Below are positions 1 to 64,000 of a stretch of DNA of 64,000 nt, in pieces. Positions within the stretch are counted from its first letter, which is position 1; each line of letters begins with the position of its first letter. Origin of the DNA: Hoylesella marshii DSM 16973 = JCM 13450 (GTDB lineage Bacteria > Bacteroidota > Bacteroidia > Bacteroidales > Bacteroidaceae). Below the pieces are notes generated by a model, which saw nothing but the letters and a program-made list of their open reading frames with translations, had not been told where the DNA came from and searched no databases. A program made the translations under genes and the position numbers. The stretch covers positions 2,068,023-2,132,022 of the forward strand of contig NZ_GL397214.1 in assembly GCF_000146675.1 (NCBI RefSeq). Direction: 5' to 3'.

Positions 1-336
1 CGAAAAAGCGAACAAAGGGAACTCCGTGGAGCCCTTTGTTTATAGGGGATGCGACACGCTTCGCGCGCGCGTATGTGAAAGCGTTTAAAGTGTTATCTGA
101 TCGACGGTGCGAATGTGTGTGTGTGTGTGTGTGTTACACTTTTTTCCGGTGTATGCAAATATAAAGCGTTAAAAGATGCAGAAAAACACACTTTTTTCTG
201 CGTCTCATTCATCGTCGTATTATAATTGTTTATTTGTTTCACGGCGGCAAAGATACATAAAGATGATGAAACGAACAAGAAAAAGGAGAAAAACTTGGCT
301 GCAAAATGGTGTCATGATGGCAAAGGGCGTGTGAGT
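1..336. other. non-coding left edge: hairpin and GT microsatellite
   Basis: I see no convincing gene here. Bases 11-19 (AACAAAGGG) pair with 32-40, with an inner CTCC/GGAG pair, giving a strong hairpin. It is probably the terminator of a gene outside the window, but neither side has a clear T run. About ten GT dinucleotides follow at roughly 113-134, just after an alternating GC stretch (about 63-72). The short open frames over the GT run encode low-complexity peptides and look spurious. Confidence 0.5.
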
Positions 337-996
337 TTAGGGATGAAATGCCGTCAGCGAAATGGGGGTGAGTTCCCGTATGATATGATGGTAGAGGTCG
401 GCATCGATGCGTTTCCCTCGGAGAGAACGAACAACGGGAAAGGTCGAGAAATAAGGGTCTTCAGACCGATACCATGCGTGTCGAAGGCGGGGACGCGAGC
501 GTTTCAGAAGCAGGTCGAGGTGCTGCGCATAGGTGGGATTTACGACTGAAAGGTATTGAGCGTTGTCTGTGGTCTCAACAGCCAGCACAAGGCGCGGCCG
601 ATTAGGCGTGGAAACGAGGGGCTGTAGAGAAGAAATGCGGGTAGCGACAGTGATTTCCCACCCGTAACGGCGATTGAGTTTGTCCATCATTCTTCGGAAG
701 ATTAGCCCATGCGGGGCAGTGTCTTGCAGAGACGAACATGCAATGTCATGGTGTATCATCTCATGCAGAAGCACGTTTTGCCATTGCCTTTCGGCCAGGT
801 CATAGGCCGTAGAGAGGCGTATGGTATGGCCGGTGGTGCGTGAATGGCATGCTACGGATGTCCGTTTGCAGGACATGCTGCCCAGCCGAGTACGCGATTT
901 GGAGAGAGCAAGCCGAGGTTGGGAAAGGCGGTCGTCGAAATAATCGCGGTTGAAGCGTGCAAAATTGTCGCGCATCCATTCAATGGTAGGAATCAT
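337..996 (-). CDS. SprT-like zinc metallopeptidase domain protein
   Basis: This 219-residue protein resembles the SprT/Spartan-like family of single-domain zinc proteins. Residues 78-82 are HEMIH, the HExxH zinc and catalytic motif, preceded by a hydrophobic LL as usual for the family. The N-terminal stretch, with a predicted helix and an NRDYFDDRL segment, matches the SprT start. No signal peptide is seen, so it is probably cytoplasmic. It lies 61 bases downstream of the porin gene on the same strand and may be cotranscribed with it. The substrate is unknown: Spartan homologues act on DNA-protein crosslinks in eukaryotes, but that role is not established for bacterial relatives. The family call is fairly sure, the function is not. 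Confidence 0.75.
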   Translation of the reverse strand: MIPTIEWMRDNFARFNRDYFDDRLSQPRLALSKSRTRLGSMSCKRTSVACHSRTTGHTIRLSTAYDLAERQWQNVLLHEMIHHDIACSSLQDTAPHGLIFRRMMDKLNRRYGWEITVATRISSLQPLVSTPNRPRLVLAVETTDNAQYLSVVNPTYAQHLDLLLKRSRPRLRHAWYRSEDPYFSTFPVVRSLRGKRIDADLYHHIIRELTPISLTAFHP

Positions 997-1057
997 AAAG
1001 ACAAGGGAATGATGCCGGATGTGATAGCCATGGCGGAAGACAGGCAGAGCCGGAACG

Positions 1058-2245
1058 TCAATAAAGTTTGAGTTTGCTCATGAATCCCAGCTCAATGCGA
1101 TTTGTATGAATATCGGTGAGAGCACTTCGGCGCGTATAGTCGAGGGTCTTGCCCATATATCCGAGAAAGAGGTGGAGATTGAGTTGGGTGTCGGGTATGT
1201 ATTCTACAAATCCACCGTAACTGATGGAGCGCCGGTAGTTTTTAAAGTTCTCATCGGAAGTAACGTTAGCCGTCTCATACATGCCTTTGAAAACGAGGTT
1301 CCACCGAGGTTGGAATTGATACTCCATTTTCGTAACAATGGTTTGATAATGCACGTCGGTAAAATAGGCGCGACCGCTGCTTTTAAGGTAGCTCCGGCCT
1401 TCGTTGGATGCGAGCTGAAGCCTGTCGAGGCCATCGAAAGCAGCCATATAGTCTACGTACCACTGAAATTTGGGAAGACAAAGCTGTTGCCCCAAGGCGA
1501 GCATACGTGAGTGTCGGTGTCGGGCTTCAGACTGTATTCCCCACGCCCAACGTGTCTGCAGCCGGTCGGAAAAGAAGTTCCCATTCCAATTCAAGATAAA
1601 GCTGAAAGGGTGGTCGGGGCTTTCCAATGGCTGCGAAATGCCTGATTCGGCAAGGCGAGAGTATGTGTCGGCGAATTTTCCATTGTGGGAGTTGCATATC
1701 TCCAACCCTATTTCCTGCGAGGGAACAGGCTTATATCGTGCCACGACACCTGTGGTGTAAATCTCCATATGGTCTTCCATGTCGCTGTATTGGAACACGA
1801 ACACAGGGCTGCTCCAATACTCAAATCCACCCCATATCTGGTAAGTCTTGCCGGCCGTGAGCGAGAATTGAGGATTAAAATCATAGGTGAGCGACATACC
1901 ATCGGTAGCTCTTGCAAAGTTGTCTTGGCTCTCGGCGCTCGTCCCCTTATTGAGACGATGGATGAAATTGTAGCTCAGCTTGTCGGTAAGGCTACCGGAC
2001 AGTTCCACCTTAAACACTTTTGCACCCATTGCGCTCTGCCATCTGCCATGCTCGTCGCTCGTCTGCGCATGTGCCGAATAGTGCAGGTAGACGTTGAACA
2101 ACTCGCCGTTTTTCTCTAACTGCAACACCCGTTCGGTCAGCGAAGGTGTCACATCACCGTTTGCCGGATGTCGTGATGTATGGTCATCGGCAAGCATCGT
2201 AAGCGGCAATATGGAGAGCACCGCTATCAGGAAGTTTCTTTTCAT
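1058..2245 (-). CDS. outer-membrane porin-like beta-barrel protein
   Basis: Starting at the ATG at 2245, the product is 395 residues and begins with a clear signal peptide (MKRNFLIAVL onward, cleavage near ADD). An ATG 30 bases upstream would put charged residues ahead of the signal, so the inner start is preferred. The rest alternates polar and aromatic residues in beta-strand rhythm, with repeated segments such as SLTAGKTYQIWGGFEYW, and ends KLKLY. It resembles phosphate-selective porin (OprO/OprP-like) barrels of Bacteroidota. A TATCTTTG -7 element on the minus strand lies at 2373-2380, but no -33 box is visible. A hairpin (AAAGGAGT/ACTCCTTT, about 2298-2331) would sit in the leader. The transported solute cannot be told. 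Confidence 0.7.
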   Translation of the reverse strand: MKRNFLIAVLSILPLTMLADDHTSRHPANGDVTPSLTERVLQLEKNGELFNVYLHYSAHAQTSDEHGRWQSAMGAKVFKVELSGSLTDKLSYNFIHRLNKGTSAESQDNFARATDGMSLTYDFNPQFSLTAGKTYQIWGGFEYWSSPVFVFQYSDMEDHMEIYTTGVVARYKPVPSQEIGLEICNSHNGKFADTYSRLAESGISQPLESPDHPFSFILNWNGNFFSDRLQTRWAWGIQSEARHRHSRMLALGQQLCLPKFQWYVDYMAAFDGLDRLQLASNEGRSYLKSSGRAYFTDVHYQTIVTKMEYQFQPRWNLVFKGMYETANVTSDENFKNYRRSISYGGFVEYIPDTQLNLHLFLGYMGKTLDYTRRSALTDIHTNRIELGFMSKLKLY

Positions 2246-2484
2246 CTCGTCGGTTCTTGTGCTTCTGCTTTTCATACCATTGATTTCTTATATAAAAAGG
2301 AGTAAGCACTGCGAGCACCCACTCCTTTCTCATCTTTAATTTACAACGATATTACAACAATTTCTTACCCCACAAAGATAGTAATATTTGCAGAATATCT
2401 ATCGGGAAATGTCCTGTATTTAACATAAAATTAACGTAAAGTCGTTTTTCATGTCGTTACGGCAACCACTGCTTCATAGATTTT

Positions 2485-2541
2485 ACCTATACAAATATAG
2501 GTATTTTCTGTTGGTAATCCGAAAGATAGTGCGTATCTTTG
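2485..2541 (+). promoter_or_regulatory. dps promoter with two nested palindromes
   Basis: A Bacteroidota-type promoter is present: TTG at 2511-2513, exactly 20 bases, then TATCTTTG at 2534-2541. Two perfect dyads surround it. ACCTATA-CAAA-TATAGGT (2485-2502) sits just upstream of the -33 box. AAAGATA-GTGCG-TATCTTT (2522-2540) covers the -7 box. dps is under OxyR control in Bacteroides fragilis (established knowledge), so these are candidate redox-regulator sites. Their spacing does not match the E. coli OxyR consensus, so the binder is inferred only. Confidence 0.65.
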
Positions 2542-2597
2542 TGTCGTAGAAAGAAACTAAAACTGTATAACAACTTAAAATGAAAGGAGATTTAACA

Positions 2598-3095
2598 ATG
2601 AAAACATTAGATTATTTGAACTTAGACGAAAAGAAAGTAGCAGGCGTAGTAGAAGGTTTGAGCCAACTGTTGGCCGATTTCCAAGTATATTACACCAATC
2701 TTCGTGGTCTTCATTGGAACGTGCGCGGCAAGGGATTCTTCACCCTTCACGCCAAGTATGAACAACTTTACAACGATGCTGCCGAAAAGGTGGATGAAAT
2801 AGCAGAGCGACTTTTGCAGCTCGGAGCTACTCCGGAGAGCCGTTTCAGCGAGTATTTGAAGGTTTCAGAGGTGAAAGAATCGCAAATCGTACATTGCGGA
2901 TGTGGCGGTCTTACCCAAGTGCTCGACACCTTGAAAGTGCTCATCCGTAAGGAAAGAAAACTCGTTTCGTTGGCTTCCGAGGCTGGAGATGAGGTGACGG
3001 TAGCATTGATGGACGACTATCTGCAAGGCCAAGAGAAATTGGTTTGGATGCTTGTAGCGGAATTGAACAATGGAGAAAAGAATGACGCATGCTAA
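2598..3095 (+). CDS. dps: Dps family ferritin-like DNA protection protein
   Basis: The product is a 165-residue Dps-type miniferritin. It forms 12-subunit shells that oxidise iron with peroxide and protect DNA in starvation and oxidative stress. The signature is the N-terminal helix with NLRGLHWNVRG and, 12 residues later, the YEQLYNDAAEKVDEIAERL block, which together supply the His, Asp and Glu ligands of the inter-subunit ferroxidase site. I chose the ATG at 2598 because a good ribosome site (AAGGAGA, 2584-2590) precedes it by seven bases; the ATG at 2580 has none. The gene stands alone with its own promoter and terminator. Dps is cytoplasmic and associates with the nucleoid. Confidence 0.93.
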   Translation: MKTLDYLNLDEKKVAGVVEGLSQLLADFQVYYTNLRGLHWNVRGKGFFTLHAKYEQLYNDAAEKVDEIAERLLQLGATPESRFSEYLKVSEVKESQIVHCGCGGLTQVLDTLKVLIRKERKLVSLASEAGDEVTVALMDDYLQGQEKLVWMLVAELNNGEKNDAC

Positions 3096-3139
3096 AGTGA
3101 TGTCATAAGTAAATGCGAACAGATTTCTAAGAAGTAAGA

Positions 3140-3172
3140 GATGGCGGTGCTGTGAGGGCATCGCCATCTTTT
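3140..3172 (+). terminator. rho-independent terminator of dps
   Basis: Bases 3140-3150 (GATGGCGGTGC) pair with 3158-3168 (GCATCGCCATC) with a single mismatch, and TTTT follows. The hairpin starts 45 bases after the dps stop codon on the same strand. Confidence 0.8.
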
Positions 3173-3303
3173 GCTTGGCGGCTAATGACCAACGGGCAGA
3201 CAACTTGCCTGCTTCCGTTCTCTGCACGCCGAACATACGTCCGGCATGTTTCGCAAGAGGCCGACATCACCCCTGAGAAGACGATAGTACTGATACCGTT
3301 CCG

Positions 3304-3386
3304 TAAAAGCTAAGCTCCAGCCCTTTCATAACATAGCTTTCACGCCCTCAAAGCATAGCTCTGACATGCTCAAAGCTATGCTTTTC
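3304..3386 (-). repeat. repeat family C copy 1 (GCATAGCTTTT repeat)
   Basis: This roughly 83-base stretch is made of alternating copies of AAAGCATAGCTTTT-like and AAAGCTATGCTTTT-like words separated by GAGCGTGT-like linkers. It is the reverse complement of copies at 18505-18596 and 34387-34470. The words form hairpins with each other. No coding potential is seen. Confidence 0.7.
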
Positions 3387-3436
3387 TCTCTTTATTCGTA
3401 TCTTTCTGTTTGTCAACACCTTACGGCTTTCTCTTT

Positions 3437-3540
3437 CGACAGCCTTTTATAAAAGATGCGAAAGATTTTTGCATAAGACTTCTATTTGTTTCCCGAACAG
3501 GTTTTCATGACGTTCTGAAGAGCGATTGTGGGGTATACAA
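3437..3540 (+). repeat. about 105-base direct repeat, left copy
   Basis: This block (from CGACAGCCTTTTATAAA to a GATTGTGGGGTATAC-like end) is repeated in the same orientation at 4997-5101 with about ten differences. The two copies bracket the whole A1-B1-B2-A2 repeat cluster, which suggests a duplicated target or a larger composite unit. Confidence 0.75.
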
Positions 3541-3865
3541 TACGCGAGTTCGAGATAAGAGAATCTTATCTAATAGCCCCGTCGGGGCGAAAGACCTTAG
3601 ACAGGGGTAAGCGATAGCGTAGCCCCTGTGCTGTGGAATCTCACTATCTAAGCCCTGAAGGGGCGACAGAACACGACTCCTCCATGCTCCGTCATCCCTA
3701 CGGGATTCATCTTTCTACACATGTTTATCAGGGGTTGCCTTTCTGCTTCACATCCCGTTTTGCGCCGGCGATTTTGAATTGCGTTCTTTCGAGCTTCACA
3801 CCCTGCCTAATACCTTTCGCCTCGTCGGGGCTTACAGTCCGATAGCCTTATCCCGAACTCGTGTA
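3541..3865 (+). repeat. MITE-like repeat family A, long copy A1
   Basis: The element has terminal inverted repeats, TACGCGAGTTCGAGATAAG on the left and CTTATCCCGAACTCGTGTA on the right. Inside are smaller GC-rich palindromes such as GCCCCGTCGGGGC. It is about 325 bases long and carries no gene; short frames across it are not preserved between copies. Related copies are at 4707-4988 and 58876-59079 (long form) and at 18377-18459 and 59377-59457 (short form). Confidence 0.8.
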
Positions 3866-3880
3866 TATCATAGTACTATG

Positions 3881-4190
3881 AGGCGCAGGGTAAGCGCTGA
3901 AGGCGCGTAAGATGTCAGCCCAGCGCATAGCATCGAGTAGATGACACTTCCCCAAGTAAGCTCTGAAAGAGCGCTATATATCAGCCCAGCGCATAGCGCT
4001 GGGTATAGAGCATTCCCCGAAATGGAGCGCTGTAAGTGCGACACGTCCCGTTCATCTATATATATGGAGATGAAATAAAAAGGTCTTTCGCACTTACAGC
4101 GCTCATCTTTTTTGCCCCTGTTTACCCAAGGCGTTGCCTTGGGCTGACATCTTACGCGCCTCCAGCGCTTTCCTTTCAATCATTAAAGGC
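3881..4190 (+). repeat. composite hairpin repeat family B, copy B1
   Basis: The copy contains three palindromic modules: CCCAGCGC/GCGCTGGG hairpins, a long hairpin whose arms are GAGCGCTGTAAGTGCGAC and its near complement (4025-4104, with an inner TTCATCT/AGATGAA stem), and CCCAAGGC-GTT-GCCTTGGG (about 4126-4144). It abuts A1. Open frames over it arise only because the repeat lacks stops; they are not supported as genes. Confidence 0.75.
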
Positions 4191-4289
4191 ATGTAGTCGC
4201 GATTTTCACCGCCCCATATTCGTTTCGCTCCTGAGGCAGGAGTAAGTTCTAAAAGAGTATGATTGTGGGGCGTATCAACACCTTGTTAT

Positions 4290-4700
4290 AATGCTTTGAG
4301 GTGCAATGCAAGTGCTGGCAGAGCATGATAGCGCAGTGCATCAAGTGCGAAATATAATGGTACGAAATGTAATGTAAGCGCTCCAAACGCGTAAGATATC
4401 AGCCCAGCGTATAGCGCTGGGTATAGAACATTCCTCGAAAAGGAGCGCTGTAAGTGCGACACATCTTTATCAAACATCTATTTGAAAATGAAATAAAAAG
4501 GTCTGTCGCACTTACAGCGCTCACCTTTTTTACCCCCGTTTACCCAAGGCGTTGCCTTGGGCTGACATCTTACGCGCCTCCAGCGCTTGCTTTTCAATCA
4601 TTAATGGTATGTAGTTGCGATTTCCAACAATGTACATTCTACTCGTTCATAAGGCGGAAAGAGGCTTTGAAAGAGACACATTGTAGTGTGTATTGATACC
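4290..4700 (+). repeat. composite hairpin repeat family B, copy B2
   Basis: This is a second copy in the same orientation, with the long hairpin at 4443-4522 and the CCCAAGGC/GCCTTGGG hairpin near 4547-4565. The right end (about 4600-4700, ending in TTGATACCA) reappears inverted at 17870-17975, where it meets a broken ATPase gene. It abuts A2. Confidence 0.75.
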
Positions 4701-4706
4701 ATATTA

Positions 4707-4988
4707 TACGCGAGTTCGGGATAAAAGAATCTTATCCAATAGCCCCAAAGGGGCGAAAGACCTTAGACAGGGGTAAGCGATAGCGCAGCCCCTGTGTCGT
4801 GGATTCCCACTATCTAAGCCCTGAAGGGGCGACAGAACAATAGCCCTCCATACTCCGTCACCCCTACGGGGGTCATTTTTCTGCACATACTTATCAGGGG
4901 TGGCGCTCTTACGAGCTTCACACCCTGCTTGAGGTCTTTCGCCCCGACGGGGCTTACAGTCCAGATAACGTTATCTCGAACTCGTGTA
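4707..4988 (+). repeat. MITE-like repeat family A, long copy A2
   Basis: The ends are TACGCGAGTTCGGGATAA and TTATCTCGAACTCGTGTA. The internal blocks are the same as in A1 (GGGGCGAAAGACCTTAGACA, CCCTGAAGGGGCGACAGAAC), but the copy is about 40 bases shorter because a segment near the right end is missing. No gene is carried. Confidence 0.8.
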
Positions 4989-4996
4989 ATCTTCTT

Positions 4997-5101
4997 TTCG
5001 ACAGCCTTTTATAAAGGATATGAAAGATTCTTACATAAGACTTCTATTTGTTTTCCGAACAGGTTTTCATGACGTTCTGAAGAGCAATTGTGGGGCATAC
5101 T
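4997..5101 (+). repeat. about 105-base direct repeat, right copy
   Basis: This is the partner of 3437-3540, in the same orientation. It follows directly after the right end of A2. Confidence 0.75.
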
Positions 5102-5158
5102 ACCGAGAGAAAGGCCTGTTTGGGGGAGGTGTCAGTTTGTTTCCACCCCGTGAGGAAA

Positions 5159-5211
5159 CAGCATGAAGAAGCCCAAGGCCAAAGACCTTGGGCTTCTTCA
5201 TGCTGTTTTTT
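5159..5211 (+). terminator. 20-bp perfect-stem terminator without an assigned gene
   Basis: Bases 5159-5178 pair perfectly with 5186-5205 around the loop CCAAAGA, followed by T6. It is a textbook intrinsic terminator for rightward transcription, but no rightward gene lies upstream for 2 kb. For the leftward gene at 5347-6513 it lacks a T run, although the hairpin could still protect that messenger's 3' end. Confidence 0.75.
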
Positions 5212-5346
5212 AAATCCAAATCGGTGATGAGGCCATCTTGAAATGATAGATAAGCGGTCTCATAACCGATGGGGTTTTAAGATGTGACCATCTTTTTTTA
5301 CTTTTCGGAACCGATGCCGGAAAGCCTGTAAGGAAAAAGACGATGC

Positions 5347-6513
5347 TTAGCGCGCTACGTATTTTTTACCCTTTTTGATAACAATTCCCTTATAAGATTT
5401 GTCTACTCGCTGGCCGGCCATGTTGTAGAGCGGTGCGTTTTCTTCAGCTTCCTCTGCTTGGAGGCGGGCAATGCCGGTGGTTGTGGCTGTGAGTTCTGTA
5501 GGAAGTACCTGACCGGCTTTGTTGTGAAGAGTCATGATTCCTTTCACCGTATATTTCTTAGTAAGGTCTGTAGGCATGGTAATCTTAAAACTGTTATACA
5601 GCAATACTTTCTTCCCACCATCTACCATATAGTACATAGGCTTTTCTGCTGTCCCCTCTTTTACAAGGGTCACATCGGTCAGTTCTATGAGGTCGCAGAT
5701 ATGTTGCTTGGCAATCACATCGTCTAAGGTCACGCTCACAGGTGTAGCGGCATCGGAGCTATGCGTTACGGTGAGAGCTGTAGCGTCGGTCTGGACGTTC
5801 TTTACCACCTCCGGCATATCGTCGTAAGGAGAGAAATTCACCTTTACACTGCCGGTCAACACGTCGTTTACAGCGAGCGTAAGGTCTGTTTCGTGGAAAA
5901 TAATCGCCTTGTCACCCTCGCGTACATAAGCATTCTTTCCGTAAGTGTACACCACCTTGGCATTGGTCAGGTTGAGTTTGATGTTTTCTTTTGCTGCGGT
6001 GAGTGCTGAAAGGTCGGCTATCGTCGCATCGGTATAAGTAAGCGGCGTGCTCGAACCTTCATAGGTGACTTCCACTTTCTGGTATCTGAAATGTGTGCCT
6101 TTACGCGGAGACAGCTTTAGTTCCAGCGATTGGGTGCTTCCGCTCCATGTTTGGTGGGCGTAATCGTAGGTGCCGGTGTTTACAGTAACAGTGCCGGTTG
6201 TGGGCAATACGGCTTGGGTGTTATAAGTACCCATCGTGAATTTCACAGACGTAATCTTCTTATCGGAAGAGATAGTCAGTGTGTTGTCCGGATAAACGCG
6301 AATGGCAAGACCTTTCGAATAATAGGCCGGGTCGTTTTTCGACGTACCTTTAGCGAACGTTAAGGTAACATCCGTACCTTTTACCTCTTTGACAGGCTTG
6401 GTGTTTGCAAGACCTTTTGTCGAAAAGTCGATAACTTCCGTGCCGGCGAAAGCCGATGTACCGAAGCATAAAGCCATTACACTTAACATGGCATAGCGTA
6501 AAGTTTTTTTCAT
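5347..6513 (-). CDS. secreted protein with type-IX-like C-terminal tail
   Basis: Starting at the ATG at 6513, the product is 388 residues with a signal peptide (MKKTLRYAML through SAFAG). The first part (TEVIDFS, then many Thr/Ser/Val beta strands) looks like a beta-sandwich. The middle (TIADLSALTAAKENIKLNL, YVREGDKAIIFHETDL) has the look of an OB-fold domain often found in Bacteroidota surface proteins. The last 35 residues (PLYNMAGQRVDKSYKGIVI, then basic KKGKKYVAR) match the short tails that direct or resemble type IX secretion substrates. No enzyme motif is seen. The gene stands alone behind a strong promoter at 6623-6654. The product is probably surface-exposed or released; its function is unknown. 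Confidence 0.7.
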   Translation of the reverse strand: MKKTLRYAMLSVMALCFGTSAFAGTEVIDFSTKGLANTKPVKEVKGTDVTLTFAKGTSKNDPAYYSKGLAIRVYPDNTLTISSDKKITSVKFTMGTYNTQAVLPTTGTVTVNTGTYDYAHQTWSGSTQSLELKLSPRKGTHFRYQKVEVTYEGSSTPLTYTDATIADLSALTAAKENIKLNLTNAKVVYTYGKNAYVREGDKAIIFHETDLTLAVNDVLTGSVKVNFSPYDDMPEVVKNVQTDATALTVTHSSDAATPVSVTLDDVIAKQHICDLIELTDVTLVKEGTAEKPMYYMVDGGKKVLLYNSFKITMPTDLTKKYTVKGIMTLHNKAGQVLPTELTATTTGIARLQAEEAEENAPLYNMAGQRVDKSYKGIVIKKGKKYVAR

Positions 6514-6622
6514 GTTTCTTTGTTTTTTAATAGTTGATAAATTGTTTATTTCTAAATGAAGATAGTGCAAGCAGATATACGAAAAACTGATTTCCCATTT
6601 ACCGAGTGCAGCCTATTTTATG

Positions 6623-6654
6623 CAAAGATACACATTCCTTTTAAATAGGGCAAA
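6623..6654 (-). promoter_or_regulatory. promoter of the secreted protein gene
   Basis: On the minus strand, TTTG (6654-6651), exactly 20 bases, then TATCTTTG (6630-6623). This is a full Bacteroidota consensus match. Transcription should begin near 6616, leaving a leader of about 100 bases. Confidence 0.8.
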
Positions 6655-6747
6655 TCAATTGTAATAAAAATGCAGGGCTCCGTTTATGGAAAAAGAAGAT
6701 GAGCTGTTTATAATGTCCGTTTTTTTACGTATAGGAAAGAGACGGAA

Positions 6748-6779
6748 AAAAGTGCAAACAAAAACTATTTGCACTTTTT
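6748..6779. terminator. bidirectional terminator downstream of guaA
   Basis: AAAAGTGCAAA (6748-6758) pairs with TTTGCACTTTT (6768-6778), giving T runs in both directions. It can end leftward guaA transcripts and insulates the small RNA promoter that follows. Confidence 0.7.
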
Positions 6780-6790
6780 AACTCTTTATA

Positions 6791-6822
6791 TTTGGAATTG
6801 TATCTTAAATCTCCTATATTTG
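6791..6822 (+). promoter_or_regulatory. promoter of a candidate small RNA
   Basis: TTTG (6791-6794), exactly 20 bases, TATATTTG (6815-6822). This is a perfect consensus promoter with no protein-coding gene downstream on this strand. Confidence 0.7.
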
Positions 6823-6827
6823 AAGCA

Positions 6828-6900
6828 ACTTTTTTGTGGATTTCCGTCTTTGGAAATCTCTCTTTTGAGGTTGGTAGCTTCCTGCACCAACCTCTTTTTG
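6828..6900 (+). ncRNA. candidate small RNA convergent with guaA
   Basis: A transcript of about 70-75 bases is predicted from the promoter at 6791-6822. It folds into hairpin 1 (GATTTCC 6839-6845 with GGAAATC 6852-6858) and a terminator hairpin (GAGGTTGGT 6867-6875 with ACCAACCTC 6886-6894) followed by T5. The T run is on the plus strand only, so the hairpin serves this transcript rather than guaA. The RNA ends 17 bases short of the guaA stop codon and runs against it. No start codon with a meaningful reading frame is seen. I do not recognise a known RNA family. Confidence 0.6.
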
Positions 6901-6916
6901 TTTATCGGTTTGGGGG

Positions 6917-8461
6917 TTATTCCCACTCAATCGTGGAGGGTGGTTTTGAGGAGATGTCATAGCAAACGCGGTTCACCCCTTTGACTTTATTGATGATTTC
7001 GTTAGAAACCTTGGCCAAAAACTCGTAAGGCAAATGCGCCCAGTCTGCCGTCATGGCATCCGTACTCGTAACTGCACGCAGGGCAACGGGATGCTCGTAG
7101 GTGCGTTCATCACCCATCACACCTACGCTGCGCACAGTAGAAAGCAGCACAACGCCGGCTTGCCACACTTGGTCGTATAGCTCTTGCCCGTCGGTATCTG
7201 TCCATCGGTGTAATCCCTCGATAAAGATGTCGTCGGCATCTTGCAGTATTCTCACCTTCTCGGGTGTGACATCGCCCAATATCCGCACAGCCAATCCGGG
7301 GCCGGGGAAGGGGTGTCGTCGTATCAGATGTTGCGGCATACCCAATTCCTGACCCACTCGGCGCACCTCGTCTTTGAACAGCCATTGCAGCGGCTCACAG
7401 AGACGGAGCTTCATTTCCTTAGGAAGGCCGCCCACGTTGTGGTGGCTTTTTATCACCATTCCCGTGATACTAAGGCTTTCTATGCGGTCGGGATAGATGG
7501 TGCCTTGTGCCAACCATTTCGCATCGGTTATCTTTTTGGCCTCTGCATTGAATACTTCTACAAAATCGCGGCCGATGATTTTACGCTTCTCCTCTGGGTC
7601 TGTAACCCCTCGAAGGTCTGTAAAAAACTTCTTAGAGGCATCTATTCCCACCACGTTCAACCCCAATCCGCGGTATGCTTCCATCACCTTTGCATATTCA
7701 TTCTTGCGCAACATGCCGTGGTCTACAAAGATGCAAGTCAGGTTTTTACCAATGGCACGATTCAAAAGCGTAGCGCATACGCTCGAATCCACACCTCCGC
7801 TCAAGCCTAAAATCACTCGGTCGTTGCCTATCTGCTGCTTCAGTTCCTCCACGGTGGTCTCTATATACGAGGCCGGACTCCACTCTTTACGGCTTCCGCA
7901 GATGTCTACAACGAAATTGCGGAGCAGCTGCGTGCCTTGTGTAGTATGGAAAACTTCGGGATGGAACTGAACTCCCCACAGTGGGTAGCTCGTGCTTGCA
8001 TAGGCTGCAAACAACACATCATCGGTGGAAGCAATGGTGTGACAATGCGAAGGGAGGGCGGTGATGGTGTCGCCGTGACTCATCCATACCTGCGAATGCG
8101 GCTCTATACCTTTGAAAAGCGGGTCTTTTGTGTCGAATGTCTTTAGTTTCGCCCGTCCGTATTCACGCGTTTCGGTGGATTCCACCTTGCCCCCGTCGGC
8201 ATAGGAAATGAACTGTGCACCGTAGCAAATGCCCAAAACAGGGTATTTGCCGATAATTTCCGAGAGGTCGGGTTTAAACGCCTCGGGGTCGTGAACAGAG
8301 TAAGGAGAACCGCTGAGAATCACTCCAATGACGGCGGAATCGTCTTTTGGAAACTTATTATAAGGCAGTATTTCGCAGAAAGTGTCGAGTTCTCTCACCC
8401 GACGGCCTATGAGTTGCGTCGTTTGAGAGCCGAAATCAAGGATAATAATCTTCTGTTGCAT
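6917..8461 (-). CDS. guaA: GMP synthase (glutamine-hydrolysing)
   Basis: The enzyme converts XMP to GMP using ATP and glutamine, the last step of guanine nucleotide synthesis. From the ATG at 8461 the protein is 514 residues, the normal length. The class I glutamine amidotransferase domain carries Cys79 (GICYG) and the His167-Glu169 pair (QFHPE). The ATP pyrophosphatase domain has SGGVDSS at 221-227. The C-terminal dimerisation part ends with the usual [13 protein letters not shown]. The start upstream at 8491 adds ten residues not found in the family. It lies 73 bases downstream of the MurU-like gene on the same strand and may share its transcript. Cytoplasmic. Confidence 0.97.
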
Positions 8462-8534
8462 AGCGTTATATTTGGTTGGTTTGCGTTTCACGGAGCTGTA
8501 GCAGAGGCGTGGTGGCTGTATTCCGAATCATGAA

Positions 8535-9266
8535 CTACAGACGGCAGAACAGTTGTTCGGCCTCTTTTAAAGTGTCTATCTTTCCAACATCAATGAGTTG
8601 CAGGCCTTCTTGCAGGCAGCCGCGGATATTCGTTTGATGGCAGACAGACAAATAGAAGTCCATAATTCCGAACTTTTCCGGGAAATTGTCCATCAACTTC
8701 AGTAGTCTTGGTGAGAAGAGATGGATGCCGGAAAAGGCGTATCTGCGGCATTTGTCGATGTTTAACCGAGGGTAGGGAGAACGTATTTCGCCCGTTCCGA
8801 GGTGAGTCCATCCCACGAGATTCATATCGTTATCGAAGAGCAGATACCGCTTTGTGTCGCGGTTGCTCACAAGGAGTGTGGCATCGTTGGTGAGATTTTG
8901 GCTGTAGAAGGCCTGCAAATCGGCGTTGCTAAGAATATCTACATTGTGCAGGAGCACGGGCGATTGGGGGTCGAAAGCATGGCCGGCTTTCTTGATTCCG
9001 CCTCCGGTATCGAGCAGACAGCTACTCTCGTCGGAAATAATCACTTCCATTCCGAAGTTATCTTTGGCGCGAATAAAACGGATAACACGCTCAGAGAAGT
9101 GGTGCACATTTATCACCATTCGCTGCACGCCGGCATCTTTCAACTTGAGGACGACCCGTTCGAGCAGGGGCATGCCTCCCACTTCTATCAGCGCCTTGGG
9201 CACTTTCTCGGTCAAAGGCTTCAGTCTTGTGCCCAATCCCGCTGCAAAAATCATGGCTTGCATCAT
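8535..9266 (-). CDS. murU: MurU-like sugar-phosphate nucleotidyltransferase
   Basis: This 243-residue protein has the nucleotidyltransferase signature AAGLGTRLKPLTEKVPKA at its start, then LLHNVDILS as metal-binding segment. Length and sequence fit MurU, which turns MurNAc-1-phosphate into UDP-MurNAc in cell-wall recycling, better than longer GDP-mannose or glucose-1-phosphate enzymes. The context supports this: the gene directly upstream encodes an AmgK-type kinase, the enzyme that would make MurNAc-1-phosphate. The start may be either of two adjacent ATGs (9266 or 9263). A separate promoter at 9296-9326 means it need not depend on the kinase messenger. The exact sugar is inferred from the pairing. 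Confidence 0.78.
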   Translation of the reverse strand: MMQAMIFAAGLGTRLKPLTEKVPKALIEVGGMPLLERVVLKLKDAGVQRMVINVHHFSERVIRFIRAKDNFGMEVIISDESSCLLDTGGGIKKAGHAFDPQSPVLLHNVDILSNADLQAFYSQNLTNDATLLVSNRDTKRYLLFDNDMNLVGWTHLGTGEIRSPYPRLNIDKCRRYAFSGIHLFSPRLLKLMDNFPEKFGIMDFYLSVCHQTNIRGCLQEGLQLIDVGKIDTLKEAEQLFCRL

Positions 9267-9295
9267 CTTGATGAGGGCTGTCTATATCGTGTATG

Positions 9296-9326
9296 CAAAG
9301 ATACGAATTTATTTTCTGTGCGACAA
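9296..9326 (-). promoter_or_regulatory. internal promoter in front of murU
   Basis: On the minus strand: TTG (9326-9324), 20 bases, TATCTTTG (9303-9296). It lies in the 92-base gap between the kinase-RapZ gene and murU, so murU and guaA can be transcribed independently of the kinase. Confidence 0.7.
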
Positions 9327-9358
9327 GAAAACGGTTTTTATGTTTCCGTCGCTGAATT

Positions 9359-10927
9359 TCATTCCTGTCGTAAGGCTCCTTCTGCGGTGCGGCTCCTCGC
9401 TTCCAGCACCGTGGAGATATGCTGTTCGCGGTGTATGATGTGTACTTCCACACCGTATTTTGCATGTAAATGTTCTGCCAGATGTTGTGCCGAATATACG
9501 CTCCGGTGCTGTCCGCCGGTGCAACCGAAAGCAAACATCAGGTCAGTAAAGCCTCTTTGCAGGTAGCGTTCCACATGATGGTCAGCCAAGGCGTACACGT
9601 TTTCGAGGAAAGAAAGTATCTCTCCGTCGTCTTCGAGGAAACGTATCACAGGTTCATCAAGCCCCGTGAGCGTCTTGTAAGGCTCATACCGTCCGGGGTT
9701 ATGTGTGGAACGACAGTCAAACACATAACCCCCGCCATTGCCGGAGCTGTCTTCCGGCAATCCTTTTCGATAGGAAAAGCTGAATACTCGCACAACAAGC
9801 GCCCCTTTACCGTCGTATTTTGAGAAAGTGGCAGGCCCGTCTTTGGGGTGTCCGTGGTAAATGTTGAAGTCGGCAACTCTGAACCCGTCGGCTCTGTTCG
9901 GCGTGGTTTCTTTCGCCGGTGAGAACTGTTCCAGCTCAGTAAGTCTGTGCAACATGTCCATCATATACGGGTAAGGAAAGACATCGAGCACAAGGAGTTC
10001 GCGCAGATTGGCGATGGCTGGTGGTATGCTGTCTAAGAAATGCTGTTTATGTTCGTAGTATCCCCGGAAGCCATAAGCACCCAACACTTGTAGCGTACGA
10101 AAGAGAACAAACTGTGAAAGCCGTTCTGCGAAGTGCCGTATCGAAGGTACTTCGGTATAATTCTTAAGCGATTGGTAGTATTCATAGACCAAATCACGGC
10201 GCAGTTTGTGAGAGTAAAGCGCCGAAGCCTGCCATAAGAATGAGGCCAAATCATAGTAGAAAGGCCCTTTCCTGCCGCCTTGGAAGTCTATGAAGTAGGG
10301 CTTTCCTGCCTCGTCGAGCATCACATTACGAGCTTGAAAATCACGATAAAGGAAACAATCTGCCGTCTCGGATGTCAAATCTTTTGCGAAAAGATGGAAA
10401 TTGGCCTCAAGTTTCAGCTCATGGAAGTCCAGCCCCGTAGGTTTGAGAAAGCAGTATTTGAAGTAATTCAGGTCGAAGAGCACGCTGTTTCTGTCGAACT
10501 CCGGCTGTGGATAACAGTTGCTCCAGTCCAATCCGCGGGCACCTCTTATCTGTATGTTGGGAAGCTCGCGTATGGTTCTCTTTAAGAGTTCTTTCTCCCG
10601 TTGATTGTATCTGCCGCCTGCATCGCGACCTCCTTTGAGGGCATCGTATAGCGATGTAGAGCCCAAATCTTCTTGTAGGTATCTCAATTCCTCAGCATCT
10701 GCGGCCAGAATGTGAGGCACGGGCAGCTGTTTTTTCTCGAAATGCCGCGCCAAATATAAGAAAGCATGGTCTTCGTCGCAACTTGTGCCGATGACACCGA
10801 TAACAGACCGGCCGTTGCTGTCTGTGAGTCTGTAGTATTCGCGATTGCTTCCTGCCACGGGCAACTTCTGCACCTGCGCGGCATCCTCTCCTTTCCACCG
10901 ACTGTATAGTTGTAACAGTTTTTCCAT
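9359..10927 (-). CDS. AmgK-type sugar kinase fused to RapZ C-terminal domain
   Basis: Starting at the ATG at 10927 the protein has 522 residues in two parts. Residues 1-330 form an aminoglycoside-phosphotransferase-fold kinase: YRDFQARN with Asp196 and Asn201, then IDFQGG with the metal-binding Asp214, as in AmgK, which phosphorylates MurNAc at C1. Residues about 376-503 match the C-terminal domain of RapZ (GGGYVFDCRS, NPGRYEPYKTLTGLDEPV, FAFGCTGGQHRSVY, HIIHREQ), the part that senses glucosamine-6-phosphate and binds RNA in E. coli. The RapZ P-loop domain is absent and is replaced by the kinase. The gene stops 92 bases before murU. A joint role in amino-sugar recycling and sensing is inferred. 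Confidence 0.85.
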   Translation of the reverse strand: MEKLLQLYSRWKGEDAAQVQKLPVAGSNREYYRLTDSNGRSVIGVIGTSCDEDHAFLYLARHFEKKQLPVPHILAADAEELRYLQEDLGSTSLYDALKGGRDAGGRYNQREKELLKRTIRELPNIQIRGARGLDWSNCYPQPEFDRNSVLFDLNYFKYCFLKPTGLDFHELKLEANFHLFAKDLTSETADCFLYRDFQARNVMLDEAGKPYFIDFQGGRKGPFYYDLASFLWQASALYSHKLRRDLVYEYYQSLKNYTEVPSIRHFAERLSQFVLFRTLQVLGAYGFRGYYEHKQHFLDSIPPAIANLRELLVLDVFPYPYMMDMLHRLTELEQFSPAKETTPNRADGFRVADFNIYHGHPKDGPATFSKYDGKGALVVRVFSFSYRKGLPEDSSGNGGGYVFDCRSTHNPGRYEPYKTLTGLDEPVIRFLEDDGEILSFLENVYALADHHVERYLQRGFTDLMFAFGCTGGQHRSVYSAQHLAEHLHAKYGVEVHIIHREQHISTVLEARSRTAEGALRQE

Positions 10928-10934
10928 ATGGCTG

Positions 10935-11132
10935 TCAGTTGATGGATTTATTCTCGTCGTCTTGGTTTTTCCCCCGTCGCCTTTCACCGGCGTAGTAACC
11001 TATTATATAGTCGCCGATGAGCAGTAACAGCAGAATGCCTAACGACATCATCCACGATTCGGTGATATAGATGAGGCCACCGGTGATGACTGCAAACATC
11101 AGGATATGAAAGATTCCGAACTTATTTATCAT
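10935..11132 (-). CDS. small two-helix membrane protein
   Basis: The 65-residue product has two hydrophobic stretches (about residues 7-23 and 27-47) followed by a charged, basic and acidic tail (GERRRGKNQDDENKSIN). It is a small inner-membrane protein with its tail probably in the cytoplasm. Its stop lies seven bases before the start of the kinase-RapZ gene, so the two are likely cotranscribed. A TACATTTG element on the minus strand at 11137-11144 sits almost at the start codon, so the transcript could be nearly leaderless, but no -33 box is seen. I do not recognise a family. Confidence 0.65.
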   Translation of the reverse strand: MINKFGIFHILMFAVITGGLIYITESWMMSLGILLLLLIGDYIIGYYAGERRRGKNQDDENKSIN

Positions 11133-11226
11133 GGTGCAAATGTACTAAAAAAATAGCGAGGCGTTGTGGATTCCTTGCATTTCTTTGTAAGCTCGCTTAG
11201 GTAAAAACGTGTTTTTTGTGAAAAAA

Positions 11227-11258
11227 TTTGCACAAACGGGTAAAATCCTTTATATTTG
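11227..11258 (+). promoter_or_regulatory. promoter of the ECF sigma factor gene
   Basis: TTTG (11227-11230), 20 bases, TATATTTG (11251-11258): a full consensus match. Transcription should start near 11265, giving a leader of about 85 bases. Confidence 0.8.
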
Positions 11259-11348
11259 CAACTCAAATTTCAGATAGTAATTTTACCGATTTTTAAATAA
11301 AGAAGCGTATAGGAAAAGACTTTACTTCATATTTTAAGTAGTTTAAGA

Positions 11349-11945
11349 ATGAAGCATTTGAATGATAAGACTGACGAAGAGTTAGCATTATCCTATATCA
11401 ATGGAAACAATGAAGCTTTCGATTTGTTGCTCTCACGCAATCAGAACAAGTTGTTTTCCTATATTTTGTTTGTGGTAAGAAACCGTGATTTGGCCGACGA
11501 CCTCTTCCAAGAAACTTTCGTAAAGGTAATTACCAAGCTCCATCAAGGTAAATATACAACGAGCGGGAAGTTCAGTGCATGGGTTATGCGCATAGCTCAT
11601 AACGCCATCATGGACTGGTATCGGGAGCAGAAATCTTCTAAAGTGATCGATGCAACGAAAGACAACGACCTCTCGAACGTAGGCTCCAATGAGTTGTTGG
11701 ATGAGAATATAGAAGCGCTCTACGTGCGACATCAGGTGATGAACGATGTTACAAAGATGATGAACCTACTTCCTACTACGCAAAGAGAAGTGATTTACAT
11801 GCGCTTCTATCAAAACATGTCGTTCAAAGAGATTGCAGAAACCACCGGAGTAAGTATCAATACGAGCCTCGGACGCATGCGTTATGCAGTGCTCAACCTG
11901 CGCCGTATGGCCAAAGAACACCACGTTACATTACAAATAGACTGA
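11349..11945 (+). CDS. RNA polymerase sigma-70 factor, ECF type
   Basis: The 198-residue protein has region 2 at about residues 25-95 (DDLFQETFVKVITKL, FSAWVMRIAHNAIMDWYR) and region 4 at about 135-190 (LPTTQREVIYMRFYQNMSFKEIAETTGVSINTSLGRMRYA). This is the layout of a two-domain ECF sigma factor. No anti-sigma gene lies next to it: the following gene, rpe, is on the opposite strand and convergent. It is preceded by a housekeeping-type promoter, so it is probably expressed constitutively and does not depend on itself. Its target genes cannot be read from the window. Confidence 0.9.
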   Translation: MKHLNDKTDEELALSYINGNNEAFDLLLSRNQNKLFSYILFVVRNRDLADDLFQETFVKVITKLHQGKYTTSGKFSAWVMRIAHNAIMDWYREQKSSKVIDATKDNDLSNVGSNELLDENIEALYVRHQVMNDVTKMMNLLPTTQREVIYMRFYQNMSFKEIAETTGVSINTSLGRMRYAVLNLRRMAKEHHVTLQID

Positions 11946-11963
11946 AAAACAACGGTAAGAGAG

Positions 11964-12620
11964 CTATCTTTCCAAATGTTTCAATTTACTGATAGTCGCT
12001 GCAGGATCTGCTGAACGGAAGAGATAACTGCCGCTTACCAACACGTCGGCACCGGCCTTTACCAGTCTTGGAGCTGTTTCTTCTTGTACTCCTCCGTCTA
12101 CTTCTATCAGTGCATGACTGCCCTTTTGATGGATTAACTCACGCAGACGGCCGATTTTCTCTATGGTATTTTCAATAAATTGCTGTCCTCCGAACCCCGG
12201 ATTGACACTCATCAACAGCACCATATCTACGTCTTTCACAATATCTTCTAAGCTTACTACGGGCGTTGCAGGGTTTAACGCCACACCAGCTCTCATCCCC
12301 GCACTGTGAATTTCTTGCACTGTACGGTGTAAATGGGTGCAGGCTTCAGCATGGACGCACATCATCATTGCCCCCAACTTTGCCGTTTGGGCTATATAAT
12401 GCTCGGGATGAACAATCATAAAATGCACATCTAAGGGCTTCTTACATTGCTTTGACACGGCTTCCATAACGGGGAAACCGAATGAAATGTTAGGTACGAA
12501 GACACCATCCATCACGTCTAAGTGCAGCCAATCTGCTTCACTGCGGTTTATCATGTCGATTTCGCTCTCTAAACGAAGGAAGTCTGCGGAGAGCAAAGAG
12601 GGTGAAATGAGAGTTTCCAT
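11964..12620 (-). CDS. rpe: ribulose-phosphate 3-epimerase
   Basis: This is the 218-residue TIM-barrel enzyme that interconverts ribulose-5-phosphate and xylulose-5-phosphate in the pentose phosphate pathway. Motifs in order are SPSLLSADF at the start, HLDVMDGVFVPNISFG (metal-binding His and catalytic Asp), VHFMI, MSVNPGFGGQQF and EVDGGVQ with the second catalytic Asp. The length is normal. It begins 15 bases after the stop of a 41-residue small gene on the same strand and is probably cotranscribed with it. Cytoplasmic. Confidence 0.96.
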   Translation of the reverse strand: METLISPSLLSADFLRLESEIDMINRSEADWLHLDVMDGVFVPNISFGFPVMEAVSKQCKKPLDVHFMIVHPEHYIAQTAKLGAMMMCVHAEACTHLHRTVQEIHSAGMRAGVALNPATPVVSLEDIVKDVDMVLLMSVNPGFGGQQFIENTIEKIGRLRELIHQKGSHALIEVDGGVQEETAPRLVKAGADVLVSGSYLFRSADPAATISKLKHLER

Positions 12621-12635
12621 GTGTCGTTTTGTTGA

Positions 12636-12761
12636 TTAGTTGAGGCAGTAGGATTCGGTTCTTCCATACATATGAACGGTTCGATAAGTGTATGCAATCT
12701 GCCGGATGAGATTCAATGTACTCTCGGAAGGACTGCTTCCTTTTTCTGTAAAATATTTCAT
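12636..12761 (-). CDS. 41-residue small protein upstream of rpe
   Basis: A short frame runs from the ATG at 12761 to TAA at 12636. A strong ribosome site (AAGGAGA) lies about seven bases ahead of the ATG, better than at most genes here. The peptide starts MKYFTEKGSSPSESTLNLIR and ends in YCLN; it is polar with a predicted helix in the middle and no membrane segment. It lies 15 bases upstream of rpe on the same strand. I cannot assign a function. It could be a small cytoplasmic protein or a leader peptide acting on rpe. Support comes from the ribosome site and composition only. Confidence 0.55.
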   Translation of the reverse strand: MKYFTEKGSSPSESTLNLIRQIAYTYRTVHMYGRTESYCLN

Positions 12762-12896
12762 AGGCTTGTCTCCTTATAGTTCTTGTTGTGGAATGTTATA
12801 AGTAAAACGCGCCTGTCAGTACTTTATTACATCTTTATCGTAATTATTTCAAGATGCTGACAAATAAAACCGATAAGCCGGAAGTAAAGCTTTGTC

Positions 12897-13094
12897 TTAT
12901 TTACCTTTATGTCTGTTCGCCCTTTTCTCTCGGTATTTGGCTTTCTGTCGGGCAGATCCGCTGCCGTGGGCACCCGTAATGTATTTCTTTTTCTTTGCCT
13001 TTGTTTTAATTCCTGACTTATCCTTGGCGTTGTCGGAAGCGGTCTTTTTAAAGATTTGACCTCCGCCGGCAATGATTTCGTCGATATCGTTCAT
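12897..13094 (-). CDS. small highly basic protein
   Basis: The 65-residue product has an acidic N-terminus (MNDIDEIIAGGG) and a very basic C-terminal half (KTKAKKKKYITGAHGSGSAR, then RQKAKYREKRANRHKGK-like residues). Such composition suggests binding to RNA or the ribosome. It starts 15 bases after the stop of the AICAR transformylase gene on the same strand, so it is likely its operon partner. An overlapping frame of 81 codons in another phase (12827-13072) has no sensible composition. No family is recognised with certainty. Confidence 0.6.
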   Translation of the reverse strand: MNDIDEIIAGGGQIFKKTASDNAKDKSGIKTKAKKKKYITGAHGSGSARQKAKYREKRANRHKGK

Positions 13095-13109
13095 GTGAAG
13101 AAAGGTAGG

Positions 13110-14291
13110 TTAATGGTGGAACAGACGTATGCCGGTAAAAGCCATGGCGATACCGTATTTGTCGCAAGTGGCTATCACATGGTCGTCGCGAACTGAGCCT
13201 CCGGCCTGTGCGATGTATGCCACGCCGCTTTTATGGGCACGTTCTATGTTGTCGCCAAACGGGAAGAAAGCATCGCTTCCCAAAGCTACACCGGTATTAC
13301 GGGTAATCCATTCGCGTTTCTCTTCACGGGTAAGAGGAGCAGGACGCTGTGTGAAGAATTGTTGCCAGATGCCCTCGGCGAGTACGTCTTCATAGTCATC
13401 GCTGATATAAACGTCGATGGTATTGTCGCGATCGGCACGTCTGATGTCCTTCACCCATGGCAGTTGAAGCACGCGGGGATGCTGTCGGAGCCACCAATTG
13501 TCGGCTTTGTTGCCGGCAAGACGTGTGCAATGAATGCGGCTTTGCTGACCGGCACCGATGCCAATGGCCTGCCCGTCTTTCACGTAACATACCGAATTAC
13601 TCTGTGTGTATTTAAGGATGATGAGTGCAACGATGAGGTCTCTGTGTGCATCGGGCGGGATGTTCTTGCATTGGGTGGGAATGTTGGCAAACAGAGAAGC
13701 ATCATCCAACCGTATCTCATTTCTGCCTTGTTCAAATGTAATGCCAAATACCTGCTTGCGTTCAATGGTGTTCGGACGATAGGAAGCATCTATTTTAACC
13801 ACATTGAAACTGCCTTTCCGCTTCTCGCGCAATATCTTTAAAGCCTCGGGTGTATAGTCCGGAGCGATGATACCATCGGATACTTCGCGTTTAATGATAA
13901 GTGCTGTCGCTTCATCGCATGTGTCGCTCAGTGCGATAAAGTCTCCGTAAGAGCTCATTCGGTCAGCTCCGCGGGCGCGAACGTAAGCGTTGGCGATAGG
14001 AGAAAGCGTTATTGACAAGTCGTCGACAAAGTAAATGCGTTTTAAAGTCTCATCCATGGGCAGCCCCAAAGCAGCTCCTGCGGGTGAAACGTGCTTGAAA
14101 CTTGCTGCGGCAGGTAAGCCTGTAGCGGCTTTCAGTTCGCTGACCAACTGCCAAGCGTTGAGTGCATCGAGGAAATTAATGTAGCCCGGACGACCGTTCA
14201 GCACTTCTATGGGCAGTTCACCTTCGGTCATGAAGATGCGCGAAGGTTTCTGATTGGGATTGCATCCGTACTTTAATGCTAATTCTTTCAT
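13110..14291 (-). CDS. stand-alone AICAR transformylase (PurH-like, no cyclohydrolase)
   Basis: The 393-residue protein corresponds to the C-terminal AICAR formyltransferase half of PurH, the enzyme that adds the formyl group in the ninth step of purine synthesis. Recognisable segments are ALKYGCNPNQKPS at the start, AASFKHVSPAGAA with the catalytic Lys-His, and SDAFFPFGDNIERAHKSGV near the end. The N-terminal IMP cyclohydrolase domain (about 200 residues) is missing, and the ATG with a normal family start shows this is a true short form, not a truncation. IMP cyclohydrolase activity must come from another gene. It is followed by the small basic protein. Confidence 0.9.
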   Translation of the reverse strand: MKELALKYGCNPNQKPSRIFMTEGELPIEVLNGRPGYINFLDALNAWQLVSELKAATGLPAAASFKHVSPAGAALGLPMDETLKRIYFVDDLSITLSPIANAYVRARGADRMSSYGDFIALSDTCDEATALIIKREVSDGIIAPDYTPEALKILREKRKGSFNVVKIDASYRPNTIERKQVFGITFEQGRNEIRLDDASLFANIPTQCKNIPPDAHRDLIVALIILKYTQSNSVCYVKDGQAIGIGAGQQSRIHCTRLAGNKADNWWLRQHPRVLQLPWVKDIRRADRDNTIDVYISDDYEDVLAEGIWQQFFTQRPAPLTREEKREWITRNTGVALGSDAFFPFGDNIERAHKSGVAYIAQAGGSVRDDHVIATCDKYGIAMAFTGIRLFHH

Positions 14292-14396
14292 AAGGTTGGA
14301 ATCAATGAATGATGGTTTTTGTTACGAAGATACGCTAAATATTTATAATCGTTCTCTGCCCTATTGCGTGAAGATATTTTAGCCGCACGGCTGTTA

Positions 14397-17024
14397 TCAG
14401 AGACCGGCCAGCTCTATCACTTTATCTATGGCGGCGTTGATACCATCGAGATTCTTGCCTCCGGCAGATGCGTAATGGGGTTGACCGCCGCCACCTCCGC
14501 CGATGAGTTTTGCTGCTTCGCGCACCATTTGGCCTGCGTTGAGTTGTTGTTCTTTCACCATATCGTCGCTTAGCATGATGCTCAACAGGGGCTTTTCGTG
14601 AGCTGTAGAACCCACGACGCAGAGGAGATGTTGGGGAATGGCTTCGCGAATTTTGAATACAAGGTCTTTAGCAACCTGTGCCTCGATGGGCAACACGGCT
14701 TTCACCACTTTGATACCGCGGCGTTCAACAGCACGTTCTATGAGCATACTCTTCATCCGTTCCACCGCTTGGGCTTGGAACTGTTCTATTTCTCGCCGCA
14801 TATTGTCGTGCTCATCCATGTATTTTTCGAGTACGGTGCGTAGGTCTTTCGCATTGTTAAAGAGGGCTTTGATGTCGCGCAAGGTATCTTCCACGCTGTA
14901 GAACATTTCTTCGCAGAGTTTGCCTGTCAAGGCTTCGATACGTCGGATGCCTGCGGCTACGGAACTTTCACTCACGATTTTAAACATGCCTATTCGTCCG
15001 GTACTTGCAGCATGGATACCTCCGCAGAACTCACAGCTGGGTCCGAAGCGCACCACACGCACTTTATCGCCGTATTTCTCACCAAAGAGCGAGATGGCAC
15101 CCATTTGCTTTGCTTCTTCAATGGGTGTGTCTCTATGTTCGTCGAGCGGAATGTCTTGACGTATCATGGCGTTCACCATGCGTTCCACCTGTCGCAGTTC
15201 GTCGTCTGTTACCTTTTGGAAATGGGAGAAATCGAAGCGCAATGTGTCTGCGGAAACATAGGAGCCTTTCTGCTCCACATGCTCTCCGAGCACCTGTTTG
15301 AGTACATAGTCGAGCAGATGGGTTGCCGTATGGTTGGCTGCGCTGGCAGCTCTTTTTTCCGTATCTACGCAGGCCATGAAGTTTGCCTCAAGGTTTTTGG
15401 GCAATGCGGACACGATATGGATGCTCTGGTTGTTCTCCCGTTTCGTGTCAATCACTTCCACTGTTTCGTCTTCGCTCACAAGTACGCCGGTGTCGCCCAC
15501 CTGTCCTCCCATCTCTCCATAGAAGGGTGTATAGTCTAATACCAGCTCAAAATACGTATTCTTCTTTTGGGTTACTTTCCGGTACCGTAAGATATGGCAC
15601 TCGTGTTCGGTGTAATCGTAGCCTACGAACTGCTGTTCTCCTTGGCGAAGTGCTACCCAATCTGAGTTTTCCACCTGTGCGGCATTGCGTGCACGGTCTT
15701 TCTGTTTCTGCATCTCGGCATTGAATTGAGCCTCGTCCACACTGTAACCATGCTCACGACAAATCAGTTCGGTCAAGTCGAGCGGGAAGCCATAGGTATC
15801 GAAAAGGCGGAAGGCCTGCACGCCATCGAGCACCTTTCGTCCTTCCGTCTGCATGCGTTCAATCTCGGCAGTCAGTAGATTGATTCCTTTCTCCAGTGTT
15901 CTGAGGAAAGAGTCTTCCTCTTCTTTCATCACGCGACCGATGAGTTCGCGTTGTGCGGGCAGTTCGGGATAAGCGTCGCCCATCTCTTTGATGAGCACGG
16001 GAAGCAAGCGATGGAGGAATGCTTCCTTTTGTCCGAGAAACGTATAGGCGTATCTCACTGCCCTGCGGAGTATGCGGCGAATCACGTATCCGGCCTTTGC
16101 ATTGCCCGGCAACTGCCCATCAGCGATGGAAAAAGCTACTGCCCGAAGGTGGTCGGCCACCACACGCATGGCTACGTCGGTCTGCTCTTCTGCACCGTAA
16201 GTAATGCCCGAAAGTTTCGTTATCTCACGGATGATGGGCTGGAAGATGTCGGTATCGTAGTTGCTGTTTTTGCCTTGAAGGGCACGCACGAGACGTTCAA
16301 AGCCCATGCCGGTATCAATGACTTTCATTGAAAGCGGTTCGAGAGCACCGTTGGCCTTACGGACGTACTGCATGAAAACGATGTTCCATATCTCAATCAC
16401 TTGCGGATTGTCTTTGTTCACCAGAGCGGCACCGCTGATTTCTGCTTTCTCTTGGGGGGTGCGGGAATCGAGATGAATCTCCGAACACGGCCCGCAGGGT
16501 CCCGTGTCGCCCATTTCCCAGAAGTTATCATGCTTGTTTCCTTTTATAATATGGTCAGCCGGCAGGTGTTTCTCCCAATAAGATGCTGCTTCGGAGTCAT
16601 ACTCCAACTGCTCTTCGGGCGAGCCTTCAAACACGGTGACGTAAAGGTCTTTCGGGTCGAGTTGCAAGACATCCACGAGATACTCCCATGCGTAGTCGAT
16701 GGCTTCCTTTTTAAAATAGTCGCCGAAGCTCCAGTTTCCGAGCATTTCGAACATGGTATGGTGGTATGTATCATGCCCCACCTCCTCAAGGTCGTTGTGC
16801 TTTCCGCTCACGCGAAGACACTTCTGCGAGTCTGCTCTGCGTCGGGGCTCGGGATTGCCGGTGCCTAAGATAATATCTTTCCATTGGTTCATACCCGCAT
16901 TGGTGAACATAAGCGTGGGGTCATCTTTTATCACCATAGGGGCGGAAGGTACGATGGTATGTCCTTTCTCCTCAAAGAACTTTTTATACGAGTCGCGGAT
17001 TTCGTTGGCTGTCATTGCTTTCAT
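14397..17024 (-). CDS. alaS: alanyl-tRNA synthetase
   Basis: The enzyme charges tRNA-Ala and edits mischarged Ser or Gly. The 875 residues contain the class II catalytic core ([47 protein letters not shown]), the editing domain with zinc ligands (HTATHLL and CEFCGGIH), and the C-terminal domain ending in a glycine-rich [15 protein letters not shown] segment as in other AlaS proteins. Length is normal. A second ATG at 17015 (MTANEIRDS) may be the real start, since homologues begin there. The gene is divergent from a MerR regulator, and the two promoters overlap completely at 17057-17092. Confidence 0.97.
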
Positions 17025-17056
17025 TATCCTTCATTGATTAATTTCTGTTTAAAAGT

Positions 17057-17092
17057 TTTGCAAAGATACCGAGTTTTCAGTACTTTTGCAAA
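17057..17092. promoter_or_regulatory. interlocked divergent promoters of alaS and merR
   Basis: Both strands carry perfect promoters in the same 36 bases. Rightward: TTTG 17057-17060, 20 bases, TACTTTTG 17081-17088. Leftward: TTTG (17092-17089), 20 bases, TATCTTTG (17068-17061). The -33 box of each promoter touches the -7 box of the other, so two polymerases cannot bind at once. Confidence 0.8.
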
Positions 17093-17128
17093 TAAATCAT
17101 CCCATTGTTTTATAAAAGCCAGACATTT

Positions 17129-17476
17129 ATGCCGCTCCATCCCGACAAGAACTTGAAACTCTATTACTCCATACGCGAAGTGGCTCATATGCTGGATGTT
17201 TCTGAAAGTACGCTGCGGTATTGGGAGACCGAATTTCCGCGTTTGAGACCCAAGACCACAGCCAACAAAGTGCGCCTTTACACCGAGAAAGACATTCAAC
17301 AACTGAGATTGATACATAATTTGGTAAAGGTGCGTGGTTTCAAGCTGTCTGCCGCACGAAAGATGTTGAACGAGAATCGCGACGGAAGCGAACGAAGTGC
17401 GGAGCTATTAGATACACTTATTCATATACGTGCGCAACTGCAAGACCTGAAAAGGAAACTTGATGGCTTGGTATAA
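17129..17476 (+). CDS. MerR-family transcriptional regulator
   Basis: The 115-residue protein has a MerR-type winged helix-turn-helix at residues 11-75 (YYSIREVAHMLDVSESTLRYWE, then RLRPKTTANKVRLYTEKDI) and a short coiled-coil C-terminus. It lacks the cysteine-containing effector domain of metal-sensing MerR proteins, so no ligand can be proposed. I take the ATG at 17129; a TTG at 17105 would add eight unlikely residues. The gene is divergent from alaS and shares its promoter region. Similar small MerR proteins are common next to housekeeping genes in Bacteroidota. Confidence 0.85.
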   Translation: MPLHPDKNLKLYYSIREVAHMLDVSESTLRYWETEFPRLRPKTTANKVRLYTEKDIQQLRLIHNLVKVRGFKLSAARKMLNENRDGSERSAELLDTLIHIRAQLQDLKRKLDGLV

Positions 17477-17551
17477 ACGGATGGCATGTCGATACAAAGC
17501 AGGCGGTATGCTGAGCCGCCACGGGCTTTCCATAGACGGTAAAACGTTTTT

Positions 17552-17875
17552 TCAATCTTTGAAATAGGCCGATATACCGTAAAGCGGTATGTTTTCCATC
17601 CATTCCTGCTCCACATATCCTTTCATGGAGATACGAAGTCCTTTCAGGCACGCATCGGGATGACCGTCTATATAGGTCTTCATGGAGCGTGCTCTCACAT
17701 TCTCTTCTGCTTTTACCTCTATGGGAACAATGCGTTCTTGCTGCTGAACAACGAAGTCTATCTCTGCCGGCGTAGCATCGCTACTCCAATAGTAAGGCTT
17801 CATTTTCTTTGCTACAAGTTGTTGTAAGACAAATTGTTCGGTAAAAGCCCCTTTGAATTCTTTAAAAACATGGTA
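17552..17875 (-). pseudogene. C-terminal remnant of a DUF4143-type ATPase
   Basis: The reading frame encodes the tail of an AAA-type ATPase of the AAA_14/DUF4143 group: FKEFKGAFTEQFVLQQL, PYYWSSDATPAEIDFVV, RIVPIEVKAEENVRARS. Full proteins are near 400 residues; only about 105 remain. Homology starts abruptly at about 17870, exactly where the inverted family B repeat begins (TGGTATCAA end), and the P-loop part is absent. The frame can be read back to a stop at 17876-17878 inside the repeat. The gene was therefore cut by repeat insertion or by recombination between repeats. Confidence 0.75.
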
Positions 17876-18360
17876 TCAATATACACTACGATGTGCCTCT
17901 TTCAAAGCCTCTTTCCGCCTTATGAACGAGTAGAATGTATATTGTTGGAAATCGCAACTACATACCATTAATGATTGAAAGGCAAGCGCTGGAGGCGCGT
18001 AAGATGTCAGCCCAAGGCAACGCCTTGGGCTGAGAAAATGCTAAGCGCTGAAACGAAGTTCGCCGTGCGAAGCAAAGGCAAAGTGCGAAAGACCTTTTTA
18101 TTTCATCTCCATATATATAGATGAACGGGATGTGTCGCACTTACAGCGCTCCATTTAGGGGAACATCATATACCCAGCGCTATGCGCTGGGCTGACATCT
18201 TACGCTCTTGCAGAGCTTACTTGGGGAAATGTTATCTACTCGGTGCTGCGCGCTGGGCTAATATGTTATGCGCTTGCAGCGCTTACTTGGGGAAATGTTA
18301 TCTACTCGGTGCTGCGCGCTGGGCTAATATGTTACGCGCTTGCAGCGCTTATCCTGCGCC
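17870..18360 (-). repeat. composite hairpin repeat family B, copy B3 (inverted)
   Basis: Bases 17870-18030 are nearly the reverse complement of 4545-4700. The rest carries the GTCGCACTTACAGCGCTC arm, a CCCAGCGC/GCGCTGGG hairpin, and two further degenerate copies of a 60-base block (ACTTGGGGAAATGTTATCTAC) at about 18219-18340. Together with A3 it fills the gene-free stretch 17876-18664. Confidence 0.75.
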
Positions 18361-18376
18361 TCATCACATTATAATA

Positions 18377-18459
18377 TACGCGAGTTCGGGATAAGGTTAT
18401 CTAGCCTGTAAGCCCCTTTGGGGCTATTAGATAAGAATCTCTTATCCCGAACTTGCATA
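18377..18459 (+). repeat. MITE-like repeat family A, short copy A3
   Basis: An 83-base element with TACGCGAGTTCGGGATAAG and CTTATCCCGAACTTGCATA ends and a GCCCCTTTGGGGC core. It looks like an internal deletion of the long form. It abuts B3 in the same relation in which A1 abuts B1. Confidence 0.8.
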
Positions 18460-18504
18460 TTGGATATAAACAGTTGGAATACAGACGGATAGCGATAAAA
18501 ATGA

Positions 18505-18596
18505 AAAAGCATAGCTTTTAGCGTGTAAAAGCTATGCTTTGAGGATATCGAAGCTAAGGTTTCAGCGGGTGAAAGGATAGCTTTTGACTATCGTGT
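18505..18596 (+). repeat. repeat family C copy 2
   Basis: Two AAAGCATAGCTTTT-type palindromes joined by GTGTAAAAGCTATGCTTTGA and AAGCTAAGGTTTCAGCGGG-like linkers. The order is the same as at 34387-34470. Confidence 0.7.
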
Positions 18597-18664
18597 GCTT
18601 TGTTGTTGTTTTCCTACAACGTCAGGATGCAACAATTAGCGGTTCTTTCCTTTCGTCAGACAAT

Positions 18665-19498
18665 TTACCAAACAAACGGTAGGGTCACAGTGCCGTCGTC
18701 TTCATAAGACACCTGTTTGGGGTATTTGTTTTCATAGAACGACCATGTAAACTCTTCGGCTGTATCATTGTCTGTTTTTGCTTGTACCGGCAAATGACGG
18801 GTGGCATGTCCGAGAAGACCAGCCCAATAGGCAAACTCTAAATCCCCCAAATCGATGTTGAACATAAGACCGAAGAACATAACGCAACCTTTGTTCTCAT
18901 AAGGGGTAGAAAGGCCAGGTCTCAGATAGTCTATTTTCGTCGTTGTGGAGTGACTGTGTGCACCTTTTGTCGTTGTTGTTGTGCTGACAATGTCGCCTTC
19001 CTTGTATTGAATGCGTGTTGTCTGCTCTTCCTGTTCGTTTGTTTCGACATTCAGCAACCTGCCTTCTTCATCGTAAGAAAGTCTCCATGCACCCAAAGAA
19101 GTTTTGCCTTTGTGTGTGTATTTGTGTTCGCAGTACGACACGAATCGGTCTTTGTTCAGATACAAGTCAAACGTATCTTTTACGCCATCGTGAATTACCG
19201 TCATGACAACATTAGGTCTTTTTTCAACACGCGAGCCCTTCTTGTCCATGTATTCGAATGTGACTTCATTGAAATTAGGGGCTGATACAAACTTAACAAC
19301 ACGCCCGAACTTGTCGGTTGTCACGTCTGCATCGACAGCCTTTTTAGGTAATCCGCCCTTAAATACTTTGGTAGGATGGATGTCTGTCAATGTTTCTTCT
19401 CTGCCATTGTTGTCGTTATTGCTGCTGCACGATGTGCCGACAACGGTTGCTGCTACGGCCATTAAGCCGTAAAAAACATGTTTGAAATTTACTCTCAT
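18665..19498 (-). CDS. DUF4595-like surface lipoprotein
   Basis: From the ATG at 19498 the product is 277 residues. The signal peptide ends in a lipobox (VVGTSC), so the cysteine is lipidated and the protein is membrane-anchored. The body is a run of beta-strand segments of the kind KFGRVVKFVSAPNFNEVTFEY and WRLSYDEEGRLLNVET, typical of Bacteroidota DUF4595-type proteins. The last part contains a hydrophobic MFFGLMFNIDLGDLEFAYW stretch. The upstream ATG at 19540 would put lysines ahead of the signal and is rejected. A TACCTTTG -7 element lies at 19538-19545 without a clear -33 box. Function unknown. Confidence 0.7.
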   Translation of the reverse strand: MRVNFKHVFYGLMAVAATVVGTSCSSNNDNNGREETLTDIHPTKVFKGGLPKKAVDADVTTDKFGRVVKFVSAPNFNEVTFEYMDKKGSRVEKRPNVVMTVIHDGVKDTFDLYLNKDRFVSYCEHKYTHKGKTSLGAWRLSYDEEGRLLNVETNEQEEQTTRIQYKEGDIVSTTTTTKGAHSHSTTTKIDYLRPGLSTPYENKGCVMFFGLMFNIDLGDLEFAYWAGLLGHATRHLPVQAKTDNDTAEEFTWSFYENKYPKQVSYEDDGTVTLPFVW

Positions 19499-19630
19499 TT
19501 CTTTTTTCTTTTTTAATGGGTTTAAGTAATTCGCGGGCAAAGGTAATGATTTTCAGTGAGAATCATACCTTTTGCAACGAAAAAAGTAATAAAGCAGCTG
19601 ATGGAAAGCCGGCAACGGCATGGGCATGGA

Positions 19631-21781
19631 TTATGAAAAGAGTCTCCAAACGAATGCGATAAGCGAGGTGGCGATGATGCCCAACACCAAGGGCAGCAAG
19701 GTGGCGAGTGCTGTCCACTTTACGCTTTTGGTCTCCTTGTATATCGTGTAAATCGTGGTACTGCACGGATGGTGCAGCAGACAGAACACCATGAGACAAA
19801 CGGCTGTGAGCAAGTTCCACCCGCCCAGCGTGAGAATATCCTTTGTCTGCTCGGCCGTTCCCTCCATCAATACGCCTGCCGCTGCGGCATCTGTTTGTCC
19901 TAAAACAAGCAGAGTGAGCATCAGTATCGTGGGTATCACTATCTCATTGGCGGGAATCGCTAAAAGATAGGCCAGCAGAATGACGCCGTTCAATCCCATG
20001 ACCCAGCCCGGCGTATCGAGTGCAGCTATCAGATATTGCGCTATGCTTTCACCACCGATGGTGAGATTGCAACACAACCAAATGACAGCCCCTGCGGGAG
20101 CAGCAAACACAATGGCACGCCAAAGCACGATAAGGGTACGGTCGATGAGCGAAGTGTAAAGCGTTTGCAACAGTTGAGGCGGTCTGTAAGGCGGTAACTC
20201 GAGGTGGAATGTGGACACTTCACCACGCAGCACGGTACGCGAAAGCACCCAAGAACTGCCGAACATGAACCCTACACCGGTTAAGACAATGCCCATGACG
20301 GCCACCAACGATACCAGACTGCTGTATTGATGGGGAACGGCAGCACCGATAAAGAGCGTAGACAGCAGTATCTGTGTAGGCCAACGGCCGTTGCAAAGCG
20401 AAAAGTTATTGGTGATGATGGCAATCAATCGTTCGCGTGTACTGTCGATAATGCGTGTTGAAACCACACCGGCGGCATTGCATCCGAAGCCCATGCTCAT
20501 GGTGAGTGCTTGTTTGCCGTGGGCACCGGAACGACGGAAGAGTTCGTCTAAGTTGAAAGCCACGCGGGGCAGATAGCCGAAATCTTCGAGTAAAGTGAAA
20601 AGGGGAAAGAAGATGGCCATGGGGGGCAACATGACGGAAACCACCCATGCGGTAGTCAGGTAGATGCCGTCTACAAACAATCCGGTTACCCATGCAGGGG
20701 CATGCGCTGCCGTAAAGAGTTGTTGGAGCCAAGGGTGGATGATACCTACCAGCAGTTCGTTGAGCCAGTCTGACGGGTAGTTGGAGCCGATAATGGTAAG
20801 CCAGAATACAAAAGCGAGCAGGGCTACCATGATGGGAAAGCCCCAGAAGCGGTGGGTAAGTATGCGATCGAGTTTGATATCCAAAGGTAACCGGCCATGA
20901 TTGTCGGGTTGTTGCACGACCGCTTGGCAGATTTCTTGTGCGCGGGCATAGATTTCCTCCATCCATTGGTCATGGAAATTACTGCCCATCTGCAAGTGAA
21001 TCTCTTCGGCAAGGGCGTTGAGTTCGGCATTTCCAAATTGTTTTTGTACGCCAGCATCGCTTTCAATCAGTCTGAAAGCTATCCATTCGGCATTTCTTAC
21101 GTGTGGGTATGTCTCGCTCACCCGCTGTGCCAACTGTTTGATAGGTCGTGCCGCGGCCGGAGGCAGGTCGATGTTGCGGAAGGGTTTACACATGTATTCG
21201 CCCGTGGCCACTTGGCGGGTGAGGTCGAGCAGCTGGTCGATACCCTTTCCGGAGCGTGCCGAACAACCTGCCACGGGTATGCCCAAGCGGCGTGAAAGGG
21301 CATTCAGGTCTATAGAGATGTTGTTTCTCTTCGCTTCGTCGAGCAGGTTGACGCACAACACGGCTTTGTCTGTAATCTGCAACACTTGCAGAATCATGTT
21401 CATGTTGCGTTCCAATCGCGTGGCATCGGCCACCATCACGGTTACGTCGGGTTGTCCGAAAAGGATGAAGTCGCGGGCTATCTCCTCGTCTTCGCTGGTA
21501 GAGGAGAGCGAATAAGTGCCCGGCAAATCCACGATTCGATAGGTTTCATCCTGATAAGTAAAAAATCCTTCGGCCTTTCCGACAGTCTTTCCCGGCCAAT
21601 TACCCGTGTGTTGTTTCAATCCGGTCAAGGCATTGAAGACCGTGCTTTTGCCCGTGTTGGGGTTACCGGCTAAGGCAATGACGTAGCGTTCGTGGTCGGC
21701 CTGCGTGCCGCGGCGGTGCAGGCTGTGCATGGCAGCTTGCGGACAACCTGCGCAAGGGGATGTATGGGGAGTTTTATTCAT
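19631..21781 (-). CDS. feoB: ferrous iron transporter FeoB
   Basis: FeoB is the GTP-dependent ferrous iron importer of the inner membrane. The 716 residues begin with a CxxCxxC-like segment (CAGCPQAA), then the G domain: GNPNTGKST at 39-46 (G1), [10 protein letters not shown] (G3) and a GDI helical part. The membrane half has about ten segments with the two Gate motifs (for example [17 protein letters not shown]). I take the start at 21781 because the 38 residues upstream lack homology. It lies 64 bases downstream of the DtxR-FeoA gene on the same strand, and the two probably form a self-regulated iron uptake operon. Confidence 0.95.
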
Positions 21782-21845
21782 TCTATATATAATTATGAGA
21801 GGATAAAAGAAAAGCGGCCGACGACGGGCGACGGCATGCGGATGG

Positions 21846-22826
21846 TTATGGATTGGCAACGAGAACGTAGCGTGCTTGGTCGTGGCGGAGGGCAATGGCG
21901 GTGCCTCGAATGATGTAGGCTATAGGATTGCCGAGCGGACTTTTCATATCAATGCTTACGCTGCTGCCCTTTACGAAGCCGAGGTCCATGAGCCGACGCC
22001 TCAGCGCACCGCGGCACGAAGGCGACAGCCCCACGATGAGTGCCTGTGTGTCAGGAGTGAGACGGGTAAGCCGGTAGGCGGAGGTTTCAATGTTGCAGCG
22101 GGCTTCTTCTTCGGTGATTTCCACCTTATTCATCGCCTCTTGTGCGGCAAGGGGCAGGGTGAAAGTCTCGCCTTCGTAAGTGAAGGTGAAGCCATTGCTG
22201 TTGATTCGAGTAACGAAGATAATGGAATTTTGGGTCAGTCCTTTTTCGGTAATAACGGTGAAGAGCGCCTTGTTGTCGTCTTCCACGTGGGTGATGCGCC
22301 ACCACGATTGTTCTTTGAACGGGCGGGCGGTATCTTCTTTGGGCGCAATGGCCAACGAATGGGTAGGGATAGGGTCGCCGTGAGGGTCGTAGAGCGGGTT
22401 TCCGAGCAGCGAAACGATACGTTCCTGTTCGGCATCCGTCATCTTATGCTCCATTCGGTGTGCCCTTTCGTGCCATTCGGGAGGAGCGTAGCCGGAATGT
22501 TCGGCCAGATATTGTTCGTAGATACGGTGGGCGCGGATGAGTTTCAGGGCGTGGGTGCGCCCTTGGGGAGTGAGTTGCAGGGTGTCGGTCATCGAGATTT
22601 CGCGCTGCAAAAGGAGCGTTCCGATGATGCCGGCGAGCTCTTCGCGACTGATGCCCATGGTCTTTCCCGTGGCATAGGTCTGCTCTACGGAGAGGTTTCC
22701 GCCCTGCTCATAGAGCAGTTTCAGAAAGTCTTCCTGCAGTTCTTTCTTGTCGGTCGGCTTGTGTTTCTTCAGCGAGCAGTTGGCCAGCGAGAAGAAGTTG
22801 ATGGCACTTTGAATGGATTTTATCAT
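21846..22826 (-). CDS. DtxR/MntR-family regulator fused to a FeoA domain
   Basis: The 326-residue protein has an N-terminal DtxR-type winged helix (about residues 30-105) and the dimerisation part ([31 protein letters not shown]) with metal-ligand His and Glu residues. A middle region of unclear fold follows. The C-terminal FeoA/SH3-like domain is at about 255-325 ([29 protein letters not shown]). It replaces a separate feoA gene: no other FeoA occurs in the window. It probably senses ferrous iron or manganese, represses feoB and may also supply the FeoA partner function. A TACCTTTG -7 element is at 22850-22857. Confidence 0.88.
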
Positions 22827-22922
22827 GTGTGGGGTCTCTCTATTTCCTGCAAAGGTAGAGATTTTATCGGAAGACGATATGCTTTTAAAGAAGTTTATAT
22901 GCAGCTTTTGTAAAAAGACGGG

Positions 22923-24026
22923 TCAGCTGCGGAAAGCGTTGAGGGCTTCTGTAATAGCGTGAATCTCGGTATCGGAAAGGGCGGGATGTAAGGGAATGCT
23001 GAGTTCTTCGCGGTGAATCTGTTCTGTGACGGGTAGCGAAAGCGTGTGCCACTCGGGGTAACAATCCTGCCGATGGGGCGGGATGGGATAATGGATGAGG
23101 GTTTCGATGCCGCAATCGGCGAGGTATTGCTGCAAGCGGTCTCGGTCTTTGCACAGCAGGGGATAGATGTGGAAGACGTGAGCGTCGGGTTCTGCCATGT
23201 CGGGAAGTTGCAGGCGCGGGTTGCAGATGTTGTCGGCATAGTAGCGGGCGATGGTCTTGCGGCGGGCGTTGTCTGCGTCGAGATATTTTAATTTCACGGA
23301 GAGTACGGCGGCTTGAAGCTCGTCGAGGCGGCTGTTTACACCTCGATAAGGAAACACATACTTGCGTGAGGAACCGTAGTTGCCCAGCGCGCGAACGATG
23401 TCGGCCAAGCGATGGTCGTTGGTTGTCACGGCTCCGGCATCGCCGAAGGCTCCGAGATTCTTGCCCGGATAGAAGCTGTGGGCGGCGATGTCTCCCAAAC
23501 TACCCGTCCGTCGGCCTTCAAACAGACAGCCGTGTGCCTGCGCATTGTCTTCGATGAGCTTGAGACCATGGCGTTGGCAGATGGTTGCAAGGGTGTGGTT
23601 GTAGGCGCATCGGCCGTAGAGATGTACGAGCAGAAGGGCGCGGGTGCGAGGGGTAATGGCGCGTTCCACGAGCGAATGGTCTATTTGAAACGTGTCAATC
23701 GCAGGTTCGACCAGCACGGGCGTGAGACCGTTTTCCGTGATGGAGAGGATGGAGGCAATGTAGGTGTTGGCGGGAACGATGACTTCGTCGCCTGCACGCA
23801 TCACTCCCATCTCAATATAAGCGCGGAAGATGAGTGTCAACGCATCGAGTCCGTTGCCGCAGCCGATGCAATGATGGGTGCCGATGTAAGCGGCATAGGC
23901 GTGCTCAAAGGTCTCGACGGCCGGTCCTAACAAGTAACGGCCGCTGTCGGTCACGGCAAGAACGGCCTCACGGTATTCATCGGCGTGCATGGCCGTTATC
24001 TTTTGAAGGTCGAGGTATTTAATCAT
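22923..24026 (-). CDS. fdtB: dTDP-3-keto sugar aminotransferase (FdtB/DegT family)
   Basis: This is a PLP-dependent DegT/DnrJ/EryC1/StrS aminotransferase of 367 residues. It has GCGNGLDAL for the phosphate-binding loop, EDNAQAHG with the PLP-ring Asp, and SFYPGKNLGAFGDAGAV with the Schiff-base lysine. With an FdtA-like ketoisomerase two genes upstream it probably installs the 3-amino group on a dTDP-6-deoxy-3-ketohexose (Fuc3N or Qui3N). The ATG at 24026 is chosen: the 85 codons upstream in this frame are the shadow of the preceding gene. It overlaps that gene by eight bases. Confidence 0.88.
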   Translation of the reverse strand: MIKYLDLQKITAMHADEYREAVLAVTDSGRYLLGPAVETFEHAYAAYIGTHHCIGCGNGLDALTLIFRAYIEMGVMRAGDEVIVPANTYIASILSITENGLTPVLVEPAIDTFQIDHSLVERAITPRTRALLLVHLYGRCAYNHTLATICQRHGLKLIEDNAQAHGCLFEGRRTGSLGDIAAHSFYPGKNLGAFGDAGAVTTNDHRLADIVRALGNYGSSRKYVFPYRGVNSRLDELQAAVLSVKLKYLDADNARRKTIARYYADNICNPRLQLPDMAEPDAHVFHIYPLLCKDRDRLQQYLADCGIETLIHYPIPPHRQDCYPEWHTLSLPVTEQIHREELSIPLHPALSDTEIHAITEALNAFRS

Positions 24027-24966
24027 AGAGCGTCCATTCGTAAGCATCGTAACACATGCCGCGGCCGCCCAATCCCTCTTTTTGGAAGATGAGCGAGGCA
24101 TTGAGATAAGAGCCTTCGTGTTCGGTGGAGCGCCCGAAGTCGAAGAAGCGGTAGCGGTCGGTGTCGATTTGGTTGAAAATGGTGTGATAAAGGGCGTCCA
24201 TCGCGCCGATTTTCTTGCCCTCTTCGGTGGACGAACTATATTGGGCATGGACGACTTGGGGCGTGAGATAGAGCACGACACCTGCGATGATATTGCCGTC
24301 GTGATAAGCGTTGTAGAGGACGATGTTGTCGGGGAAGCGCGCGTGGAGCAGGCGGATTTCGTCTAAGGTGTGGACGGGTCGGACACCGTATCTGTGGCTC
24401 AGATTGTCGGTGAGTATCTGCCAAAAGGGAGCGAAGTCGTCTGCTTGTTCCACGGTGATGCCGTTTTGCTGTGCCCGCGCCAAGGCTCTGCGGCGCACGC
24501 GTTCCCATCTGAGCGGGTGGGATAGGTCGATGACCGAGGCGATGTCTCGTGCGACGAGCCGCGCATGGCCTGTGCGGAAGAGCGCGTAGAGGTCTTCTTC
24601 GGCGGGCAGGCAGTGGTATATCCACGGCATGACTTTGTAGTAGACCTGCCGGATGCCGTCGGCACGCAGCAGTTCGGCCAATTCTTGGAAGAGCACAACG
24701 GTGTCGGCAGCTGTGGTATGGGCGTCGGTGATGAGGCCGCCGTAGGTCAATCCGCCGTGAGAAAGCAAGCGGTCGCCTTCTCTGTGGGCAGGCAGCAGGG
24801 CGTAAAGGCGGCCGTTGCGATAGGCCATCAGCGAATGGTCGGCGAATCGGTCGGCGTGGTAATCCATGTAGCGGCGGTCGAACAGAAACGTACCGTTTTT
24901 GGATTGTGCCACGAAAGCATTCCATTCGTCGTGCCGGCGGTCGTCGTATCGTCTTATTTCAAACAT
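24019..24966 (-). CDS. FemAB/GNAT-type acyl transferase in the amino-sugar cluster
   Basis: The 315-residue protein resembles the FemAB or Acetyltransf_6 group of double-GNAT transferases: MFEIRRYDDRRHDEWNAFV at the start, a first GNAT half with LPAHREGDRLLSHGGLTYGG, and a second with AGVVLYLTPQVVHAQYSSS and FFDFGRSTE. These enzymes acylate amines using acyl-CoA or aminoacyl-tRNA. It sits between the ketoisomerase and the aminotransferase genes with overlaps of 13 and 8 bases, where dTDP-Fuc3NAc clusters normally carry a hexapeptide-repeat acetyltransferase. It probably acylates the new 3-amino group. The acyl donor is not known. Confidence 0.75.
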   Translation of the reverse strand: MFEIRRYDDRRHDEWNAFVAQSKNGTFLFDRRYMDYHADRFADHSLMAYRNGRLYALLPAHREGDRLLSHGGLTYGGLITDAHTTAADTVVLFQELAELLRADGIRQVYYKVMPWIYHCLPAEEDLYALFRTGHARLVARDIASVIDLSHPLRWERVRRRALARAQQNGITVEQADDFAPFWQILTDNLSHRYGVRPVHTLDEIRLLHARFPDNIVLYNAYHDGNIIAGVVLYLTPQVVHAQYSSSTEEGKKIGAMDALYHTIFNQIDTDRYRFFDFGRSTEHEGSYLNASLIFQKEGLGGRGMCYDAYEWTLYD

Positions 24967-25367
24967 CTTACGTGGGTTAAAAACGCATCGTAGTCTCTGA
25001 TGTAATCCGATTCTTCGAAGTTCTCGGATGCCAAAACAAGGCATACTGCGCCTGCTGAGAAATCGTCGAGGGTACGCCATACGTTGGTATCGATGAGCAA
25101 TCCTTGGTAGGGATGGTTGAGTAGAAAGGTGCGTCGCTCTGTGCCGTTGTCGAGTGTGACGTGGAACGAGCCGCTCACGGCCACGAGCATCACTTTGCAT
25201 TGCTTGTGGGCATGGCCGCCGCGGCATTCTCCTGCGGGCACGTCGTACACCCAGTAAACGCGTCGGATGCAGAACGGCACGTGGTCGAAGCACTGCGCTA
25301 CGGTGAGATTTCCACGCGGGTCGGTGATGCGTGGCAGGTCGATGAGTATGTTTTCAAAGTGTTTCAT
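24954..25367 (-). CDS. fdtA: dTDP-4-keto-6-deoxyglucose 3,4-ketoisomerase (FdtA-like)
   Basis: This 137-residue single-domain cupin of the WxcM/FdtA family moves the keto group from C4 to C3 of dTDP-4-keto-6-deoxyglucose. Typical segments are DPRGNLTVAQ, RRVYWVYDVPAGECRGGHAHK (His-rich active site), NHPYQGLLIDTNVWRTLDDFS and LASENFEESDYIRDYDAF. The ATG at 25367 fits the family start; the upstream in-frame ATG lies in repeat-derived sequence. Its substrate is made by the RmlB encoded just upstream, and the product goes to the aminotransferase. It overlaps the next gene by 13 bases. Confidence 0.92.
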   Translation of the reverse strand: MKHFENILIDLPRITDPRGNLTVAQCFDHVPFCIRRVYWVYDVPAGECRGGHAHKQCKVMLVAVSGSFHVTLDNGTERRTFLLNHPYQGLLIDTNVWRTLDDFSAGAVCLVLASENFEESDYIRDYDAFLTHVRCLK

Positions 25368-25420
25368 TCGGACAAGGTGTCTAACTATGGAATGGAATAG
25401 GCGAGCGATGGGGGGAGCGT

Positions 25421-25541
25421 GGAAATCAATGATGCCGGGACTGTTTGGCACTCTTTGCTCCGGAAATCAATGATGCCGGGACTGTTTGGCACTCTTTGCT
25501 CCGGAAATCAATGATGCCGGGGCTACTTGGCACTCATGCGG
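25421..25541. repeat. tandem repeat, 41-base unit, three copies
   Basis: Copies start at 25421, 25462 and 25503. The first two are identical (GGAAATCAATGATGCCGGGA, then CTGTTTGGCACTCTTTGCTCC). The third has several changes and is about two bases shorter. The array lies between fdtA and rmlB. A further inverted pair (AAATCGTCGATTTT with GAAAATCAACGATT, about 25592-25642) overlaps the end of rmlB and may act as a hairpin terminator or processing site. Confidence 0.85.
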
Positions 25542-25632
25542 TCTTGATATCATTGAAATCGGGCTTTGCATCGGGTGTACTGTCCCGAAATCGTCGATTT
25601 TTTGATTGTGCACTTGATGCACCACTCGAAAA

Positions 25633-26781
25633 TCAACGATTCCCGTACATCTGTTCGTAGTATTTGCGATAGTCGCCACTGGTCACCTCGGTTATCCAAG
25701 GTTGATTTTCGAGATTCCATCGGATGGTTTTCACAATGCCGTCGGCAAACTTCGTTTCGGGTAGCCAGCCTAATTCGGCACTGATTTTCGATGGGTCGAT
25801 GGCATAGCGCAGGTCGTGTCCGAGGCGATCGGTGACAAATGTGATGAGGCTTTCATTGATCCAATCTATTGCTATCTCGCCGTTGGCATCCTGTTCCTGC
25901 TTTTTCAGCACGTGACGGAGGCTCTTGTCGGCGGCCATCATGTCGTGGATGTTGCGGATAATGAGCTTTACAATGTCGATGTTTTTCATCTCGTTGTGTC
26001 CGCCTACGTTGTACACCTGTCCTTCGCGCCCTTTGCGCACCACGAGGTCGATGGCCTTGCAGTGGTCTTCCACGTAGAGCCAGTCGCGCACGTTCTCGCC
26101 TTTGCCGTAGACGGGGAGGGGCTTTCCTTCGAGGATATTGTTGATGATAAGGGGAATGAGCTTCTCGGGGAAGTGGTAGGGGCCATAGTTGTTGGAGCAA
26201 CGCGTAATGCTTACGGGGATGCGGAACGTGTCGTGATAGGCCATCACAATCATGTCGGCACTCGTCTTTGATGCGCTGTAGGGGCTGTGAGGACAGAGCG
26301 GAGTTTGTTCGGTGAAGTATCCTGTCTCGCCCAAGGTGCCATATACTTCGTCGGTGGATACCTGATGGAAGCGTTTGTCCTGCTTCCACGTGGGATAGCC
26401 GTCGGCACCTTTGCCCGTATTCCATGCGCGGCGGGCGGCATCGAGCAGGTTTTGCGTGCCGAGGATGTTGGTTTCCAAGAAGAGTTGGGGGTCTTCGATA
26501 CTGCGGTCTACGTGGCTTTCGGCGGCGAAATTTACCACGTAGTCGATGTCGTTTTCCGCAAAGAGGCGGTCTGTCAGTTCGCGGTCGCGGATGTCGCCTT
26601 TCACGAAGATGCACCTCTTTCCATCGATATCGTCTTTAATGGTGCCGAGGTTTCCGGCGTAGGTGAGTGCATCCAAGGCTACGACCTTGATGTCTTCGTT
26701 TTGATACCGCTTGTGAAGCAGGTATTTGATAAAGTTGGAACCGATGAAGCCGGCGGCTCCTGTAACGAGATAAGTCTTCAT
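25633..26781 (-). CDS. rmlB: dTDP-glucose 4,6-dehydratase
   Basis: The 382-residue short-chain dehydrogenase has the NAD-binding GAAGFIGSN at residues 8-16, FAAESHVDRSI, STDEVYGTLG and the catalytic YSASKTSAD, then NNYGPYHFPEKLIPL. It makes dTDP-4-keto-6-deoxyglucose, the precursor for the amino sugar whose genes follow. Homologues are near 350-380 residues. rmlA, C and D are not in the window, so nucleotide-sugar supply must be encoded elsewhere. It is 12 bases downstream of the phosphoesterase gene, in the same leftward run. Confidence 0.96.
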   Translation of the reverse strand: MKTYLVTGAAGFIGSNFIKYLLHKRYQNEDIKVVALDALTYAGNLGTIKDDIDGKRCIFVKGDIRDRELTDRLFAENDIDYVVNFAAESHVDRSIEDPQLFLETNILGTQNLLDAARRAWNTGKGADGYPTWKQDKRFHQVSTDEVYGTLGETGYFTEQTPLCPHSPYSASKTSADMIVMAYHDTFRIPVSITRCSNNYGPYHFPEKLIPLIINNILEGKPLPVYGKGENVRDWLYVEDHCKAIDLVVRKGREGQVYNVGGHNEMKNIDIVKLIIRNIHDMMAADKSLRHVLKKQEQDANGEIAIDWINESLITFVTDRLGHDLRYAIDPSKISAELGWLPETKFADGIVKTIRWNLENQPWITEVTSGDYRKYYEQMYGNR

Positions 26782-26793
26782 AATGATACTTTT

Positions 26794-27303
26794 TTATAGG
26801 GTAGTTTTTGTTTTATCCGATAGGGTAATGACCTCGCAGTCCTCGAATCTGTCTCCCTTGATGGTGAGCCTGACGAGGGTTCGCTCTTTGTGCCAGCCTT
26901 GCATGCCGGCAGCTCCCGGGTTGATATGGAGAAGTCCGAGCGTTTGATCGTATTGCACTTTCAGGATATGGGAGTGTCCGCAAACGAATAAACGGGGAGG
27001 CGATGCATACAGACGGCTTCTGATTTCGGGGGCGTAATGTCCCGGATAGCCTCCGATATGCGTCATCAGCACATCCACATCCTCGCATTTCCAGCGAAGA
27101 ATGGTTTTGTATATTTGACGCAGGTCTCCCCCGTCGCAGTTTCCGCAGACTGCTCTGAGCGGACGGAAGTCGGCCAATCGTTGCGCCACCTCCATGGAAC
27201 CGATGTCTCCGGCATGCCAAATCTCGTCGCAAGGCTCGAAGTAATGCAGGTATTTATCGTCCCAATAGGCGTGTGTATCGCTGATAATGCCGATTCGTTT
27301 CAT
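26794..27303 (-). CDS. YfcE/MJ0936-type metallophosphoesterase
   Basis: This 169-residue calcineurin-like phosphoesterase carries the metal-site motifs in order: SDTHAYWD (D-x-H), HAGDIGS (GD), GNCDGGD (GNCD, the usual GNHD with Cys in place of His), THIGGYPG and CGHSHILKV. The small size and layout match the YfcE/MJ0936 group, which hydrolyses phosphodiesters in vitro; the natural substrate is unclear. It overlaps the kinase gene upstream by four bases (ATGA) and lies 12 bases ahead of rmlB. Confidence 0.9.
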   Translation of the reverse strand: MKRIGIISDTHAYWDDKYLHYFEPCDEIWHAGDIGSMEVAQRLADFRPLRAVCGNCDGGDLRQIYKTILRWKCEDVDVLMTHIGGYPGHYAPEIRSRLYASPPRLFVCGHSHILKVQYDQTLGLLHINPGAAGMQGWHKERTLVRLTIKGDRFEDCEVITLSDKTKTTL

Positions 27304-27926
27304 GCTTTCTCCATTCTCTTTTTGATGTAATCGACCAGCAACTGTTCGGTTCCCTCAATGCCGAGGATGCTCGAATTGACGCAGATGTCGTAAGAAGTGC
27401 TGTGCCCCCACTTTTTTCCTGTGTAGTAATTATAATATGAGGAGCGCTCGTTTTCTATGGAGTTGATGAGCTTCTCGGCCGTTTCTTCATCGCAGAGGTG
27501 GCGTTTGCTCACTTGCTTGAGACGCTCTTCGAGGTTGGCCGTAATGAAAATGCTGACAGCTTCCTTGACATCGCGCAGCACATAGTCGGCACATCGCCCC
27601 ACGAACACGCACGAACTTTCTTCCGCGGCCTTGCGGATGGCATCGCTCTGGAACTGAAACAGACTGTCTTGAGAGAACTTGTTGTGATAGAAATTGGTGT
27701 CGCTGATGTATGGCAAATGCAGATGGAAAAGCGAGCGGACAAAGCCTTTCTGCTCATCGTTCTGCTCAAAGAACTCCTTACTGAACCCGCTTTCTTTGGT
27801 GGCAAGATTGAGAATTTCCTTGTCGTACATCTTGCAGTTGAAGTCTTCGGCAAGCATCCGAGCGATGATTCGGCCTCCGCTGCCGAGCTGTCGCCCCACA
27901 TTAATGATAATTCTCTTGCTTTCCAT
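27300..27926 (-). CDS. cytidylate-kinase-like protein
   Basis: The 208-residue protein belongs to the Cytidylate_kin2 group: GRQLGSGGRIIARMLAE is the P-loop (GRQLGSGG), KMYDKEIL and FVGRCADYVLRD are family segments, and YYNYYTGKKWGHSTSYDICVNSS is the C-terminal signature. It is related to CMP kinase but lacks the full CMP-binding domain, and its natural substrate is not established. It overlaps both neighbours: 26 bases with the MATE gene and 4 with the phosphoesterase gene. Confidence 0.88.
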   Translation of the reverse strand: MESKRIIINVGRQLGSGGRIIARMLAEDFNCKMYDKEILNLATKESGFSKEFFEQNDEQKGFVRSLFHLHLPYISDTNFYHNKFSQDSLFQFQSDAIRKAAEESSCVFVGRCADYVLRDVKEAVSIFITANLEERLKQVSKRHLCDEETAEKLINSIENERSSYYNYYTGKKWGHSTSYDICVNSSILGIEGTEQLLVDYIKKRMEKA

Positions 27927-29304
27927 AAGTCAATTCTTTATGTTGTCGGTTGAATTTCTTCATATAGATAAACATCATCACTGCCGCAACAATGGCTGCG
28001 ATGACATCGGATACGGGTAGCGAGAGCCATACACCGTCTACACCGAGCTGCGGTGGCAGGACGATAAGCAAGGGAATGAGAAACAGCAGCTGCCTCGACA
28101 GCGAAAGAAACATACTGATTTTCGCCTTGCCGATGCTCTGAAAGAAGTTGGTGACTACCATCTGATAGCCTACGACGGGAAAGGCTGCCATGTCGATACG
28201 GATACCTCTCACGGCCATGGCTATGAGTGTTTCGTCGGAAGTGAACATCCTGACGCAAAGCTCGGGCAGGAACATGGCCACGAGAAAGCCGGTCGTCATG
28301 ACTGCAACGCCTGTATATACGGAATATTTCAGCACCTTCATCAGTCTGTCGAGTTGCTGGGAGCCGTAGTTATAGCCCGCAATGGGTTGCATACCCTGTG
28401 TGACACCCATGGTAATCATGATAAAGAAAAAGGCCACACGGTTGTCTATGCCGTAAGCACCCACGGCCAAATCGCCGCCATAGGCCACGAATCCCTTGTT
28501 GATAAAGATGACAACGATACATGCACACACGTTCATGGCAAAGGGAGACATGCCGATGCCGATGATATTACGTACCAAATCTTTTTGCAATCGGTAAGTT
28601 CCGGAGGTGAAACGGATGAGCTCTTTCTTGTTGCTAAACAGCTTCATCTGCCAAATCAGTGCCAGAATCTGCGACAGAATGGTAGCATAGGCTGCTCCGC
28701 GGATGCCCAATTGGAAGGTATAAATAAAGATGGGGTCGAGTAGGGTGTTGATAACGACGGTGAATATCGTGGCGAACATCGCATGCCGGGGCTTGCTTGC
28801 CGAGCGCAAAACGGCGTTCAGACCGAAATACATGTGTGAGAACACGTTACCTGCAAGTATCACTTCCATGTAGTCTCGTGCGTAGACAATGGTTTGATTG
28901 CTGGCTCCGAAGAAGCGAAGAATGGGGTCTAAGAACACCAGACATATTACTCCAATTGCTATCCCCACAATGAGGTTCAGCGTAAAGGTATTGCCCAAAA
29001 TCCTGTTGGCGGAGCTATAATCGCGTTGTCCGAGTTTGACAGAAATACAGGTAGATGCTCCCACACCGATGGCAGCACCGAAAGCAGCCGTAAGATTCAT
29101 AAAAGGGAAAGTGATGGCAAGCCCCGATATTGCCATGGGGCCTACGCCTTGGCCGATGAAGATGCTGTCCACCATATTATATAAGGAGGCAGCTGTCATG
29201 GCGATAATGGCGGGAATAGAATACTGCATCAGCAGTTTTCCTACCGGTTTCGTGCCCAATTCAAGTGTCGCTGCTTTGCTATCCGTCATCTTTCTGTCTG
29301 TCAT
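27901..29304 (-). CDS. MATE family efflux transporter
   Basis: From the ATG at 29304 the product is 467 residues with twelve membrane segments arranged as two six-helix halves. The N-terminal motif ASLYNMVDSIFIGQGVG and the GAAIGVGASTCISV segment mark it as a MATE exporter of the DinF/NorM superfamily, driven by sodium or protons. Its start is seven bases past the end of yfhO, and its tail overlaps the next gene by 26 bases, so it is translated as part of the run. The substrate is unknown. The run includes envelope sugar genes, so lipid-linked or sugar cargo is conceivable but unsupported. Confidence 0.9.
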   Translation of the reverse strand: MTDRKMTDSKAATLELGTKPVGKLLMQYSIPAIIAMTAASLYNMVDSIFIGQGVGPMAISGLAITFPFMNLTAAFGAAIGVGASTCISVKLGQRDYSSANRILGNTFTLNLIVGIAIGVICLVFLDPILRFFGASNQTIVYARDYMEVILAGNVFSHMYFGLNAVLRSASKPRHAMFATIFTVVINTLLDPIFIYTFQLGIRGAAYATILSQILALIWQMKLFSNKKELIRFTSGTYRLQKDLVRNIIGIGMSPFAMNVCACIVVIFINKGFVAYGGDLAVGAYGIDNRVAFFFIMITMGVTQGMQPIAGYNYGSQQLDRLMKVLKYSVYTGVAVMTTGFLVAMFLPELCVRMFTSDETLIAMAVRGIRIDMAAFPVVGYQMVVTNFFQSIGKAKISMFLSLSRQLLFLIPLLIVLPPQLGVDGVWLSLPVSDVIAAIVAAVMMFIYMKKFNRQHKELTYGKQENYH

Positions 29305-29311
29305 AGCCCGT

Positions 29312-31813
29312 TTAGTTCTCTCGTGTCTTTTTCTTTCTCTTCCATTCCAAGAATGCAACAGCCAAGACAATAAGAATCAATACAGCAAAGGCAATATAAG
29401 CAATGCTCTCTGTTGTGTTCACACTCTTGGGGCGGAAACTCAGTTCTATCTTGTGTGTGCCGGGCTTCACGTTGAGTGCGCGCAGGATGTAATTCACCCT
29501 GCCGAGTTCTGCGGGCTGCCCGTCTATCGTGGCAGTCCAGCCCGGATAGAAGATTTCAGAGAACACGATGACGCCTCCGTCGGTAGAAGTGGCATCATAG
29601 GTGAGTTGGTTCGGTTCGTAGGAAGTAATCGTAACGATGGCATTTCCTTTCTGTTCCTTGGCCTCACCGAGCTGTTCTTTAAATTTCACATCTGCTACGG
29701 CAGCGTGTCGGAGGTCGATTTTCCCTACCCGTTCTATCTCCTCGTTGGCATTGTTCACGTAGTCTATCTTGTCTACGAACCATGCATTCCCGTATGCGTA
29801 TGGATTCTGTATTGGTACCGTCTGTTCGCCCTGTAAGGGGAAGATGATGTATTTCGTGTTCAGCATGTTGAGTACCGGATAGATAGAATCTCCGTTTACT
29901 TTGCTCATGTCGCCACCTGCCATGGCTACAACTTTTATCATCCGTTCCATTTCCGGCGAGATATAGGCATCTATCATCTCTTGATAGCGACGCAGTTTCG
30001 CTGCATGATACCCGCCGATACTCTTGTGGTAATACGATGTCTCATTCTCGTTAAACGTATTAGAGGCAAGGTTCAATACCCTGTAGTCGAGACTTTTGTC
30101 GCGTAAAATCAATTCATCGGTAGCAGTCTTCTGCTGAGGTGCTTGGCGAATGCTGTTTTCCACAAACATTTCATCATTGAGATAACGCTTGTTCACCTGC
30201 CACATGTCGAAGAGACAGAGCACTGCCAACGCCACCACAAGGTAGGTTGCATTCAGTTTCCGCATCCTGTACAGGAAGAGGAAGCCCGTCCCGATGGCGA
30301 TAATCCAGAAGGAGCGCCACGCGTCAGCACTGAATACCGCCTCGCGCATGCTGCGTAAGTTTGCAAGTAAGGGGTTGAGTTGGTCGGCCGGAATCTGTGA
30401 GAGCGCCTTCAATTCCTCTGATGAAATGAAGTCGGAGAAGAAAAGCGAAGGCATCAATGCAAAGAGAAGTGCCACGCCACCCGTCAATGCAAAGGCTGCA
30501 TAGACCTGCTTAGCGTGGGTTTTCAGTATCTCCGGTTCTTCTATGAGCTTTTTTAACGTTAGCATGGCGAGTAGCGGAATCGTAAATTCCGCTATGACAA
30601 GAATCGATGCAACAGTACGGAACTTAGCGTACATGGGCACGTTGTCGAGGAAGAAATCTGTCAGTCCCATGAAATTCTTACCCCATGAGAGCAGGATGGA
30701 AAGCACTGTTGCCGCAAGCAACGCCCACTTCATGGGGCCTTTCACGATAAAGAGGCCTAACACAAAGAGCATCAATACGAAAGCACCCACATAGACAGGA
30801 CCGCTCGTTCCGGGCTGTTCGCCCCAATATTGCCCTATCTGTTGATAGATTTGTGCATAGTCGGGATTGGCTTTCGCCATAGCCGTTTCATTGGCGCTCA
30901 TGGGCAACATCGACGTACCGCCTTTGGTGTTGGGCACGAGAAGTGTCCATGTCTCGCTGATACCGTAGCTCCATTGTGTGATGTAGTCTCGTTCCAAACC
31001 GCTCGAAGTCTGGTTTGCCGCATTCTTTTTCACCAGCTCGCTCTTGCCGCGCATCGACTCTTGACCGTATTCCCACGTGTGATACAGATTGGAAAGGTTG
31101 ATACATATGGCCAATAAAGCTCCCGCTCCACAAGATAATGTGGCCTTGGCAAAGTGTGTGAGCTGTCTTTTTCGGATGGCATCGACAAGGAATGCCAGCA
31201 CCATCAACAAGATAACGAAGAGGTAGTAATACGTCATCTGCACATGGTTGGCACTGATTTCAAATGTCGCAAACAACGCAGTGACAATCAATCCCCAAAG
31301 ATATTTACCCCGATAGGCCAGTACAATGCCCGCTATCATGGGCGGAAGATAGGCTAAGGCCATGACTTTCCATATATGACCTGCGGCTATGATAATGAAG
31401 AAGTAGCTGGAAAAAGCCCAGATAATGGCACCTAATGCCGCCAAAGTTTGTCGGAAATCAAACGCGCGAAGCAATATATAGAAGCCCAACAGATAGGCGA
31501 ATACATACCAAACGTTTTCCGGCAACCACAAATGATACGCTTTTTCCACCACCGAAAGCCCTTCCGTGCTGCGATAGGATGGGGCGGTCTGATAGGTAGG
31601 CATTCCGCTAAAAGTGGAATTCGTCCAACGTGTACGCTCGCCGGTTCTCTGATAATATTCCAATGCCTCTTGCCCTGCACCGCGTCCTGCGGAAGAGTCA
31701 TGCCGATAAAGGATGCGTCCTTCGGTGTCGGCCGGAAAGAAATAGGCAAATGAAACGAGTGCAAAAATCACTACTGCTACCGCGTCCGGCAGCCATTGTT
31801 TCCAAATCTTCAT
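29312..31813 (-). CDS. YfhO family multi-pass membrane protein
   Basis: The 833-residue protein starts with a membrane segment, an outside loop with RHDSSAGRGAGQEALEYYQ and GMPTYQ, about twelve further helices, then a C-terminal beta-rich domain (YFPGWTATIDGQPAELGRVN) and a final helix. This is the YfhO layout (PF09586). YfhO of Gram-positive bacteria transfers sugar to teichoic or lipoteichoic acid; the Bacteroidota members are probably GT-C-type glycosyltransferases of envelope glycans (inference). It is first in the leftward run that contains rmlB and the fdt genes, and has its own promoter at 31911-31941. Confidence 0.9.
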   Translation of the reverse strand: MKIWKQWLPDAVAVVIFALVSFAYFFPADTEGRILYRHDSSAGRGAGQEALEYYQRTGERTRWTNSTFSGMPTYQTAPSYRSTEGLSVVEKAYHLWLPENVWYVFAYLLGFYILLRAFDFRQTLAALGAIIWAFSSYFFIIIAAGHIWKVMALAYLPPMIAGIVLAYRGKYLWGLIVTALFATFEISANHVQMTYYYLFVILLMVLAFLVDAIRKRQLTHFAKATLSCGAGALLAICINLSNLYHTWEYGQESMRGKSELVKKNAANQTSSGLERDYITQWSYGISETWTLLVPNTKGGTSMLPMSANETAMAKANPDYAQIYQQIGQYWGEQPGTSGPVYVGAFVLMLFVLGLFIVKGPMKWALLAATVLSILLSWGKNFMGLTDFFLDNVPMYAKFRTVASILVIAEFTIPLLAMLTLKKLIEEPEILKTHAKQVYAAFALTGGVALLFALMPSLFFSDFISSEELKALSQIPADQLNPLLANLRSMREAVFSADAWRSFWIIAIGTGFLFLYRMRKLNATYLVVALAVLCLFDMWQVNKRYLNDEMFVENSIRQAPQQKTATDELILRDKSLDYRVLNLASNTFNENETSYYHKSIGGYHAAKLRRYQEMIDAYISPEMERMIKVVAMAGGDMSKVNGDSIYPVLNMLNTKYIIFPLQGEQTVPIQNPYAYGNAWFVDKIDYVNNANEEIERVGKIDLRHAAVADVKFKEQLGEAKEQKGNAIVTITSYEPNQLTYDATSTDGGVIVFSEIFYPGWTATIDGQPAELGRVNYILRALNVKPGTHKIELSFRPKSVNTTESIAYIAFAVLILIVLAVAFLEWKRKKKTREN

Positions 31814-31910
31814 ATTTTGTTATCAACGTTTATCTTGTTGTTTCGGCAGATGGTGCCGCCCACAGGCATGGCCATCTCTTTTTCCATAGCCGTGTGTAGC
31901 CTATGTTATG

Positions 31911-31941
31911 CAAAGATAGTTAAAAGCCATAAAATACACAA
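31911..31941 (-). promoter_or_regulatory. promoter of the yfhO run
   Basis: On the minus strand: TTG (31941-31939), 20 bases, TATCTTTG (31918-31911). A TACCTTTG element on the plus strand at 31960-31967 probably serves msrBA, without a clear -33 box. Confidence 0.7.
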
Positions 31942-31996
31942 TGATTTAGAAATAATTAGTACCTTTGCGTTCCTATCTCACTTGAAAACGACAGCT

Positions 31997-32956
31997 ATGA
32001 AACCTAAAATGTTGCTGTTTGCCTCTTTCGTATTGCTATACCCTATCTTAGGTTGCTCGCAGAGCAAAGAGAAAACAGATAAAAAGAAAACGAACACAAT
32101 GGAATATCATCAACTGACACCCGAAGAAGAGGCCGTTATCGTGCATAAACACACAGAGAGGCCGTTTACCGGAGAATACAACGACTTCGACAAAGCCGGT
32201 ACATACGTCTGCAAACGCTGTGGGGCACCGCTTTATAAGTCGGAAGATAAGTTTAAATCCCATTGCGGATGGCCGAGCTTCGACGACGAGATACCCGGTG
32301 CGGTGCGTCGTTTGAAAGACGCAGACGGCATGCGCACGGAGATTGTCTGTGCCCGATGTGGTGCTCATTTGGGGCATGTCTTTCTTGGCGAAGGCTTTAC
32401 AAGCAAGAATACGAGGCATTGTGTGAACTCCATCTCTTTGAAATTCATACCCCAAAGCAAAGCAACAGCTGCTACAGATACAGCTATTGTGGCGGGCGGA
32501 TGCTTCTGGGGCGTGGAATATTACATGCAGCAGATGCCCGGTGTCTTGTCTACCGAGGTGGGATACATCGGCGGCAACAAAGAAAACCCCACTTATCGGG
32601 AGGTCTGCACCCATACGACAGGCCATGCGGAAGCCGTGAGGATTGTCTTCGACCCGAAGAAAACATCCTACGAAAAGATACTGAAAACCTTTTTCGAGAT
32701 ACACGACCCCACGGAAATCAACCGTCAGGGACCCGATATAGGCACGCAATACAGAACGGCCGTCTTTTATCTTGATGACACCCAGCGGCAGACAGCGCAA
32801 CGCCTTATCGCACGTTTGAAAGCCTTGGGACTGAATGTCGCTACAGAGGTAACAAAGGCCTCAACCTTTTGGAAGGCAGAGAGCGAACACGAAGACTACT
32901 ACAAACGCCACGGCACAGAGCCGTATTGTCATCGCCGCACCCCGCGCAATTGGTAG
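31997..32956 (+). CDS. lipoprotein MsrB-MsrA methionine sulfoxide reductase
   Basis: A fusion of 319 residues that repairs both oxidised methionine epimers. It starts with a lipoprotein signal whose lipobox is ILGC. Next comes MsrB: zinc ligands CKRCGAP and CARCGAH, HCGWPSF, and the catalytic Cys in RHCVNS. Then comes MsrA with the catalytic GGCFWGVE and the HDPTEINRQGPDIGTQYR signature. The lipid anchor places it outside the cytoplasm, so it repairs envelope proteins. An in-frame region upstream of 31997 is non-coding. mtnN follows after 85 bases on the same strand. Confidence 0.94.
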   Translation: MKPKMLLFASFVLLYPILGCSQSKEKTDKKKTNTMEYHQLTPEEEAVIVHKHTERPFTGEYNDFDKAGTYVCKRCGAPLYKSEDKFKSHCGWPSFDDEIPGAVRRLKDADGMRTEIVCARCGAHLGHVFLGEGFTSKNTRHCVNSISLKFIPQSKATAATDTAIVAGGCFWGVEYYMQQMPGVLSTEVGYIGGNKENPTYREVCTHTTGHAEAVRIVFDPKKTSYEKILKTFFEIHDPTEINRQGPDIGTQYRTAVFYLDDTQRQTAQRLIARLKALGLNVATEVTKASTFWKAESEHEDYYKRHGTEPYCHRRTPRNW

Positions 32957-33041
32957 TCGGGGCACTGCCTCTATGCCTCTGAAACGGCTTTCAGAGGCCA
33001 TCATCCCCATCTTATCAACAAATGACTCATCATCTGCTCTT

Positions 33042-33728
33042 ATGAAAATAGGAATCATCGTTGCCATGAACAAAGAGTTCGTGCAACTGAAAGCATTGCT
33101 GAATAATGGTATGACAGAAACCTTTCACGGCAAGGAATTTGTTACAGGACGCATGGGCAAACACGACATTATCCTGCAAGAATGCGGTATCGGCAAGGTA
33201 AATAGTACCATCGGTGCTGTGGAAATGATAGACCGTTATCAACCCGAGCTTATCGTTTCTACGGGTGTAGCCGGTGGAGCAGACGTTCATCTCAATGTAA
33301 CCGAGGTTGTGGTCAGCACCGATTGCACATACCACGACGTGTATTGCGGCAGCGAGTGTGCTTTCGGTCAGATGATGGGCATGCCGGCAGTCTATCCGTC
33401 GCCGTCTTCTCTTGTAGAAAAAGCGTTGTCTCTTGGCGGAGAAACCCCTGTGCACGCCGGTCTCATCGTGAGCGGCGATTGGTTCGTAGACAGCAGGGAG
33501 AAGATGCGAAGCATACTTGCAGAGTTCCCCACAGCCAAGGCTGTGGATATGGAAAGTTGCTCTATCGCGCAGACTTGCCATGTTTACGGCACGCCGTTTA
33601 TCTCTTTCCGCATTATCAGCGATGTGCCTTTGAAAGACAGTAAGGCAGCCCAATACTACGATTTCTGGGCTCGTATGGCCGAAGGGTCTTTCGATGTAAC
33701 CCGCCGTTTCCTCGAGGCTATCGCGTAA
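33042..33728 (+). CDS. mtnN: methylthioadenosine/S-adenosylhomocysteine nucleosidase
   Basis: The 228-residue enzyme removes adenine from S-adenosylhomocysteine and methylthioadenosine. Segments in order are MKIGIIVAMNKEF at the start, GIGKVNSTIGAVEMI, STGVAGG, VDMESCSIAQ with the ribose-binding Met-Glu pair, and FRIISDVPLKD with the catalytic Asp. I chose the ATG at 33042; upstream codons lack homology. luxS follows after 44 bases, so the two genes form the AI-2 and activated-methyl-cycle pair. Confidence 0.95.
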   Translation: MKIGIIVAMNKEFVQLKALLNNGMTETFHGKEFVTGRMGKHDIILQECGIGKVNSTIGAVEMIDRYQPELIVSTGVAGGADVHLNVTEVVVSTDCTYHDVYCGSECAFGQMMGMPAVYPSPSSLVEKALSLGGETPVHAGLIVSGDWFVDSREKMRSILAEFPTAKAVDMESCSIAQTCHVYGTPFISFRIISDVPLKDSKAAQYYDFWARMAEGSFDVTRRFLEAIA

Positions 33729-33772
33729 ACGTGCCCCCTTGATTGATGAACACTTAAGCAATCTTACAGAAA

Positions 33773-34252
33773 ATGGACAAGATACCAAGTTTTACGATTG
33801 ACCACGAACGCCTTTTGCGAGGCATTTATGTGTCGAGAAAAGACCGTGTGGGCGACGAAACCGTTACCACATTCGATATCCGTATGAAAGAGCCCAACCG
33901 CGAGCCGGTGCTCCATCAGGGGGCGATACATACGCTGGAACACCTCGCAGCCACCTATCTGCGCAACGACGAAGAGTGGAAAGACCGCATTATCTATTGG
34001 GGACCGATGGGTTGCCTCACTGGAAACTATCTGTTGATGCGCGGCGATTGGCAACCGGAAGATATTCTGGAACTCATGAAACGCACCTTTCGCTTCGTAG
34101 CGGAGTTCAAAGGCAACATCCCCGGCGCTGCCCCTCGTGACTGCGGAAACTATCTGCTGCACGACCTGCCCATGGCACGTCTTGAGGCAAAACGATACCT
34201 CGAAGAAGTACTCATGTGTGCTACTTCGGCGAATTTACATTATCCCGAATAG
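33773..34252 (+). CDS. luxS: S-ribosylhomocysteine lyase LuxS
   Basis: LuxS splits S-ribosylhomocysteine into homocysteine and DPD, the precursor of autoinducer AI-2. The 159 residues show the metal site HTLEH (His53, His57) with Cys125 (RDCGNY), and the catalytic Cys81 in GCLTGN. Length is normal. It is cotranscribed with mtnN, which makes its substrate. Confidence 0.97.
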   Translation: MDKIPSFTIDHERLLRGIYVSRKDRVGDETVTTFDIRMKEPNREPVLHQGAIHTLEHLAATYLRNDEEWKDRIIYWGPMGCLTGNYLLMRGDWQPEDILELMKRTFRFVAEFKGNIPGAAPRDCGNYLLHDLPMARLEAKRYLEEVLMCATSANLHYPE

Positions 34253-34386
34253 CCCGTAACAGTCTATACAGATGTTGTTGGATGGTCATTCAGGTGGTTT
34301 GTTGTCCCCTCTAAGACGTAGCGGGCTACACTGAGAGAGAACGAAAGACAACCTGCTGATAAACAAGAAGATACATCCCAGATTTT

Positions 34387-34470
34387 AAAAGCATAGCTTT
34401 TAGCGTATCAAAGCTATGCTCTGAGGATGTTGAAGCTAAGGTATGAGCGGCAGAAAGCATAGCTTTTAAA
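34387..34470 (+). repeat. repeat family C copy 3
   Basis: Same order of GCATAGCTTTT-type palindromes and linkers as at 18505-18596. It occupies the 262-base gap between luxS and the restriction enzyme gene; nothing else is recognised in that gap. Confidence 0.7.
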
Positions 34471-34514
34471 TTGCTAAAGCCAAGTTCTTTATTTTTTATT
34501 GTTATCCTGCTATC

Positions 34515-35261
34515 TTATTCTACAGTCTCTTTTGTATGATATAACTCTTTTATATGAGGTTGTAAAATTCTGAATCCGCTTCCGTGGTCGTGTGATTTAC
34601 CATTTGGAAAACTGCCTATACGAATATCAAACATTATTCTACCCTCATCTAATAAATCTAAAAACTTAGCAAAAGAAGGCTCTGTATATATCTCCGCTTT
34701 ATTAAAGTAGAACTCTTCAATATCTCCCTTATGCTTTCTTTCGGCACTGACATAAAACAGGTTATGCAGCTTTTTCTTTAGCGTCTTTTCCAATACATCA
34801 TAATTATAACCTACAGTATCGTCTATTAATTGATACTCCAAATCATATATGCCTATCCTTATAGTCCTTTCTTCTTTGTCGTTAATCAGCCTGAAAGAAA
34901 GTTTATCAGCAAATGTATGATAAGTATTTGCAAATACAGATGTGTGTAGTTTGTTTAACCCTATCTTCTCTTTTGGTTCTGTATAAGGCTCCCCATACTT
35001 CTCATTAAGATACGCATTGGCACCTTTAGGAAATGAAGGAGCTTTAGTAAACAGCGTTACATAAGAGTTAGACTCTTTCCTGTGTGTTTTAATCTCAAAG
35101 CCTGCCAGATCCGGTTCGTCTTGGTTGTTCTCCACAACACCTACATAATCTTCAAAGGTTTTACCTATACCCGTGTGATGTTTCCTATGACTGGGCACGT
35201 AGCCGAGAGCCTTAATTGCTTTGAATCTATCAATCATAAGCTCTTTATTATGATTCTCCAT
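34515..35261 (-). CDS. MvaI/BcnI-family type II restriction endonuclease
   Basis: The 248-residue protein matches the MvaI/BcnI family of monomeric endonucleases: HHTGIGKTFEDYVGVVENN, then DLAGFEIKTHR giving the catalytic Asp51, Glu56 and Lys58, and SYVTLFTKAPSFP. Family members cut at CC-x-GG sites (MvaI: CCWGG, BcnI: CCSGG); which one applies here cannot be read. The C-terminal half ends with the DHGSGFRI segment. It overlaps the controller gene by 14 bases. The gene is clearly more AT-rich than its neighbours, which points to horizontal acquisition. Confidence 0.85.
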   Translation of the reverse strand: MENHNKELMIDRFKAIKALGYVPSHRKHHTGIGKTFEDYVGVVENNQDEPDLAGFEIKTHRKESNSYVTLFTKAPSFPKGANAYLNEKYGEPYTEPKEKIGLNKLHTSVFANTYHTFADKLSFRLINDKEERTIRIGIYDLEYQLIDDTVGYNYDVLEKTLKKKLHNLFYVSAERKHKGDIEEFYFNKAEIYTEPSFAKFLDLLDEGRIMFDIRIGSFPNGKSHDHGSGFRILQPHIKELYHTKETVE

Positions 35262-35538
35262 AAGCTATAATTCTGTCGATTAATAAATCAATCACATCTT
35301 TCGTTTCATGATCATCTTCTTCTAAGAAAATCTGTTCTATGCGCACATGAAACTCTTTGCACAGGGTTCTTATCTGGCTAAGTGTGTACTTATGTGTTTG
35401 CTTGGTACTTTCAATATTGCCTACTTGCCCATTACTGAGTCCGAGGATATAACCTATCTTCTGTTGACTATACCCTTTTTCCTCTCTTAATCTTCGCAAT
35501 TTGGCAATTATAGTTTGCTGGTACTTTGTTTTTCCCAT
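35248..35538 (-). CDS. XRE-family regulator, probable R-M controller protein
   Basis: The 96-residue protein has an XRE helix-turn-helix at about residues 11-65 (LRRLREEKGYSQQKIGYILGLSNGQVGNIES), the size and fold of restriction-modification C proteins. It is cotranscribed with the endonuclease (14-base overlap) and divergent from the methyltransferase gene. In such systems the C protein delays endonuclease expression until DNA is methylated (established). A minus-strand -7 element TAGATTTG (35558-35565) with a poor -33 box fits a promoter needing activation. Confidence 0.8.
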   Translation of the reverse strand: MGKTKYQQTIIAKLRRLREEKGYSQQKIGYILGLSNGQVGNIESTKQTHKYTLSQIRTLCKEFHVRIEQIFLEEDDHETKDVIDLLIDRIIAYGES

Positions 35539-35586
35539 CTTTTTATTAATTTTGTTGCAAATCTATGAGATTAAAGAAGAATAAGC

Positions 35587-35635
35587 ACTCTCATTTTGAA
35601 AGTATTTGGTGACTTCGTATTCTCATTTTGGAGTA
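35587..35635. promoter_or_regulatory. two operator-like repeats between controller and methyltransferase
   Basis: Two copies of a 17-base word lie 32 bases apart: ACTCTCATTTTGAAAGT (35587-35603) and ATTCTCATTTTGGAGTA (35619-35635). Each is weakly dyad-symmetric (ACTC/GAGT-like ends). The first abuts the weak -33 position of the controller promoter, the second lies just ahead of the methyltransferase start. They are candidate C boxes. Confidence 0.5.
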
Positions 35636-35648
35636 AATTGAACTGTAT

Positions 35649-36893
35649 ATGTACCAACGCAAAGTTGATGATAAATGGAGCTTCAAGGAAGCTAACACCA
35701 AAGAGTACACCCATTGCTATCATACCTATCCGGCTATGATGATACCCCAAATAGCCAGAACTCTGATAGATGAGTATAGGCCGGAGGGGAGATTGGAGCT
35801 GATATTAGACCCTTATATGGGTAGCGGTACTACTTTAGTCGAAGCGTCATTAGCTGGCATCAACTCTGTCGGTACAGACTTAAACCCTTTAGCCAGACTA
35901 ATGGGTAAGGTGAAAACAACCCACTACAACTACGATTCTATTCTTAAACAGTTTAGAGAGATACAGGCAGAATTGGTTTTTTTTTCCGAAGATAAGGTTA
36001 TAGAAAGGAACTTCGACAGAATTTCTAACTACTCGTTTTGGTACAATGAAAAGGATTTACTGAAGTTATCATTCTTATCACAGCTCATTAGAGAGGTAAA
36101 AGATAAGGATTTTTTTCATGTAGCCTTATCGGAAGTAATAAGAGAGGTGTCATTTACGAGAAATGGAGAGTTTAAGCGTTACAGAATGAATGAAGCCAGT
36201 ATAGCTAAGTTTAACCCTGATGCGTTTGTCTTATTTGAAAGAAAAGTACTTAGAAACTTAGACGGATTGAAGGACTACAATAACAGTAGTAAAGACTATG
36301 AGAAGGTAAAAACGGATATATATGGCTTTAATACAATGTATGAAATTCCCACGGGCGTTATCAAAGACGGTGATGTTGATATGGTGGTAACTTCTCCTCC
36401 ATATGGTGATAGTCGTACTACTGTTGCCTATGGTCAGTTTTCCAGATGGGCTAATGAATGGTTTAACTTTGACAATGCAAAGGATTTAGACAATTTACTG
36501 ATGGGTGGCAAGAAGGCCAAAGGGGAACTATTTAAAACCGATAGCATTAGAAATGTGTTGGATAAAATAGATGATTTAGACCATAAGAGATACTTAGAAG
36601 TCGTTTCTTTCTTGAATGATTACTATCACTCTATAGAGAATGTCGCTAAAGCTGTAAGAAGTGGCGGTACCGCTTGTTACGTAGTTGGCGATAGAAGGGT
36701 TAAAGGTATACAGATTCCGTTAGACTATTTCACTGCTGAAATGTTTGAAAGGTTTGGTTTTAAACATGAAATAACGATAATAAGAGAAATTCCTAATAAG
36801 CGAATGCCGGCTAAAACGAGTCCAACTAATAAAGTTGGAGCTAAAGTAAGCACTATGAGCCACGAATATATTGTAATATTAAACAAGCTCTAA
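35649..36893 (+). CDS. DNA methyltransferase, alpha-type order (probably N4-cytosine)
   Basis: The 414-residue protein has motif X-like HCYHTYPAMMIPQIA at about 22-36, motif I DPYMGSGTT at 54-62, a long variable region (about 110-230) that is probably the target recognition domain, then motif IV TSPPYGD at 248-254 and a motif VIII-like YVVGDRR. This is the alpha-class order. SPPY is usual in N4-cytosine enzymes, and partners of MvaI/BcnI-type endonucleases are N4-cytosine methyltransferases, so this is the likely product. It protects host DNA from the divergent endonuclease. The gene is AT-rich like its partners. Confidence 0.85.
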   Translation: MYQRKVDDKWSFKEANTKEYTHCYHTYPAMMIPQIARTLIDEYRPEGRLELILDPYMGSGTTLVEASLAGINSVGTDLNPLARLMGKVKTTHYNYDSILKQFREIQAELVFFSEDKVIERNFDRISNYSFWYNEKDLLKLSFLSQLIREVKDKDFFHVALSEVIREVSFTRNGEFKRYRMNEASIAKFNPDAFVLFERKVLRNLDGLKDYNNSSKDYEKVKTDIYGFNTMYEIPTGVIKDGDVDMVVTSPPYGDSRTTVAYGQFSRWANEWFNFDNAKDLDNLLMGGKKAKGELFKTDSIRNVLDKIDDLDHKRYLEVVSFLNDYYHSIENVAKAVRSGGTACYVVGDRRVKGIQIPLDYFTAEMFERFGFKHEITIIREIPNKRMPAKTSPTNKVGAKVSTMSHEYIVILNKL

Positions 36894-36920
36894 TGAACTG
36901 TTTTAGGTTTATTTATATGC

Positions 36921-36967
36921 GAAAAAATTCTCTCTCTTCTATGTTTGAGAACAAAGAAGAGAGAGAA
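36921..36967 (-). terminator. terminator of the HIT gene
   Basis: TTCTCTCTCTTCT (36928-36940) pairs perfectly with AGAAGAGAGAGAA (36955-36967). On the minus strand the stem is followed by T6, so it ends the leftward HIT transcript 20 bases after its stop codon. Confidence 0.8.
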
Positions 36968-36987
36968 AAGAAAATGTAAAGGGTGGT

Positions 36988-37386
36988 TTACAAAGCCTCA
37001 AAAGCCTTGCGTATTTTATTTGAAATCTCGGTAAACTCCTGCTCGGAGAGTTTCAGTTTCTCTTTTGTGAAATCGGCATCAGCCTCCGATTGCAGCGGGA
37101 TGAGGTGAATATGGGCATGAGGAACTTCCAAGCCTAATACCACTTGTGCCACTTTTTTGCAAGGAAATGCCGTCTTGATAGCTTTCGCCACCTTCTTGGC
37201 AAACAGTTGATAGGCCGCTAACTCTTCGTCTTCGAGGTCGAAGAAGTAGTCTATTTCACGCCGCGGAATAACCAAAGTATGCCCTTTTACCAAGGGGTTG
37301 ATATCTAAGAAAGCGTAGAATTGGGCGTCTTCCGCACATTTGTAGCTGGGTATTTCGCCTGCTGCAATCTTTGAAAAAATATCCAT
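36988..37386 (-). CDS. HIT family nucleotide hydrolase
   Basis: From the ATG at 37386 the protein is 132 residues. It has the family start MDIFSKIAAGEIPSYK, then INPLVKGHTLVIPRRE, and the histidine triad HAHIHLIPL near residue 98. HIT proteins hydrolyse nucleoside phosphoramidates and related compounds; the physiological substrate is usually unknown. It lies 140 bases downstream of greA on the same strand, with a clear terminator beyond it. Confidence 0.92.
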   Translation of the reverse strand: MDIFSKIAAGEIPSYKCAEDAQFYAFLDINPLVKGHTLVIPRREIDYFFDLEDEELAAYQLFAKKVAKAIKTAFPCKKVAQVVLGLEVPHAHIHLIPLQSEADADFTKEKLKLSEQEFTEISNKIRKAFEAL

Positions 37387-37526
37387 ATTTGTTTTGTTTT
37401 GAGTAATGGAAAGATGTGGCAACAGAAGAAAGAAGCCGGAAACAATCGCCAACGAATGTGGAGTAGCTTGCCGTTTCTGCTCCCTTTCGTTTGTCTTCAG
37501 TCTCTGTTGGCAAACGTTTTTCGTAT

Positions 37527-37994
37527 TTATTCGATACTTATTTTGTCGATTCTCAGCTTAATCGTACCCCTTGGAATAGCGATTTCCACCTCATCGCCCA
37601 CCTTTTTGTTGAGCAAACCCTGTGCTATTGGCGTGGTGATGGCAATCTTTCCTTCCTTCAGGTTGGCCTCATTTTCGCTGACAATGGTATAAGTCATCTT
37701 CGCTTTATTTCCCAAATTGGTCATTTCCACCTTCGACAATATCTGCACAGCCTCATTGCTGAGCCGCGAGGTATCTACGATTTTAGCCTCGGCAATGGTG
37801 CGTTTCATCTTGTTGATTCTGTCTTCTAAATGTGCTTGCGCTTCTTTTGCGGCTTCGTATTCGGAGTTTTCACTCAGGTCGCCCTTGTCTCTTGCCTCGG
37901 CAATGGCTGCCGAAATCTTAGGACGTTCCACTGCTTCCAAACGCTGCAACTCGGCTATCATCTTGTCATAGCCTTCTTGTGACATGTAAGCCAT
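37527..37994 (-). CDS. greA: transcription elongation factor GreA
   Basis: GreA rescues backtracked RNA polymerase by stimulating transcript cleavage. The 155 residues contain the coiled coil with the acidic tip GDLSENSEYEAAKEAQAHLE and the C-terminal globular domain (ITTPIAQGLLNKKVGDEVEI). The ATG at 37994 gives the normal length. Its promoter at 38187-38217 leaves a leader of about 185 bases, unusually long for the window, whose role is unclear. Confidence 0.96.
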   Translation of the reverse strand: MAYMSQEGYDKMIAELQRLEAVERPKISAAIAEARDKGDLSENSEYEAAKEAQAHLEDRINKMKRTIAEAKIVDTSRLSNEAVQILSKVEMTNLGNKAKMTYTIVSENEANLKEGKIAITTPIAQGLLNKKVGDEVEIAIPRGTIKLRIDKISIE

Positions 37995-38186
37995 AATCTT
38001 TTTATTTTTATGTTTTTTCTTTTCAGACAATAAAATGAAGAATTCCGACATCCTTTCTGCAATGTCGGAATCCCTTATTCCTGCCTTTTGTTTTATCAAT
38101 CTCTGTACATCAGTGCATCTAAAGAGAACGCTCATCGTTCTGCAAGCGGGCATAATGCTGCCTCGGCACTGTGTATATCTTCTGTG

Positions 38187-38217
38187 CAAAGATAAGTATT
38201 ATTTCCGAAACGGCCAA
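38187..38217 (-). promoter_or_regulatory. promoter of greA
   Basis: On the minus strand: TTG (38217-38215), 20 bases, TATCTTTG (38194-38187). Confidence 0.7.
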
Positions 38218-38337
38218 CTTTTCTTTATAAATAAAATAGATGGGTCGCAGAATAATATATTTTACATCTTATCGTTATCTTAAAAATCGGGGCACATCAG
38301 GTGCCTGTTAATCAAATCACCGTAAAGACACAAGAGA

Positions 38338-39630
38338 ATGATAGAACAACAAGAACGTGAGAACATTATCAATCTGATACATCGGCAGGTGGTTCCTGCC
38401 ATCGGATGTACGGAGCCTATTGCTGTGGCACTGTGTGTGGCAAAAGCGAAGGAGTTGCTCGGTTGCAAACCCGAACACATTGAAGTAAGACTTAGTGCCA
38501 ATATTATGAAGAATGCCATGGGCGTAGGTATTCCCGGAACAGGTATGGTGGGTTTACCCATTGCCATTGCTCTTGGCGCATTGATAGGCAAATCCGACTA
38601 TGGATTGGAAGTGTTGAAAGAGAGCAATAAGGCAGCTGTGGAAGAAGGAAAGACCTTTATTTCCGAGAAGCGGATAGCCTTTTCGCTGGAAAAAAATGAC
38701 CCCGACAAATTGTATATCAACGTAGTTTGCAGTGGCGGAGGACATGAAGCAGAGGCACGTATCAAAGGGTCGCATACGAATTTTGTCTTCCTGCGCAGAG
38801 ATGGCGATGTGCAGTTGCAACGTGAGGCCTGTGCTGCCGATGCAATAAAAGACGAGACTGTCAGTCTCACCCTTCGCAAAGTTTACGACTTTGCCTTAAC
38901 AACCGACATTGAAGACCTGCGCTTTATTCTCGAAGCAAAGGAGTTGAATCAACGTGCTTCAGCACAAGGTTTGCGTGAGAACTATGGCCATCAACTCGGA
39001 AAAACCATGTGCAGCCCCTTGGGAAAAGGAGTGATGGGCGACAGCATATATGCTCATATCCTTGCAGCTACAAGCTGTGCCTGCGATGCCCGCATGGCTG
39101 GTGCCATGATACCGGTCATGAGTAATAGTGGAAGTGGTAATCAAGGCATCTGTACAACCATGCCGGTGGTAGTGTTTGCAGAAGAGAATCATAACACGGA
39201 AGAGGAACTGATAAGAGCTTTGATATTGAGTAATCTGACAGCCATCTATATCAAACAACACCTTGGCACACTGTCTGCCCTGTGCGGTTGCGTAGTAGCC
39301 AGCACGGGAAGCAGTGTGGGGATTACCTATCTTATGGGAGGCACATACGAGCAAATCTCGTATTCGGTGAAGAATATGATAGCAAACCTGACCGGAATGA
39401 TTTGCGACGGAGCGAAGCCCAGCTGTGCTTTGAAACTCACGACAGGCGTGGGGACGGCCGTGATGAGTGCGATGCTGGCCATTCAGCATAAATATGTGAC
39501 TTCTGTGGAAGGCATTATCGATGACGACGTAGACAAGAGCATACGCAATCTGACGGCTATCGGAAGCCGCGGAATGGATACCACCGATAAATTTGTACTG
39601 GATATAATGACTAATAAAAACAAAGCATAA
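38338..39630 (+). CDS. CyuA/YhaM-family L-cysteine desulfidase-like protein
   Basis: The 430-residue protein belongs to the UPF0597/CyuA family, related to the alpha subunit of iron-sulfur L-serine dehydratase. Conserved parts are AIGCTEPIAVAL with Cys24, NIMKNAMGVGIPGTG, VCSGGGHEAEARI, SNSGSGNQGI and DGAKPSCALKL. CyuA in E. coli is a cysteine desulfidase with a 4Fe-4S cluster, so degradation of cysteine to pyruvate, ammonia and sulfide is likely. dsbD follows after only three bases, so the two are cotranscribed, perhaps linking cysteine and thiol handling. Confidence 0.88.
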   Translation: MIEQQERENIINLIHRQVVPAIGCTEPIAVALCVAKAKELLGCKPEHIEVRLSANIMKNAMGVGIPGTGMVGLPIAIALGALIGKSDYGLEVLKESNKAAVEEGKTFISEKRIAFSLEKNDPDKLYINVVCSGGGHEAEARIKGSHTNFVFLRRDGDVQLQREACAADAIKDETVSLTLRKVYDFALTTDIEDLRFILEAKELNQRASAQGLRENYGHQLGKTMCSPLGKGVMGDSIYAHILAATSCACDARMAGAMIPVMSNSGSGNQGICTTMPVVVFAEENHNTEEELIRALILSNLTAIYIKQHLGTLSALCGCVVASTGSSVGITYLMGGTYEQISYSVKNMIANLTGMICDGAKPSCALKLTTGVGTAVMSAMLAIQHKYVTSVEGIIDDDVDKSIRNLTAIGSRGMDTTDKFVLDIMTNKNKA

Positions 39631-39633
39631 AGA

Positions 39634-41658
39634 ATGAAAAAACAATACTACCGTATGGCCATCGGCGTATTTCTCGCCACGGTTTTGATGACATTTTTCT
39701 CACAACGTGTAAGTGCTCAGATGCAAGACCCCGTGCATTTCAGCGTACAACAGAAGCAAACATCACCCTCGGAGGTCAGTCTTATCTTCTCGGCAACTAT
39801 TGACGAAGGTTGGCATGTTTATTCTACAAACATGCCGGGGGGAGGCCCTATCTCGGCAACCATCAGCCATGAGAAGATGGAAGGGGCTGAACTTGTGGGG
39901 AAACTGCAACCGGTGGGACACGAGATAACGAATTTTGATAAGGCTTTCAATAAGAAATTGCGCTATTTCGAGAAGACTGTCAAGTTCATACAACGCTATA
40001 AGATAACGGCAAAGGCTTACCGTCTGAAAGGTTATTTGGAATATGGAGCCTGCAATGACGAAATGTGTCTGCCGCCCACACAGGTCGATTTCGACCTCAA
40101 AGGCAAAGGCCCTGCAGAAGCACCAGCCAGCCAGCAACGCGATAGCTTAACCGAAGTGTCCGCTGAAACCGAACCTGTGGATACGGCAAAGGTTGTGGGT
40201 GCTACAGCGGGAGATGATAAGATGTTGTGGCAACCCGTAGTAAAAGAGTTGCAAGCGCTGAACGGAGATACCGATACGACAGACTCTTCGTGGCTCTATA
40301 TCTTTGGTATGGGCTTCATCGGCGGACTGTTGGCACTCTTCACCCCCTGCGTATGGCCTATTATTCCTATGACCGTGAGTTTCTTTCTCAAACGTTCGCA
40401 GAGTCGGAAGGAAGGCATTCGCGATGCAGTTACTTACGGGTTGTCTATCATTATTATATATGTAGGACTCGGATTGATTGTGACGGGAATTGCCGGCCCT
40501 AACGCCTTAAACGCTTTGGCCACGAATGCATGGTTCAATATCTTCTTCTGTCTGTTGCTCATCGTTTTCGCCTTGTCGTTTTTCGGCTGGTTTGAAATCG
40601 CCTTACCCAGTAGCTGGGCTAACTCGGTAGATAACAAGGCCTCGGCTACAGGCGGGCTTATCTCTATCTTGTTGATGGCCTTTACGCTCGCATTGGTGAG
40701 TTTTTCTTGCACAGGTCCTATCATCGGTTTCCTTCTTGTGCAAGTAACTTCTGCGGGAAATACGCTCGGTCCGGCTATCGGCATGTTAGGTTTTGCCCTT
40801 GCTCTTGCCCTTCCGTTCACATTGTTTGCCCTTTTCCCGTCGTGGTTAAAGCAGGCTCCGAAATCGGGTTCGTGGATGAATACGGTCAAGGTGGTGCTTG
40901 GTTTCATCGAATTGGCTTTCGCTTTGAAATTCTTCTCTGTGGCCGATTTGGCTTATGGATGGCATCTGATGGACAGAGAAGTTTTCCTTTCACTCTGGAT
41001 TGTTATCTTCGGCATGCTCGGACTCTATCTTATCGGCTTGCTGAGGTTTAAGAGCGATGGCAGCGAACGTGAGGCAATGCCCGTACCGAGTATTGTTCTC
41101 GGCATGTTTTCGCTGGCTTTTGCTGTCTACATGTTACCCGGATTGTGGGGAGCTCCCTGCAAAGCCGTCAGCGCATTTGCCCCTCCGATGAATACGCAGG
41201 ATTTCAATCTGAATAATAAAGAGGTGCATCCCGCCTTTACAGACTATGACGAAGGCATGGCCGAAGCTGCTCGTCAGGGCAAGCCGGTGTTGCTGGATTT
41301 CACGGGATTCGGTTGCGTGAATTGTCGGAAAATGGAGGCAGCTGTGTGGACAGACCCAGCAGTGATGGAACGACTGACCAAAGACTATGTGCTCATCTCG
41401 CTCTTCGTAGATGATAAGACACCGCTTTCGCAGCCTGTTGAGGTGGAAGAAAACGGGAAAAAGCGTACCTTGCGCACTGTGGGTGATAAGTGGAGCTATT
41501 TGCAAAGTCACAAGTTTGGTACCAACGCCCAACCGTTTTATGTCGCAGTAGACAACAAGGGGCATCTGCTTACCGGCTCATTCGGCTATAAGGAGGATAT
41601 CTCCGGCTACATGGATTTCTTGGATTTAGGGTTGGAACGCTACCAAGCGGGTGAATAA
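39634..41658 (+). CDS. dsbD: thiol:disulfide interchange protein DsbD-like
   Basis: The 674 residues comprise a signal peptide, an N-terminal immunoglobulin-like domain (to about residue 155, with YGACNDEMCLPP carrying the exchange cysteines), eight or nine membrane helices with a conserved ALFTPCVWPIIP, and a C-terminal thioredoxin domain with GFGCVNCRKM. It moves electrons from cytoplasmic thioredoxin to the periplasm. All three cysteine pairs expected of DsbD seem present. It is probably cotranscribed with the cyuA-like gene. Confidence 0.94.
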   Translation: MKKQYYRMAIGVFLATVLMTFFSQRVSAQMQDPVHFSVQQKQTSPSEVSLIFSATIDEGWHVYSTNMPGGGPISATISHEKMEGAELVGKLQPVGHEITNFDKAFNKKLRYFEKTVKFIQRYKITAKAYRLKGYLEYGACNDEMCLPPTQVDFDLKGKGPAEAPASQQRDSLTEVSAETEPVDTAKVVGATAGDDKMLWQPVVKELQALNGDTDTTDSSWLYIFGMGFIGGLLALFTPCVWPIIPMTVSFFLKRSQSRKEGIRDAVTYGLSIIIIYVGLGLIVTGIAGPNALNALATNAWFNIFFCLLLIVFALSFFGWFEIALPSSWANSVDNKASATGGLISILLMAFTLALVSFSCTGPIIGFLLVQVTSAGNTLGPAIGMLGFALALALPFTLFALFPSWLKQAPKSGSWMNTVKVVLGFIELAFALKFFSVADLAYGWHLMDREVFLSLWIVIFGMLGLYLIGLLRFKSDGSEREAMPVPSIVLGMFSLAFAVYMLPGLWGAPCKAVSAFAPPMNTQDFNLNNKEVHPAFTDYDEGMAEAARQGKPVLLDFTGFGCVNCRKMEAAVWTDPAVMERLTKDYVLISLFVDDKTPLSQPVEVEENGKKRTLRTVGDKWSYLQSHKFGTNAQPFYVAVDNKGHLLTGSFGYKEDISGYMDFLDLGLERYQAGE

Positions 41659-41727
41659 CCGGTCTCTTTCGCGAGATTGATATAAGTCAAGAAAGCGTGT
41701 AGCAGACAAGAAAACGCGTTGAAATAG

Positions 41728-41769
41728 TTGCACGATGCGAAGATGATGCCTATCTTTGCATCGTGTTTT
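41728..41769 (+). terminator. dsbD terminator containing a promoter-like sequence
   Basis: Arms CACGATGCGAAGAT (41731-41744) and ATCTTTGCATCGTG (41752-41765) pair with one mismatch and are followed by T5, a terminator 70 bases after dsbD. The same bases also hold TTG (41728-41730), 20 bases, TATCTTTG (41751-41758), which matches the promoter consensus. The terminator reading is the simpler one. Confidence 0.65.
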
Positions 41770-41801
41770 TCATAGTATTAGATTTAAGGTTAACATTGAT
41801 T

Positions 41802-41826
41802 GGAGTACGGCGGTACTCCTTTTTTT
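41802..41826 (+). terminator. second intrinsic terminator, possible end of a short RNA
   Basis: GGAGTAC (41802-41808) pairs with GTACTCC (41813-41819), followed by T7. It is either a backup terminator for dsbD or the end of a roughly 60-base RNA started from the promoter-like sequence at 41728-41758. The remaining bases to dusB (41827-41958) show nothing further. Confidence 0.75.
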
Positions 41827-41958
41827 ATGTCCGTAAGTTTTTCTTTAGTACTGATAGAAGAAGTCCTTTATGCTTAGAATAAAAAAGTGACAGACAGCTT
41901 TGTGCCCGTTGGAATTCCCTGAATCAACAGCAGAATCTTCCGGAGTTGTCTCTCCTTG

Positions 41959-42939
41959 TTAAGTCAATCGCTTGCGGCAATCGTTGAGAATGGCGAGGAG
42001 TTCGCTTTCAGAGGTAGCCCGCAACATGGCGATACGCGTTTGCTTGAAATCTGGGATGCCTTTGAAGATGGGACTTGCCGCAAGGTGTCGCCGTGTGTGG
42101 AGGATGCCTCGATATTCGTCAATACGCTCGATATTGATGTGCAACTGCTCTTCTAAGATGCTTATCTTGGCGCGAACATTGAGTGAAGGGTCGGGTTGAA
42201 GGCCTTGCAAGCTGTCGTTGATTTCTTTGAATATCCATGGACGACCGAACGTGGCACGGCCTATCATGACGGCATCGACGCCGTATTGTTCAAAAGCCTC
42301 TTTCGCCTGTTCGGGCGAAGCAATGTCGCCGTTGCCGATGACGGGAATGTGCAGCCGCGGATTGGCTTTCACCTTGCCAATCCATGACCAATCAGCCTCG
42401 CCGGTGTACATCTGCGATCGTGTGCGCCCGTGTATGGTCAAGGCCTGTATGCCGCAGTCTTGCAGCTGTTCGGCAAGGTCTTCGATGATGATATTTTCTG
42501 CATCCCATCCCAATCGGGTCTTTACGGTGACGGGGGTATTTACGGCTTTCACCACCTCGCGGGTTATTTCGAGCATGAGCGGAACGTTGCGAAGCATGCC
42601 CGCTCCGGCACCCTTTCCCGCTACTTTCTTTACCGGACAGCCGAAGTTAAGGTCAATGACGTCGGGTTTGGCACGCTCTACTATCCTTGCAGCCTCTACC
42701 ATAGCATCCTTGTCTCGCCCGTAGATTTGTATGCCGACAGGCCTTTCTTCGTCGCAGATAGTCAGTTTCGACATCGTGCTCCGTATGGAGCGTACCAACG
42801 CTTCGGCACTGACGAACTCGGTATATACCATCGATGCGCCGTAACGTTTGCAGAGGAGACGGAATCCGATGTCGGTAACGTCTTCCATGGGGGCGAGCAA
42901 TAAGGGGCGGGAACCTAAGTCGATGTTTCCTATTTTCAT
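41959..42939 (-). CDS. dusB: tRNA-dihydrouridine synthase B
   Basis: The 326-residue flavoenzyme reduces uridine to dihydrouridine in tRNA. It has the TIM-barrel start LGSRPLLLAPMEDVTD, the catalytic Cys in NFGCPVKKVAGKGAGAGML, TIHGRTRSQMYTG, and FMN phosphate-binding GNGDI and MIGRATFGRPWIF. Length is typical for DusB. It lies 36 bases downstream of dprA and is the last gene of the thioesterase-dprA-dusB operon. Confidence 0.95.
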   Translation of the reverse strand: MKIGNIDLGSRPLLLAPMEDVTDIGFRLLCKRYGASMVYTEFVSAEALVRSIRSTMSKLTICDEERPVGIQIYGRDKDAMVEAARIVERAKPDVIDLNFGCPVKKVAGKGAGAGMLRNVPLMLEITREVVKAVNTPVTVKTRLGWDAENIIIEDLAEQLQDCGIQALTIHGRTRSQMYTGEADWSWIGKVKANPRLHIPVIGNGDIASPEQAKEAFEQYGVDAVMIGRATFGRPWIFKEINDSLQGLQPDPSLNVRAKISILEEQLHINIERIDEYRGILHTRRHLAASPIFKGIPDFKQTRIAMLRATSESELLAILNDCRKRLT

Positions 42940-42975
42940 TGTTCGGATGGATTAAAAGAGGAGAAATAGTGCCGG

Positions 42976-44103
42976 CTATTTCAGCAAATGACAGGTGCTG
43001 CCGGCCATCATGCGTACCACTCCTTTCATCTCGAGGGTGAAAAGGATGGCAGTAAGTTTGCTGACGGCAATGCCCGACTGTATGGTAAGCATGTTGATAG
43101 GTAGGTCGTTGGTGGTCTGCAACACGGTGACCACCTGTTGCTCTTCGGGCGAGAGGTCGGGAAAGAGTTGGCGTTCGATACCTTTCCGTTGGGCATCCTT
43201 GAGGCGTTTGTCGTCGTCCCACTGCATGGCACGCACGAAATCTTCGGCGTTGGAGATGAGGTTTGCCACATTGTCGCGTATGAGGCAGTTGCATCCCTCA
43301 CTGTGGATATCGTCCGTGCGTCCGGGGAAAGCAAAGACATCACGGTTATAATCGAAAGCGATGCGAGCCGTAATCAGCCCGCCTCCTTTGGCAGAAGATT
43401 CCACAAGGATGCACGCATCGCTCATTCCCGCAACGATACGATTGCGCTTCACGAAGTTCATCTTGTCCGGTCGGGTATGCGTTGGATATTCGGTAATCAG
43501 GCCACCTTGCTGCAACATGGCGGTGGCCGTATCTTTATGAACCGACGGATAGAGATTGTCGTGGCCATGAGCCAGCACGGCTACAGTGTCGAGCCCGCAG
43601 GAAAGCGCCTGTCGATGCGCATGGATGTCTATGCCATAGGCAAGTCCGCTGATGACGAGCGTTTGGGGACAAAGGCTGCGCAGGTCGCTGATGAATCGCC
43701 GGACGAGGTCTTGACCGTAGCGTGTGCATTGTCTCGTACCCACGATACTGATGACGCGGAGAGGGTTGAGGTTAGCCTTTCCTCGGTAAAATAGCACGGA
43801 CGGGGCATCGGCGCATTCCCGCAGACGTTGGGGGTAGTGCTCGTCGTTCATGCAAAGCGGCACGATATGATGCTGCACGGCATACTGCCATTCCTCCTCT
43901 GCTCGCTGTAGATATTTGTCGATATTCGCCAAACGTTCTGCAAGGCGTTGCGAACAGTCGGGCAGTATGTCGCGTATGTTTTTGCGATGCTCCATCACTG
44001 CCGTGGCACTTCCCAAGCGTTCGTATAGTTCCTGTACGATGATAGGATTGAACGTATCTACCAATGTGAGTGCAATGGCATAGATGGTTTCTTGCTCATT
44101 CAT
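42976..44103 (-). CDS. dprA: DNA processing protein DprA
   Basis: DprA protects incoming single-stranded DNA and loads RecA during natural transformation. The 375 residues have an N-terminal SAM-like part, the Rossmann domain with SIVGTRQCTRYGQ, SGLAYGIDIHAHRQAL and FVKRNRIVAGMSDACILVESSAKGGGLIT, and a C-terminal winged helix (about 310-375). It overlaps the thioesterase gene by four bases. Whether the organism is naturally competent cannot be told from this gene alone. Confidence 0.95.
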   Translation of the reverse strand: MNEQETIYAIALTLVDTFNPIIVQELYERLGSATAVMEHRKNIRDILPDCSQRLAERLANIDKYLQRAEEEWQYAVQHHIVPLCMNDEHYPQRLRECADAPSVLFYRGKANLNPLRVISIVGTRQCTRYGQDLVRRFISDLRSLCPQTLVISGLAYGIDIHAHRQALSCGLDTVAVLAHGHDNLYPSVHKDTATAMLQQGGLITEYPTHTRPDKMNFVKRNRIVAGMSDACILVESSAKGGGLITARIAFDYNRDVFAFPGRTDDIHSEGCNCLIRDNVANLISNAEDFVRAMQWDDDKRLKDAQRKGIERQLFPDLSPEEQQVVTVLQTTNDLPINMLTIQSGIAVSKLTAILFTLEMKGVVRMMAGSTCHLLK

Positions 44104-44510
44104 GATGCGGAGGGTAGGTAAGGAGCGAAGGCGCGGTTATAGTCTTCGCTGTCGGAAAGACGACCATTGACGATACAGACCAACTCTGCCGTGGCTCGAA
44201 AGCACAATTTTTCATCAGATGCCCTGTAAAGGTCTTGTTGGAAGATGTATCTAAGTCCCTTTTTATGTAAGGCCAGACGCGAGATGAAAATATCGTCGCA
44301 CCGCAGCGGAACCTTGTATTGAAGATTCATACGTGCCACTACAGCATCGACTCCACGGTGATGCATCTCGGCAAAACTGACACCCGTCGATAGCAGGAAC
44401 AGGTGGCGCGTATGTTCTATATAGTGAAGGTAATTTGCGTTGTTTACAATGCCTTGTATGTCACATTCATAATCGCGTACCTCCATACGTGTTTCAAAGA
44501 TATATTTCAT
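44100..44510 (-). CDS. YbgC/FadM-like acyl-CoA thioesterase
   Basis: The 136-residue hotdog-fold protein begins ETRMEVRDYECDIQGIVNNANYLHYIEHTRH, the 4HBT signature with the active-site Asp (in this family D-x-x-G-I-V-N). It hydrolyses short or medium acyl-CoA or acyl-ACP thioesters. It is the first gene of an operon, overlapping dprA by four bases (ATGA). The exact acyl substrate is unknown. Confidence 0.9.
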   Translation of the reverse strand: MKYIFETRMEVRDYECDIQGIVNNANYLHYIEHTRHLFLLSTGVSFAEMHHRGVDAVVARMNLQYKVPLRCDDIFISRLALHKKGLRYIFQQDLYRASDEKLCFRATAELVCIVNGRLSDSEDYNRAFAPYLPSAS

Positions 44511-44601
44511 GACGAGGGGAATCGTTGGTTATCGTGATGCAAACTTACTAAATTTTATCCAATATCCAGCTAAGTCGTCATCTAAAAGTACCGTTTTTTA
44601 T

Positions 44602-44632
44602 TTTGCCATACTCTTGATTTACCGTACCTTTG
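44602..44632 (+). promoter_or_regulatory. promoter of the M16 peptidase gene, likely leaderless
   Basis: TTTG (44602-44605), 19 bases, TACCTTTG (44625-44632). The ATG of the peptidase is at 44640, only seven bases after the -7 element, so the messenger should have almost no leader. Confidence 0.7.
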
Positions 44633-44639
44633 CAGATCG

Positions 44640-45890
44640 ATGGCAACATACAATACACATACCCTGCGTAATGGACTCCGCATTATCCATTTGCCCGACG
44701 CTTCACCCGTAGTCTATTGCGGGTATGCTATCAATGCCGGCACACGTGATGAGCAGACCGATGAGGAAGGACTGGCGCATTTTTGCGAACACGTTACTTT
44801 TAAAGGAACCCAACGCCGACGTGCTTGGCATATCTTGAATCGCCTTGAGAGCGTGGGAGGAGACCTGAACGCATTTACCACGAAAGAAGATACGGTCTAT
44901 TACGCTGCGATATTGAAAGAGCATCTCTGCCGAGCCGTAGATTTGCTTTCCGACATTGTGTTCCACAGTGTCTACCCGCAGGCGGAGCTTGACAAGGAGG
45001 CCGAGGTGGTCTGCGACGAGATTGAGAGCTATCATGATTCACCTTCTGAGTTGATTTTCGATGAATTTGAGAAGATGCTTTTTGCAGGTCATCCGCTCGG
45101 GCGTAGCATACTTGGCAATGCCCAACACCTGCATGCCTATACCACAGCCGATGTCTTGCGGTTCACTACCCGCCATTATCGTCCGGACAACATGGTGTTC
45201 TTTGCCTGTGGCAATCTCTCTTTCCCACGGCTTGTACGACAGCTTGAAAAGTCTACGCCGGCAACGGATTCTCCTGTGCTTCCCCTTCCTAACGGCACCC
45301 ACACGGCCGGTTCCCCGATGCCTGTCCTGCCTGATTACCATCCCCGTACCCTCTGTGTAGAAAAAGGTACTCATCAAGCGCACGTGATGATTGGCAATCG
45401 TGCCTATCACGCTTACGATGAGCGACGCATGCCTCTCTATCTGTTGAACAATATATTAGGCGGCCCGGGTATGAATGCACGTTTGAATCTTGCCTTGCGA
45501 GAGCGACACGGATTGGTCTACTCCGTGGAAAGCAGTATGGTCAGTTACTCTGATACCGGACTCTGGGCGGTATATTTTGGCTGCGACTCCCACGATGTCA
45601 ACCGCTGTCTACGACTTATTCGCCGCGAACTCGATCGTTTTATCAACAATGATTTGTCTACGACACAGCTTGCCGCGGCTAAGAAGCAACTCAAAGGTCA
45701 GCTTGGTGTGGCCTGCGATAATAGGGAAAGTTTTGCCCTCGACTTTGGCAAAAGCTTCCTGCATCGGGGATGGGAGCGCGACGTGAATCGCCTCTTTCGT
45801 CGGATAGATGCCGTCGGTGTATCCGACATACGTAAGGCGGCCTGCGAGCTTTTCCCGCAAGACCGCCTTACGACGCTTATTTTTCAGTAA
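44640..45890 (+). CDS. M16 family zinc peptidase
   Basis: The 416-residue protein has the inverted zinc motif HFCEH (HxxEH) near residue 47 and the third ligand in the following Glu-rich stretch (AEVVCDEIESYHDSP). The C-terminal half carries the R-Y-like LVYSVESSMVSY segment of the substrate chamber. It resembles mitochondrial processing peptidase-like M16B proteins of Bacteroidota. No signal peptide is seen, so it is probably cytoplasmic. The start ATG is confirmed by the promoter lying directly in front of it. Confidence 0.92.
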   Translation: MATYNTHTLRNGLRIIHLPDASPVVYCGYAINAGTRDEQTDEEGLAHFCEHVTFKGTQRRRAWHILNRLESVGGDLNAFTTKEDTVYYAAILKEHLCRAVDLLSDIVFHSVYPQAELDKEAEVVCDEIESYHDSPSELIFDEFEKMLFAGHPLGRSILGNAQHLHAYTTADVLRFTTRHYRPDNMVFFACGNLSFPRLVRQLEKSTPATDSPVLPLPNGTHTAGSPMPVLPDYHPRTLCVEKGTHQAHVMIGNRAYHAYDERRMPLYLLNNILGGPGMNARLNLALRERHGLVYSVESSMVSYSDTGLWAVYFGCDSHDVNRCLRLIRRELDRFINNDLSTTQLAAAKKQLKGQLGVACDNRESFALDFGKSFLHRGWERDVNRLFRRIDAVGVSDIRKAACELFPQDRLTTLIFQ

Positions 45891-45925
45891 TTGCACGATA
45901 TTGTCTTGCCGACAGCAGGCGTACT

Positions 45926-46615
45926 TCAATCTTGATAGGTGACAAGCGAGAAGTGTACGCCCGGGTAATCGCTCTTATTGTAAGGTGTATAGTGCAGCAG
46001 AACCCACACCTTTGTATTGGAATTAAAGAAGATGTCGTCGCCGTCGCCTCGCGTACCGGTCAACTCATAACCCATTCCTTCTATCCATGCACGTACCTGC
46101 GGACTGTGTATGTAATCGGGATTCGTCGATTTTATAACGGCCTCGTCTATCTTGCCATCCCACCCGTTCATGTAGCCGGTAAGGGGAAAGAGGGTCTTTC
46201 CTGTGTCGAACATCCAAAACCCGGGCATGGATTTGGGATTGCGCTTATGCCCCATTGTCTTCTCCTCGTAGGTAAAACCATCTGGCTCCATTGGCTTGCC
46301 AAGGATGCCAACCATGGGGAGGAAGTATTCTTCGGGGTTATCGAGCACGGGATCTTTCGGTGCTTCTTTCGTCCATGAAGCCTGTGAGAGGTCGATGCGT
46401 TGCAGCACATATGTCCTGCTCATGTTGGCTAATACGGCGATGTCTGTGGGATTTATCGCTCCGGTAACCACTATATCTGTTGTGGTCTTCTTGTCTGTTT
46501 CGGTCAGTTGGGTGCCCAATGTTCCGGCCTGTGTCAGGTTCACAGTCTTCTTTTGTGCGTGGGCGGCGATACCTGCCATGAGGAGAATCGCCATGAGTAT
46601 CTGTATTTTTTTCAT
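45926..46615 (-). CDS. secreted protein of unknown function
   Basis: The 229-residue product has a signal peptide (MKKIQILMAI to AAHAQ). The mature part begins KKTVNLTQAGTLGTQLTETD, a short lead-in often seen in Bacteroidota BspA-type surface proteins, followed by a DLSQASW segment and a Gly/Asp/Trp-rich region without known motifs (GFWMFDTGKTLFPLTGYMNG). It starts 11 bases after the leucine-rich repeat gene and is probably its operon partner, perhaps acting at the same surface site. Confidence 0.65.
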   Translation of the reverse strand: MKKIQILMAILLMAGIAAHAQKKTVNLTQAGTLGTQLTETDKKTTTDIVVTGAINPTDIAVLANMSRTYVLQRIDLSQASWTKEAPKDPVLDNPEEYFLPMVGILGKPMEPDGFTYEEKTMGHKRNPKSMPGFWMFDTGKTLFPLTGYMNGWDGKIDEAVIKSTNPDYIHSPQVRAWIEGMGYELTGTRGDGDDIFFNSNTKVWVLLHYTPYNKSDYPGVHFSLVTYQD

Positions 46616-46626
46616 GTCTGTAGGCT

Positions 46627-48387
46627 TTATGGAATGAGTACTCTAACGGAATGGTGTCCGATGCGAACGATATAGACACCTTGTGTCAGTGAGAATGAAA
46701 GAGATTCGCCTCGCAAGGCTGTGCGCTGTGCCTCGCATGTTCCGTCGAGTCGGAATATACTGACGGTGGTTTCATGGTCGGTAGGTGTTACTGTCAAACA
46801 GCCTTGGGCGATGCCGATGTGATAGGGTTCGGACGCAACGACCGACGTTATCGCGGTAGGCGTAGCGGTTGTTACGCGGGTCTTTATGAAATGGTATTGG
46901 GCATAGAGTGCCGCCATTTGTTCGGCATCAGCTACATAGATGACCAACCCCTCACGGTCGGGGAACGCATCGCTGCCCATTGTTGCGAGTTTAGCCGGAG
47001 CAACGACTACCTTAGCAAGGGCAGGACAATCGGAAAAAGCATGGGCACCTATGGTCTGCGTATTGGCAGGAAGGGCGATTTCGGTAAGATGCGTGCATCC
47101 CTTAAATGCCTCGTCGGGTAGGCCGAATAGGGCATCGACCTTGTTGACTACGGTGAAGTAAGAACTGTAGAGAGCGTTCTTGTCTTTCAGTTTTGGGAAA
47201 GCGTCGGTCTTTATCTTGATACGCAGAGGCTTTTCAAATGCCTTGGTAAAGACGAATACCCCCTCCGTACAGGTATAATCATCACCTTCCGACAACATAT
47301 TGCCGTCGCTGTCGTAGACAAAGAAAGTGGTTTTCTTCTCGCTCTGTGCTACACCTGTAGCCTTGGCCTCTCTGCTCAAATCCATCGGCCGACCGACTTC
47401 TATCTGTTTAGCCACGGCAAAGTCTTTCTGCGGCCAATAGATATAGGTCGTCAATTCTCCGCGCATAGGTAGTTGCGAAAGGGGCAGATGGTTGGCACCA
47501 CAATCGAGACTGGTAAGGGCATCCATGGCAATATTGAAAGCATGGAGCTGGTTACCGTTCACGTCTAATTCAGTAAGTTCCTTGTTCTCGCTTAGGTCTA
47601 TGTATTGCAGTTTGTTCTTCCCGATACCTAACTTCTGCAATTCTTTGAGGGCAGAAAGGTCGATGTCTGTCAGTTGGTTGTCCGTGAGTTGTACTTCGGT
47701 TAGCTGTGTATTGGCTGAAAGGTCGATGGCCGACGTCTTTGTATTTGTCAAGTCAAGCACTTTCAGTTGTGTAAGTGTAGCAAGGCGAGGGTTACTCAGT
47801 GAGGAATTATAGGCGTACAGACTGTTGAGCGATGTGCACTTGTCTAAACCTGTGAGTACGAGGTTCTCGGTGTTGGATAGGTTGAGAATCTTCAGCGATG
47901 TGAGGGTTGCAACATCTACGGTGCGGAGCTTCGTGTTGCCTTGCAGGTACAGTTCTTCCAATTCTCCAAGTCCGGATAGTTGAATGTTCTCAAGGTTTTG
48001 ATAAGGCAAAGTAATCCGTTTGATTTCCTTACAGCCTTCGAGCGTCACATTTGTAATACCCGTTTGCTGCGAGGCAAAGGAAGCGATGCCCTCCGTTTTG
48101 ATTTCTATTGTCCACGGGGCGGCAACATCTTTGATACGATGGGCAAACTGAGTAAGGCGGTATTCGCCATCGCTCACGGCCTCGGCAACGATACCATCAG
48201 GGAACGTCACGGTAACCTTCGTGTTCGGATAGGTTGTGCGCACGGAAAAGCTCTGTACAGCATTGCTTCCGTCGGCCACATACGTCAGTTTCGATTCACC
48301 GCTTTGTGCTTGCAACGGCAAGGACAAGGCGAGCAAAGCTACCCATAACATTGGTAGCAAAACAGAATGAGTCTTCTTTCGGTTCAT
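46627..48387 (-). CDS. secreted leucine-rich repeat protein, BspA-like, with C-terminal tail
   Basis: The 586 residues comprise a signal peptide (to LQAQ), about nine leucine-rich repeats at roughly 110-305 (patterns such as LEELYLQGNTKLRTVDV and LTELDVNGNQL), a linker region, a BspA-type repeat (FKGCTHLTEIALPANTQTIG) near 430-475, and a C-terminal tail (GVYIVRIGHHSVRVLIP) resembling type IX secretion signals. Such proteins bind host or neighbouring-cell ligands. The promoter is at 48489-48519. The partner gene at 45926-46615 follows. Confidence 0.85.
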   Translation of the reverse strand: MNRKKTHSVLLPMLWVALLALSLPLQAQSGESKLTYVADGSNAVQSFSVRTTYPNTKVTVTFPDGIVAEAVSDGEYRLTQFAHRIKDVAAPWTIEIKTEGIASFASQQTGITNVTLEGCKEIKRITLPYQNLENIQLSGLGELEELYLQGNTKLRTVDVATLTSLKILNLSNTENLVLTGLDKCTSLNSLYAYNSSLSNPRLATLTQLKVLDLTNTKTSAIDLSANTQLTEVQLTDNQLTDIDLSALKELQKLGIGKNKLQYIDLSENKELTELDVNGNQLHAFNIAMDALTSLDCGANHLPLSQLPMRGELTTYIYWPQKDFAVAKQIEVGRPMDLSREAKATGVAQSEKKTTFFVYDSDGNMLSEGDDYTCTEGVFVFTKAFEKPLRIKIKTDAFPKLKDKNALYSSYFTVVNKVDALFGLPDEAFKGCTHLTEIALPANTQTIGAHAFSDCPALAKVVVAPAKLATMGSDAFPDREGLVIYVADAEQMAALYAQYHFIKTRVTTATPTAITSVVASEPYHIGIAQGCLTVTPTDHETTVSIFRLDGTCEAQRTALRGESLSFSLTQGVYIVRIGHHSVRVLIP

Positions 48388-48488
48388 AAGCGTTTCATTT
48401 TAAAACAGTGAGTAATCAATATGTTTTTAGGGTATTATTGCTACGTTTTAGTAGACTTGCGTGTCGCTACACGCCAAGTATTCTGCTG

Positions 48489-48519
48489 CAAATATAGTTT
48501 TTTCTTTTTTATATAACAA
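48489..48519 (-). promoter_or_regulatory. promoter of the leucine-rich repeat gene
   Basis: On the minus strand: TTG (48519-48517), 20 bases, TATATTTG (48496-48489). The leader is about 95 bases. Confidence 0.75.
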
Positions 48520-48904
48520 CTTTTCATGTAGAAAAAACAGCTTCTGAAAAAGATTGTTATCTCTGTTTAGGGTGAGCGGTCTTTAGTAAAATCCAGTGTT
48601 ACCCCCAACCGGCCATGAGAGTTTGTCAGGGAGCCATGTCATCATAAGATGTTAGATGAGCTGTTTCATGACCGATTGGAGGTTAATGCACAATGCATCA
48701 TGTGCCCAATAGCCGTTCGCACACATAAATCCTTGTGGGATTGCCTTTATATAGGTAATTCCGCATTCTTCTTTTTGAAAAACCAAGCCTCCCTAATGAA
48801 ATAAATCAAGTTCTTTTGGTGGCGCATTTGCTTTTTCAGTCATGATGATGGGTTCATCGTTCTGCGGATTTCCATGCACGAGATGAAAATCGATTGGCAA
48901 TGAG

Positions 48905-49136
48905 TAAAAACTGTCATCATCCAGCGCAGACGACAAAAAAACTGTCATCCGCCAGCGCGGATGGCAGAAAATAACCAAAAAACTGTCATCCGCCACGGCG
49001 GATGGCAGAAAATTATCAAAAAACTGTCATCCTCCACGGAGGATGGCAGAAAATAATCAAAAAACTGTCATCCGCCACGGCGGATGGCAGAAAATAATTA
49101 AAAAACTGCCATCGTCCATGGCAGATGGCAGAAAAA
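48905..49136. repeat. tandem array of 41-base hairpin units
   Basis: Unit starts (CTGTCAT or CTGCCAT) are at 48911, 48942, 48983, 49024, 49065 and 49106, exactly 41 bases apart after the first. Each unit holds a hairpin CATCCGCC/GGCGGATG flanked by A-rich linkers. In the unit at 49024 both sides of the stem change together to CATCCTCC/GGAGGATG. The first unit is shorter and lacks the perfect stem. The array sits between two divergent secreted-protein genes. The open frame across it is an artefact of the repeat. Confidence 0.85.
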
Positions 49137-49197
49137 CCTCGTTTGAATTTCAGCGCCTAACTCCGATATACGGAAAAGGTTTATAGGGGACAGTAAT

Positions 49198-49480
49198 AGA
49201 TAAGATTCTTCTATCCCGAGCTGCTGTTATAACAGTACGAGACGCAATGTCAGTGCTATAAGCGCGTAATAAGTCAGCCCTGCACGTAGCGCAGGGTATA
49301 GGACGTTTCCCCTAAATGGAGCACTGTAGGTGCGACAGAATCTCACAACCGATACGGCTTGCGCCGAAAAAGGTTGCCGACCTTTCCCGGTACAAAACGC
49401 CATCTGTACGGGGCACGGATGCCGACTTACCAATCGTCACTTTCCGACCCTAAGACCCCAATCGGTCATGATAAAAGCAG
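49198..49480 (+). repeat. family A fragment, family B copy B4 and family H copy 1
   Basis: A degenerate A end (GATAAGATTCTTCTATCCCGAGC, cut short) precedes a B copy with a CCCTGCAC/GCGCAGGG hairpin, GGAGCACTGTAGGTGCGACA, then the H block (GGTTGCCGACCTTTCC, CGCCATCTGTACGG). The same B-H order occurs at 50690-51030. The rest of 48388-49718 holds only the promoters and the tandem array. Confidence 0.7.
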
Positions 49481-49488
49481 AGGCATGC

Positions 49489-49519
49489 TTGTTGGGAGAG
49501 GATATATTTCCTATCTTTG
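49489..49519 (+). promoter_or_regulatory. promoter of the secreted protein gene at 49719
   Basis: TTG (49489-49491), 20 bases, TATCTTTG (49512-49519). Transcription would start near 49526, leaving a leader of about 190 bases. Confidence 0.65.
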
Positions 49520-49718
49520 CATAAGATAACTGTCGTTGATGCTCGACGAATCGGCTCATCGCTCACAAAGGCCTCGTGAGTTTTGGGCGAAGTGTCCCGA
49601 TATGGAAACGTGTCTTGTGCACTATCTCGACAGTTTCCTCCTTGGTCATACCAAGACGATACTCCATAACGGCCGGAATTTACTATACTATATCGTAACA
49701 TTTAAACAACAAACAACA

Positions 49719-50552
49719 ATGAAAAACCCAAATTTACTCACATTTCTGATGGCCTTTGCAGCAACATGGATCATGATTCCCGTGCATGCCAAAGACTATG
49801 ACATCAAGGTTGGAGGCAAGATGATTACCTCTTCCAACTACACCGCTATCACGGCCGCAAACGGTTTTACGGCTATCAAGAGCGGTACGGTGACTTATGA
49901 CCCCGCCACGCGCACACTCACACTCAGCAATGCGGTGATTGAAACCACGCAGAAGAATGGTCGCGGAATACATGTTCCGGAGGGTACCGAATCTCTGTAT
50001 ACCATTCGTTTTACGGGCGATAATAGTATCTCGACGACCGATGGTGCTGCGATTTCCGGTGATGAGTGCCCGTTGCATATCGTAGGAGACGGGCGGCTTA
50101 CCATGACAGTGCCCGAACGCAATGCCGGTATTTTCGCTTTCGATGACCTCATGCTTTCGGGTGGCATTACCATCGAATCCAACGGCCGTATTCGTTCGTA
50201 TGCCGGTAAGCTCGTGCTTGATGGTATCGAAGCCCATGTGGTAGATGCCGGCAATGCAGCAGCGTTTAAGGCAAGCAAGGGTATCGAACTGAAAGGTGGC
50301 AGCACAGTCACCTTCCCCGCAGATGCTGTCATTGGGTTAGAGCGTGGTGAATACACGTTCTTGGATGGCGAGACAGCCTGCACCGAAGTGACCATTAGCC
50401 GCACTTCTACGGGTATCGAACCCGCAGCGGTCTACCACCCTGCACATGGGCAAACGGTCTATACACTTCAAGGTATGCGCCTTGTCGTGCCGTTCGACCG
50501 TCTAACTCGGGGGCTTTATATCGTTGATGGACGAAAGGTAATGAAGCCTTAA
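49719..50552 (+). CDS. secreted beta-rich protein with type-IX-like tail
   Basis: From the ATG at 49719 the product is 277 residues with a signal peptide (to VHAKD). The body is a beta-helix-like series of repeats (YDPATRTLTLSNAVI, YTIRFTGDNSISTTDGAAIS, LHIVGDGRLTMTV, MLSGGITIESNG), as in carbohydrate-related or adhesive proteins. The tail (VYTLQGMRLV, GLYIVDGRKVMKP) is of the kind found on type IX secretion substrates. Upstream codons in frame to 49536 are non-coding leader. It is flanked on both sides by B-H repeats in the same orientation. Confidence 0.7.
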   Translation: MKNPNLLTFLMAFAATWIMIPVHAKDYDIKVGGKMITSSNYTAITAANGFTAIKSGTVTYDPATRTLTLSNAVIETTQKNGRGIHVPEGTESLYTIRFTGDNSISTTDGAAISGDECPLHIVGDGRLTMTVPERNAGIFAFDDLMLSGGITIESNGRIRSYAGKLVLDGIEAHVVDAGNAAAFKASKGIELKGGSTVTFPADAVIGLERGEYTFLDGETACTEVTISRTSTGIEPAAVYHPAHGQTVYTLQGMRLVVPFDRLTRGLYIVDGRKVMKP

Positions 50553-50586
50553 TCCACATTTTCCGGCAAATAAAAGCATTCGCGAG

Positions 50587-50637
50587 GGGGAGAGAAACGA
50601 CCATGTCACGCAAGACAGGCTGCATCTCTCCCCTTTT
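50587..50637 (+). terminator. terminator of the secreted protein gene
   Basis: GGGGAGAGA (50587-50595) pairs with TCTCTCCCC (50625-50633) across a 29-base loop, followed by TTTTG. Confidence 0.6.
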
Positions 50638-50689
50638 GTATATGACATAAGGTGCAATGTAAGTTTTGCATGAGTATGATGGCGGGTGC

Positions 50690-51030
50690 ATCAATACCCT
50701 ATTATTATAGTATGAGGTGCAATGCAAGCCTCCCAAAAGTAGCATTGCAGGGCACATAGATGCCCTAAAATCATCGTATGATTGATGGGGCAAGCTCTGC
50801 AAGAGCGCAAGACATCAGCCCAGCGCGCAGCGCTGGGTATAGGGCAATTCCCTAAATGGAGCGCTGTAGGTGCGACAGAATCTCCCAACCGATACGATTT
50901 GCACCGCGAAAGGTTGCCGACCCATCTACATACAAACGCCATCTGTACGTAGGACAAACGGCATCTGTGCCACGTACAAACGCCATCTGTATGGCGTCTC
51001 ATGGCCGATTGGGGATAAAGAGAATGGCGA
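50690..51030 (+). repeat. family B copy B5 and family H copy 2
   Basis: The B part has CCCAGCGC/GCGCTGGG and GGAGCGCTGTAGGTGCGACA; the H part has three ACAAACGCCATCTGT-like words (near 50934, 50953 and 50976). It fills most of the gene-free stretch between the secreted protein gene and udk. Except for the terminator, nothing else is seen there. Confidence 0.7.
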
Positions 51031-51074
51031 TTGCCCCATGCGACAAGCCCGCTTGTTGGTAGCTCTGTGCTATT

Positions 51075-51728
51075 TTATGGGCGTTGCCCTATCAATCCTT
51101 CGATGTATTTGCACAGGATGCCGATACCCGTGACGTTATCTCCACCCTGCGGGATAATGAGGTCGGCATAGCGTTTGGTCGGCTCAATAAACTGTTCGTG
51201 CATGGGTTTGAGCACCTTCATATAGCGTTCTACCACCATCGAAACGGTACGACCGCGGTCGATGATATCGCGTTGGATATTGCGTATCAGGCGTTCATCT
51301 GAGTCGCAGTCTACGAAAATCTTTAGATCCATGATGTCTCTCAACCGTTTGTTGAGCAATGTCATGATGCCTTCGATGATGATAACAGGTTTGGCATCTA
51401 CATGGATGGTCTCTTTCAATCGGTTACACTTCAGGTACGAGTAGGTGGGTTGTTCGACAGACATGCCGTTTCGCAGTTCGTCTACATGTTTGATAAGCAG
51501 CTTCCAATCGAAGGCATCGGGATGGTCGAAGTTGATGGCGTGGCGTTCCTCATCGGTCATGCCTGTGGTATCATTGTAGTAAGAGTCCAGCGGCACTACG
51601 GCCACATAGTGAGGCGGCAGGGCTTCCACAATCTTGCGCACTACGGTGCTCTTACCCGATCCTGTACCTCCGGCAATGCCAATAACGGTTACTTTGCGTT
51701 CGTTGAGTATAGCGTTGATTTCATTCAT
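51075..51728 (-). CDS. udk: uridine kinase
   Basis: The enzyme phosphorylates uridine and cytidine in nucleotide salvage. The 217 residues show the P-loop GIAGGTGSGKST at residues 17-28, VPLDSYYND, NFDHPDAFD, IIEGIMTLL and the lid arginines (RNIQRDIIDRGR). Length is normal. Its start is overlapped by the last eight bases of the DNA glycosylase gene, so both are translated from one transcript. Confidence 0.96.
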   Translation of the reverse strand: MNEINAILNERKVTVIGIAGGTGSGKSTVVRKIVEALPPHYVAVVPLDSYYNDTTGMTDEERHAINFDHPDAFDWKLLIKHVDELRNGMSVEQPTYSYLKCNRLKETIHVDAKPVIIIEGIMTLLNKRLRDIMDLKIFVDCDSDERLIRNIQRDIIDRGRTVSMVVERYMKVLKPMHEQFIEPTKRYADLIIPQGGDNVTGIGILCKYIEGLIGQRP

Positions 51729-52359
51729 GGCGGTTGGGTATATCTTCGGGGTATAGTTCTTTAAACATAGAACGGTATTTCTCGGCTTTCTTTTCTACTT
51801 TCATGGGATAGGCACGTGAGCTGCTTGGCATGCGATAGAGCCGCATCTCACGGGTGCTGTAGCGAAAGGAAGCATAGTTGCCTACGGCAGGTTGAGGGGT
51901 GATGTGGAAATGTTGACAAAACACGTCGGTAGCTTTTTGCCCTGTCGTTACCACGGCACGGCATGTCGGAATGCGGTCTAACAGGGCATCAAGGTCGGTT
52001 TCTTCCACGATTTCTAAGTCTTTGTCGGCTGCACTGTTGCGGGTTCTCCTAATGGCGCAGGCCGTATCGTAGAGCCCGATACCACAGCGGGTGAGGAATG
52101 ATACGAGTGCATTGATGTGGAAAGTCTTGTGTTCAATGTCTACGAAATGCTGTTTGTCACCGAAAAATATAAGACCTATGATGCGCCACATGTCGTTGAT
52201 GAAGTTGGGATAATAGAACTCCATGCACCAACGTTTCGGGGCGGGCGGGAAACTACCCAGCATAAGCAACCTGCAGCCTTCGGGGAGGAAAGGTTTGAAA
52301 GGGTGATGTTCTACGGGTAACTCAGTCATATGCACCGGCATGCTTTGGGATTCCGACAC
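51721..52359 (-). CDS. uracil-DNA glycosylase family protein
   Basis: The 212-residue protein has the UDG-superfamily fold: LLMLGSFPPAPKRW at about residues 31-44 (motif 1) and MPSSSRAYP near 178-186 (motif 2), with ALVSFLTRCGIGLYD between. It resembles the DNA-deoxyinosine or mismatch-type members (Mug/DnaG-like group 6) more than Ung; substrate choice cannot be decided here. The start could also be at 52341 or 52329. It lies 12 bases downstream of the EEP gene and overlaps udk by eight. Confidence 0.75.
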   Translation of the reverse strand: MSESQSMPVHMTELPVEHHPFKPFLPEGCRLLMLGSFPPAPKRWCMEFYYPNFINDMWRIIGLIFFGDKQHFVDIEHKTFHINALVSFLTRCGIGLYDTACAIRRTRNSAADKDLEIVEETDLDALLDRIPTCRAVVTTGQKATDVFCQHFHITPQPAVGNYASFRYSTREMRLYRMPSSSRAYPMKVEKKAEKYRSMFKELYPEDIPNRHE

Positions 52360-52371
52360 GAATAGGACGGC

Positions 52372-53418
52372 CTATTTCTGTTCCTTGATGAGGTAAACGA
52401 CCACGGGCAGGTGGTCAGAGAACCCGTCGAGCCATACTCCTCCGGCCGTAGTACGTTTGGGACTTCCCTTGTACTTTCCCTCTGTCTGCAACAAATAGTT
52501 GAACTTGCAGATACGATTTTTCCAATAGGTAAGGGAGGAAAAATCCTTTTTGCCCGTGCGGTCGAGCAGGTTCGGAGTCATTACAATCTGGTCGAAGAGG
52601 TTCCATGAACCCTGATAGCTGAGCGTACCGATGCCCTGTTTTGCCAACAGATTGTACCACGGGTTATACATCTCCCCGTTTCCCGTGAGGGCTATCTCCT
52701 CCTTTGCTCCCAGCACTTCGTGCATGCTGCGGTCGGTAGGGTCGTCGTTCATGTCGCCCATAATAAAGACCTTGGTGGATGGGTTCGCCATGAGCAGGCT
52801 GTCTTTAAGGACTCTCATTTGGCGTGCACCTGATTCCCGATAGAACGAGGTGCTGAATCTACTTGGCAAGTGACACACAATGACGGCTACAGACTCGCCG
52901 GCCAATGTACCTTCCACGGTAAGAAAGCCGCGGGTGTAAAAGGCACTGTCTTTCTCTATCTCCTGCACGTAGGGGTGGAGTGTAGACTTCTGCACCGTGA
53001 AGAGAGCGGGATTGTAGAGCAATGCGCAGTCCACTCCACGTCGGTCAGGTCCCTCTATATGCACGAACTGCATGCCACGGTTCTTCAACGGTTCCTGTGC
53101 TACGAGGTCTGTCAATACACGAGCATTCTCCACCTCACTAAGACCGATGAACGCGCACCCCACGTTCTTCAGTATGTCGGTGCCCATATCGGCCAACGCG
53201 CGAGCCATGTTGCGCAGCTTATGCTCGTATTTCAGTCCGTTCCATTTGTAGGAACCGTTGGGCAGAAACTCGTAGTCTCGTTTACCCTCGTCGTGGCATG
53301 TATCGAAGAGGTTCTCCTGATTGTAGAATCCTACAGCGTAGACCGCATACTTCTTTTGTGCCGTTGCGCCCGTGCAGAGTGCAGCGACGATGATAAGCAA
53401 GAGGATATGTTTTTTCAT
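52372..53418 (-). CDS. secreted endonuclease/exonuclease/phosphatase family protein
   Basis: The 348-residue protein has a signal peptide (MKKHILLLII to GATAQ) and an EEP fold: FYNQENLFDT, FIGLSEVENARVL with the metal-binding Glu, RRGVDCALLY, VIVCHLPSR, FIMGDMNDDPTD and FSDHLPVVV with the catalytic His. It acts outside the cytoplasm, on DNA, RNA or phosphoesters; which one is not known. It is the first gene of a run with the DNA glycosylase gene and udk. Confidence 0.92.
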   Translation of the reverse strand: MKKHILLLIIVAALCTGATAQKKYAVYAVGFYNQENLFDTCHDEGKRDYEFLPNGSYKWNGLKYEHKLRNMARALADMGTDILKNVGCAFIGLSEVENARVLTDLVAQEPLKNRGMQFVHIEGPDRRGVDCALLYNPALFTVQKSTLHPYVQEIEKDSAFYTRGFLTVEGTLAGESVAVIVCHLPSRFSTSFYRESGARQMRVLKDSLLMANPSTKVFIMGDMNDDPTDRSMHEVLGAKEEIALTGNGEMYNPWYNLLAKQGIGTLSYQGSWNLFDQIVMTPNLLDRTGKKDFSSLTYWKNRICKFNYLLQTEGKYKGSPKRTTAGGVWLDGFSDHLPVVVYLIKEQK

Positions 53419-53582
53419 CTTATCGTGGGTTTTATTTCCGTTCAGTCCTGCTCGGAGGGTGTTGTAGTGCTGCTCCGAGTGGTGTTTTGTCCTGCAAATA
53501 TCGTCATTTCATCCGATATATACCATATTTTGTCCCCATTTTTTTTGCAAACAGGGTGCAGAAAGTGCAGAGAAGCGTCTGC

Positions 53583-55655
53583 CTATTTGAAGCGCGAGGT
53601 GTCCACCTCTTCGCGTTTCTTTTCCTTATAGCCGCCGAAGCGATAGGTGAAGGAGAGGCCTATTTCCTGATAACAAGAGTAGTGCATGCGTAGATGTTGT
53701 GTGGCGTAATCTATCTCAGGATTGATAACACTTGTGCGGAAGAGGTCGTTGCAGTAGAGGCGAAGTGTGGCGTGGTTGCCATCGAAGTTCCATCGTGCCG
53801 AGAAGTCTACCGAGCCACTTGTAGGGAGGTCGTAGATACCTTGCAGGGCTTTGGTGCGTATCTTCCCATCGAGATTCACGGCAATATCGGGTTTCGAGGC
53901 TACTGTGAGCGTGTTTTTCAGCATGCCCATCAGGAAGATACGCTTGCGATTAAAGGGAATGTTGTGGAACCGCATGGCCTTTTCGTGTTGCCATATCCCT
54001 AAGGCGATGATATTGGTACGCAGACGTTGTCCGATGCTGACCGGCACATAGGCTTGCAGACCGCCCTGCTGTTGGTAGTTGAAATTCAGGTAGCGGTAGT
54101 CTACAATGAGCTTGTCTTGCCGTTGATAGGGTAATTGGGTGAAGTACCGATCGGTATGCGAGAACCATAACTTCAGTTGGTATTTGCGTTTAAACAGGTA
54201 GACGAGCGACCCTGTATAGTTATTGGAAGGGCGCAGATGCGGGTCGCCATGTACCTCGCCATAGCCACCGTACATGTACGCGGTGAAGTCCGACAATGTC
54301 CAGAACGGGGGAAACCGTTTATTACTGCTCAAACCGAGCTGCCAGATGTGGGTAACGGAAGGCCGATAGGTGAGGTTGAACACGGGGTAGAAATCCCACC
54401 TTTTCCATGCCTCATTGTGGTAGTATTCGGCAGCGAGCGAGAAGTCGGCATTCAGTTTCTTGCCAAACGCCTTGTTGCAACCGGCATAGATGTTCACAAG
54501 GGTCTCCACTTTCCGCGTATTGCTGTTGGAAGGCACGTCGGCTGCACCGGCATCTGTCTTTACGTAGTGCTGGAAGCTATGGTCGTTGGTATGGGTGAAG
54601 ATGGCACCGTAGTTGATACCCCAGCCCCCTTTGATGTCGTGTTCTTGTGACAAGAAAGCCTTCCAGCGGTTGATGCGTTGCCCGTTGTCGGCGCGGAAAT
54701 TGTACTTTGTACCTAACTTATTGCTGGTAAGGTGGCGCGTCTCGGGGCTATCGTAATGGGTATATTCCACACCCGCTTTGAGACCGAACGGCAACCGGTA
54801 ATCCCATCGGAGGTTATGCAGGGTGTTGTGGGTGTCGTACGTATAACGGGAGACAATCATACCGATGCTCCCACTCACGCCGTCTGACGAGTCGTATGAG
54901 CCGGAATAGACGAAGCTCATGACGTGATTCTTGGCAAAAGTATAGTCGAGTCCGAGGCGGTAATTGTGCAGCCGAAACCGGTCAGGGGTGCGTTGGGTGC
55001 TCTCTATACGGTGTGTTGTGCCGTCGCTCTGTGAGTGTTGCGCGATGTTCTCTAAGGCTGAGAAAGTGTTGCCGTGGCGGAACGTGTAGAGAATGTCTGC
55101 CGAGAGATGGCGGTCGGAATAGATAAGGCTCACTCCCTCGTTGAACGTGGCATCGTGTGTTTGTTCGTAATTGCCGTTCAGCTCTCCCTGCACATTCCGG
55201 AAAGTCGTGGCAATATGGTTGAGGCTTATGTTGATAACGGCACCCCTCACTTGGTAACGGGCAGGCGCATTGTACATCACTTCAATGCGATTAGATCGGC
55301 TCACAGGCATGCTTTGGAGCAAGGTCTTCACTTGTTCGGCCGACATCGTGGTCACTTTGCCATCGATGATGAGTGTCACCGGTTGACCACCTAAGAGCAG
55401 TTGTTTGTTCTGCTCCATGATGCCCGGTAGCTCTTTCACCGCGTCGTAGAGGTTGTTGATACCTCTTTGGGCGGTAAGCCGTTGCACATCGTACACCAAT
55501 TGTCCGTTCTCCACCTTTACGATAGGACGTTCACCTTTCACCAGCACCTCGGGCAAGGCATGGAGTACGCTGTCGATACGCACGGAATCGTTTTGCCCCC
55601 GACACACCGTGGCAGCGAGCAGAAAAGATAGAATAAAGAGTGTTCTGTTTGTCAT
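53583..55655 (-). CDS. outer-membrane beta-barrel receptor-like protein (OMP_b-brl_3)
   Basis: The 690 residues begin with a signal peptide (to CRGQN) and a TonB-plug-like part (LPEVLVKGERPIVKVENG, NLYDAVKELPGIM, VTLIIDGKVTTMSAEQVKTL, VMYNAPARYQVRGAVINI), then a large barrel with alternating aromatic strands ending in LSFTYRFGGYK. It lacks the usual N-terminal carboxypeptidase-like domain of this family. No SusD partner is adjacent, so it is not a classical polysaccharide utilisation locus; the ligand is unknown. Confidence 0.88.
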   Translation of the reverse strand: MTNRTLFILSFLLAATVCRGQNDSVRIDSVLHALPEVLVKGERPIVKVENGQLVYDVQRLTAQRGINNLYDAVKELPGIMEQNKQLLLGGQPVTLIIDGKVTTMSAEQVKTLLQSMPVSRSNRIEVMYNAPARYQVRGAVINISLNHIATTFRNVQGELNGNYEQTHDATFNEGVSLIYSDRHLSADILYTFRHGNTFSALENIAQHSQSDGTTHRIESTQRTPDRFRLHNYRLGLDYTFAKNHVMSFVYSGSYDSSDGVSGSIGMIVSRYTYDTHNTLHNLRWDYRLPFGLKAGVEYTHYDSPETRHLTSNKLGTKYNFRADNGQRINRWKAFLSQEHDIKGGWGINYGAIFTHTNDHSFQHYVKTDAGAADVPSNSNTRKVETLVNIYAGCNKAFGKKLNADFSLAAEYYHNEAWKRWDFYPVFNLTYRPSVTHIWQLGLSSNKRFPPFWTLSDFTAYMYGGYGEVHGDPHLRPSNNYTGSLVYLFKRKYQLKLWFSHTDRYFTQLPYQRQDKLIVDYRYLNFNYQQQGGLQAYVPVSIGQRLRTNIIALGIWQHEKAMRFHNIPFNRKRIFLMGMLKNTLTVASKPDIAVNLDGKIRTKALQGIYDLPTSGSVDFSARWNFDGNHATLRLYCNDLFRTSVINPEIDYATQHLRMHYSCYQEIGLSFTYRFGGYKEKKREEVDTSRFK

Positions 55656-56079
55656 GATAGGTATTTATGTATGGGTAGATGGTGCGAATATAGCCAATTT
55701 TTTCAAAACAGCCATGGGCTTACCGTTAAAATGTTTCTCCTTTTGTATGAGTATCAAATGGTATTTCTTATAAGAAAGGTTGCCGACCTTCCATGTACAA
55801 ACGCCATCTGTACCGGTTCTTATGACCGCTTGGGGTTAAAACAGCGGTAGTACCTTAGAATACGGGGTACGGATGGACTGTTATCTCGTTGTGCATCATA
55901 GATATTCCTTTTTGCGTGCAGAATGAAAGGGAAAAGGGAGTTCTGGGGCTCTATTTGTAAGCAAAACCGTTAAAACTTATTAATAGTGGTGCTTTTTGAT
56001 AGGACTTTATTCATAAACAAAGGAATTTCATTATATTTGCAAATGCGAAAAACAGTTTAGCGAATATAACCTATATAAT
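55656..56079. other. spacer with family H copy 3 and the lut promoter
   Basis: Bases 55778-55840 carry the H block (AAGGTTGCCGACCTTCC, ACAAACGCCATCTGTACC). A TATATTTG element on the plus strand at 56032-56039 is the likely -7 box of lutA, without a clear -33 box. Nothing else is recognised. Confidence 0.6.
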
Positions 56080-56817
56080 ATGACAGTCGGTTTATTTATC
56101 CCATGTTATGTGGATGCATTGTATCCTGAAGCGGGCATCGCCACATACAAACTTCTAAAACATTTAGGTGTGGATGTGACCTATCCGCTCAAGCAAACCT
56201 GTTGCGGACAGCCAATGGCTAACGCAGGCTTTCAGGATAAGGCCATACCCTTGATAGAGAAATTCGAGGATATGTTCAAGGATTTCGACTACATCGTGTC
56301 ACCCTCAGCGTCGTGTGCAGCCTTTGTAAAGGTAAACTATCCGCAAATCATGAAGGGAAAGCACGAGTGCATAACCTCGGGTAAAATCAAGGATATTGTG
56401 GAGTTCCTGCACGACATTCTCAAAGTAACGTCGCTGCCGGGCAAGTTCCCTCACAAAGTAAGTGTGCACAACAGTTGTCATGGTGTGCGTGAATTAGGCC
56501 TCTCGGCACCCAGCGAGCTCAATATCCCCCCGTTCAACAAGGTAATCGATTTGCTGAATATGGTGGAAGGCATTACGGTGGTAGAGCCCGAGCGTAAGGA
56601 CGAATGTTGCGGTTTCGGCGGAATGTTTGCCGTGGAAGAGCCGGACGTATCTGTAAGAATGGGCATCGATAAGGTGAAGCGCCATGCAGATACGGGAGCG
56701 GAATACGTGACAGGCCCCGACAGTTCATGCCTCATGCACATGCAAGGAATTGCACGTCGCCAAAAGACACCTATACAGTTCATACATGTCGTACAGATTT
56801 TAGCAGCCGGATTATGA
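56080..56817 (+). CDS. lutA: L-lactate dehydrogenase complex subunit LutA
   Basis: LutA (YkgE) is the iron-sulfur subunit with two CCG domains of the LutABC complex that oxidises L-lactate to pyruvate. The 245 residues show FIPCYVDALYPEAG, QTCCGQPMANAG and, after the repeat, VHNSCHGVRELG and DECCGFGGMFAVEEP, so all cluster ligands are present. It overlaps lutB by four bases (ATGA). In Bacillus subtilis the complex is induced by lactate; no regulator gene is seen here. Confidence 0.95.
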   Translation: MTVGLFIPCYVDALYPEAGIATYKLLKHLGVDVTYPLKQTCCGQPMANAGFQDKAIPLIEKFEDMFKDFDYIVSPSASCAAFVKVNYPQIMKGKHECITSGKIKDIVEFLHDILKVTSLPGKFPHKVSVHNSCHGVRELGLSAPSELNIPPFNKVIDLLNMVEGITVVEPERKDECCGFGGMFAVEEPDVSVRMGIDKVKRHADTGAEYVTGPDSSCLMHMQGIARRQKTPIQFIHVVQILAAGL

Positions 56818-58187
56818 GTACAGTACATTCAAGAAAAGCCCATGAGTTCCTACAAGACTCTGAGAAAATAACAAGACACGATAAGACCTTTTATGGGGTG
56901 CGTGAGAAACGTGACGTGCAAGCCTTTGCACTTCCTGAATGGGAAGACCTGCGTGAACATGCCAGCCAAATAAAGCGTCACACGGCTACTCATCTTGCCG
57001 ATTACTTAGAGAAGTTCTCCAAGAACTTGGAAAGTAGGGGTGTTATCGTGCATTGGGCGGAGAACGACAATGAATTTAACGAGATTGTACTCGGCATTTT
57101 AAAGGAACACAACGCAAAGAAACTCGTAAAGAGTAAGTCGATGCTCACCGAAGAGTGCGAGATGAATCCCTATTTAGAGAAGAACGGTATCGACGTGGTG
57201 GAGACCGACTTGGGCGAGCGTATCATCCAGTTGATGGGTCAAAAGCCAAGTCATATCGTCATGCCAGCCCTTCACATTACCCGTCATGCCATCGGCGAAG
57301 AGTTTGAGCGCAGGGGTATCAGTAAGGAGATAGGCAACCACGACCCCACCTATCTGACGCGCTGTGCCCGTTATCACCTGAGAGACAACTTCATGGATGC
57401 CGATGCGGGTCTGACAGGTTGTAACTTCGGTGTGGCAGAGACCGGCGACGTTGTGGTCTGCACGAATGAAGGCAATGCCGACATGAGCACCTCGATGCCG
57501 AAACTTCATATCGTGGCTATGGGCATTGAAAAGCTTGTGCCCGACTACCGCTCGCTGGCCGTATTCCAACGGTTGCTATGCCGGTGCGGCACGGGACAGC
57601 CCACCACCACCTACACCTCCCATTTCCGTCAGGCACGTCCGGGGGCAGAGATGCACGTGGTGCTCGTAGACAACGGCAGGAGCAACATCATAGCCAACGA
57701 TGAGCACTTTGAAACCATTAAGTGTATCCGTTGTGGTGCCTGCATGAACACATGTCCCGTGTATCGTCGTTCCACCGGTTATTCTTACACCTATTTCATA
57801 CCGGGGCCTATCGGTGTGAACCTCGGAATGCTGAAAGACCCGCGTAAATACGCCGACAACGTATCGGCCTGTTCGCTATGCTTGTCGTGTAGCAACGTGT
57901 GTCCAGCCAAGATAGACTTGGGCGAGCAGATATACCGTTGGCGTCAGCAACTCGACTCCTTTGGCCGCGCCAACCCTGTGAAGAAGCTCATGTCGCAGGG
58001 AATGAGCTTTGTGTTCAACCATCCGATGGTATATAATACGGCACTCTCCATGGCTCCGATGGCCAATGTGATGCCACGGTTCCTGATGTATAACGACAGT
58101 CTCAATGCCTGGGGTATGGGACATGAAATGATGGTATTCCCCAAAGAATCGTTCCAAACCTTATGGAAGAAAGGAAAAGTAAGATGA
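56814..58187 (+). CDS. lutB: L-lactate dehydrogenase complex subunit LutB
   Basis: LutB (YkgF) carries a lactate-utilisation domain and two 4Fe-4S clusters. From the ATG at 56814 it is 457 residues. The cluster motifs are CIRCGACMNTCPVYR and CSLCLSCSNVCPAKI. Upstream codons belong to lutA in another frame. It overlaps both neighbours by four bases, so translation of the three genes is coupled. Confidence 0.96.
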   Translation: MSTVHSRKAHEFLQDSEKITRHDKTFYGVREKRDVQAFALPEWEDLREHASQIKRHTATHLADYLEKFSKNLESRGVIVHWAENDNEFNEIVLGILKEHNAKKLVKSKSMLTEECEMNPYLEKNGIDVVETDLGERIIQLMGQKPSHIVMPALHITRHAIGEEFERRGISKEIGNHDPTYLTRCARYHLRDNFMDADAGLTGCNFGVAETGDVVVCTNEGNADMSTSMPKLHIVAMGIEKLVPDYRSLAVFQRLLCRCGTGQPTTTYTSHFRQARPGAEMHVVLVDNGRSNIIANDEHFETIKCIRCGACMNTCPVYRRSTGYSYTYFIPGPIGVNLGMLKDPRKYADNVSACSLCLSCSNVCPAKIDLGEQIYRWRQQLDSFGRANPVKKLMSQGMSFVFNHPMVYNTALSMAPMANVMPRFLMYNDSLNAWGMGHEMMVFPKESFQTLWKKGKVR

Positions 58188-58762
58188 AGAAGGAAGATTT
58201 GTTTGCCCGACTGAGGCAGAACACACGTCACCAATACGATATGCCGGATATGAACATAGATGGTATACATTATCCTGACGTGTTGGAACAATTTAAGAAA
58301 ATAAGCGAAGCCGTGGGCGGAAAGGTGAAAACGGTCTCGAAGTCTGACGACCTGAATGTTGTCATTAAGGAGCTATACCCCGAGGCAAAGGTCTTTGCAA
58401 GTAACGTGGAAGGCATCTCGATTGCCGACCGGAATCCCGATACCGTGGCCGAGGCACAAGATTTGAACGGCACGGACGTAGCCGTTCTTCAGGGAGAGTT
58501 GGGCGTTGCAGAGAATGGTTGTATCTGGGTTCCCCAGACCATGAAGGAGAAAGCTCTCTGTTTCATTGCGGAAGAGTTGGTCATTCTTATCGATAAGGAC
58601 AAAATTGTGCACAACATGCACGAGGCTTATCCGCTGATTAAGTTTACCGACTATGGTTTTGGAACATTCATTTCAGGTCCCTCCAAGACGGCAGATATTG
58701 AGCAAGCTCTCGTCATGGGTGCACAGGCTGCCCGTGGGGTGACGGTAGTCATACGCGAATAG
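58184..58762 (+). CDS. lutC: L-lactate dehydrogenase complex subunit LutC
   Basis: The 192-residue LutC (YkgG) domain protein has WVPQTMKEKALCFIAEELVI and the terminal FISGPSKTADIEQALVMGAQ typical of the family. It starts at the ATG overlapping the lutB stop (58184-58187). It completes the lutABC operon. Confidence 0.94.
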   Translation: MKKEDLFARLRQNTRHQYDMPDMNIDGIHYPDVLEQFKKISEAVGGKVKTVSKSDDLNVVIKELYPEAKVFASNVEGISIADRNPDTVAEAQDLNGTDVAVLQGELGVAENGCIWVPQTMKEKALCFIAEELVILIDKDKIVHNMHEAYPLIKFTDYGFGTFISGPSKTADIEQALVMGAQAARGVTVVIRE

Positions 58763-58875
58763 ATTTTGTTTTTTTAGTATAAAGTTAGTGATTAAATGGA
58801 GATTGCAATGTTCCTGACAGCTGTTGGGAGCGTTGCAATTTTTGGTTGGAAGGTGTGGAGAAAGGAGGACTTTTC

Positions 58876-59079
58876 TACGCGAGTTCTGGATAAGGCTATC
58901 GAACGATAAGCCCCGACGGGGCGTAAGACCTTAGGCAGGGTGTGAAGCTCGTAAGAGCGCCACCCCTGACAAGCATGTGCAGAAAGATGAATCCCGTAGG
59001 AGTGACAGAGGATTGAGTTTAGTTTTCTGTCGCCCCTTTGGAGTTATTGGATGAGATTCTCTTATCTCGAACTCACGTA
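58876..59079 (+). repeat. MITE-like repeat family A, copy A4
   Basis: The ends are TACGCGAGTTCTGGATAAG and CTTATCTCGAACTCACGTA. The interior is rearranged relative to A1: the CCCCGACGGGGCGTAAGACC block comes first and the TCGCCCC block last. It carries no gene. Confidence 0.75.
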
Positions 59080-59164
59080 GATAGTTAGAGGACAACCGCC
59101 TTTACAATATGATTTCACCTCATGAGATATAAGGAATATTAAATTCCCATCACATGCTTATAAT

Positions 59165-59325
59165 CCCTTATCCACGTCTGTATAACTCATTATACACGTT
59201 TGGATAATTTGTTCTCCAAGTCTGGATAATTTGTTCTCCACGTTTGGATAATTTGTTCTCCACGTTTGGATAACTCATTCTCCACGTTTGGATAAGTCGT
59301 TATCCACGTTTGGGAATTTGTATTT
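59165..59325 (+). repeat. tandem array of 22-base units
   Basis: About seven copies of CCACGTTTGGATAATTTGTT-like units, 22 bases each, with mostly conservative changes in the GGATAA and CCACGTTTGG words. It lies in the spacer between lutC and the Sel1 gene. It is too short per unit and lacks spacers for a CRISPR array. Confidence 0.8.
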
Positions 59326-59376
59326 CCTATTGTAAAGACGATGATAAACCCTGTTTCATCGACTTGATTATCTAAC

Positions 59377-59457
59377 TACGCGAGTTCGGGATAAGGCTAT
59401 CGGACTGTAAGCCCCGACGGGGGTATTAGAAGAGACCTCTTATCCCGAACTCGCGTA
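59377..59457 (+). repeat. MITE-like repeat family A, short copy A5
   Basis: An 81-base element with TACGCGAGTTCGGGATAAG and CTTATCCCGAACTCGCGTA, perfect inverted ends around a GCCCCGACGGGGG core. The nearly perfect ends suggest it is the youngest copy in the window. Confidence 0.8.
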
Positions 59458-59590
59458 CTTTTCTGTATGATAGTAGTAAAAGAAGTAATTTTTACTGCCG
59501 ACAAGACATGTAAAATCCCCGTACCCGCCGGGCTTTTACCGACAGGAGCGGGGATAATAAAGCGAGAAGCCGAGGTATCGACAAAGCAAT

Positions 59591-60673
59591 TTACCTGTCT
59601 TTTTCTTCCTTGTCTGACACCTCGTAAACCGTTTGAGCCTGCGGTGCAGTGCGTTTGCTAAAGTTACCGAGCACGGCCTTGATGAAGTTCTTTTGGGTTG
59701 GCTTGTCTTTAAAAGGACCGAAGTTAAGATGTGTCATATCTGATGCTACCCCACAGAAGAACCAAGGTATCATAGCCGACTTCTCCAGCGTGTAATAGGC
59801 AAACCGATGGTGTGCCTTGTCTACCACTGTAGCCATGTATTTGCACAGCGGGGTTTCCGGTGGGTCAGGCATGGTATAGAGGATGAGAAATGCCCCGTCG
59901 GAGAGGTCTACGCGCTCGGTCTTGATGTCTGCCCAGTCGAATTCGTAGTGGGAGATAAAGTAAGAGCCATAGGTAATGCTCAATCCCTCCATATCTGTCA
60001 GGCGTGCTTCCTGCGTCTCATCTGCTTGAACCGAGTTCATCAGACGCGGCAGTATTCTGAATTCAAGTTCATAAAGACTGAGCGTATCATTCCTTTCGAT
60101 ATTCTTGATATAGGCATTGGCTTCCTCTGCCAACCCGTTTTCGGCGGCTTGGCGCAGGCATTTGATGGCCTCTTCCTTGCTCTTTTCCACACCCCAACCA
60201 TTGAAGTAATACTTGGCGATGAGCAAAGGTGCACTCTTGCTGCCGTTGTCTAAAGCCTGTTTCACCATGAGGAAAGCCTTCGACAGGTCGCGATGTAGCA
60301 CCTTGTTGCCGTATTCATACATCACGGAGAGCCACAACGAAGCCCTGTTTACATGGTTGGCCGCGGCCTCCATGTAGAGGTCTACGGCTTTCTGAAGGTT
60401 GGGGGCTACACCGTAGCCATTCTCATAGCACTCACCGAGCACACATTTGGCAAACGAATCGCCCGTATCGGCTGCCTTGCTAATCCACCGAAAGGCTTCT
60501 TGATGGTTCACCTCGGCACTGTCTCCATAGAGATAGGTTAAGGCTAAATCTATCTGTGCGTTGATACTTCCGGCTTTGGCCGAATCTGTCAACGTCTTGA
60601 TGTCTGCGTTTTGCGCATATGACAAGAGGCCTGTCCATAAAAAGGCCGTTAATAGAAATATGTATTTTTTCAT
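59591..60673 (-). CDS. secreted Sel1-repeat protein
   Basis: The 360-residue protein has a signal peptide (to LSYAQN) and four or five Sel1-like helical repeats at about residues 30-190 (AFRWISKAADTGDSFAKCVLGECYENGYGV, AIKCLRQAAENGLAEEANAYI), then a C-terminal region of unclear fold (LYELEFRILPRLMN, FFCGVASDMTHLNFGPF). Sel1 repeats bind proteins, so a periplasmic adaptor role is plausible. It is the last gene of the sigma factor operon, 11 bases behind the TraB/GumN gene. Confidence 0.8.
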   Translation of the reverse strand: MKKYIFLLTAFLWTGLLSYAQNADIKTLTDSAKAGSINAQIDLALTYLYGDSAEVNHQEAFRWISKAADTGDSFAKCVLGECYENGYGVAPNLQKAVDLYMEAAANHVNRASLWLSVMYEYGNKVLHRDLSKAFLMVKQALDNGSKSAPLLIAKYYFNGWGVEKSKEEAIKCLRQAAENGLAEEANAYIKNIERNDTLSLYELEFRILPRLMNSVQADETQEARLTDMEGLSITYGSYFISHYEFDWADIKTERVDLSDGAFLILYTMPDPPETPLCKYMATVVDKAHHRFAYYTLEKSAMIPWFFCGVASDMTHLNFGPFKDKPTQKNFIKAVLGNFSKRTAPQAQTVYEVSDKEEKDR

Positions 60674-60684
60674 AGTTACGGTTC

Positions 60685-61593
60685 TTATTTCACTCCTTCA
60701 ACGGTATAGCCCGCTTTTTTCAATAATTCGAGAACGCCTTTGTTGTCCGGCAGATGTGCAGCCCCTACGGCAAAGAATGTAGGCTTGGCAGCCATGATGG
60801 CAGGCATCTTGCTCACCCAATCGACATTTCTGCCGTCGAGTTCTTTTTCTCTCTCTTCCGGTGTCTCATCGCAACTGTCGTGGCGTTTTTCCTCTAAAAT
60901 CTTTCCTATTTCGGTTAGGTTCTGCGTATAAAAAGCACGAACGATTCGCTCGGCCAACAGCTCGTTGTAGTCGGGGTTATCGACTATACACATCAGCAGT
61001 TGGGTCTGTCGTTGCAGAGATTGGCTTTTGAAAAGGGTGTTGATTTGCATATCTATCGTCTCTAATCCGCCGACACCTTTCCCTTGTTCGGCCGCTAGCT
61101 TCTGAAAATAACCGTCGAAAGTGTTGGTCGGGTCGAAAGCCACAGGGTTTTTCTTTAGAAACAAGATGAGCTCAAGTTGCGTGGTAAGGGTAACCGGCGT
61201 GAGTTTGTTTAGCTGTGATGCCACCATCGGGTTGGTCAGGTCAGCACCCATCGTGGCCGTCAGGAACTTGTTGAGCCTCTGAAGCTCGTCGGCCGAGAGT
61301 AGCGATGTAAGTGTTTGTCCGTCGGGAAGCATCATGGCCTTCTGCATTTTCTGCATATTCGCAGGCTCATACATATGGGTCATGTCTACCTCTCCATATA
61401 CTTGTTCTACGGATTTGAACGCATCTTTCATGCCGGCGATAGAGTCGGAGAACGTGGGATTGGCCAGATGATAGGTGCCGATGATGTAAGACGGTTGCCG
61501 GAGTCCTTTCCCCGAAATCTTATAAAGCAACTGTGCGTTGGCCGAAAGGATGGCAGTCAGCCCAAGGACGATGATAAATAATCTTTTACTCAT
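60685..61593 (-). CDS. secreted TraB/GumN family protein
   Basis: The 302 residues carry a signal peptide (to LSANAQ) and the TraB/GumN fold: SYIIGTYHLANPTFSD at the start (GxxH), YGEVDMTHM, and FFAVGAAHLPDNKGVLELLKKAGY near the end (second conserved His). Proteins of this family are proposed metallo-hydrolases; the function is not established. It lies 15 bases behind the membrane protein gene and 11 ahead of the Sel1 gene. Confidence 0.9.
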   Translation of the reverse strand: MSKRLFIIVLGLTAILSANAQLLYKISGKGLRQPSYIIGTYHLANPTFSDSIAGMKDAFKSVEQVYGEVDMTHMYEPANMQKMQKAMMLPDGQTLTSLLSADELQRLNKFLTATMGADLTNPMVASQLNKLTPVTLTTQLELILFLKKNPVAFDPTNTFDGYFQKLAAEQGKGVGGLETIDMQINTLFKSQSLQRQTQLLMCIVDNPDYNELLAERIVRAFYTQNLTEIGKILEEKRHDSCDETPEEREKELDGRNVDWVSKMPAIMAAKPTFFAVGAAHLPDNKGVLELLKKAGYTVEGVK

Positions 61594-61608
61594 ATGAATA
61601 TTTGTTTG

Positions 61609-62226
61609 TTAGTTATAGGTCGGTGTTTCCCGCTCTTCGCTGGTCAGTTCGTCGATTTGTCGGATGAGCGCATTGTTGGTTTGCTGCATGCTGCGGAAGA
61701 ATACGGTGGCAAAGATGGCTCCAACGCAAAGCCCGATACCGAGGAATAGCAGGAATTCGCGGTCGAGATACCCTGTAAATGCTGTTACCTCGTAAATAAG
61801 CCATAGGATGAAGATGATGGTAAACGGAATGGAAATAACGATTCGCAATGTACGAAGGCGTTTTATCTCTATCAGTTGGCGACGGGCTACAATGAGGTTT
61901 CCCTCGAAGATACCGCTCATCTTACGGGTATTGACAATGTAATCGAAGATCACGTCGGCCGCAATGAAGAATAACGCGAAAGCAACAAAGCCCATGGAGA
62001 AATGGAAAATGCAGTACTCCGCAGCACCGGCTGCCAGCAGCAAAGGTAGTAGCACGAAGATTTCAAAACGGACATATCGATGAATCCAAGCAACCTTGTT
62101 TTTCATGGAATGCCGGATATGGCGGTCGTCCACAATTGTTTCGTTCTCTATTTTGTCGTTTAGAATGGCGAGTTGGCTCCGCATCTCGTCCCACTTGTTG
62201 TTAGAATTTGTTTTCATTGTTTTCAT
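61609..62226 (-). CDS. four-helix membrane protein downstream of a sigma factor
   Basis: From the ATG at 62226 (or 62217) the product is about 205 residues: a charged N-terminal part (KWDEMRSQLAILNDKIE), then four membrane segments (FEIFVLLPLLLAAGAAEYC, FSMGFVAFALFFIAADVIF, ISIPFTIIFILWLIYE, LFLGIGLCVGAIFATVFF) and a charged tail. Its start overlaps the sigma factor stop (TCA/CAT overlap). Position and the cytoplasmic N-terminus suggest an anti-sigma-like role, but no zinc-binding anti-sigma motif (HxxxCxxC) is seen. Confidence 0.7.
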   Translation of the reverse strand: MKTMKTNSNNKWDEMRSQLAILNDKIENETIVDDRHIRHSMKNKVAWIHRYVRFEIFVLLPLLLAAGAAEYCIFHFSMGFVAFALFFIAADVIFDYIVNTRKMSGIFEGNLIVARRQLIEIKRLRTLRIVISIPFTIIFILWLIYEVTAFTGYLDREFLLFLGIGLCVGAIFATVFFRSMQQTNNALIRQIDELTSEERETPTYN

Positions 62227-62711
62227 AGATGTGATGGATTTGACATAGCTTTTAACTGTTCTCGGATTCTGTAAAGACGTACAGACACGTGCTTGGCTGT
62301 GATGCCGACAATGGCACCTATCTCCTCGTAACTCAGGTTTTCGAGCCATAGCAGCACAATGGCGCGATCGAAAGGTTGCAGTCGATGGATTCTGGCATGC
62401 AGGAGCGCTACCTGCCGGGTGTCGTTGTCGCTGTCGTCGAAGAGGTTGATGTTCATCGACAGAGGCAGTGCCGCTCGCCGCTTTTTCTTCCTTTCAAATG
62501 TGATGCAGGTGTTGAGGCTTACTTGATAAATCCATGTCCTCAGCTGGCTGCGTCCCTGAAAGGAAGAGAATCCTTTCCAAAGGTTTATCATCACCTCCTG
62601 AAACAAGTCGGCCACCTCTTCTTGTTCCTTGGAAAACATGTAGCACACGGTGTATATCGTGCTCTTGTGTGCTTTGATGAGGGCTGTAAATTCGCTTTCC
62701 GATGCGTTCAT
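62223..62711 (-). CDS. RNA polymerase sigma-70 factor, ECF type
   Basis: The 162-residue ECF sigma factor has region 2 (EEVADLFQEVMINLWKGFSSF, LRTWIYQVSLNTCITFERKK) and region 4 (LQPFDRAIVLLWLENLSYEEIGAIVGITAKHVSVRLYRIREQL). It is the first gene of a run of four leftward genes with overlaps or gaps of at most 15 bases. A TATCTTTG element on the minus strand (62820-62813) is a possible -7 box, but a -33 box is not found. Confidence 0.92.
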   Translation of the reverse strand: MNASESEFTALIKAHKSTIYTVCYMFSKEQEEVADLFQEVMINLWKGFSSFQGRSQLRTWIYQVSLNTCITFERKKKRRAALPLSMNINLFDDSDNDTRQVALLHARIHRLQPFDRAIVLLWLENLSYEEIGAIVGITAKHVSVRLYRIREQLKAMSNPSHL

Positions 62712-62878
62712 GTTCGTCTTTTGTTTTTATGCTCTATCTATTAGACATCCATGCCGGCGAAAAACTACACGAAAAATACTTTTTTTCTTTCTCATACCGC
62801 TTTTTCGCGATACAAAGATACACATATTACCCCTCTTTCCGTATCTTTGCAGCGAACAAAATACAACTCCATATAGAG

Positions 62879-63832
62879 ATGAAAGCAAACAGAATTACAG
62901 AACTCTTTGGTATTCGATACCCCATTGTGCAAGGAGGGATGGTTTGGTGTAGCGGTTGGCGGCTCGCCTCCGCCGTGAGCAATGCCGGCGGACTGGGACT
63001 GCTTGGTGCCGGCTCCATGCATCCCGATACGTTGAAGGCGCATATCCGCAAGATGAAAGACGCAACCACCGCTCCGTGGGGAGTGAATGTGCCGCTGATG
63101 TATCCCGAAATCGATACCCTCATTGCACTGATAATCGACGAACAAGTGCCCATCGTTTTCACCTCGGCCGGCAGTCCGAAGAAGTTTACCTCGCTCTTTC
63201 ACGACCATGGTATCAAAGTGGGGCATGTGGTGTCGGGCAGTAAGTTTGCGCGAAAATGCGAAGAAGCCGGCGTTGATGCCATTGTGGCCGAAGGATTTGA
63301 GGCCGGCGGACACAACGGGCGTGAGGAAACAACTACGCTTACACTCATACCGCAGGTACGGCAAGCAACGAACCTCCCGCTGATAGCTGCCGGTGGAATC
63401 GGTAGCGGTCGCGCCATGGCAGCTGCCTTTGCGCTGGGTGCCGAGGGGGTGCAAGTGGGTACGGCGTTTGCGTTGACGGCAGAGAGTAGCGCCTCTGAAG
63501 CGTTTAAAAAGCGTTGCATTGCTTTGGAAGAGGGAGATACGATGCTGGCGTTGAAGAAACTCTCACCCACACGCCTCGTAAAAAATGCCCTTTTCCGTCG
63601 TATCGAAGAGGCAGAGAACCGCGGTGCCGATGTCGTCGAACTCAAAGACATATTAGGACACGCAGCCTCCAAACGTGGTATCTTTGAGGGTGACATGGAA
63701 GACGGAGAATTGGAGATAGGGCAGATAGCATCGGCCATTAAGGAAATTAAAACTGCGCGTGCGGTGATAGAAGAAATGGTGGAAGAAGCGCGGACTCAAG
63801 CGCGATACGTTTCCGACAGCATGGTTTGGTAG
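62879..63832 (+). CDS. nitronate monooxygenase / FabK-like flavoprotein
   Basis: The 317-residue TIM-barrel flavoprotein begins RITELFGIRYPIVQGGMVW and has AEGFEAGGHNG and LIAAGGIGSGRAMAAAFALGAEGVQVGT, the FMN-binding signature of 2-nitropropane dioxygenases and FabK-type enoyl-ACP reductases. The two activities cannot be separated from sequence alone; absence of FAS genes nearby leaves nitronate monooxygenase as the neutral name. The ATG at 62879 is chosen; upstream codons are non-coding. A TATCTTTG -7 element is at 62842-62849. Confidence 0.88.
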   Translation: MKANRITELFGIRYPIVQGGMVWCSGWRLASAVSNAGGLGLLGAGSMHPDTLKAHIRKMKDATTAPWGVNVPLMYPEIDTLIALIIDEQVPIVFTSAGSPKKFTSLFHDHGIKVGHVVSGSKFARKCEEAGVDAIVAEGFEAGGHNGREETTTLTLIPQVRQATNLPLIAAGGIGSGRAMAAAFALGAEGVQVGTAFALTAESSASEAFKKRCIALEEGDTMLALKKLSPTRLVKNALFRRIEEAENRGADVVELKDILGHAASKRGIFEGDMEDGELEIGQIASAIKEIKTARAVIEEMVEEARTQARYVSDSMVW

Positions 63833-63891
63833 CAATTGTGTGTTCGCTTTGCGGGTATTGTAGTGTAAAGGGGCGGCTTTCTGCATCTTTT

Positions 63892-64000
63892 CTACGGACG
63901 TGGAGTCGGTGATGGCTTCACATTTCTCATCCACTTTCCGCGATACAGTCGAATGAGAAATAGACTTCCGCGGAACGTCAGTTCCACAGCCATGGCCATC
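63892..64000 (-). CDS. C-terminal end of a protein running in from the right, possibly a MATE transporter
   Basis: Reading leftward from the window edge, an open frame (MAVELTFRGSLFLIRLYRGK, WMRNVKPSPTPRP) ends in TAG at 63892-63894. The hydrophobic FRGSLFLIRLYRGKW followed by a basic tail resembles the end of MATE exporters (last helix then RGKW). Only 36 codons are visible, so both the gene and the family are tentative. Confidence 0.4.
   Translation of the reverse strand, partial: MAMAVELTFRGSLFLIRLYRGKWMRNVKPSPTPRP

Follow-up and report, generated by a model that had tools for sequence, protein, structure and literature searches.

A Kinase–RapZ C-Terminal Domain Fusion Beside a MurU-Like Gene in Hoylesella marshii and Other Bacteroidota, a Possible Site of Control over Peptidoglycan Salvage

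Hoylesella marshii encodes a protein in which an AmgK-type kinase is joined to the C-terminal domain of RapZ (RapZ_C), and a MurU-like nucleotidyltransferase is encoded by the gene that follows in the same orientation. The fusion is real and neither a chance event nor an assembly artifact, since the phylogenetic survey that the preliminary description of this DNA had called for found it fused in 37 of 49 RapZ_C-containing genomes and in 80/80 named loci, these being the 80 top-scoring of 592 related stretches. The arrangement is widespread and is assembled from known parts. We tentatively propose, with a probability of about 0.45, that the protein is a MurNAc-type anomeric kinase which is tuned at the protein level by a phospho-sugar on a remodeled RapZ_C and which feeds MurU. 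A description of the fusion was not found in the open-licence PMC papers that were searched.

The Fusion Gene and Its MurU-Like Neighbor

Within the window, i.e., the whole stretch of 64,000 nucleotides that was analyzed, the two genes and their parts lie at the following positions:

8535..9263, minus strand: MurU-like nucleotidyltransferase gene, 242 amino acids (NCBIfam, Pfam and PDB matches)
9359..10927, minus strand: fusion gene, AmgK-like kinase plus linker plus RapZ C-terminal domain, 522 amino acids
9923..10927, minus strand: kinase domain, approximately residues 1–335, APH fold (Pfam APH; 3csv, Z 28.3)
10325..10345, minus strand: kinase catalytic motif RDFQARN, residues 195–201 (conservation in alignments)
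10280..10291, minus strand: kinase motif IDFQ, residues 213–216 (conservation in alignments)
9824..9907, minus strand: linker of low confidence, residues 341–368 (pLDDT <50)
9413..9808, minus strand: RapZ_C, approximately residues 374–505 (PF22740; 5o5q_B, Z 19.4)
9728..9742, minus strand: GNGGG, residues 396–400, within an insertion that is absent from 11 canonical RapZs
9500..9523, minus strand: phosphate loop CTGGQHRS, residues 469–476, corresponding to E. coli C247–S254

Pfam places APH at residues 26–245 of the fusion protein, with 47.9 bits compared with 23.2 for the cut-off. PF22740, the RapZ C-terminal domain, follows at residues 378–502 (110 bits, cut-off 27). The RapZ P-loop domain PF03668 was detected neither in the fusion protein nor in its own genome (Pfam and profile searches), which bears out the earlier claim that a kinase takes the place of the P-loop domain here. 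RapZ and AmgK are the top NCBIfam models for the fusion and AmgK is the top model for the kinase part, but the scores stay below the cut-offs of both the RapZ equivalog (92.9 bits, cut-off 244) and AmgK NF045759 (61.4 bits, cut-off 550), and RapZ_C is not covered by the 324-position AmgK model. The closest named relatives, among the best 80 of 592 stretches, are from Prevotella and Hoylesella and share at most 77% identity. The source bacterium is Prevotella-like.

The AlphaFold model of the fusion (mean pLDDT 88.7, pTM 0.66) contains two confident domains and a weak linker; given this pTM, the placement of the kinase relative to RapZ_C in the model is unreliable. The RapZ part superimposes on E. 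coli RapZ (5o5q_B) with Z 19.4 and 1.3 Å over 123 residues at 34% identity. The kinase part matches 3csv with Z 28.3 and 2.7 Å over 305 residues, along with numerous further enzymes of the APH fold. One of these is the N-acetylhexosamine 1-kinase 4ocj (Z 19.5, 4.2 Å over 291 residues), which shares the kinase fold and might share the proposed type of activity, that of an anomeric kinase acting on an N-acetylated sugar, although it is one of many APH-fold matches with similar Z and has 13% identity. The kinase part has the features of AmgK-type enzymes, namely the APH fold and the RDF..RN and ID.Q motifs. R195, D196 and N201, as well as D214 and Q216, are invariant in two alignments (A1, 17 rows; A4, 40 rows). 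An RDFxxRN-type motif is present in 116/117 fusions and an IDxQ-type motif, which we take to be the metal site of the kinase, in 117/117.

The top NCBIfam model for the neighboring protein is MurU (NF045761), although its 117.7 bits fall short of the cut-off of 250. Its best PDB match is 8hhd. It matches the nucleotidyltransferase family PF00483 with 52.1 bits (Pfam cut-off 21.2); it also matches, more weakly, models and structures of nucleotidyltransferases for heptose and mannose. The link to a MurU-like enzyme, described before, stands and reaches well outside the window, as kinase and MurU are present in 49/49 RapZ_C genomes. AmgK and MurU form an established route from MurNAc to UDP-MurNAc (PMC13046382, PMC7670621). 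MurNAc probes label E. coli that expresses AmgK and MurU of T. forsythia (PMC13041923); this AmgK may or may not be of the fused form. The fusion is present in a Tannerella sp. record (L129).

Distribution in Bacteroidota

Four queries, namely RapZ_C, a kinase model (A2), a MurU model (A3) and AnmK, were run against a single evenly drawn sample of 395 Bacteroidota genomes. RapZ_C was found in 49 genomes. At E ≤ 1e-10, 134 genomes matched the kinase model, and their scores fall into two groups separated by a gap: 50 genomes reach at least 254 bits and 84 have at most 140 bits. The threshold was placed at this gap after the gap had been seen. The 84 weak-scoring genomes all belong to one family (f18), and RapZ_C is present in none of them. 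MurU model A3 at E ≤ 1e-30 matched 137 genomes; 51 of them reach at least 183 bits, and the next one, after a gap, has 142. The three sets are nested, as all 49 RapZ_C genomes are within the 50 kinase genomes and these are within the 51 MurU genomes. The extra kinase genome, which lacks RapZ_C and has MurU, is G009, and the extra MurU genome is G231. Since G009 and the 84 f18 genomes with the weaker kinase do without RapZ_C, the domain is not essential to a kinase of this kind.

Co-occurrence of RapZ_C and kinase in the 395 genomes gave a Fisher p of about 4e-62, uncorrected for ancestry. The test is circular in part, as linked loci supplied most of the material for A2 and A3. Four genomes that contain RapZ_C away from the kinase contributed no rows to A2 and nevertheless score at least 254 bits, which counts against circularity. 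The P-loop domain PF03668 exceeded its cut-off in 0/198 Bacteroidota genomes, with a single match below the cut-off. In the family of genome G347, 50/59 genomes match the window protein.

Gene Architectures and Phylogeny

Besides the 37 genomes with the fusion, 8 of the 49 RapZ_C genomes encode kinase and RapZ_C as neighboring genes and 4 encode them at separate places. In 39/49, MurU is the adjacent gene; in the remaining 10 it lies outside the fetched flank, with a match elsewhere in the genome. In the named loci (the best 80 of 592), MurU is adjacent in 45, farther away in 3 and on the opposite strand in 1; in 28, the fetched flank contained none. In three further loci of this set (L088, L103 and L105), kinase, RapZ_C and MurU are encoded in one frame of 760–780 residues according to Pfam. 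With 65% identity between L103 and L105, a single assembly error is an unlikely source of the triple form.

In a midpoint-rooted tree of 59 kinase rows, the fused state requires 4 changes, at least 3 of which are forced by well-supported branches. The three-gene operon of L020 is sister to the fused L019 (support 99/97), and a split-gene group of family f5 (100/100, long branch) lies inside an otherwise fused group of 30 rows (95/95). The placement of L171, a kinase without RapZ_C, is not firm. The simplest reading of the tree would be that the split forms arose by fission, with RapZ_C retained.

Residues of the RapZ C-Terminal Domain

Residues were compared in 129 RapZ_C domains, 117 fused and 12 separate, an uneven sample to which the named loci contributed 80. 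The canonical panel consisted of E. coli RapZ and ten plasmid-collection records from other phyla; L211 was dropped because its domain was unclear. Positions are given in E. coli numbering.

According to PMC5737377, malonate or sulphate occupies the E. coli pocket formed by H190, T248, G249, H252 and R253, the domain no longer dimerizes with F181A or D182A, and joint mutation of K270 with K281, R282 and K283 abolishes RNA binding. The roles of the phosphate loop and of F181 and D182 are drawn from this paper together with PMC9841335, where H190A, G249W, R253A, C247A and C247S each abolish RapZ function. The isolated E. coli domain binds GlcN6P (PMC7073468). For the GlcN6P crystal, PMC9841335 mentions density of a likely transformed product, and its authors suggest that the -SH of Cys247 may be catalytic; the GlcN6P site is termed yet uncharacterized there.

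The Bacteroidota domains share with RapZ the PF22740 domain, the dimer residues and the phosphate loop. F181, D182, R184, N188, P189 and G200 are retained in 129/129, and C247, T248, G249, G250, H252, R253, S254 and V255 in 128/128, one domain being cut short. Four of the five pocket residues (T248, G249, H252, R253) are therefore kept, but H190 is not: this position is Gly in 129/129, followed by R or K at the W191 position in 128, and GGG precedes the VFD motif in all 129. In the canonical panel, position 190 is H in 8 and Y in 3, and the GGG-containing insertion is found in none. The preliminary description had suggested amino-sugar sensing. The idea that GlcN6P is the ligand is weakened by the Gly at H190, by the R or K after it and by the insertion, and GlcN6P appears doubtful as the ligand.

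The residues linked to RNA binding in E. coli are mostly replaced. The K270 position is K or R in 0/129 domains, and K281, R282 and K283 are basic in 13, 26 and 13, respectively. K or R occurs at R211 in 6, R238 in 0, K251 in 6 and K194 in 30 of 129. The tail (≤19 residues) has a median net charge of 0 (range −4 to 7), compared with +7 in E. coli. From these replacements, RNA binding looks lost in most RapZ_C domains. Still, positive charge is retained at positions 170 (104 of 129), 184 (129), 196 (115) and 268 (113), and several canonical RapZs likewise lack the basic tail, so that RNA binding would still be possible. GlmY and GlmZ had no match within the window. The RNA partner that had earlier been allowed for thus loses ground, and an RNA role for these domains seems unlikely.

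In the model, the CTGGQHRS loop sits between a strand (residues 462–469) and a helix (475–491). A C-x5-R-S/T loop between strand and helix is thus present in the model, and the motif is kept in 128/128 domains. It presumably resembles the C-x5-R motif of cysteine phosphatases. When RapZ_C alone was compared with known structures, the 50 matches listed contained RapZ and then PFK and P-loop folds with Z of about 6. Beyond RapZ, nothing among these matches exceeded Z 6.2. Protein-tyrosine or dual-specificity phosphatases were not among them, which leaves room for a relationship. The strongest puzzle is why the Cys of the C-x5-R-S loop is invariant in a domain whose RNA-binding residues appear mostly lost.

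The Source of MurNAc

AnmK is the usual maker of MurNAc-6P, and in Pseudomonas MupP removes the 6-phosphate from this compound. AnmK was found in 271/395 genomes, but in only 31/49 RapZ_C genomes. That RapZ_C serves as an AnmK-linked phosphatase of the MupP type is not supported, as AnmK is present in 31/49 and absent from the H. marshii genome; an enzymatic role is considered below on other grounds. In profile searches of this genome, AnmK and the exo-muramidase NamZ were absent, MurQ had no match over the cut-off and MurA was present. Salvage therefore need not be essential in this organism. MurQ exceeded its cut-off in 18/50 kinase genomes; its matches in 50/50 genomes at E ≤ 0.001 were not used, since many were short weak matches inside longer frames.

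NamZ was found in 46/50 kinase genomes and in 52/55 genomes chosen from those without the kinase. Its occurrence is uninformative as support for MurNAc and was rejected as such. In family f18, which has a related kinase–MurU pair, a NamZ-like gene lies near the pair in 3/4 fetched loci (L172, L173 and L179); NamZ-like genes are also found in the flanks of L130 and L187. Pfam was run on those of L179 and L130.

Proposed Function and Alternatives

We propose that the fusion and the MurU-like enzyme form a two-gene sugar-salvage module. The N-terminal AmgK-type kinase would most likely yield MurNAc-alpha-1-phosphate, and perhaps also GlcNAc-1-phosphate, and the adjacent MurU-like enzyme would turn MurNAc-alpha-1-phosphate into UDP-MurNAc. 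The CTGGxHRS pocket of RapZ_C would hold a phosphorylated sugar and the kinase would be adjusted at the protein level, without RNA, the direction of this control being, like the substrate, a prediction. Because the pocket is remodeled, its ligand is probably not GlcN6P and may rather be a related phospho-sugar or a product of the pathway. RapZ_C probably makes the enzyme dimeric as well, just as in E. coli RapZ. The proposal builds on the observed domains, model folds, gene order, co-occurrence and residue conservation. We count in its favor the kinase motifs, AmgK as top model, the nesting of 49, 50 and 51 genomes, the triple fusions and the split forms that retain RapZ_C, together with the phosphate loop (128/128), F181 and D182 (129/129) and the binding of GlcN6P by the E. 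coli domain. Against it count the missed NCBIfam cut-offs of AmgK, MurU and RapZ, the lack of AnmK, NamZ and a MurQ over the cut-off in the H. marshii genome, the kinases of G009 and of the 84 f18 genomes, which do without RapZ_C, the partial circularity of the co-occurrence test and the absence of MurU from the fetched flank of 28/80 named loci (best 80 of 592). In addition, a separate enzyme would explain the four genomes in which RapZ_C and kinase are not together no less well than a regulator would.

Such a separate enzyme, a cysteine-dependent phospho-sugar hydrolase or similar that uses the C-x5-R-S loop and, for example, dephosphorylates MurNAc-6P, is an unlikely alternative for RapZ_C. 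C469 and its loop persist in 128/128 domains though the RNA-binding residues are mostly lost, the loop has a strand and a helix on either side in the AlphaFold model, and RapZ_C apart from the kinase would be easy to understand for an independent enzyme. The loss of function in C247A and C247S, the suggested catalytic -SH and density that probably stems from transformed GlcN6P (PMC9841335) point in the same direction. Against this reading stand the lack of AnmK in 18/49 RapZ_C genomes, that of H. marshii included, and the 50 structure matches listed, which contain no phosphatase fold and whose nearest entries other than RapZ have Z of about 6. A broader version, which we regard as rather improbable, is that RapZ_C is at root metabolic, a cysteine-dependent sugar-phosphate enzyme taking part with kinase and MurU in a multi-step salvage of cell-wall sugars in Bacteroidota, and that its proteobacterial RNA role came later. 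In some species, the salvage enzyme would then be a single polypeptide.

It also seems rather improbable that the MurNAc assignment is wrong and that kinase and nucleotidyltransferase use another sugar, e.g., heptose or a different amino sugar. The low scores (AmgK 61.4/550 bits, MurU 117.7/250), the weaker matches to heptose and mannose nucleotidyltransferases and a genome without AnmK, NamZ or MurQ over the cut-off would fit this, but among the specific NCBIfam models the two parts match MurU and AmgK best, and a NamZ-like gene lies near the kinase–MurU pair in 3/4 fetched f18 loci. Still less probable is a domain that senses nothing and merely serves for dimerization or as a scaffold that holds kinase and MurU together for sugar-phosphate hand-over. 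A scaffold would have no need of the pocket loop, which is kept as strongly as the dimer residues, nor would it be expected apart from the kinase (4/49 genomes), even if the invariant F181 and D182 (129/129) and the triple fusions that unite all three parts speak for it. Least probable is that the fusion still regulates through RNA as E. coli RapZ does: the partly basic RNA-contact positions (170 in 104, 184 in 129 and 196 in 115 of 129) would allow it, but H190 is replaced, R211, R238, K251, K270, K281, R282 and K283 are replaced in most domains, the median tail charge is 0 instead of +7, and the window contains no match to GlmY or GlmZ.

Compared with the known systems, the kinase–MurU part thus resembles AmgK and MurU in top models, catalytic motifs and gene order and differs in its scores and in the fusion of MurU to kinase and RapZ_C in three relatives. 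The RapZ part differs from RapZ in its partner, a kinase instead of the P-loop domain, and in its mostly lost RNA-binding residues.

Implications

RapZ has been studied as an RNA adapter, and its essential Cys247 is without a settled reason in PMC9841335. Here, RapZ_C occurs without its usual partner domain and without most RNA-linked residues, while the Cys and the phosphate loop are kept, and it accompanies a probable kinase of cell-wall sugars in 49/395 genomes of the phylum. Nature thereby separates the metabolite role of RapZ from its RNA role, which makes this separation directly testable. The name “RNase adapter RapZ”, which one public record gives to such a protein, from Parabacteroides distasonis, is misleading. 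The fusion marks a place at which peptidoglycan salvage may be controlled in Bacteroidota of the gut and the mouth.

Small frame and promoter-like stretches around the fusion

The features that surround the kinase–RapZ_C fusion gene and murU, the MurU-like nucleotidyltransferase gene that follows it on the same strand, are (window positions):

11137-11144 (-), TAnnTTTG stretch ahead of the small frame
10935-11132 (-), small protein frame of 65 aa, with its 3' end seven bases ahead of the fusion start codon
9296-9303 (-), TAnnTTTG stretch between the fusion and murU

The 65-aa product is probably a membrane-bound small protein, for which Pfam returned no family, and a comparable frame lies 5' of the fusion in 11 of the 80 named loci (the best 80 of 592 related stretches). 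Both TAnnTTTG stretches resemble the Bacteroidota promoter element, and the one at 9296-9303 may give murU its own promoter.

RNA-family matches

Rfam matches in the window were:

41763-41829 (+), FopS, a Bacteroidetes small RNA family (75.6 bits against a gathering threshold of 56)
3959-4003, 4125-4169, 4543-4587, 17985-18029, 18173-18217, 18305-18349 and 50793-50837 (both strands), Acido-Lenti-1 RNA family

The majority of the seven Acido-Lenti-1 matches scored barely above the family threshold, and all seven may be short dispersed repeats.

Related loci

A LOG-type gene ('possible lysine decarboxylase') lies 3' of MurU in six of seven fetched operon loci of the split-gene f5 group (L037-L043 region), as counted by clustering, and likewise in L036; Pfam covered L043 (3410-4162) and L036 (3502-4212). 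Three f18 loci (L172, L173, L179) carry a related, weaker-scoring kinase paired with MurU, without RapZ_C, beside genes for a NamZ-like exo-muramidase and a sodium:solute symporter; Pfam covered L179 only.

In L033 (3627-4907) and L035 (3673-4950), a stand-alone RapZ_C gene unlinked to the kinase has a transporter gene directly 3' of it, MFS_1 in L033 and a similar-looking neighbour in L035; NCBIfam returned no name. The Parabacteroides distasonis fusion (WP_005858754.1; L212, 1984-3414) is publicly named 'RNase adapter RapZ', and its MurU-like neighbour only 'nucleotidyltransferase family protein'.
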